Notes under the pieces: model-generated
What the model was told of the DNA's origin: nothing
Seen by the model: only the letters and a program-made list of their open reading frames with translations
Databases searched by the model: none
Translations under genes and position numbers: made by a program
Source: a virus
Length of the DNA: 20,027 nt
Strand: one strand, 5' to 3'
IMG/VR virus record: IMGVR_UViG_3300012931_000086
Location: 1-20,027 of that record
Part shown: positions 1 to 20,027 of the stretch, piece by piece
Position numbering within the stretch: the first letter of the stretch is position 1
Layout: every line of letters begins with the position of its first letter

Positions 1-1
1 A

Positions 2-445
2 TATCGCTATGGAATGTCCGTGAATAATATGAGGGTATCGAATGTTCATCATGAGACGTCGGTAGCCAGCTTGTTCTATATGCAGGAAACAGAACCGGAA
101 ACCTACGAGCGGTTAGTACATCGCATTCAGGGTATAGATATGGCTGGCAAAATGGGAAAGGCGGATTATTACGCTAATGAATTGCCCTTCATGTTTAATT
201 CGTGGCGTGAATATAGAGACTATCTATTAGAACACCTGATTACTAACCCCGATTGGATTAAGTCGTTTCGTACATGGTTTAATCGTTTCGATGAAAGTTT
301 TGGCGGCCAGACTCCCACAAGGATTTATATCGCTCAGATAGATTCAGTTCTAACTAATGACTGGGAGGGGGTAAAATTAGGTAACAGGTGGCGTGACCCT
401 AGAAATTACGACCAGAGAAAGGAAAGGATACTAAATGCCGTTTAA
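2..445 (+). CDS. IbrA-like PAPS reductase family protein (DUF3440), C-terminal part
   Basis: This is the 3' end of a gene that begins before the window. The frame is open from base 2, so the ATG at 14 is probably internal. About 147 residues are visible. The stretch MRVSNVHHETS, then LFYMQETEPETYERLVHRI, then the aromatic block LPFMFNSWREYRDYLLEHL resembles, from memory, the region after the nucleotide-binding domain in IbrA-type PAPS reductase family proteins (DUF3440). The diagnostic P-loop and cysteine regions lie outside the window, so enzymatic activity cannot be judged. The stop overlaps the start of the ParB-like gene by 11 bases, a sign of translational coupling, and an IbrA-IbrB order is the known arrangement of this pair. 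In E. coli, IbrA and IbrB activate expression of immunoglobulin-binding (eib) genes; the phage role is unknown. The family call is moderate, the partial status firm. Confidence 0.6.
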   Translation, partial: YRYGMSVNNMRVSNVHHETSVASLFYMQETEPETYERLVHRIQGIDMAGKMGKADYYANELPFMFNSWREYRDYLLEHLITNPDWIKSFRTWFNRFDESFGGQTPTRIYIAQIDSVLTNDWEGVKLGNRWRDPRNYDQRKERILNAV

Positions 446-986
446 TGATCCTGTATCTAATGTTAAATGGGTTCCTATTGAGCAAGTCGAAGCTAATGAT
501 TACAATCCTAATATTGTGGCTAAAAATGAACTCCGGTTGCTTTATATTAGTATTTTACATGATGGTTATACCCAGCCGGTTGTTACGATTTATGATAAAG
601 ACCGCGATAAATACGTTATTATAGATGGTTTTCATCGATACCTCGTCATGAAATACCACGATGACATTAAGGCACGGACTAATGGCCTTCTACCAATAGT
701 AGTGCTTGATAAAAATATCAATGATCGAATGGCTAGTACTATACGCCATAATCGAGCAAGAGGGAAACACAACATAGCGGGCATGGCTAATATTGTTTTT
801 CGCATGCTTGACGGTGGTTGGAATGATGAAGCGATTTGTAGTGAAATCGGGCTAGAAACTGATGAGCTTATACGTCTGAAATATGTCACCGGATTCGCTA
901 AGTTGTTTGAGAATACCGAGTATAAAAAATCATGGGAAACTAGACGGATGATACAACTGAAGCGGGATTATACCGCGCCCGGTTAA
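435..986 (+). CDS. IbrB-like ParB/sulfiredoxin-fold protein
   Basis: The protein has 183 residues. Residues 12-26 (WVPIEQVEANDYNPN) form the first ParB box, residues 65-68 (GFHR) fall in the second box, and residues 101-110 (STIRHNRARG) form the third, a conserved signature of IbrB-type ParB-like proteins. Residues 111-150 look like a short helical segment typical of this group. There is no long ParB DNA-binding and dimerisation region, so it is not a plasmid partition protein. It starts inside the last codons of the IbrA-like gene (11-base overlap), so the two are probably made together. Proteins of this fold can bind or hydrolyse CTP or cut DNA; which applies here cannot be read from the sequence. 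Its last 47 bases overlap the 3' end of a reverse-strand gene, and sampled lines here are A+T-rich (32-38% GC) compared with the capsid genes. Confidence 0.8.
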   Translation: MPFNDPVSNVKWVPIEQVEANDYNPNIVAKNELRLLYISILHDGYTQPVVTIYDKDRDKYVIIDGFHRYLVMKYHDDIKARTNGLLPIVVLDKNINDRMASTIRHNRARGKHNIAGMANIVFRMLDGGWNDEAICSEIGLETDELIRLKYVTGFAKLFENTEYKKSWETRRMIQLKRDYTAPG

Positions 987-1233
987 TCAACTTGGTTTGG
1001 TCAATAGGATTCCCCATAGTCCAATAAGTATATCCTTCACATTGATACTGTATATATGGATGTCCCTTAAATATTACTACCTCGCCGTGTTCTCTGATAA
1101 ACATAACGGCATCGCAGAATACATCATCACTGATGTCTTGTCGTAGTATGTACCAATGAGGATTTTGAGGCATAGTTTTAGCAAAAATCCATCTAGCTGA
1201 ACCAATTAATTTTTTAAAATCTGACAATTCCAT
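940..1233 (-). CDS. Small conserved phage hypothetical protein, reverse orientation
   Basis: This 97-residue protein is transcribed against all its neighbours. A clear GGAGGT ribosome binding site lies just before the ATG at 1233. The sequence has a composed, non-random look: an N-terminal ELSDFKKLIGSARWIFAKTMPQNPHWYILR block, a FIREHGE segment, a YTYWTMGNPID block and a LINRAR ending. From memory these resemble a widespread family of about 100-residue uncharacterised proteins in phages and mobile elements that share an AKTMPxxPHxY start and a YWTMG segment. I do not know its function. The 3' end overlaps the end of the ParB-like gene by 47 bases in a convergent arrangement, so transcripts of the two genes would be complementary there. 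It sits between the IbrAB-like pair and terminase, a common place for small cargo genes. No convincing promoter was found upstream. Confidence 0.75.
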   Translation of the reverse strand: MELSDFKKLIGSARWIFAKTMPQNPHWYILRQDISDDVFCDAVMFIREHGEVVIFKGHPYIQYQCEGYTYWTMGNPIDQTKLINRARYNPASVVSSV

Positions 1234-1330
1234 ATATTACCTCCAACTATTAAAGCTTCCCAGAATTACATCACCATGTCAATAGGAAATAGCGATATAC
1301 TTTTCACCGTCAAAGAGGCAGAGTTAATTA

Positions 1331-1840
1331 ATGGCCAGAATACCGAAACCGACTAAAATAAAGATTCTTGAAGGTGAGCCAAATAAGAACCGCATCAACT
1401 ATAACGAGCCGCAACCTGTCAAAAATACTACGCCTCCACGATTCCTAAATAAACTGGCTAAGTCGGAATGGAAACGCCTTGCCAAGGACCTTGAATCTCT
1501 CGATTTACTGAAGAACTTCGACCGGATGCACTTCGCGGAATACTGCCAGACCTCCGCCATGCTCATAGAGGTTGAGAACAAGCTCAATGTTTTAAGCGAC
1601 ACTGCCATTAAAAACGGCGGGGACGTATCTAATGCCTACTTACTCAAGACACAGGCCGGAAACGTTATAATATCGCCCTTGCTATCAGTAAGAAACCGCC
1701 TGATAGAACAACTTCATATGCTGGGTTGTGAATTTGGCATGACACCGGTCTCCCGCTCCCGGATTAATTCTACTCCCAAATCAAAAGAAGAAGACCCGAT
1801 GGAAAAGCTGTTAAACGAGATTCCGTCCAGTGAGCAATAA
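1331..1840 (+). CDS. Terminase small subunit, P27 family
   Basis: The protein has 169 residues, normal for the P27 family. It opens with the characteristic MARIPKPTKIKILEGEPNKNRIN segment (family pattern of a basic start, then a LxGNPGKR-like turn, here LEGEPNKNR), followed by a proline-rich linker (PQPVKNTTPPRFLN) and a helical domain with the conserved EWKRLAKDLESLDLLKNFDRMHFAEYCQ block. Small terminase subunits recognise the phage packaging site and hand DNA to the large subunit. The C-terminal tail (from about residue 145) is polar and probably disordered. The ribosome binding site is weak: AGAGG about 12 bases before the ATG. The stop codon is followed directly by the ATG of the large subunit with no spacer, so translation of the two is probably coupled. 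Confidence 0.9.
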   Translation: MARIPKPTKIKILEGEPNKNRINYNEPQPVKNTTPPRFLNKLAKSEWKRLAKDLESLDLLKNFDRMHFAEYCQTSAMLIEVENKLNVLSDTAIKNGGDVSNAYLLKTQAGNVIISPLLSVRNRLIEQLHMLGCEFGMTPVSRSRINSTPKSKEEDPMEKLLNEIPSSEQ

Positions 1841-4504
1841 ATGACCACAGAGACATTAGTAAAAACCCATTTCAGTCCGGCCCGGGCCAATCATGCAATA
1901 GAGTTCATAGAGAATCTCGAACTTACCACCGGAGAGTGGAAGGGACTGAAATTTAAACTCCTGCCCTGGCAGAAGAAAATCATCTCAGATATATTCGGGA
2001 CTCTGAGACCAAACGGTTACCGGCAGTATAACACGGTTTATATCGAGATTCCAAAAAAGAACGGGAAAGCTCTTGCACTTGACACACCATTGCCCACGCC
2101 TACTGGCTGGACAACAATGGGTGATATTAAAATTGGGGACACTTTATTTGACGAACAAGGGAAACAGTGCCATGTTACATTTGTAACTGAGATACAAAAC
2201 AACCATCCCTGTTATGAGGTTATTCTTGAGGATGGCAGCCGTATTGTAGCCGATGAATCCCATTTATGGTTAACATCAACCTACAAACCCTGGTTAAAAA
2301 CAAAATTACACACTACTAAAGAAATATCCGAAACTCTAGTCTATCAGAAAGGGCATAATCATAAAATAGCCAACCCCGAAGCTCTTGAATTACCTGATGC
2401 GGAATTACCGATAGACCCATACATTTTGGGTTATTGGTTGGGTGATGGCAGGAGTGATGATGCCGAATTCAGTATGGATGAGGCGGACTTTGATAATTTT
2501 GCCTCACAAATAGAAGTTGCCGGATATTATGTTGCCACTCCAAAAAAAGATTCTCGGCGCCTGAATACATTAGCTGTGCGTGTATCTTTATCTGCAGTTG
2601 GGGGGGCAAATAATAACGGGAAACCCACATTAAAAGGAGCATTAAGAAATTTAGGGTTATTGGATAATAAACATATCCCGGCTATGTATTTAAGGTCATC
2701 CCATAAACAGAGGTTAGCACTTTTACATGGATTAATGGACTCCGATGGCTATGTTTCAAAGGCCGGTCAATGTGAATTTACAACTACATCTGAGCGAATA
2801 AGAGATGGCATACTTGAATTATTACTGTCTCTTGGTTTTAAACGATCGTTAAAAATTGATACTGCGAGATTGTACGGCAAGGATTGCGGCTTAAAATATA
2901 GAATACAATTCTGGGCTTATCAAGGAAACCCTGTATTTAAACTCAATCGTAAATTAGAACGCCAAAAACCTCTACCTTTAAAAAACACCAGAAACGCTTT
3001 TAGAAAAATAATTGCTGTTAATCCGGTTGAATCAGTACCAGTTAAGTGTATTCAGGTTGATAGTCCTTCTCATTTATATCTGGCGGGTACTGGGATGGTT
3101 CCGACTCATAATACGGAGCTCGCCGCTGCTGTAGCTTTATATTTACTTTTCGGTGACAATGAACCTGGTGCCCAGGTCTACTGTGCAGCCGCCGATAAAG
3201 ATCAGGCGGGACTTGTCTACGGTGCTGCCGCCCAAATGATAAGGACTTCCCCTGCATTACTAAAACGTTGCAAGGTCAATGACAGCCGTAAAAGAATCTG
3301 GTTACTCAATGACAATGCTTTCATGCAGACGCTATCGTCTGAGGTTAATACTAAACACGGCCTGAATGTCTCCGGGGTCGTAATCGATGAGTTGCACGCC
3401 CACCCTGACCGGAAATTATATGAGGTGCTGACAAAAGGCTCCGGCGATGCCCGCCGGCAACCAATGAACTTTATCATCACCACAGCCGGGATAGATCGTA
3501 ATTCGGTTTGCTGGGAACTGCACGAGAAAGCCAGGGGAATCCTGAACGGTACATTAGAAGACCCGACATTCTATCCGGTGATTTTTGGTCCGCCCGACGA
3601 TGAAGCCGGTACTGATTGGGATTGGACATTAGAGGAAAACTGGCTAAAAGTAAATCCCTCATTGGGTCATACAATCGCAATTGATAAAGTCCGTGATGCT
3701 TTTCGTGAAGCTCGGCGTAAAGTCGAAGAGGAAAATACATTTAAACAACTCCGCCTTAATATCTGGGTGAAGCAATCAATGCGGTGGATCAAACTCACGG
3801 ACTGGGATAAATGCGTGGGAACAGTAAACCTAGAAGAGCTCAAAGGCAAAACCTGCTATTCCGCATTTGATCTGTCTTCGAGTATAGATTTAACCGCTCT
3901 GGCTCATGTTTTCCCGGTTGATGGCAAATACAAGGTTTTGATGCGTTTTTGGATTCCCGAAGGTGTTATAGACGAAAAGGAAAAGAAAGATAAAGTACCT
4001 TATCGCCGGTGGATACGTGAGGGATATATTCAAACGACACCGGGTAATTTGATAGATTACCAATTTATCCGGAAGCAACTAAACGATGACCGGGCAATTT
4101 TTGATATGCGCGAACTGGCCTATGACCGCTGGGGAACGGTTAAGCTCTTGACTGAGCTCCAAGACGATGGATTCGTAAATACAGAAAAAGAGGCCGGAGA
4201 CGGCCACCCTTTATTAGTACCGTTTGGTCAGGGTTATGCCTCGATGTCCCCAGCGGCAAAGGGGTTTATTGATATCCTGCTGGGCGGATTTTTAGAACAT
4301 GGTAATAATCCTGTGTTGAGGTGGAATGCCGATAACGCAGTAATTACTCAAGACCCGGCAGGGAATATTAAACCGGACAAATCCAAGGCCACACAGCGTA
4401 TTGATGGTATAGTCGCTCTCGTGATGGCCACGGATAGAGCCATTAGGCACAATAACGAAAATGAACCCTCAATTTACGAAACTTCTGAAATCAAGGTATT
4501 CTAA
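1841..4504 (+). CDS. Terminase large subunit precursor, interrupted by an intein
   Basis: The 887-residue precursor splits into a 539-residue terminase (extein residues 1-76 and 425-887) and a 348-residue intein. After splicing, PKKNGK joins TELAAA and restores the Walker A loop, so packaging ATPase activity depends on splicing. Walker B is VVIDELHAH at 513-521, with D516 and E517. The C-terminal RNase H-like nuclease shows AFDLSSSIDLTAL (D677), AYDRWGT (D762) and DGIVALVMATD (D855 or D865) as probable metal ligands. The length without the intein fits the Terminase_1 (HK97-type) family. The protein cuts concatemeric DNA and drives it through the portal. It follows the small subunit without spacing and precedes portal by 14 bases. 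The extein sampled at 3361-3480 is about 54% GC, higher than the intein. Confidence 0.96.
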   Translation: MTTETLVKTHFSPARANHAIEFIENLELTTGEWKGLKFKLLPWQKKIISDIFGTLRPNGYRQYNTVYIEIPKKNGKALALDTPLPTPTGWTTMGDIKIGDTLFDEQGKQCHVTFVTEIQNNHPCYEVILEDGSRIVADESHLWLTSTYKPWLKTKLHTTKEISETLVYQKGHNHKIANPEALELPDAELPIDPYILGYWLGDGRSDDAEFSMDEADFDNFASQIEVAGYYVATPKKDSRRLNTLAVRVSLSAVGGANNNGKPTLKGALRNLGLLDNKHIPAMYLRSSHKQRLALLHGLMDSDGYVSKAGQCEFTTTSERIRDGILELLLSLGFKRSLKIDTARLYGKDCGLKYRIQFWAYQGNPVFKLNRKLERQKPLPLKNTRNAFRKIIAVNPVESVPVKCIQVDSPSHLYLAGTGMVPTHNTELAAAVALYLLFGDNEPGAQVYCAAADKDQAGLVYGAAAQMIRTSPALLKRCKVNDSRKRIWLLNDNAFMQTLSSEVNTKHGLNVSGVVIDELHAHPDRKLYEVLTKGSGDARRQPMNFIITTAGIDRNSVCWELHEKARGILNGTLEDPTFYPVIFGPPDDEAGTDWDWTLEENWLKVNPSLGHTIAIDKVRDAFREARRKVEEENTFKQLRLNIWVKQSMRWIKLTDWDKCVGTVNLEELKGKTCYSAFDLSSSIDLTALAHVFPVDGKYKVLMRFWIPEGVIDEKEKKDKVPYRRWIREGYIQTTPGNLIDYQFIRKQLNDDRAIFDMRELAYDRWGTVKLLTELQDDGFVNTEKEAGDGHPLLVPFGQGYASMSPAAKGFIDILLGGFLEHGNNPVLRWNADNAVITQDPAGNIKPDKSKATQRIDGIVALVMATDRAIRHNNENEPSIYETSEIKVF
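2069..3112 (+). other. Intein with LAGLIDADG homing endonuclease, class 3-like, in terminase Walker A
   Basis: The insertion lies exactly between K76 and T425 of the precursor, inside the GKT of the ATP-binding loop. It begins with Ala, not Cys or Ser, and ends in THN before an extein Thr. Intein residues: block A ALALDTPLPTPTGW at 1-14; block B SRIVADESHLWLT with H65 and W67; LAGLIDADG motif 1 ILGYWLGDG at 119-127 (D126); motif 2 LLHGLMDSDG at 218-227 (D224); block F VKCIQVDSPSHLYLAG with C327; block G VPTHN with T346, H347 and N348. W67, C327 and T346 match the Trp-Cys-Thr triplet that defines class 3 inteins, which start splicing from an internal Cys instead of residue 1. Both endonuclease acidic residues are present, so mobility may be intact. 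Sampled lines are 30-40% GC, lower than the adjoining terminase. Confidence 0.93.
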
Positions 4505-4518
4505 CCGGAGATTAAATT

Positions 4519-5940
4519 ATGGGTTATAACGAATCCCTCGCTAATTGCCTGGAAGCTCATAAGTTGGCATCTGAGGCAAGAACGGCCAGTCCAAGTACGA
4601 TAAAGCGGATATTATCCGGTGAATCCTGCGGAAGTTCCAGCTCCGGCGTTTCAGTTACTCCCGAATCTTCAATGCGAGCATCGGCAGTCTGGGCTTGTGT
4701 TAGGGTGTTATCTACGAGTCTGGCTGCGTTACCTCTCCATGTTTATCAGGATAAACCAAGCGGCGGCCGTTTATTGGCTAAAGATCAAGCAATTTATGAT
4801 ATTTTACACCGGACGCCAAATACCGAAATGACCTCATTCACATTCCGCCAATTACAAATGGCTCATTTATGTTTATACGGCAATGCTTACGCTGAAATCG
4901 CCTTTAATAATTTTGGGGATGTCACCGGTTTATGGCCCATCCCCGCCTGGTGCTGTGAACCGATGCGTTCACCTTCAGGAGAATTATATTACCGAATTAT
5001 CATACCAGGCACCGGCCAGCAGAAGAACCTCCCCGCGTATAAAGTCCTGCACGTTATGGGGCTTGGCACTGACGGCATGAAAGGTCTATCCCCTATCCGG
5101 CTGCATGCCGAAACTATCGGAGTATCATTAGCCGCGACTCAATTCGGAGCTCTCTTCTTTGGTCAGGGGGCTAATGTCGGCGGTATAGTAGAGCATCCTG
5201 GGCATCTAACAGTAGAGGGCAGTCAGAAACTACGCGGGCAATTAAATGAAAAATATGGCGGATTGGGCAAAGCTCATCGATTGATGTTGCTTGAAGAGGG
5301 CATGAAATATACAAAAGTCGGCATACCCCCGGAAGAAGCTCAATTTATAGAGACGCTTCAGTTTCACATTGAGGATATCGCCAGGATCTATGGCGTGCAA
5401 CTCCATAAAATAGGGCATCTACTCCGAGCTACCAATAACAATATCGAGCATCAGGGAATTGAGTTTGTCACGGACACAATGCTGCCCTGGGCGGTCAACT
5501 GGGAAATGGAATATGACCGCAAAGTATGCCGCAATGGTCTATATACTAAACACTCACTTGAAGGTCTATTACGTGGTGATTCGGCGGCGAGAGCTGCGCT
5601 ATATACCGCACTTTTCTATCTCAGTTCTATTTCCCCGAATGAGATAAGAGAAAAAGAGGAAATGAACCCCATTGAAGCCGGTGATCGTTATTTCGTACAG
5701 GCCAATTTGGTGCCCGCCGATAAGATAGATTCTTATATCAATAAAAACACCGGTTCAGTTCCAGCCAGGAATCTTTTATCGGAATCCATTAAGAAGATTG
5801 CCGAAAGAGATAAAGAGAATTTGCTGAAGGCGTATCAAAAAGACCCCGCCGGTATTGAAAAGTGGGCAGAGGCCTATTTCAGGGAATTCCCCGGATATAT
5901 CGAGAAGCAAATAACCCCGCTATTGGGGAATGGAGAATAG
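4519..5940 (+). CDS. HK97-family portal protein
   Basis: At 473 residues the protein is somewhat longer than the usual 400-430 of this family. The signature block VTPESSMRASAVWACVRVLSTSLAALPLHVYQ (residues 46-77) is the standard N-terminal region of HK97-type portals, followed by LHRTPNTEMTSFTFRQLQMAHLCLYGNAYAEI. The middle region contains SPIRLHAETIGVSLAATQFGALFFGQGANVGGIVE, and later GIEFVTDTMLPWAVNWEMEYDRKV, both typical. It forms the dodecameric ring at one capsid vertex through which terminase pumps DNA and on which the connector assembles. An upstream CGGAGATTAA gives the ribosome binding site. The last 3 bases of the gene fall within the ribosome-binding region of the protease gene. 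The C-terminal 90 residues are helical and charged. Confidence 0.96.
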   Translation: MGYNESLANCLEAHKLASEARTASPSTIKRILSGESCGSSSSGVSVTPESSMRASAVWACVRVLSTSLAALPLHVYQDKPSGGRLLAKDQAIYDILHRTPNTEMTSFTFRQLQMAHLCLYGNAYAEIAFNNFGDVTGLWPIPAWCCEPMRSPSGELYYRIIIPGTGQQKNLPAYKVLHVMGLGTDGMKGLSPIRLHAETIGVSLAATQFGALFFGQGANVGGIVEHPGHLTVEGSQKLRGQLNEKYGGLGKAHRLMLLEEGMKYTKVGIPPEEAQFIETLQFHIEDIARIYGVQLHKIGHLLRATNNNIEHQGIEFVTDTMLPWAVNWEMEYDRKVCRNGLYTKHSLEGLLRGDSAARAALYTALFYLSSISPNEIREKEEMNPIEAGDRYFVQANLVPADKIDSYINKNTGSVPARNLLSESIKKIAERDKENLLKAYQKDPAGIEKWAEAYFREFPGYIEKQITPLLGNGE

Positions 5941-5941
5941 T

Positions 5942-6562
5942 ATGGAAGCCGAAATTGAACGCAGAAATATTGAACTAATCGAATTCAGGTTGGTGGAAGA
6001 TGAAAACAAAAAACCAAAGATTGAAGGTCACGCCGCAGTCTTTAATAAATTATCAGAGCCAATGTGGGGTTTTCGAGAGAAGATTTCCCCAGGTGCTTTT
6101 AAAAACAGCATTGCCAGCGATGACGTGCGGGCATTATTCAACCACGATCCTAATTATGTCCTCGGTAGAAATAAGGCAAAAACATTAACACTTGAAGAGG
6201 ATGAAAAAGGGCTTTTTATTAAAATTGATCCCCCCGATGCTCAATGGGCTAGGGACCTGCAGGAATCAATCCGTCGCGGGGATATCTCGCAGATGTCCTT
6301 CGGGTTCGTAACGATAAAGGATAGTTGGGAATACAAAAAAGAGGGCAAAGGGGAAACAATCCGGACACTGGAAGAGGTCAAGCTCTACGACGTGTCCCCA
6401 GTGACATATCCCGCCTATCCTTCTACAACTGTAAAAGTACGTGATTATCTATCGGCAATGAAAGAAGCTGAAGGAAAAACAGACGGACTGCGGCCTCCTG
6501 AAAAGGTCGACAAGGAAAGGCTGGAACTCTATAAGCGGAAAATCGATATTGCCGAGAAGTAA
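5942..6562 (+). CDS. Prohead protease, HK97 gp4 family
   Basis: I chose the ATG at 5942 (206 residues) because GGAG at 5932-5935 sits 6 bases before it; the ATG at 5930 has only a purine run directly against it. The family landmarks are all present: IEGHAAVFNKLSEPMWGFREKISPGAF at 27-53, the catalytic His in ALFNHDPNYVLGR (H68), the catalytic Ser in ISQMSFGF (S119), and LEEVKLYDVSPVTYPAYPST at 143-162, which holds the probable acidic third residue. This serine-type protease is packaged in the prohead, removes the N-terminal delta domain of the capsid protein, and lets the shell expand. The C-terminal 30 residues are charged and are probably removed by self-processing. Its start overlaps nothing but follows the portal stop by a single base. 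Confidence 0.94.
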   Translation: MEAEIERRNIELIEFRLVEDENKKPKIEGHAAVFNKLSEPMWGFREKISPGAFKNSIASDDVRALFNHDPNYVLGRNKAKTLTLEEDEKGLFIKIDPPDAQWARDLQESIRRGDISQMSFGFVTIKDSWEYKKEGKGETIRTLEEVKLYDVSPVTYPAYPSTTVKVRDYLSAMKEAEGKTDGLRPPEKVDKERLELYKRKIDIAEK

Positions 6563-6589
6563 ATAAAAAATATTAGTGAGGTTATAAAA

Positions 6590-7774
6590 ATGGTAAACAT
6601 TGAACTCATCAAGCAGAAAAAGGGCGGGCTGGTAAAAGAAGCCCGGTCACTCACCGCTCTCGCGGAAAAAGAAAACCGCAACATGTCCCAGGAAGAGAAG
6701 ACCAAAATTGACGGTCTGCTCAAAGACATCGAAGGGCTGGATGCCGATATTGTCCGCGAAGAACGGCTACAGCAAATCGAAATGGCGCGCAATCCGGTCA
6801 CTCTGCATGTGGAAGACCGCAAGAAAGAGAAAAGGTCGGCCTTTTTCAAGGCAATTCGCCATGGCCTGTCAACTCTCAATCTGGAAGAGCGTGCCCTGGT
6901 AGAGGATACCAATGGACTCCTGATGATACCCGAGGATCTGGAGGCAGAAATCTACCGTGCCACCCCTGGATACACGATCATCCGCCAGTTAGCCAACGTC
7001 CGACAGACAACCCGCGACAAAGTCGCTCGCCGATCAATCACCGATGTCTCTATGGGCTGGGGTAAACTGGAAACGGGATCACTGCCTACCGAGACAACCC
7101 CGACTATCTCAAAGGATTACATCTATGTCGAGGACCTGACCGGACTGGTTAAAATCGGCAGAGATGAACTGATGGACTCCGATGACATTCTGGCGGGTGT
7201 AATCGCTGATGCCATGGCCCAGAAAAAAGCGGAGACTGAGGACGCGGCATTCCTGGTGGGTCGCGGTCATACATATCAAGAACCGGACGGGGTAACCCTG
7301 GATACCACCGTTATTTCCACCTATACCGATCTGGACACAGCGGACACAATGGTGCCCGATGATCTGATCGACCTGAAATATGCCCTTCCGGCCGTATATA
7401 AAAACGGTGCCTCATTCATGCTTCACCCTACCACTGAAGGGCAGGTCCGGAAGGTGAAGGCAAGCTCCAATTACCTGTGGGTTAATCCTACCGGTGGAGT
7501 TGCCGGAGCTGCACCAACAACCTTCGACGGCTATCCGATGTATAACCATAGCAGCATGATCGTACCAGCCAGCGATAACACCGACCGCTCAATTGTCGGT
7601 CTGTTCGGTAACTGGAAACGTGGTTATACCATTGTGGATCGCCAAGGTATGACCGTCCAGCGTCTGGACGAACTGTACGCTGAGAGCGGCCTGGTTGGGT
7701 TCCTGTTCTACTTCCGTGTCGGCGGCGGCGTTGTACGCCCCGATGCCTTCCGTGCCCTGGACAACAACACCTAA
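6590..7774 (+). CDS. Major capsid protein, HK97 gp5 family
   Basis: The protein has 394 residues, the standard size. Residues 1-70 are a charged predicted coiled coil (IELIKQKKGGLVKEARSLTALAEKENRNMSQEEKTKIDGLLKDIEGLDADI) that acts as an internal scaffold (delta domain) and is cut off by the protease, probably somewhere near the basic stretch around residues 75-90. The mature part has DGLLMIPEDLEAEIYRA-like and SLPTETTPTISKDYIYVEDLTGLVKIGRDELMDS segments typical of the HK97 fold, and ends with LVGFLFYFRVGGGVVRPDAFRAL. It builds the icosahedral shell. A GTGAGG ribosome binding site lies 8 bases before the ATG. Sampled lines here are above 50% GC, clearly higher than the early part of the window, and a strong hairpin follows the stop. 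Confidence 0.96.
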   Translation: MVNIELIKQKKGGLVKEARSLTALAEKENRNMSQEEKTKIDGLLKDIEGLDADIVREERLQQIEMARNPVTLHVEDRKKEKRSAFFKAIRHGLSTLNLEERALVEDTNGLLMIPEDLEAEIYRATPGYTIIRQLANVRQTTRDKVARRSITDVSMGWGKLETGSLPTETTPTISKDYIYVEDLTGLVKIGRDELMDSDDILAGVIADAMAQKKAETEDAAFLVGRGHTYQEPDGVTLDTTVISTYTDLDTADTMVPDDLIDLKYALPAVYKNGASFMLHPTTEGQVRKVKASSNYLWVNPTGGVAGAAPTTFDGYPMYNHSSMIVPASDNTDRSIVGLFGNWKRGYTIVDRQGMTVQRLDELYAESGLVGFLFYFRVGGGVVRPDAFRALDNNT

Positions 7775-7784
7775 AAGTAAATAA

Positions 7785-7805
7785 GGGGCGGCCAATCACC
7801 GCCCC
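7785..7805 (+). terminator. Hairpin after the capsid gene (no T-tract)
   Basis: A perfect 7-base-pair GC stem, GGGGCGG at 7785-7791 with CCGCCCC at 7799-7805, closes a 7-base loop. It is followed by an A-rich stretch, not by a run of T, so it is not a classical intrinsic terminator on the plus strand. It may attenuate transcription, protect the 3' end of the capsid mRNA, or read as part of a leader for the next gene. The hairpin is certain; the role is inferred. Confidence 0.6.
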
Positions 7806-7837
7806 GCAAAATAAAGAAAAAGAGGTAAATAAATAAA

Positions 7838-8701
7838 ATGGTTACTGCGTTTACAGCAAAATCAAAATATAAGGGCTATATGCCCTCCATCGGCGAGGTG
7901 GAGTTTGAATTACCCGGGGGTACTCCCTATGCCGTCGATACTGTCCAGAAATACCCAATTGGTACCATTATTCGGCGTGGTGGGCGTACATTCATTTATG
8001 CCAAAGCCGGAGGTGACTGTCATACCGAATGGGGGGCTTATAAATCAAAGAAAACCAATACCAATGCTGTGGCTCCCACTCAGGCAACTGCCACAGAACA
8101 AGCCGCTGCCTATTCTGGTGAGACATTGGCAGCTGGGGCAGCCGGAAGTTGCTATGTTACCGTGACGATTGATACTGAAATCGGCGTTTTGACCACCGGC
8201 GTCTTATCTGAAAATGAGCTGGCCGGTGGCTATATCGTCATTGGTAATGGTTCCGCCCAGCATCCCCAGAACCGCATGATTGTCAGCCATCCCGCACTTG
8301 CTACAACCGGCGGATCGTTAACCCTGAAACTCGATTCACCTCTTGAGAGGGCTGTCACAGCCGCGACCACCAATATCGAATTGATGGAAAACCCTTTTAA
8401 TGGGGTTAAAGCTGATGGCTCCGGAGGAGATTATGTAACTTTCCTCGGAATGCCGACTGTCGAGGCTGTAAGTGGAGAATTCTTCTGGATTCAGACATGG
8501 GGAGCCTGTTGGATTACCAGTAACAGCGTTACCTGTGATTCTGCCAGAGACCGCACTATCGTCTGGGTTGGCAACGGCAGCGTTGAATCCAGTAACGATG
8601 AAACTCTGGAAAGCGGCTTCCAGATGGCCGGTGTCGCATTGGATGACAGCAGCGACGGTTCCAGTAATGCGCCTTTCGTCCTACTCCAGATCATCCCATA
8701 A
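7838..8701 (+). CDS. Putative capsid decoration / head structural protein
   Basis: The 287-residue protein is encoded directly after the capsid gene, the usual place of head decoration proteins. The N-terminal part has the segment KYPIGTIIRRGGRTFIYAKAGGDC (about residues 38-61), which from memory recurs in uncharacterised head proteins of environmental phages. The remainder is rich in Gly, Thr, Ala and Ser with alternating beta-strand patterns and no catalytic motif or signal peptide, consistent with a beta-rich surface protein. An AGAGGT ribosome binding site lies 11 bases before the ATG. Hairpins flank the gene on both sides, suggesting its transcript level is set separately from its neighbours, as expected for a protein needed in hundreds of copies. 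The role is inferred from position and composition; a head fibre or minor capsid protein is also possible. Confidence 0.6.
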   Translation: MVTAFTAKSKYKGYMPSIGEVEFELPGGTPYAVDTVQKYPIGTIIRRGGRTFIYAKAGGDCHTEWGAYKSKKTNTNAVAPTQATATEQAAAYSGETLAAGAAGSCYVTVTIDTEIGVLTTGVLSENELAGGYIVIGNGSAQHPQNRMIVSHPALATTGGSLTLKLDSPLERAVTAATTNIELMENPFNGVKADGSGGDYVTFLGMPTVEAVSGEFFWIQTWGACWITSNSVTCDSARDRTIVWVGNGSVESSNDETLESGFQMAGVALDDSSDGSSNAPFVLLQIIP

Positions 8702-8723
8702 CCAATAATTCTCGACTGCAATT

Positions 8724-8753
8724 CAGGGCACCAGCTATCCGGTTGGTGCCCTG
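8724..8753 (+). terminator. Strong hairpin between head and connector genes
   Basis: A 10-base-pair perfect stem, CAGGGCACCA at 8724-8733 with TGGTGCCCTG at 8744-8753, has a 10-base loop. It lies between the putative decoration gene and the connector gene. The following bases (CCTGGAGTTTAG) hold only three T in a row, so it is an incomplete intrinsic terminator that may reduce read-through from the highly expressed capsid genes. The structure is clear from sequence; termination itself is inferred. Confidence 0.65.
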
Positions 8754-8786
8754 CCTGGAGTTTAGAATAATCCGGAGTAAATAATC

Positions 8787-9878
8787 ATGGCATTAAAACT
8801 TAAAACCGCTCCCACACTTGAACCGATCAGTAAAACGGAAGCGAAACTGCACCTTAAACTCGACAGTGAGTCCTTCGCTGACAACATTGTTATAAATCAA
8901 AGCATTACCCCTGGTGACCATGTTATCGCAGCCTCTTATTCGCTGGTTGGTACAGCTATTAATGTTCTTGGTAAAAATGTTGTCGTCAATCTCAACTCAG
9001 GGGCTAACGGGACCGGCGGTACGGTAGACGTTAAACTACAGGACTCGGACGACGGTACGACCTATACCGACGTGGCCAACGGGGCATTTACTCAGGTTAC
9101 CGAGTCAAACGACAATGCAGTTCAGGAAAAGACGTATACCGGCGGCAAGCACTATTTAAAAGCCGTTGCTACTGTCGGCGTTGCTACCTGTGATTTCGGA
9201 GTTGATATTATAGTGTCCGACTCCGATACCACGGAAGATAACGAGTTGGACATCATCATCGGGACTGCCCGCGAGTACTGCGAGGGATTCCAAAATAGAG
9301 CCTACCTTGAGCAGACCTGGGAGCTGTGGTTAGATGAGTTCCCGGAGGACGATTACATCAAGCTGCCCCTACCGCCTCTTTACTGCCCGGCCATAACTGC
9401 CGGGGCATTTGTTACCGGCGTCACTTACCGGATTCTCTCTATCGGGACGACCGATTTCACTCTGATAGGAGCTGCGGCAAATACTGTCGGCGTGGTCTTT
9501 ACCGCGACCGGGGCCGGGACAGGGACAGGGACCGCCACCGCCTCCGTGATCATCTCCTATTACGGCACCGACAATACAGTTTATTACATGGATGCGGGCG
9601 ACTATACGATTGACGATAAGGACCAGTTCGAGCCAAAGGTGTTTTTGAATTATGGCGAGAGCTGGCCCAGCACCACACTCAGACCGCACAACGGCGTCTG
9701 TGTGACCTTTATCGCCGGTTACGGAGCAACAGCCAGTTCGGTGCCTTTAAAGGTAAAACAGGCCATGCTGCTGCTGATCGGACATCTTTATGAGCACCGG
9801 GAGGCAGTAACCGACAAACAATTAACTAACGCGCCGCTGGCCGTTGATTCGCTGCTCTGGCAGGAGCGTGTTCTCTGA
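8787..9878 (+). CDS. Head-tail connector protein (HK97 gp6 / phiE125 gp8-like) with two inserted domains
   Basis: The familiar connector core is split over a 363-residue protein, about twice the usual 180-200. Core pieces: ALKLKTAPTLEPISKTEAKLHLKLD (2-26); EDNELDIIIGTAREYCEGFQNRAYLEQTWELWLDEFP (150-186) with LPLPPLYCPA (193-202); then a DAGDYTIDD turn, SWPSTTLRPHNGVCVTFIAGYG and VKQAMLLLIGHLYEHREAV near the end. Insert 1 (about 34-148) is a beta-rich domain with LQDSDDGTTYTDVANGAFTQV. Insert 2 (about 203-251) is ITAGAFVTGVTYRILSIGTTDFTLIGAAANTVGVVFTATGAGTGTGTA, a module that recurs in phage virion proteins. The ring of this protein sits under the portal. GGAG lies 9 bases before the ATG, and the stop overlaps the next start (TGATG). 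Confidence 0.88.
   Translation: MALKLKTAPTLEPISKTEAKLHLKLDSESFADNIVINQSITPGDHVIAASYSLVGTAINVLGKNVVVNLNSGANGTGGTVDVKLQDSDDGTTYTDVANGAFTQVTESNDNAVQEKTYTGGKHYLKAVATVGVATCDFGVDIIVSDSDTTEDNELDIIIGTAREYCEGFQNRAYLEQTWELWLDEFPEDDYIKLPLPPLYCPAITAGAFVTGVTYRILSIGTTDFTLIGAAANTVGVVFTATGAGTGTGTATASVIISYYGTDNTVYYMDAGDYTIDDKDQFEPKVFLNYGESWPSTTLRPHNGVCVTFIAGYGATASSVPLKVKQAMLLLIGHLYEHREAVTDKQLTNAPLAVDSLLWQERVL
8886..9230 (+). other. Inserted beta-rich domain in the connector (insert 1)
   Basis: Codons for about residues 34-148 of the connector break the normal helical bundle core between the KLHLKLD and TAREYCEGF segments. The insert has alternating hydrophobic residues, the LQDSDDGTTYTDV turn, an EKTYTGGKHYLKAVATVG segment and no cysteine pair or catalytic residue. 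It looks like an immunoglobulin-like or jelly-roll fold. Boundaries are approximate, set by comparing with the remembered layout of uninterrupted family members. Confidence 0.7.
9393..9539 (+). other. Inserted virion module GTTDF/GVVFTATG in the connector (insert 2)
   Basis: Codons for about residues 203-251 encode a 49-residue module with the pattern AGxFVxGxxYxIxxxGTTDFxxIGAxxNTxGxxFxATGxGxGTGxA, found widely in tail fibre and other phage virion proteins. Here it interrupts the connector between LPPLYCPA and the strand leading to DAGDYTID. The end is a short near-repeat of GGGACA units coding for GTGTG. Confidence 0.75.
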
Positions 9879-10201
9879 TGGTTAGAGCAGGAGATTTAAG
9901 GCAACGCCTAATTATTCAGATAGCCTCAAAAGCTAAGGACGCCGGTGATGCCTGGGTTAAGACGTGGACGACATGGGCCACCGTTTGGGCTGATATTATA
10001 CCCGACACCGGCAACACTCAATATTCCGCTTCTCAACTCAACTCCGAAGCAAACGGCAAAATAAGGATCCGCTGGCGATATGGCGTCAAGCCGACTATGC
10101 GGGGTTCTTATCAAGGCCATATTTACGAGTTTCTATCTATCATCGAGCCGCAAAAAGCTCATGACGATCTGGTGATAATTTACCGGGAGAAATTGGACTA
10201 A
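9878..10201 (+). CDS. Head closure / head-tail joining protein (SPP1 gp16 / HK97 gp7-like)
   Basis: The protein has 107 residues, typical for the Phage_H_T_join family. The opening AGDLRQRLIIQIASKAKDAGDAWVKTWTTWATVWADI is the family hallmark (start with GxLxxRIxIQ, then a W-x-x-x-xxVWAxI strand). It goes on with RIRWRYGVKPTMRGSYQGHIYEFLSIIEPQKAHDDLVIIYREKLD, matching the usual beta-barrel and end. It forms a ring under the connector that closes the filled head and docks the tail. Translation is coupled to both neighbours: it begins inside the connector stop (TGATG) and its stop overlaps the next start (TAATG). Confidence 0.9.
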   Translation: MVRAGDLRQRLIIQIASKAKDAGDAWVKTWTTWATVWADIIPDTGNTQYSASQLNSEANGKIRIRWRYGVKPTMRGSYQGHIYEFLSIIEPQKAHDDLVIIYREKLD

Positions 10202-10620
10202 TGGAAGAGATCATCGGTATGGAAGAGCTGGAGAACAACATCGAGAAGGTTAAGGCGCAGCTTACCGCCGACCAGATCGAACCGGTACTGCTGCAGGGGG
10301 CCAATATTATTGCCCAGGCTGCCATTAATAACGCCCCGACAGGTCCGACCGGCAATTTGAAACGCGGTATCATCGCCAAGACCCTGACAAGGACCAGCGA
10401 TCAACCGGCTCCGGCCATCGCTGCCATCGATTACCGTATCGCCCCGCATGCGCACCTGGTAGAGTTTGGTCATTTTCAAACCAAAAAAAAAGGCGGTCCG
10501 GCAGTTAAATATGTCGCTCCTCATCCCTTCTTCCGCCCTGCATGGGACACGAATAAAGAGGCAGTCTGTGAGGCCATTACCGACGAATTAAAAAACATGA
10601 TTGAGGGAGCACCGGATTAA
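10201..10620 (+). CDS. HK97 gp10-like tail completion / head-tail joining protein
   Basis: The protein has 139 residues, the normal size for the HK97 gp10 family. It starts with EEIIGMEELENNIEKVKAQLTADQIEPVLLQGANIIAQAAINNAP, a long helix followed by the conserved AxxNAPxxTGxLKRGI turn (here APTGPTGNLKRGIIAKT). A later strand has HAHLVEFGHFQTKKKGG, the typical LVEFG segment, and then APHPFFRPAWDTNKE, the conserved PFxRPA block. The protein takes part in joining head and tail or completing the tail. It overlaps both neighbours by one base in TAATG junctions, so four neck genes are probably translated as one coupled unit. Confidence 0.9.
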   Translation: MEEIIGMEELENNIEKVKAQLTADQIEPVLLQGANIIAQAAINNAPTGPTGNLKRGIIAKTLTRTSDQPAPAIAAIDYRIAPHAHLVEFGHFQTKKKGGPAVKYVAPHPFFRPAWDTNKEAVCEAITDELKNMIEGAPD

Positions 10621-11021
10621 TGTTTATCCAGCAGGCACTTGAAAAAGAACTGAAACTGGCCGCGGCGGTTACTGCGCTGGCGGGCGAGCGTATCTATTAT
10701 GCCGGTAATGTCCCTCAGGAAGTGGCATATCCTTATATTGTTCTGCAAAAGATATCCGATGTACCGGATAAGCACAGCTTCGATGCCGCCTCAGAAGCAT
10801 CAGTTGCCCGGATACAGATATCGATATTTTCCGACAACTATTACACATGTCAACAGATCGCCGATGCGGTCAAAGCTGCCATCAACGGCTTCAAGGGAAC
10901 GATGGGCGGCGGTGCGGGTGTGGCAGTAGGCGGCTGCTTCCTGGAAAGTGACAATGATCTGCCGCCCGAAGATAAGCTGGCACCCTACGGCATAGCCGCG
11001 GATTACATTTTGCATTATTAA
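10620..11021 (+). CDS. Tail terminator / completion protein (DUF3168, gp17-like)
   Basis: The protein has 133 residues. It shows the usual outline of DUF3168 proteins: a helix at the N terminus (EKELKLAAAVTALAGERIYYAGNVPQEVAYPYIVLQKISDVPD), a strand with ASVARIQISIFSDNYYTCQQIADAVKAAING, and a final strand ending in APYGIAADYILHY. These proteins form a hexameric ring that caps the tail tube and binds the head closure ring. GGAG lies upstream within the previous gene. It is the last gene of the neck cluster; the tail tube gene follows 17 bases later with its own strong ribosome binding site. Confidence 0.88.
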   Translation: MFIQQALEKELKLAAAVTALAGERIYYAGNVPQEVAYPYIVLQKISDVPDKHSFDAASEASVARIQISIFSDNYYTCQQIADAVKAAINGFKGTMGGGAGVAVGGCFLESDNDLPPEDKLAPYGIAADYILHY

Positions 11022-11038
11022 ACTGGAGGTATAAAACC

Positions 11039-11464
11039 ATGGCTACAGGTAATACTCAGGTTGGTTATGGAACTACATTAAAATGGAACTCGTATACAGT
11101 TGCCAAACTGACCAAAATCGGCGGCGCGAGTTTCAAAACCCAGGAGGTGGATATTGCCACCCTCGATGCAGCGAACAGGGCATTAGTCACCAAACCCGGA
11201 ATGATAAAATATCAACCTATACCGGTCGAGGGTGTACTGGCAACGGACGATACGACCGGTCAAATGGCATTATACACAGATGGTCAAGCAGCAACATCCA
11301 GGACGTTTATAATCACCCTCCCGACAACTTTAGGCACGGTTACGGTGACCGGTACCGCTTTTCTCTCCGAGGTGGGATTGGGTGATATTACGCCGGAGGG
11401 ATATATCACGATCAAGTTCAATATAACCCCGACCGGCGCATGGACATGGTCGTCTGCTGCTTAA
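11039..11464 (+). CDS. Major tail tube protein
   Basis: The 141-residue protein has the beta-rich make-up of siphovirus tail tube proteins. Notable segments are YGTTLKWNSYTVAKLTKIGGASFKTQEVDIATLD near the start, IKYQPIPVEGVLATDDTTGQMALYTDG in the middle, and TVTVTGTAFLSEVGLGDITPEGYITIKFNITPTGAW near the end. Hexamers of this protein stack to form the tube through which DNA passes. The ribosome binding site GGAGGT at 11025-11030, 8 bases before the ATG, is one of the strongest in the window, fitting a protein made in large amounts. It sits between the tail terminator and the assembly chaperones, the conserved position of the tube gene. Confidence 0.88.
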   Translation: MATGNTQVGYGTTLKWNSYTVAKLTKIGGASFKTQEVDIATLDAANRALVTKPGMIKYQPIPVEGVLATDDTTGQMALYTDGQAATSRTFIITLPTTLGTVTVTGTAFLSEVGLGDITPEGYITIKFNITPTGAWTWSSAA

Positions 11465-11494
11465 ATATTTCGTACGGAATAATTGAGGGAGATA

Positions 11495-11911
11495 ATGAAT
11501 TTATTTTTCTGGAAGAAGCGTAAAGAGGTAACGGGAATTCCGGGCATTGAAGGGCGGCCGCTGAAATTAACCTGGCAGGCCATCAGTGAATTTCAGGAAT
11601 TAACCGGTACCGATATCCTGCAAATAGGTGATATCAGAAAACTTACGCCGAAGGAGACCTATATACTCATCTGGAAATGCCTTACCCGGGATGATCCCGC
11701 ACTAACATTTACTGATGTTTCGGCAATGATAGAGCGGGCGGATATGCAGGCATTGTGGAAATCTCTTATAGACTGCATTAATGAATCTCTTCCGGAGGTG
11801 AAAGGCGAAACCGTCCCTTTAGCAGTAACCCAGAGCCAACCGACTGGGCCTTCCTCTGGTCCTTTGCCGTCTACAACCTCAAAATCTCCGAAGTGTCTTT
11901 CTTGGCATTAA
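11495..11911 (+). CDS. Tail assembly chaperone, short form (lambda G-like)
   Basis: I start the gene at the ATG at 11495 (138 residues), with GAGGGAG at 11485-11491; a TTG at 11483 in the same frame is inside this ribosome binding site and is unlikely. The core is LKLTWQAISEFQELTGTDILQIGDIRKLTPKETYILIWKCLTRDDPALTFTDVSAMIERADMQALWKSLIDCINESLPE, which resembles the helical first chaperone of siphophages (family pattern of a short helical protein that counts and binds tape measure). Its last 30 residues are low in structure. Before the stop, ribosomes can slip back one base and make a longer fusion with the T-like frame. It is encoded between tail tube and tape measure, the invariant position of lambda G and GT. 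Confidence 0.85.
   Translation: MNLFFWKKRKEVTGIPGIEGRPLKLTWQAISEFQELTGTDILQIGDIRKLTPKETYILIWKCLTRDDPALTFTDVSAMIERADMQALWKSLIDCINESLPEVKGETVPLAVTQSQPTGPSSGPLPSTTSKSPKCLSWH
11794..11859 (+). promoter_or_regulatory. -1 programmed ribosomal frameshift signal in the tail chaperone gene
   Basis: Three elements are arranged as in bacterial -1 frameshift sites. An internal Shine-Dalgarno, GGAGGTGA at 11794-11801, lies 13 bases before the slippery heptamer C CCT TTA (11815-11821), read in the short frame as CCT TTA. The heptamer fits X XXY YYZ, so both tRNAs can re-pair one base back. A hairpin follows: CCCAG at 11829-11833 with CTGGG at 11844-11848, 7 bases after the heptamer, with an alternative stem CCAGAG at 11830-11835 with CTCTGG at 11854-11859. 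No start codon sits at a usable distance from the Shine-Dalgarno, which supports a stimulatory role. Confidence 0.8.
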
Positions 11912-12156
11912 CACCCCGTGAATTTCAGGCATTGGTAGACCGCTATAAAGACGAACAGGACTGGTTAAATTACAGGTCAGCCCTGATTGCCTCAATAATA
12001 GCCAGTGCCTCGACCGGCAAGGAATTCCAGCCGAAAGAGTTCATGCCGGATAATTTCAAGGAATCAACTGTAATCCAGACATCCGACCAAATGGCCGCAC
12101 AACTGAAGGCGATCACACTACTCACGGGCGGCAAAGTGGAGACAAAACATGTCTAA
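11821..12156 (+). CDS. Tail assembly chaperone extension (T-like part of a -1 frameshift fusion)
   Basis: This frame is open from after a stop at 11782-11784 and has no good start codon near its beginning. Translated through the proposed slip it reads DWAFLWSFAVYNLKISEVSFLALTPREFQALVDRYKDEQDWLNYRSALIASIIASA, which is the classical second chaperone pattern (helix, LTPREF, then a long basic helix). The fusion is 109 residues of the short form plus 111 of this frame, 220 in total, a usual GT size. A GTG at 11893 could serve as a separate start but would discard the conserved WAFLWSFAVY part. The final codons overlap the tape measure start by 8 bases. The fused protein binds the tape measure and recruits tube subunits. 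Confidence 0.85.
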   Translation, partial: SSNPEPTDWAFLWSFAVYNLKISEVSFLALTPREFQALVDRYKDEQDWLNYRSALIASIIASASTGKEFQPKEFMPDNFKESTVIQTSDQMAAQLKAITLLTGGKVETKHV

Positions 12157-12790
12157 AATGGGCGAACTCTCTGTATTAATCCGAGGCAATAACCAGCTCA
12201 CACCGGAACTCAACACCGTTAATGCCTCGTTGAAGTCGTTTAGCAGTACGCATAAGAGCACGACCGACATAACCGAATATAACACCAAACTTTCAAACCG
12301 TTCCTTTAGTCAGATGAAATCCGCCGTCCGGGAGCTGGCTAATGGCGTCGGTTTTCTCGGTTCGACTTTTATCGGCCTCGGCTCATCGATGGAGAAATCG
12401 ACCAACAAGACGACTCAAAACATCGGGCAAATGGTATTAATGGCCGGTACCATCATGACGGCGGTGGCCAGCTCGGTGCAGTTTGTTTCGGCTATTTCAA
12501 AAATGGTCTCCGCTCTGAATAAACTGCGCAGTGCCCAGATACTTGCTCAGGCGTTTTCCGGGCCGGGCGGTTGGGGCATGCTGGCAGTCGGCGGATTGGT
12601 GGCAGGCGGTACGATAGCCACGGTCAGTGCTATTTCCAAGGCCTCGAGTGAAAAGACCACCTCCACGGCGGGAAATAGTGTCACCGTAAATGTTGCCGGT
12701 AGCGTGGTTACTGAAAAGAAATTAACCGAGGTTGTGCGCCAGGGAATTGTTACCGGGCAGAGTCGAAACTATACGAGCGGGATTAAATGA
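12149..12790 (+). CDS. Tape measure protein, unusually short
   Basis: The protein has 213 residues, whereas siphovirus tape measures usually have 600-2000. Position (right after the chaperones) and layout still point to it: an N-terminal GELSVLIRGNNQLTPELNTVNASLKSFSSTH block as seen at the start of tape measures; a helical, glycine- and serine-rich middle with hydrophobic stretches at about 91-120 and 138-163; and a C-terminal VTVNVAGSVVTEKKLTEVVRQGIVTGQSRNYTSGIK, typical of their ends. Nothing indicates truncation: start (GGAG 7 bases before ATG) and end are both normal. At about 1.5 angstrom per residue it would set a tail of only about 30 nm. The stop overlaps the next start (ATGA). Confidence 0.75.
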   Translation: MSKMGELSVLIRGNNQLTPELNTVNASLKSFSSTHKSTTDITEYNTKLSNRSFSQMKSAVRELANGVGFLGSTFIGLGSSMEKSTNKTTQNIGQMVLMAGTIMTAVASSVQFVSAISKMVSALNKLRSAQILAQAFSGPGGWGMLAVGGLVAGGTIATVSAISKASSEKTTSTAGNSVTVNVAGSVVTEKKLTEVVRQGIVTGQSRNYTSGIK

Positions 12791-12978
12791 AGAAAATTCT
12801 ATCTAACATCTCGACCATACTGCTATTTATCATCTTCTTTATTCCCACATTGCTCGCTATGGCGTTTAACCATAAATTCCGGGGGCGCATCTTAGGTATG
12901 CAGCCGGAGAAGGTTCACTATCTCGAAAATTGCGAAGTCGTTTTGAAATCAGGCAATAATACACGGAGGCTCAAATGA
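12787..12978 (+). CDS. Small single-pass membrane protein after the tape measure
   Basis: The 63-residue protein starts with MKK and a hydrophobic segment at about residues 9-28 (STILLFIIFFIPTLLAMAFN), followed by a basic, polar tail (HKFRGRILGMQPEKVHYLENCEVVLKSGNNTRRLK). This is the layout of a type II or III single-pass membrane protein or an uncleaved signal anchor. No lipobox is seen. It is fused to its neighbours by ATGA overlaps at both ends (12787-12790 and 12975-12978), so it is translated in the tail operon. I do not recognise the family. A role in membrane contact during infection or in superinfection exclusion is possible but only a guess. The ribosome binding site is weak, as expected for a coupled start. 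Confidence 0.65.
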   Translation: MKKILSNISTILLFIIFFIPTLLAMAFNHKFRGRILGMQPEKVHYLENCEVVLKSGNNTRRLK

Positions 12979-13523
12979 ATATCTTAGACCAAATTAAAAC
13001 TGCGGTGGCTCTGGTAGAGTTAAAATCAATCCGGAAACATGATGCCCTACTGGTGCTGGAGGATAAAAGGACAGGCAGGCGCCGCCTCATCTGGGGCCGG
13101 AATATCGTAACGACCGCCGGTAATACCTGGTATGCCCAGAAGGCTTGTGGCCAGACGCCCACAAACGCCTTTACCAGCCTATATCTGGCAACGGCGGGCC
13201 CGTCCACTCCCGCGGTTGGCGATGATTATGATGATTTTACTGTACAATCCGGATCTGAAAAAGCGGTCACCTCCGGCTATCCCAAGGTACCTGATACCGA
13301 CTCGGATAATACCGGGCTCGGGGCAACGGTGGTAAGCTGGAAGTTCGAATACGCCACCAGTGACGGCCCGTTCGCAACCGCTATCACCCATTCATTTATA
13401 TCAATTGCCTCCGCCACTACCGGCAGCCCCATTCTCAACTCGTATAAATGGAGCAGCAGCTGGACGAAGGATGTCAGCACCTCGGCTAAGGTATTCGCAA
13501 ATCACACTGTTCTGGGGAGTTAA
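12975..13523 (+). CDS. Putative tail structural protein
   Basis: The protein has 182 residues with no family I can name with certainty. The N-terminal part (1-40) is helical and basic, followed by RRRLIWGRNIVTTAGNTWYAQKACGQTPTNAFTSLYLATAG. The rest is rich in Thr, Ser, Gly and Asp with beta-strand patterns, and its layout (GRNIVTTAGNTWYAQ then FTSLYLATAGPSTPAVGDDYDDF) recalls uncharacterised virion proteins encoded near tail tips in environmental phages. It lies between the tape measure and the repeat-bearing protein, so a distal tail or tail-tip role is likely. GGAGG at 12965-12969 gives a strong ribosome binding site 5 bases before the ATG, which overlaps the stop of the preceding gene. Confidence 0.6.
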   Translation: MNILDQIKTAVALVELKSIRKHDALLVLEDKRTGRRRLIWGRNIVTTAGNTWYAQKACGQTPTNAFTSLYLATAGPSTPAVGDDYDDFTVQSGSEKAVTSGYPKVPDTDSDNTGLGATVVSWKFEYATSDGPFATAITHSFISIASATTGSPILNSYKWSSSWTKDVSTSAKVFANHTVLGS

Positions 13524-13526
13524 TTA

Positions 13527-14864
13527 ATGGCTCAGACATTCCATCCGGTAACGCCTGTTGAATGCACACCCGGTTCAGCTTCGGCGTGGACTGATGTCGA
13601 CCTTGATTCTTATGTGTCCGGTCTTGGCAGTGATGTCACTGGCGTACTATTACACTTCGCTAATAATAATAGCAGCAGTGATTATTATGCCGGAATGCGT
13701 AAAAACGGCAGCACCGACGATAGACGCAATAAGTACCTCCCTGCTTACAGACATTGCATGGGGGCAATAGGTGTTGATAGTAATCACATTTTTGAAATAT
13801 ATGTTAGTGACATAGCTTATATTGATGTTTATATAGTCGGTTATACAACGACAGGTGTAACGTTTTTTGATAATGGTTATGATAAATCACTTTCAGCAAC
13901 CGGAGCCTGGACTGACGTTGACTGCGCGAGTGTCGCCCCCAATGCCATAGGTTTAATTTTTGAAGTGATTTCCTCATCAACCACAAATTATAGTTTTGGT
14001 ATGCGTAAAAACGGCAGCACCGATAATCGAACTAATAGTATATCCTTTCGCACCGTAGTAGGATTTATCGTTGGCTGTGATACGTCGCAGATTTGCGAGG
14101 GTTATATAGGTAATGCAGTAATTGATTTTTATCTGGTTGGGTATATTACTGATGGAGCTGTTTTTAATACAAATGCAACCGATATATCCATGTCCACTAC
14201 CGGTAGTTATGCCGATCTAACAGCGTTACCTGCTGGGGCAAAAATGGGATTTGTAGAGGTTATCGGGTCTTCATATTATAATTGGGCTTTACGTAATAAG
14301 GGTGACTCTGAGGATTTATATTACAGAGTTTTTTACCATTCTTTTGCGATCGTTGGTTGTGATAGCAGTGGAGTAATGGAAGGCAAAATTAGCAATACTG
14401 GCTGCGATTACTTTGTCGTAGGTTATGCGATCGGAGCGACATCTATAACAGAAATCATGAATGAGGCCATCGGTGTCACTGAATCGCATGTCAAGCGCAG
14501 TTATTCTAACCGCCTCATGGCCGAAACTGTAGGTATCTCTGAGGGCTTTGTCAAACGTGGATATATCAATCAAATCATTAACGAGACTATAGGGGTAACG
14601 GAATCATTTTTACTAGACAGTTATACCATCCTTGTAAAACTGATGAATGAGACTATTTCCGTCCTTGATTCTATGACTCGCCGGGCGGTCTTCGTGAAAG
14701 TCTTTAATGAAACCCTCTCCGTTCTCGATTCGGTTTATGTCTGGAAGATCAAGAATATTTTTGTCTACCTGAAAACCAGAAGCCGGTCTGTGTATCTATC
14801 TGTTTACTCAAAGACCGCCAACCTCAAATTCCGCAGTAAAAATATTAATTTGCAGGAAAAATAA
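13527..14864 (+). CDS. Repeat-bearing virion surface protein (three domain copies plus a C-terminal repeat array)
   Basis: The 445-residue protein has two parts. Residues about 21-106, 128-206 and 228-301 are three copies of one beta-rich domain, recognisable by A-x-W-TDVD, GMRKNGSTD (copies 1 and 2; LRNKGDSED in copy 3), a VGCD or VDSN turn, and a closing D-x-Y-x-VGY. Copies 1 and 2 share 23 identical bases. Residues about 310-412 contain five copies of about 20 residues with the core NETIGVTES (N/A-E-x-x-x-V-x-D/E-S). The last 30 residues are basic. No enzyme motif is visible. It is probably an adhesive or length-variable tail surface protein. GGGGAG precedes the ATG by 7 bases. Confidence 0.7.
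   Translation: MAQTFHPVTPVECTPGSASAWTDVDLDSYVSGLGSDVTGVLLHFANNNSSSDYYAGMRKNGSTDDRRNKYLPAYRHCMGAIGVDSNHIFEIYVSDIAYIDVYIVGYTTTGVTFFDNGYDKSLSATGAWTDVDCASVAPNAIGLIFEVISSSTTNYSFGMRKNGSTDNRTNSISFRTVVGFIVGCDTSQICEGYIGNAVIDFYLVGYITDGAVFNTNATDISMSTTGSYADLTALPAGAKMGFVEVIGSSYYNWALRNKGDSEDLYYRVFYHSFAIVGCDSSGVMEGKISNTGCDYFVVGYAIGATSITEIMNEAIGVTESHVKRSYSNRLMAETVGISEGFVKRGYINQIINETIGVTESFLLDSYTILVKLMNETISVLDSMTRRAVFVKVFNETLSVLDSVYVWKIKNIFVYLKTRSRSVYLSVYSKTANLKFRSKNINLQEK
13587..14429 (+). repeat. Three tandem domain copies in the 13527-14864 gene
   Basis: Copies lie at about 13587-13844, 13908-14144 and 14208-14429. A 23-base stretch in copy 1 (13695-13717) is identical in copy 2 (14001-14023), 306 bases apart, so the duplication is in frame (102 codons). 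Copy 3 is more diverged at the protein level and lacks this DNA identity. Confidence 0.8.
14454..14762 (+). repeat. Five short protein repeats of about 20 residues (NETIGVTES-like)
   Basis: Residues about 310-330, 331-350, 351-372, 373-392 and 393-412 of the protein each hold a core like NEAIGVTES, AETVGISEG, NETIGVTES, NETISVLDS and NETLSVLDS, followed by about ten residues rich in hydrophobic and basic residues. Protein similarity is clear while DNA identity is low, so this is an old array. Confidence 0.75.
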
Positions 14865-15194
14865 ATGGCTACGATAACGACAAATCTTAAAATCAGCCAG
14901 AACGATTACGGCAAGCCGATCACGTTCACCCTCTATGAATCGGACGGCACGACCGCTAGAAATCTAACCGGCTATACGGCGACCTTCAAGGTCTGGACGC
15001 CAGGGAGCCCCACTAGTGTGATTTTAAGCGGCGTCTGTACGGTCGACAGTGAGGCTGGGGGAATTTGTCATTATCAACCTGTAGCTGGTGATTTCCCAAC
15101 GGTCGGACTATATAATGCCGAGATCGAACTGACAGCGAGCGGTGTCGTAGATAGTATAATTCCATTCACTCTGGAAGTCCAGGAGAGCGCATAG
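14865..15194 (+). CDS. BppU N-domain-like baseplate/tail-tip protein
   Basis: The 109-residue protein matches, as remembered, the N-terminal domain of the phage baseplate upper protein (BppU_N): LKISQNDYGKPITFTLYESDGTTARNLTGYTATFKVWTPG near the start, then SGVCTVDSEAGGICHYQPVAGDFPTVGLYNAEIELTASGVVDSIIPFTLEVQE. The pattern of two beta sheets with a YxPxxGDFxxxGxYxAEIELT segment is the key. In phages this domain docks receptor-binding proteins on the baseplate. Here it stands alone, without the usual C-terminal extension, suggesting an adaptor between the 445-residue protein and the large tip protein that follows. AGGA precedes the ATG by about 8 bases, and the next gene begins right after the stop. 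Confidence 0.7.
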   Translation: MATITTNLKISQNDYGKPITFTLYESDGTTARNLTGYTATFKVWTPGSPTSVILSGVCTVDSEAGGICHYQPVAGDFPTVGLYNAEIELTASGVVDSIIPFTLEVQESA

Positions 15195-18179
15195 ATGACT
15201 ATAATTGCCAACTGGTCACATATTAATACCCTTAACGCCAGTAACGGCTATTACAGAGAGCGGTGGACGATATACGCAAGCGGTCGTTACTGGGTTGTTT
15301 ATATTTATGACGGTAGCACGTATGTGATAAGCTCAACCGATGGCATCAACTGGGGTTCGCCGGTGCTAATCACAGCCAATTCGGTTGATGATGTGGCTTT
15401 TCGCGGTGCATATATAGGTTATATCAGGCATCCAGACCTACAGAATTATACCTGGCGGATAGGCGGTCTTAATTCAGGTGGTACAATAACCTGGCAGGCG
15501 AACGAACAAACATATAGTGGTATCAACTGGCTATCCAGTTCCCTTTGTGCTTTTGATGACAGCTATAATTTGCAAATCCTGTACGGAGACAAAATAGGCA
15601 CATGGACTGATGGAGAATACCGTTCTACTAAGGGCTTTTACGCGATTGTCGGCAATGCCCCTTCTTGGTTTACTCATACGAGTGCTAGTAACTTATCTGA
15701 CTATCTGGAACTAATTATACCCCTGGCTACCGGTGAAAATTATTATACGTATCATCAGGCTAATGTGCTGTGGGGAAGATTGGGTTCGACCGAGGATTCA
15801 ATAGAATCTGATAACACGTCAAATTATAGTGCAATATCAGATTTAAACAGTAATATTTACCTCGCTTATTCCCGGACTTCAGGTAATAATTTTTATATTC
15901 GTGATTATGCGACTGGCGTTTGGACAAGCTCTCTGATCCCTGGCACCAGTAGCACGGATTATATTAAACTGACGTTTAATGAAACCGATAATACCCTCTG
16001 GGCCTTAAGATATTCAGGCGGCGTTTTATATTACGCCACCTATGACATTGCGACAGCAACGTGGGGGTCTTGGACTGAGGTATCAGGGTATTTGGGCAAT
16101 TTATGCTGCTTGATGCAGAATGAACGATTAATCATGACCTATGCGGATAGTAACGGTGTATATGCTCTGACCATGACCTCTGCATCGATTACGACCCTTC
16201 CCGCCACCGCCATCAAATTTACTCAGGCAACACTTAACGGAGAGCTGACCGGCGAGTCGGGAGAGGTCTATTTCGAGTGGGGCTTAACTAACAGCTACGG
16301 CAATACCACCGGCTCAATGACTATCAGTCCCGGCCTTTTCGTCTCGACTAACACCGGACTGACCAGGAATACACTTTATCATTTCAGGGCGGTTGCTGTC
16401 GTAAATGGCACTACTCTCTATGGCTCTGATCTGACCTTTAGCACCTGCGATGTCATTGTCGAGATGGCTTTCGGTTATCCCGTCTTCTCCGATCCCGAAG
16501 CATCTCCCAGCATCTGGACGGACGTGAGTAGTGAGTTGATGGGACTGGATACCGATCGCGGACGGATGCACGAACTCGACCGGATCGAGGCCGGTACCGC
16601 CGTTATCAAGATGAACAACGAGTCCGGGAACTGGTGGAGAAATAACACCGCCGGGGCTTATTACGGCACCAGCGGCAATGTGAAGCCCCTTACCCTTACC
16701 AGAGTCAAAGCGGCATATAACGGCACCACATATCCGCTATTTTACGGCTATATTGAGAAGACCCCCCCGAGCTGGCTGCTTGACGGCGGCTATGTGCCGG
16801 TTGTCGAAATTCAACTCGTGGATTTCTTTAAGAGCTTTGCGAGGTATAGTTTTACGATTACCTCGGCGAGAACTGCTGAATTATCGGGTCTTCGCTTTTC
16901 TTGGATACTCGATCAGCTCGCTATAAAGGCCGGGCTTGCCAATTGGCCTGCTAATTTAAAAGATATTACCGCCGGTACAGGAATAGTAGAAGTTGCTGAA
17001 CTGGCAGCCGGTACTTATAATGTCCTGGAGCAGCTCCAACTTACCGCCGAGGCCGAGGGCGGGCTTGTGATGATAGCACCTGATGGGAAGGTTACATTTC
17101 AAGACCAGACGGCTCGATATACGGTTACGGAGTTTAAATCCGTACAATCTACCTTTAGCGATGATGGCTCTGATGAGCCGTATATTTTACCCAAATTATC
17201 TGATGACGACAGTTTTATCTATAATAATGCCCATATCAAAGGTGATGCAGTTGACCAATCCCTTGCCAGCACAGCACAGGAAACTCAAGGGCCGCGACTC
17301 TGGGAGAAAACAGACTCTCTAATAAATAACACTGATGACGCGTTCGATCAGTGTTATGTCATTGTCGGTCGATATTCCGACTCGATATTCCGCTGCGAGT
17401 CATTATTAATCGATCCCGAAGCCGACCCAGTCAACCTGTACCCGATAATATTCGGGTATGACATTTCCTACCGCATCAACCTTGAACTCAACAGCACCCG
17501 CAACCCGGCCATGCTGGATCAGGACTATCATATTGAGGGCATCAAGCTGCACTGGACGATGGAAGAGGACTGGACGTGCGAATGGCAGCTGTGGGACGTG
17601 AATAAGTACCGGATATTAAGAATTGCTCATGAGGGTTGGGTTAAGAATGAGGGAGCGGCTTATAACACGGTCCAGGCGGCAGCCACGGGCGTTGATTCTT
17701 TAAATGATAATAACATTGCCGCCGGTCAGGAATATGCCTCTGGACCTCTTTATACTATCTGGCGGGGTTACGGTCAGTGGGATGCTTCCGGTGTTACCGG
17801 AAGTCCGACAGTAGCAGAAGCGTGGGTAGCGGTGCATGATGATTCTGCACTTGTGGTGTCTCGAGATTTTAAGATTGTTATTGTCCCTGGAGGTGTTTCT
17901 TACCCTCTGGATGATGACAGTTATGGTGACTTGGGATCACAAACAACTAATCTGGGAGAGCTGGATATTCTTACTACTACTCCAGCCGGTTGGCACTTCA
18001 TACCGTTAAATGCAACCGGTATCGCTTATTTGAATGTCGGCGGCACTATCGAACTTGGTTTCCGCACGGATAAAGATATTGCAGCCTCCGCTCCAACTGG
18101 TGCCGAGGAAATGCTGGTTATGCAGGGATCAGGACTAACTGAGGATAGCAAAGCTAGGCTGATATTGAGGTTCGCTTAG
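15195..18179 (+). CDS. Large tail-tip protein with propeller-like, FN3-like, hub-like and C-terminal surface domains
   Basis: The protein has 994 residues with four visible parts. Residues 1-335 show repeating YxxxxSTDGxxW and GxWTxx motifs, as in beta-propeller or sialidase-like domains, but no catalytic arginine triad is recognisable. Residues 336-418 (PATAIKFTQATLNGELTGESGEVYFEWGLTNSYGN...LYHFRAVAVVNGTTLYGSDLTFST) form a fibronectin-III-like domain. Residues about 421-800 have IWTDVSSELMGLDTDRGRMHELDRIEAGTAVIKMNNESGNW and TYPLFYGYIEKTPPSW, a tail-tip hub-like region known from siphovirus minor tail proteins. Residues about 805-994 resemble DNRLRE-type surface domains (WRGYGQWDASGVTG...WHFIPLNATGIAYLN). 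It probably builds the tail tip and binds host surface sugars or proteins. It ends 4 bases into a convergent gene. Confidence 0.75.
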   Translation: MTIIANWSHINTLNASNGYYRERWTIYASGRYWVVYIYDGSTYVISSTDGINWGSPVLITANSVDDVAFRGAYIGYIRHPDLQNYTWRIGGLNSGGTITWQANEQTYSGINWLSSSLCAFDDSYNLQILYGDKIGTWTDGEYRSTKGFYAIVGNAPSWFTHTSASNLSDYLELIIPLATGENYYTYHQANVLWGRLGSTEDSIESDNTSNYSAISDLNSNIYLAYSRTSGNNFYIRDYATGVWTSSLIPGTSSTDYIKLTFNETDNTLWALRYSGGVLYYATYDIATATWGSWTEVSGYLGNLCCLMQNERLIMTYADSNGVYALTMTSASITTLPATAIKFTQATLNGELTGESGEVYFEWGLTNSYGNTTGSMTISPGLFVSTNTGLTRNTLYHFRAVAVVNGTTLYGSDLTFSTCDVIVEMAFGYPVFSDPEASPSIWTDVSSELMGLDTDRGRMHELDRIEAGTAVIKMNNESGNWWRNNTAGAYYGTSGNVKPLTLTRVKAAYNGTTYPLFYGYIEKTPPSWLLDGGYVPVVEIQLVDFFKSFARYSFTITSARTAELSGLRFSWILDQLAIKAGLANWPANLKDITAGTGIVEVAELAAGTYNVLEQLQLTAEAEGGLVMIAPDGKVTFQDQTARYTVTEFKSVQSTFSDDGSDEPYILPKLSDDDSFIYNNAHIKGDAVDQSLASTAQETQGPRLWEKTDSLINNTDDAFDQCYVIVGRYSDSIFRCESLLIDPEADPVNLYPIIFGYDISYRINLELNSTRNPAMLDQDYHIEGIKLHWTMEEDWTCEWQLWDVNKYRILRIAHEGWVKNEGAAYNTVQAAATGVDSLNDNNIAAGQEYASGPLYTIWRGYGQWDASGVTGSPTVAEAWVAVHDDSALVVSRDFKIVIVPGGVSYPLDDDSYGDLGSQTTNLGELDILTTTPAGWHFIPLNATGIAYLNVGGTIELGFRTDKDIAASAPTGAEEMLVMQGSGLTEDSKARLILRFA

Positions 18180-18685
18180 TTTACGAAAATAGAGGTTATC
18201 ATCTCAGCTTTTGCATCAGCCAGCCATGTTGATTTTGGGTAATTAGGCGATACTGTTCCGATTATTGCAGTATTCGGTGGGATGCCGACCATTTTTGTCC
18301 CAACCTGAATATCAAGTCTTAAATAACCAGGCTGCTGTTTTTCATCAATTTTAATGATAAATGAGGCTATTCCTTTTTCATCTGACATTATACCTGCATT
18401 TGTGGCTGTAAAATTAGTTAGGCAATATTTATTCGGTTCGGTCTGAATCGTAATCTTGTCCTCATCCCCGGGCCAAACCGGATTAGTCATCGAGACTATC
18501 TTTAGGGGTATATCGGATTTAACAAGTTTCTGAGGTGGCAATTCGTTACCGGTGACTGTTGCATTAATGACAGTTTCCCCGGAAGATGAACTCACTCCCG
18601 CCGCCTCTGCTTTATTTCCACACCCCACAACCGGCGAAAATAATAATATCGAAAGGGTAACTAAAACAATTATTAACTTTTTCAT
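18176..18685 (-). CDS. Putative lipoprotein, reverse orientation
   Basis: I use the ATG at 18685 (169 residues) because AGAGG lies 8 bases upstream; a TTG at 18691 is too close to it. The N terminus is a lipoprotein signal: MKK, hydrophobic core IIVLVTLSILLFSPVV, and lipobox VVGC with C22 as the probable lipid-bearing cysteine. Residues about 55-135 (LKIVSMTNPVWPGDEDKITIQTEPNKYCLTNFTATNAGIMSDEKGIASFIIKID) look like an immunoglobulin-like domain. The protein would be anchored to the outside of the host membrane. It is on the reverse strand, A+T rich, and follows a small membrane protein gene in one transcript. Surface lipoproteins in such cassettes often block a second phage infection, but that is an inference. 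Its 3' end overlaps the tail-tip gene by 4 bases. Confidence 0.75.
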   Translation of the reverse strand: MKKLIIVLVTLSILLFSPVVGCGNKAEAAGVSSSSGETVINATVTGNELPPQKLVKSDIPLKIVSMTNPVWPGDEDKITIQTEPNKYCLTNFTATNAGIMSDEKGIASFIIKIDEKQQPGYLRLDIQVGTKMVGIPPNTAIIGTVSPNYPKSTWLADAKAEMITSIFVN

Positions 18686-18702
18686 TTTCAAAACCTCTTC
18701 GC

Positions 18703-18963
18703 TTAAATATCAAAACGTTTTTTCACGTCATCATCGGAATAATTTCTTTTATAATTTTCTTTTCTATATCTTTCTTCTTCGGTCAATTTATCCAGACCGG
18801 CTAATATTAATGTGGATAATATACCGAAAAAGAATGCGAAAGCAACCCAGCCGCCGCTGCTCCGGTTTTTACTTTCAGCCAGTCGGTGGCATAGAAACAT
18901 ATTAGCTATCCAGGTAGCTATTCCGTATATAATTCCGAATATTAACCAAAAATCCATGGCCAT
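18703..18963 (-). CDS. Small two-pass membrane protein, reverse orientation
   Basis: The 86-residue protein has two hydrophobic segments, about residues 5-25 (FWLIFGIIYGIATWIANMFLC) and 37-57 (GGWVAFAFFFGILSTLILAGL), with a short charged loop between (HRLAESKNRSS) and a very charged C terminus (TEEERYRKENYKRNYSDDDVKKRF). A strong GGGGGA ribosome binding site lies a few bases before the ATG at 18963. It is the first gene of the reverse cassette and lies 17 bases before the lipoprotein gene. The shape resembles superinfection-immunity and other small phage membrane proteins, but I do not assign a function. Sampled lines in the cassette are about 23-35% GC, lower than the tail genes around it. 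Confidence 0.7.
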   Translation of the reverse strand: MAMDFWLIFGIIYGIATWIANMFLCHRLAESKNRSSGGWVAFAFFFGILSTLILAGLDKLTEEERYRKENYKRNYSDDDVKKRFDI

Positions 18964-18981
18964 TATCCCCCTTGAATCTTA

Positions 18982-19010
18982 ATTAAAAGGCTCTTATTGT
19001 CTTTTGTCAA
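18982..19010 (-). promoter_or_regulatory. Sigma70-type promoter for the reverse cassette
   Basis: Read on the reverse strand, TTGACA (19010-19005, perfect -35) is followed by a 17-base spacer and TTTAAT (18987-18982, five of six matches to TATAAT). The predicted start near 18975 would give a leader of about 12 bases carrying the GGGGGA ribosome binding site of the membrane protein gene at 18963. Consensus and spacing are near ideal for a housekeeping promoter, so the cassette can be expressed without phage late regulators, for example in a lysogen. Confidence 0.75.
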
Positions 19011-19035
19011 TAGTACGTTGGTTTAAAGGTAAATT

Positions 19036-19245
19036 ATGGATAAAAACGCTCTATATCATTATCTGAACAACAAAGGATACAAAAACACCAATGATGTCGG
19101 GGTAGCTTCCGGCGTGGCTGCCCTGGACGCCAATACTCAACTGCCGACTGACTACGGTCAGCATATGCTCTACGACGGCGGGGTAATCGGTATTACCGAG
19201 GCCGGAGACGATCCGGCAATTATTTATGATGGAGGCGCGATCTAA
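19036..19245 (+). CDS. Short tail fibre-like protein
   Basis: The 69-residue protein contains VASGVAALDANTQLPTD (residues about 23-39), a pattern common in phage tail fibres that contact other fibre parts (SGVASLDANTKLP). The rest repeats the motif YDGGVIG and YDGGAI. It is too short to be a full fibre; it may be a fibre adaptor or the remaining fragment of a longer gene. An AAAGG site precedes the ATG by about 7 bases. The stop overlaps the following start (TAATG), so both are probably coupled. It resumes the plus-strand tail region after the reverse cassette. Confidence 0.55.
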   Translation: MDKNALYHYLNNKGYKNTNDVGVASGVAALDANTQLPTDYGQHMLYDGGVIGITEAGDDPAIIYDGGAI

Positions 19246-19847
19246 TGTCTACCACGATTCAGACCAAGCGGGGTTCGACTGCTTCATGCGACGGCATTAC
19301 GCCGGCAGCGGGCGAACCCGTATTTGATACGACTCTGAAGCAGTTGCGCATCGGCGACGGTTCTACGGCAGGCGGCAATAAGGCGGCTATGGAGAGCGTA
19401 GGCATCAGCCGGACTTTCCTGGTTAATAACTTTGTTTGCCCGGCACCCGGTACCGATTGGACACCGCAGGTTGAGGGCGTAAAACTGGCAGCCAATCTGT
19501 CAACCAAGAAGTGCTGGCTGCCGATCCCTTTAAAGATAGGCGACATCATCACCGGCTATAAGATCATCGGCGATATGGTAAAAGTGGCTGGTGATACAGT
19601 GACATTTGATTGCAAGTTAGTCCGGGTGAATAAAGCAGACCCGATCACCACGACCGACATTACCAACGGTGCCATCACACAGGTAGCGGCAGACGGAAAC
19701 TTCGACAGCGAAGCCACTCCGGACGATGAAACGGCAGCCACGGACAAACAATACTGCCTGGAGTTGAATGGCAGTACCAGTAACGTGAGTACAACCGAGC
19801 AGATCATTGTTACCGGTGCCGAAATAACAATAACGAGTTTACCGTAA
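19245..19847 (+). CDS. Tail fibre protein with Mtd-N-like/hyaluronidase-type N-terminal domain
   Basis: The 200-residue protein starts with TTIQTKRGSTASCDGITPAAGEPVFDTTLKQLRIGDGSTAGG, the recognisable short beta domain at the start of many fibre and receptor-binding proteins (family pattern of QxKRG...LxxGEPxFxTxTxxLxIGDG). The C-terminal part (about 55-200) is Thr- and Asp-rich with beta-strand patterns such as IGDIITGYKIIGDMVKVAGDTVTFDCKLVRVN, and has no enzyme motif. It probably forms part of the tail fibre. GGAGGC lies about 9 bases before the ATG, inside the previous gene. A holin-like gene follows after a strong ribosome binding site. Confidence 0.7.
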   Translation: MSTTIQTKRGSTASCDGITPAAGEPVFDTTLKQLRIGDGSTAGGNKAAMESVGISRTFLVNNFVCPAPGTDWTPQVEGVKLAANLSTKKCWLPIPLKIGDIITGYKIIGDMVKVAGDTVTFDCKLVRVNKADPITTTDITNGAITQVAADGNFDSEATPDDETAATDKQYCLELNGSTSNVSTTEQIIVTGAEITITSLP

Positions 19848-19862
19848 TAGGAGGTTTATATT

Positions 19863-20027
19863 ATGGATTACATCAAACAGTTTCTTACCCTGGTGGACGG
19901 CGTCAAGATCACCACGCTGGCAATCCTCATCATTGCCGACTTTATCCTGGGGGTTATCGTGGCTATCAAGGGCGGTACGTTTAAGATCAGTAAAATAGCT
20001 AACTTCTTGAATACATCCGTTCTGGCC
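19863..20027 (+). CDS. Holin-like membrane protein, partial (3' end outside the window)
   Basis: A GGAGG site at 19850-19854 lies 8 bases before the ATG at 19863. The open frame runs to the window edge (55 codons, no stop). Residues 17-38 (TTLAILIIADFILGVIVAIKGG) form a membrane segment, followed by TFKISKIANFLNTSVLA. The IADFxLGVxxAIKxGTFxxSKIAxF pattern resembles known phage holin family proteins (first membrane segment with an Asp, followed by a polar linker). The position after tail fibres, where siphophages usually place holin and endolysin, fits well. It would make the membrane lesions that start lysis. The family assignment is from memory and the protein is incomplete. Confidence 0.7.
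   Translation, partial: MDYIKQFLTLVDGVKITTLAILIIADFILGVIVAIKGGTFKISKIANFLNTSVLA

Follow-up and report, generated by a model that had tools for sequence, protein, structure and literature searches.

A short tape measure protein in the siphovirus-type tail gene set of an uncultured phage lineage

The window analysed here is a stretch of 20,027 bases that makes up an entire virus record and is probably a fragment of the genome. In it was found the full complement of head and neck genes typical of long-tailed phages, comprising the small and large terminase, portal, protease, capsid, adaptor (Ad1), head closure (Hc1) and neck (Ne1) genes, together with the tail genes. The features from the neck to the tail tip are as follows.

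8787–9878, + strand: adaptor Ad1 (phrog_40)
9878–10201, + strand: head closure protein Hc1 (phrog_25)
10201–10620, + strand: neck/tail completion protein Ne1 (phrog_5)
10620–11021, + strand: tail terminator (phrog_347; Pfam Tail_completion_gp17)
11039–11464, + strand: tail tube protein, 141 aa, without a family match of its own; its orthologues match the major tail protein family phrog_158 (E 4.8e-11)
11483–11911, + strand: G-type tail assembly chaperone (phrog_2115, tail protein)
11893–12156, + strand: T-type chaperone ORF in the -1 frame (phrog_337; PF06223 slightly under the cut-off), overlapping both G and the start of the tape measure gene
12149–12790, + strand: short tape measure protein, 213 aa, with an N block (residues 1–30), a linker (31–55), a hydrophobic helical region (about 60–165) and a C block (175–213)
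12787–12978, + strand: 63-aa membrane protein, starting on the tape measure stop codon and absent from the two closest relatives
14865–15194, + strand: BppU-N-type baseplate/fibre protein, 109 aa (PF10651)
15195–18179, + strand: tail-tip protein, 994 aa, of which residues ~416–812 (nt 16440–17630) are predicted to form a T4 gp27-like hub

The T-type ORF overlaps the G gene in the -1 frame, as in the G/GT frameshift chaperone pairs. Inspection by eye of the overlap (11870–11911) disclosed a conserved CTCAAA stretch, and a canonical X XXY YYZ slippery heptamer was not recognised there; the frameshift site may be unusual. The hub prediction for the tip protein was fair (mean pLDDT 77), with the best match to 3cdd (E 1.8e-12), and with the T4 cell-puncturing device 1k28 matched at E 3.6e-12; large N- and C-terminal additions flank the hub region. 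No sheath gene was recognised in the window. Since the neck, terminator, tube, chaperone and gp27-like hub genes are present and no sheath was recognised, the tail set is, as judged from its gene content, of the siphovirus type and not of the podovirus type. The tube, chaperones, terminator and tip that an earlier note on this DNA had listed as a siphovirus set were all found beside the short gene. Identification of the short protein as a podovirus tail needle was considered and rejected, the tube, terminator and neck genes all being present. As a separate observation, the large terminase gene (1841–4504) seems to carry an in-frame intein-like insert at about residues 77–425 of 887, as seen by eye and from split terminase matches, and this insert contains a homing-endonuclease-like region.

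The 213-aa ORF at 12149–12790 begins with the ATG at 12149 and ends with the TGA at 12788–12790, as read from the sequence and its translation. The ATG sits in the final codons of the T-type ORF before it, which stops at 12156, and at the other end the stop codon overlaps the start codon of the following gene (ATG at 12787); both ends are thus fixed by overlaps, which indicates tight coupling to the neighbouring genes. A longer product obtained by readthrough or upstream extension was rejected: the open frame has 227 codons, only 14 more on the upstream side, and therefore offers no longer form from another start, and downstream the stop overlaps the next ATG. The gene occupies the position typical of tape measures, between the G/T-type chaperone ORFs and the tail-tip genes and downstream of the tube and terminator. 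The protein gave a weak but specific match to the tape measure family phrog_28 (E=3.4e-4 for the protein, 3.1e-7 when the family was sought in the record). The claim of the earlier note that a complete tape measure protein of 213 residues is encoded here agrees with the ORF coordinates and with the overlaps at both ends, and its identity is borne out by the gene position, by the profile match (a search that the note had proposed) and by the colinearity with longer homologues described below. The product of 12149–12790 is confirmed, by position and homology, as a complete tape measure protein.

The hydrophobic helical region of the window protein contains the motif SGPGGW, and its hydropathy peaks at residues 92–116 and 142–162 correspond to membrane-type segments. 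The AlphaFold model, which is of low confidence (mean pLDDT 54), places helices at residues 39–82, 87–124 and 140–165; no significant structural match was obtained in solved structures or in a viral fold library.

Direct protein searches with the window tape measure gave no match in viral contigs or phages, and its relatives were reached through the tube protein and then by alignment; likewise, the tip protein as a single query had no match in viral contigs, and tip alignments did find relatives. The tape measures of the two relatives reached through the tube protein are about 185 and 183 aa long and 42–45% identical to that of the window, and the linker of the window protein (31–55) holds an insert of about 25 aa that is missing from its closest relatives. 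The alignment searches enlarged the set, which, counting the window, comprises 19 records with 17 distinct loci and 18 distinct short genes of 171–243 aa (median 184). The 17 distinct homologues other than the window gene, at 16 other loci, show an unchanged gene order, all of them adjoining tail genes, and most short-form relatives have the tip gene immediately after the tape measure gene. What is kept across the short forms is the N block, the helical hydrophobic region around A(F/L)SGPxGW, and a C block with the consensus GSVxTExxLxxxVRxxIxxxQxRNxTSGIK, ending in RNxTSGIK or similar. In the three pairs of short genes close enough for an estimate, dN/dS was ~0.12–0.19, which points to purifying selection. 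In one phage (record L011, 6017–7098), two diverged short tape measure genes, for products of 171 and 188 aa, stand in tandem.

These data bear directly on whether the short gene is merely a damaged one. The earlier note had left room for a deletion in this isolate; such an isolate-specific deletion, or an assembly error, is refuted by the finding of 18 short genes at 17 loci with the dN/dS values given above. The broader explanation, that a tape measure decayed or was internally deleted in a defective element or is an assembly artefact, would be in keeping with the absence of the middle of the long forms, but is left with almost no chance by a form that is repeated in 19 records, is under purifying selection, constitutes a diverse and well-supported clade and has its overlaps intact at both ends.

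The terminase and portal families differ among the members (phrog_9/phrog_12 in the window, phrog_9/phrog_113 in G005, phrog_38/phrog_2662 in G016, and a phrog_2 terminase in G007), so the short-tail genes occur with different head modules. The joining of the short-tail gene set (L031–L036; G005, G016 and G007) to differing head modules suggests tail cassette exchange. Several further features were observed in these records. The tail tube gene is present in two tandem copies, of 141 and 140 aa, in L005 (2694–3551). Inside the tail genes of L033 (18434–19552), the opposite strand carries an ORF of 372 aa that looks, by eye, like a TnpB-type transposon protein. The structural region of L035 (13604–18532) includes a run of genes that by eye look like sugar or metabolic genes, namely kinase-like, radical-SAM-like, epimerase-like and transaldolase-like ones.

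Outside the short group, the tip homologues adjoin tape measures of 420–1030 aa, against 171–243 aa within it, in accordance with the view of the earlier note that the protein is far shorter than normal. Five scanned long neighbours are ordinary tape measures by family match (phrog_8462 and others, E to 1e-42). Like the short gene, those of L026 (420 aa), L046 (529 aa), L067/L027 (724 aa) and the Pontimonas phage phiPsal1 (740 aa) lie just upstream of the homologous hub. The five matching long forms score 25–49 bits with the short-form profile, compared with 9 bits for the best of 300 shuffled controls; the long tape measure of phiPsal1 had no detectable sequence match to this profile. The matches are colinear and interrupted. 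In L026, profile positions 2–75 correspond to residues 1–74 and positions 87–179 to residues 275–415, with ~200 residues skipped; in L018 (628 aa), positions 6–46 correspond to residues 5–46 and positions 44–172 to residues 220–351, ~175 residues being absent from the short form; in L027, the two ends are matched by the first 59 and the last 41 profile positions. The short form thus has its N and C blocks in common with L026 and L027 and its hydrophobic block with L026, whereas these conventional tape measures have some 200–500 or more extra residues. The long lumen-spanning middle segment, which is typical of the tape measure family though not required for homology, is absent from the short form. 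Of the two outcomes that the earlier note had proposed to distinguish, that relatives share the short form or that a middle portion was lost, both were found: a clade shares the form, and the middle of its long-form relatives is missing from it.

A maximum-likelihood tree calculated from the tip core placed all 14 short-form members in one clade with 100/100 support, recovered in 200/200 bootstrap trees, and under midpoint rooting this clade was nested inside the long forms. Given this nesting, the most economical history is one in which the middle was lost a single time. We infer accordingly that all short forms go back to one event, most simply the removal of the middle ruler segment of an ordinary tape measure, the long-to-short direction resting on the midpoint root of the tip tree. 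At the same time, the tip proteins have a median length of 962 aa in the short clade versus 410 aa beside long tape measures, with regions added at both the N and C termini. This single evolutionary contrast hints that, as the tail became shorter, parts for host binding were transferred to the hub.

A normal-length tail with another tape measure elsewhere in the genome, which the earlier note had named as grounds against its reading, is disfavoured. With phrog_28, no tape measure besides the 12149–12790 gene was found in the window and nothing in seven other short-form records, all of them fragments; the sensitivity of this profile is limited, since the short gene of each of those seven went undetected, though the two long-form records searched alongside both gave matches. 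PF10145 gave no match in the window or in the seven other short-form records. Moreover, in three long records (30–39 kb), the large ORFs that were scanned proved to be head, packaging or fibre proteins, or members of structural families without known function. No second tape measure was thus detected, and a distant one, though disfavoured by the sequence searches, is conceivable since all the records are fragments.

A tail of ordinary length could be built if the short protein had only the roles of seed, plug and membrane pore, length being set by end-to-end copies, by another long virion protein or by self-limiting tube growth. The retained parts are indeed those with non-ruler roles, L011 has two short tape measures in tandem, and the length variation within the clade is modest (171–243 aa); but no further tape-measure-like gene was found in either the window or the larger relatives, the large ORFs scanned belong to the classes just named, and in TP901-1 the tail length tracks tape measure size linearly (PMC5099701). 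We consider this explanation unlikely. It does not seem probable either that the lineage dropped the ruler function altogether, with the residual protein acting as seed, plug and membrane channel, the length set otherwise, and the tube and terminator working without a classical ruler. A ruler split between two genes, with the second supplying a coiled-coil middle (the downstream genes for 182-aa and 445-aa products being examples), might be looked for among the several genes without assignment between the tape measure and the tip in the window; however, most short-form relatives are without such genes, their tip gene standing directly after the tape measure, and the in-between proteins of the window are of beta-type composition (by a crude propensity measure) with no tape measure matches. 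The split ruler is therefore largely refuted and hardly credible.

Two published systems allow the tail length to be estimated. Mutational dissection of phage TP901-1 showed that its tail lengthens linearly with tape measure size, by 0.145 nm per residue and from zero at 127 residues, and that the tape measure requires its N-terminal 154 residues, its C-terminal 60 residues and the first hydrophobic region (PMC5099701). These three indispensable parts are of the kinds retained in the short form, and the tape measure has a generally similar place in the order of the tail genes; on the other hand, TP901-1 has ~810 ruler residues and a 118-nm tail, and its experimental minimum of 154 + 60 + ~71 residues exceeds the whole window protein. 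Applied to 213 residues, the TP901-1 line gives 12.5 nm, or approximately three rings. The ~32 nm put forward in the earlier note, from 1.5 angstrom per residue, treats all residues as ruler; the end blocks do not measure tube, so this value stands as the upper bound on tail length, against ~12 nm from the TP901-1 line (PMC5099701). The second system is the gene transfer agent RcGTA, whose tape measure g11 (Rcc01694) has ~216 residues (113 + 83 + 20) with five tube rings and a 49-nm tail (PMC7296036). The comparison with g11 was made by size and published description only: the two proteins are near-equal in size, and RcGTA has few rings (five) in a siphovirus-type tube with terminator and hub, whereas g11 is described as having a helix of 113 residues and, after it, beta structure, and has been compared to the P22 needle, and the middle of the window protein is the hydrophobic SGPxGW region. 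We would expect the window phage to have a tube of about 3–8 rings, ~12–32 nm, and nearer the low end. Its overall tail should then be similarly short to that of podoviruses and of P22 with its tail needle gp26, which differ in that the window phage has long-tailed neck, terminator and tube genes and no needle homologue was seen in it. The similar size of the RcGTA tape measure (PMC7296036) raises the idea that the group consists of gene-transfer-agent-like particles with RcGTA-like short tails and not of infectious phages, which is very unlikely given that the large relatives (30–39 kb records) encode terminases and portals of their own along with other phage-type genes.

We consider it likely that the gene encodes a genuine tape measure cut to its indispensable parts and specifying a very short siphovirus tail. 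Under the mechanism proposed, the C block would seed tail assembly in the gp27-like tip hub, the short helical body would be coated by the G and GT chaperones, and tube hexamers would stack up to the N block, where the terminator would cap the tube after ~3–8 rings. At infection, the hydrophobic SGPxGW region would exit the tail and aid the passage of DNA across the membrane. The short-tail gene set, having arisen once, would then have persisted, diversified and become associated with different head modules.

Among cultured phages (50,697 records), the three short members tried had no real match. Kovu and Mae-JY09, whose tube or tip proteins are weakly related, were rejected as cultured relatives: their products are a tape measure of 1243 aa and, at the usual site of a tape measure, a protein of 1554 aa. 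Two scans of bacterial genomes found no relative, and so indicated no host. The literature consulted, mostly papers accessible without subscription, held no description of a siphovirus tape measure family this short, RcGTA being the only published precedent found for so short a tape measure in a siphovirus-type tail (PMC7296036).

An old and diverse lineage of uncultured phages thus has a short tape measure in which the ends and the membrane-active part are kept and the long middle is missing. The family represents a natural minimal tape measure, below the smallest functional mutant form of TP901-1, with long-form relatives bearing homologous tip genes. In it, the anchoring and ejecting parts have been separated by nature from the measuring part, and the minimum ring number of a siphovirus tail becomes directly testable. 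If the tails are very short, the boundary between siphovirus and podovirus morphology hangs on the loss of ~200 residues; if they are long, the ruler model needs revision.

Follow-up and report, generated by a model that had tools for sequence, protein, structure and literature searches.

An orphan, moron-like pair of membrane-protein and lipoprotein genes opposite the tail genes of a bacterial virus

A two-gene minus-strand cassette among late tail genes

The window analyzed here is the 20,027-base stretch of IMGVR_UViG_3300012931_000086, which holds the head and tail module of a virus of bacteria, with genes for terminase, portal, protease, capsid, connectors, and tail proteins and a fibre-type gene with an Mtd_N domain. 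Its closest annotated relatives by terminase and portal are phages of Clostridia, with approximately 40-50% identity, which does not fix the host of the window phage. We found no integrase or repressor within this 20-kb fragment, so that any lysogeny genes of this phage would lie beyond it, and no Rfam family or tRNA in the window.

Two minus-strand genes lie between the tail-tip gene (15195-18179, plus strand, 994 amino acids) on the left and a small fibre-side ORF (19036-19245, plus strand, 69 amino acids) on the right, the latter followed by the fibre-type gene at 19245-19847 on the plus strand, whose Mtd_N domain (PF18454) is a Pfam match. The first-pass annotation had placed two A+T-rich, opposite-strand genes between the tail tip and the fibres, and both ORFs are indeed found there, with GC contents of 36% and 40% compared to 48-53% for the flanking tail genes (38-39% in windows across 18251-19000). 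The membrane-protein gene and the lipoprotein gene are spaced by 17 nt, each is preceded by a Shine-Dalgarno site, and the convergent stop codons of the lipoprotein and tail-tip genes overlap by 4 nt (18176-18179). Codon-usage scores of both cassette ORFs are barely better than those of other frames.

The first gene (18703-18963, minus strand) encodes 86 amino acids, or 84 when read from the ATG at 18957. Since its Shine-Dalgarno sequence AAGGGGG (18967-18973, minus strand) lies 3 nt from the annotated ATG at 18963 and 9 nt from the next ATG at 18957, a spacing that fits the second ATG better, a true start at M3 is plausible. The protein has two hydrophobic segments, and its structure model (mean pLDDT 72) consists of two helices, at approximately residues 3-29 and 38-84, with a basic loop at 25-37 and a highly charged C-terminal helix. 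No match above cut-off was found in Pfam, NCBIfam, PADLOC, or the phrog models, and the superinfection immunity protein Imm (Imm_superinfect) was absent from its Pfam matches up to E = 10; DUF6518 was rejected for a score under the family cut-off. No similar small membrane protein turned up in a motif search across all fetched loci.

The second gene (18176-18685, minus strand) encodes a lipoprotein of 169 amino acids. We take its start to be the ATG at 18685, with AGAGG 8 nt upstream, where the ORF lister extends instead to a TTG at 18691. The N-terminus, MKKLIIVLVTLSILLFSPVVGC, combines the features by which we defined a lipoprotein, namely a positively charged N-terminus, a hydrophobic core, and a lipobox of the form [LVI][ASTVI][GAS]C: the signal peptide spans residues 1-21, the lipobox VVGC contains Cys22, and an SSSS linker is present. 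Among the 83 window ORFs of at least 50 amino acids, it is the only one with both a lipobox and a hydrophobic core. Thus, the pairing of a two-pass membrane protein with a lipoprotein proposed from the first reading is confirmed at the level of these features. The domain after the Ser-containing linker is probably beta-rich; the structure model (pLDDT 35) is too poor for fold comparison.

Like its neighbor, the lipoprotein had no match above cut-off in Pfam, NCBIfam, or PADLOC, which agrees with the earlier statement that neither protein belongs to a nameable family, and the Pfam family of Ltp-type host cell surface-exposed lipoproteins did not match it up to E = 10. The full-length lipoprotein matched phrog_806 (unknown function) with E = 1e-4, but the mature protein remained unmatched up to E = 10; in genomes, the phrog_806 model gave many matches, all to N-terminal stretches, and we read the match as a signal-peptide effect. 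Direct searches of viral contigs and annotated phages returned no relatives of either cassette protein, and plasmids held no homologue of the lipoprotein. Neither protein was found in 398 genomes, which represent one phylum, that of a Lachnospiraceae MAG, and since this phylum need not contain the host, absence there means little. One genome-contig match (L012) was discarded as a chance WPGDEDKI peptide in an unrelated frame, with stops within the aligned stretch. The first-pass annotation had proposed looking for the pair in other prophages, but since no homologue of either protein emerged from these collections, recurrence could not be shown. The kind of cassette is well known, but its two proteins, by sequence, are orphans matching no known family.

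Upstream of the pair, a -35 element TTGACA (19005-19010, minus strand) that matches the consensus is separated by a 17-nt spacer from a -10 element TTTAAT (18982-18987, minus strand), from which transcription would be expected to start near 18975. No other site on either strand of the 20-kb window has 11 or more of 12 matches, compared to 0.42 such sites expected in Markov-1 sequence, and the chance of one in a 110-nt upstream stretch of local composition is approximately 0.002. The sole mismatch is at position 2 of the -10 element, normally A, which is the most conserved base and the one that sigma-70 needs most. A standard promoter scan requires this A and therefore omits the site. We consider the sequence a good candidate promoter. 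The perfect -35 element and 17-base spacing claimed in the first-pass annotation are there, but calling the -10 element near-perfect overstated it, given which base is mismatched; likewise, the word strong describes a consensus match only, one of 11/12 that is unique in the window. Past the lipoprotein gene, no terminator-like site was found on the minus strand from 18720 down to 16500, so a transcript of the cassette would continue into the tail-tip gene in antisense direction.

The cassette site in related phages

To compare the cassette site, we used two sets of relatives. A terminase alignment search gave close relatives, among them G401 and G404. G401 is the closest by large terminase (80% identity, with 80% in the capsid), and its tail module is non-homologous to that of the window; for this reason, the lack of a lipoprotein in G401 was set aside as empty-site evidence. 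G404 shares 59% identity in the large terminase and 37% in the tail tip. A tail-tip domain alignment built from the window and G404 then gave 16 IMG/VR loci, G404 included, with approximately 31-46% identity in the tail tip, none of which is a near-identical sibling.

The cassette was not found in any of these 16 loci with a homologous tail-tip gene, and a minus-strand lipoprotein or membrane pair after the tail tip was seen in 0 of the 15 loci analyzed. Instead, the gene after the tail tip lies on the same strand, mostly no more than about 12 nt from the stop codon or overlapping it. One comparison is with L124, whose tail tip, like that of L123, is 38-45% identical to that of the window. In L124, as also in L123, the tail tip is followed after a 1-nt gap by a 78-aa ORF and then by an Mtd_N fibre gene (PF18454, 1.7e-12), which is the order of the window minus the cassette; the fibre N-termini are significantly similar, while the similarity between the 78-aa ORF and the 69-aa ORF of the window is not significant. 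In L129, the tail tip can be aligned through to its final residue, and the following gene begins 11 nt later, with no cassette in between. Neither cassette protein had a convincing match in any of the fetched loci.

Since the flanking genes are 1 nt (L124) and 11 nt (L129) apart where the cassette is missing, the simplest reading of these alignments is that the cassette is an 856-nt insertion (18180-19035), which the window has and its relatives lack at the junction of the corresponding late genes. Loss of the cassette from all these relatives appears less likely. No flanking direct repeats that could mark transposition were found around it. The first-pass annotation would have been refuted had the two genes been fixed parts of all relatives' tail modules; their absence from the tail-tip relatives shows that they are not.

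G404 also bears on the lifestyle of these phages. On the strand opposite its late genes, it carries a serine integrase, a 180-aa lipoprotein gene, and an HTH-S24 repressor, and since integrase and S24 repressor occur there, the wider group, as judged from its genes, includes temperate phages, which does not by itself prove the lifestyle of the window phage. The G404 lipoprotein gene (L113:16322-16864) resembles that of the window in lying opposite the late genes, in a relative by both terminase and tail tip, but it sits between the repressor and the integrase, and its product has no detectable similarity to the window lipoprotein.

Several other features of the window and its relatives were recorded along the way. 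The large terminase gene (1841-4504) contains an intein at approximately residues 79-424 with a LAGLIDADG-type homing endonuclease domain (PF14528, PF05204), and terminase alignments of approximately 870-880 residues suggest the same intein in G401, G404, and L032. The ORF at the tape-measure place (12149-12790, phrog_28) encodes just 213 amino acids, and tape-measure-like homologues in L124 and L117 have 183-188, which may point to a very short tail or to a kind of gene not yet recognised. Four plus-strand genes at 12787-15194 (63, 182, 445, and 109 amino acids, the last with BppU_N) separate the tape-measure-like gene from the tail tip; since these two genes abut in L117, L124, and L129, the stretch looks like a second insertion. 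Near the left end (14-986), a partial IbrA-like gene of the phosphoadenosine phosphosulfate reductase type is paired with an IbrB-like ParB gene, whose product shares 54-58% identity with copies in numerous phages, and a 97-aa minus-strand ORF (940-1233) of low GC, with a good Shine-Dalgarno site (GGAGG) and no Pfam match, lies between the IbrB-like and small terminase genes. In L124, a 372-aa minus-strand ORF (L124:5835-6953), TnpB-type by eye, interrupts the head-tail module, and the head module of an annotated Syntrophomonadaceae phage is split between terminase and portal by four opposite-strand genes (L028:18654-19854) at what is possibly another moron site.

Candidate roles of the pair

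We consider the cassette very probably an acquired moron, one that would alter the host surface. Because its insertion, composition, orientation, and candidate promoter fit, we describe the pair as an orphan, moron-like cassette. Classically, a moron also has its own transcription terminator, and since none was found here, membership is weakened to that extent. The moron layout seen in the first-pass annotation therefore stands as to the insertion, which is apparent against relatives whose late genes mostly abut at this place, and falls short as to the terminator.

In the explanation we favor, the late tail operon took up a two-gene moron at the junction of tail-tip and fibre genes, in the opposite direction and with ribosome-binding sites and a putative sigma-70-type promoter of its own. 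With the late operon off, as it would be in a lysogen, this promoter (19010-18982) would yield a single short mRNA encoding the two proteins. The 86-aa protein would form a helical hairpin in the cytoplasmic membrane, and the lipoprotein, as suggested by its lipobox and the hairpin, would be exported, lipidated at Cys22, and exposed on the outside of a membrane. In the lytic phase, late transcripts made from the opposite strand would work against the cassette, which would leave its expression mostly to the lysogen. Moron loci typically carry genes antisense to lytic genes (PMC7067206). We regard expression of the cassette in lysogeny as likely.

Once tethered, the lipoprotein may then interfere with a receptor or with the DNA entry of related phages, possibly with the hairpin protein holding or assisting it, a step we propose purely by analogy to Ltp and the mEp lipoproteins. 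In mEp phages, lipoprotein genes in the structural cluster exclude superinfecting phages when expressed (PMC11893012); the phage lipoprotein Ltp blocks DNA injection (PMC3952083), and Cor inactivates the FhuA receptor (PMC11436027). On this analogy, superinfection exclusion is the likeliest function, although one that we assign tentatively, and the whole account, a lysogen-expressed exclusion moron, is our best explanation and one that falls just short of an even call. A more specific version, which we think unlikely, is a two-component envelope exclusion system without a known homologue, in which the hairpin protein anchors or positions the beta-rich lipoprotein to block DNA entry and the antisense cassette is on when the tail operon is off.

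The alternative that fares best, although we find it somewhat doubtful, keeps the same moron layout and lysogen expression but has the pair change the host in some way other than exclusion, through nutrient capture, adhesion, protection from envelope stress, or bacteriocin immunity. Such roles have precedent in lambda lom and bor, which are expressed in the lysogen and serve the host differently (PMC7067206), and the pair has no sequence feature specific to exclusion and matches no known exclusion family. On the other hand, the best tested precedent found for phage lipoproteins encoded inside structural clusters is exclusion (PMC11893012).

It is improbable that the pair acts in the envelope during the lytic phase, either blocking the receptor against re-adsorption of progeny to their own cell or debris or serving as a holin-like or lysis accessory. 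The cassette adjoins receptor-binding genes, the 86-aa hairpin is holin-sized, and small transmembrane genes come after the tail genes in relatives, but the cassette opposes the late operon, has a candidate promoter of its own, and has no endolysin beside it; furthermore, no holin or spanin family matched above noise, and relatives have no equivalent at this site. More improbable still is that the transcript matters rather than the proteins, with a promoter antisense to the tail-tip gene keeping down leakage from the late genes in the lysogen. Salmonella prophage BTP1 offers a known case of antisense RNA in a tail gene (PMC7067206), and the missing downstream minus-strand terminator and overlapping convergent stops would suit such a role, but both ORFs are intact and preceded by Shine-Dalgarno sites, and one encodes a complete lipoprotein signal, neither of which an RNA needs. 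Finally, an assembly artefact joining host DNA into the contig, or chance ORFs in non-coding DNA, would account for a composition unlike the flanks and codon-usage scores just above other frames but is highly improbable, given phage tail genes on both sides, a stop-overlapping junction, and the coincidence on one strand and in one order of a candidate promoter, two Shine-Dalgarno sites, a lipobox, and two transmembrane helices.

Relation to known exclusion and moron systems

Morons that adjoin tail-tip and fibre genes have already yielded exclusion proteins, most of the tested ones coming from enterobacterial or lactic-acid phages. The cassette described here is a candidate with clear boundaries and a comparison to empty sites, from a phage group that has a distinctive tail-tip gene and is known largely through metagenomes, and its site points to where further cassettes may be sought in these genomes. 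If the pair does exclude phages, as in the reading of a lysogen-expressed exclusion moron, it would add an exclusion family without sequence relatives.

By position, the closest counterparts are cor (N15, phi80) and lom (lambda), which are morons beside the tail-tip gene J and are single, outer-membrane-related genes. The window likewise has extra envelope genes between tail-tip and fibre genes, but as an opposite-strand pair, and we found no homology. Lpp of the mEpimmI coliphages has a lipobox and a gene placed among the structural genes, as does the window lipoprotein, but the portion of the report available mentions no membrane-protein partner for Lpp (PMC11893012), and the window lipoprotein is unmatched among annotated phages. 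Ltp of Streptococcus thermophilus phage TP-J34 shares with it the lipid anchor, a Ser-containing spacer, and a C-terminal domain, and is expressed in the prophage state (PMC3952083), which for the window cassette we infer. In contrast, Ltp is encoded in the lysogeny module and acts through a repeat domain, whereas the window lipoprotein matched no Pfam family. The STMMW_20121-type moron loci of Salmonella prophages encode different proteins, and their expression was measured by RNA-seq where ours is deduced, but they resemble the cassette in being antisense to lytic genes, and they have their own promoter (PMC7067206), for which the cassette has a candidate.
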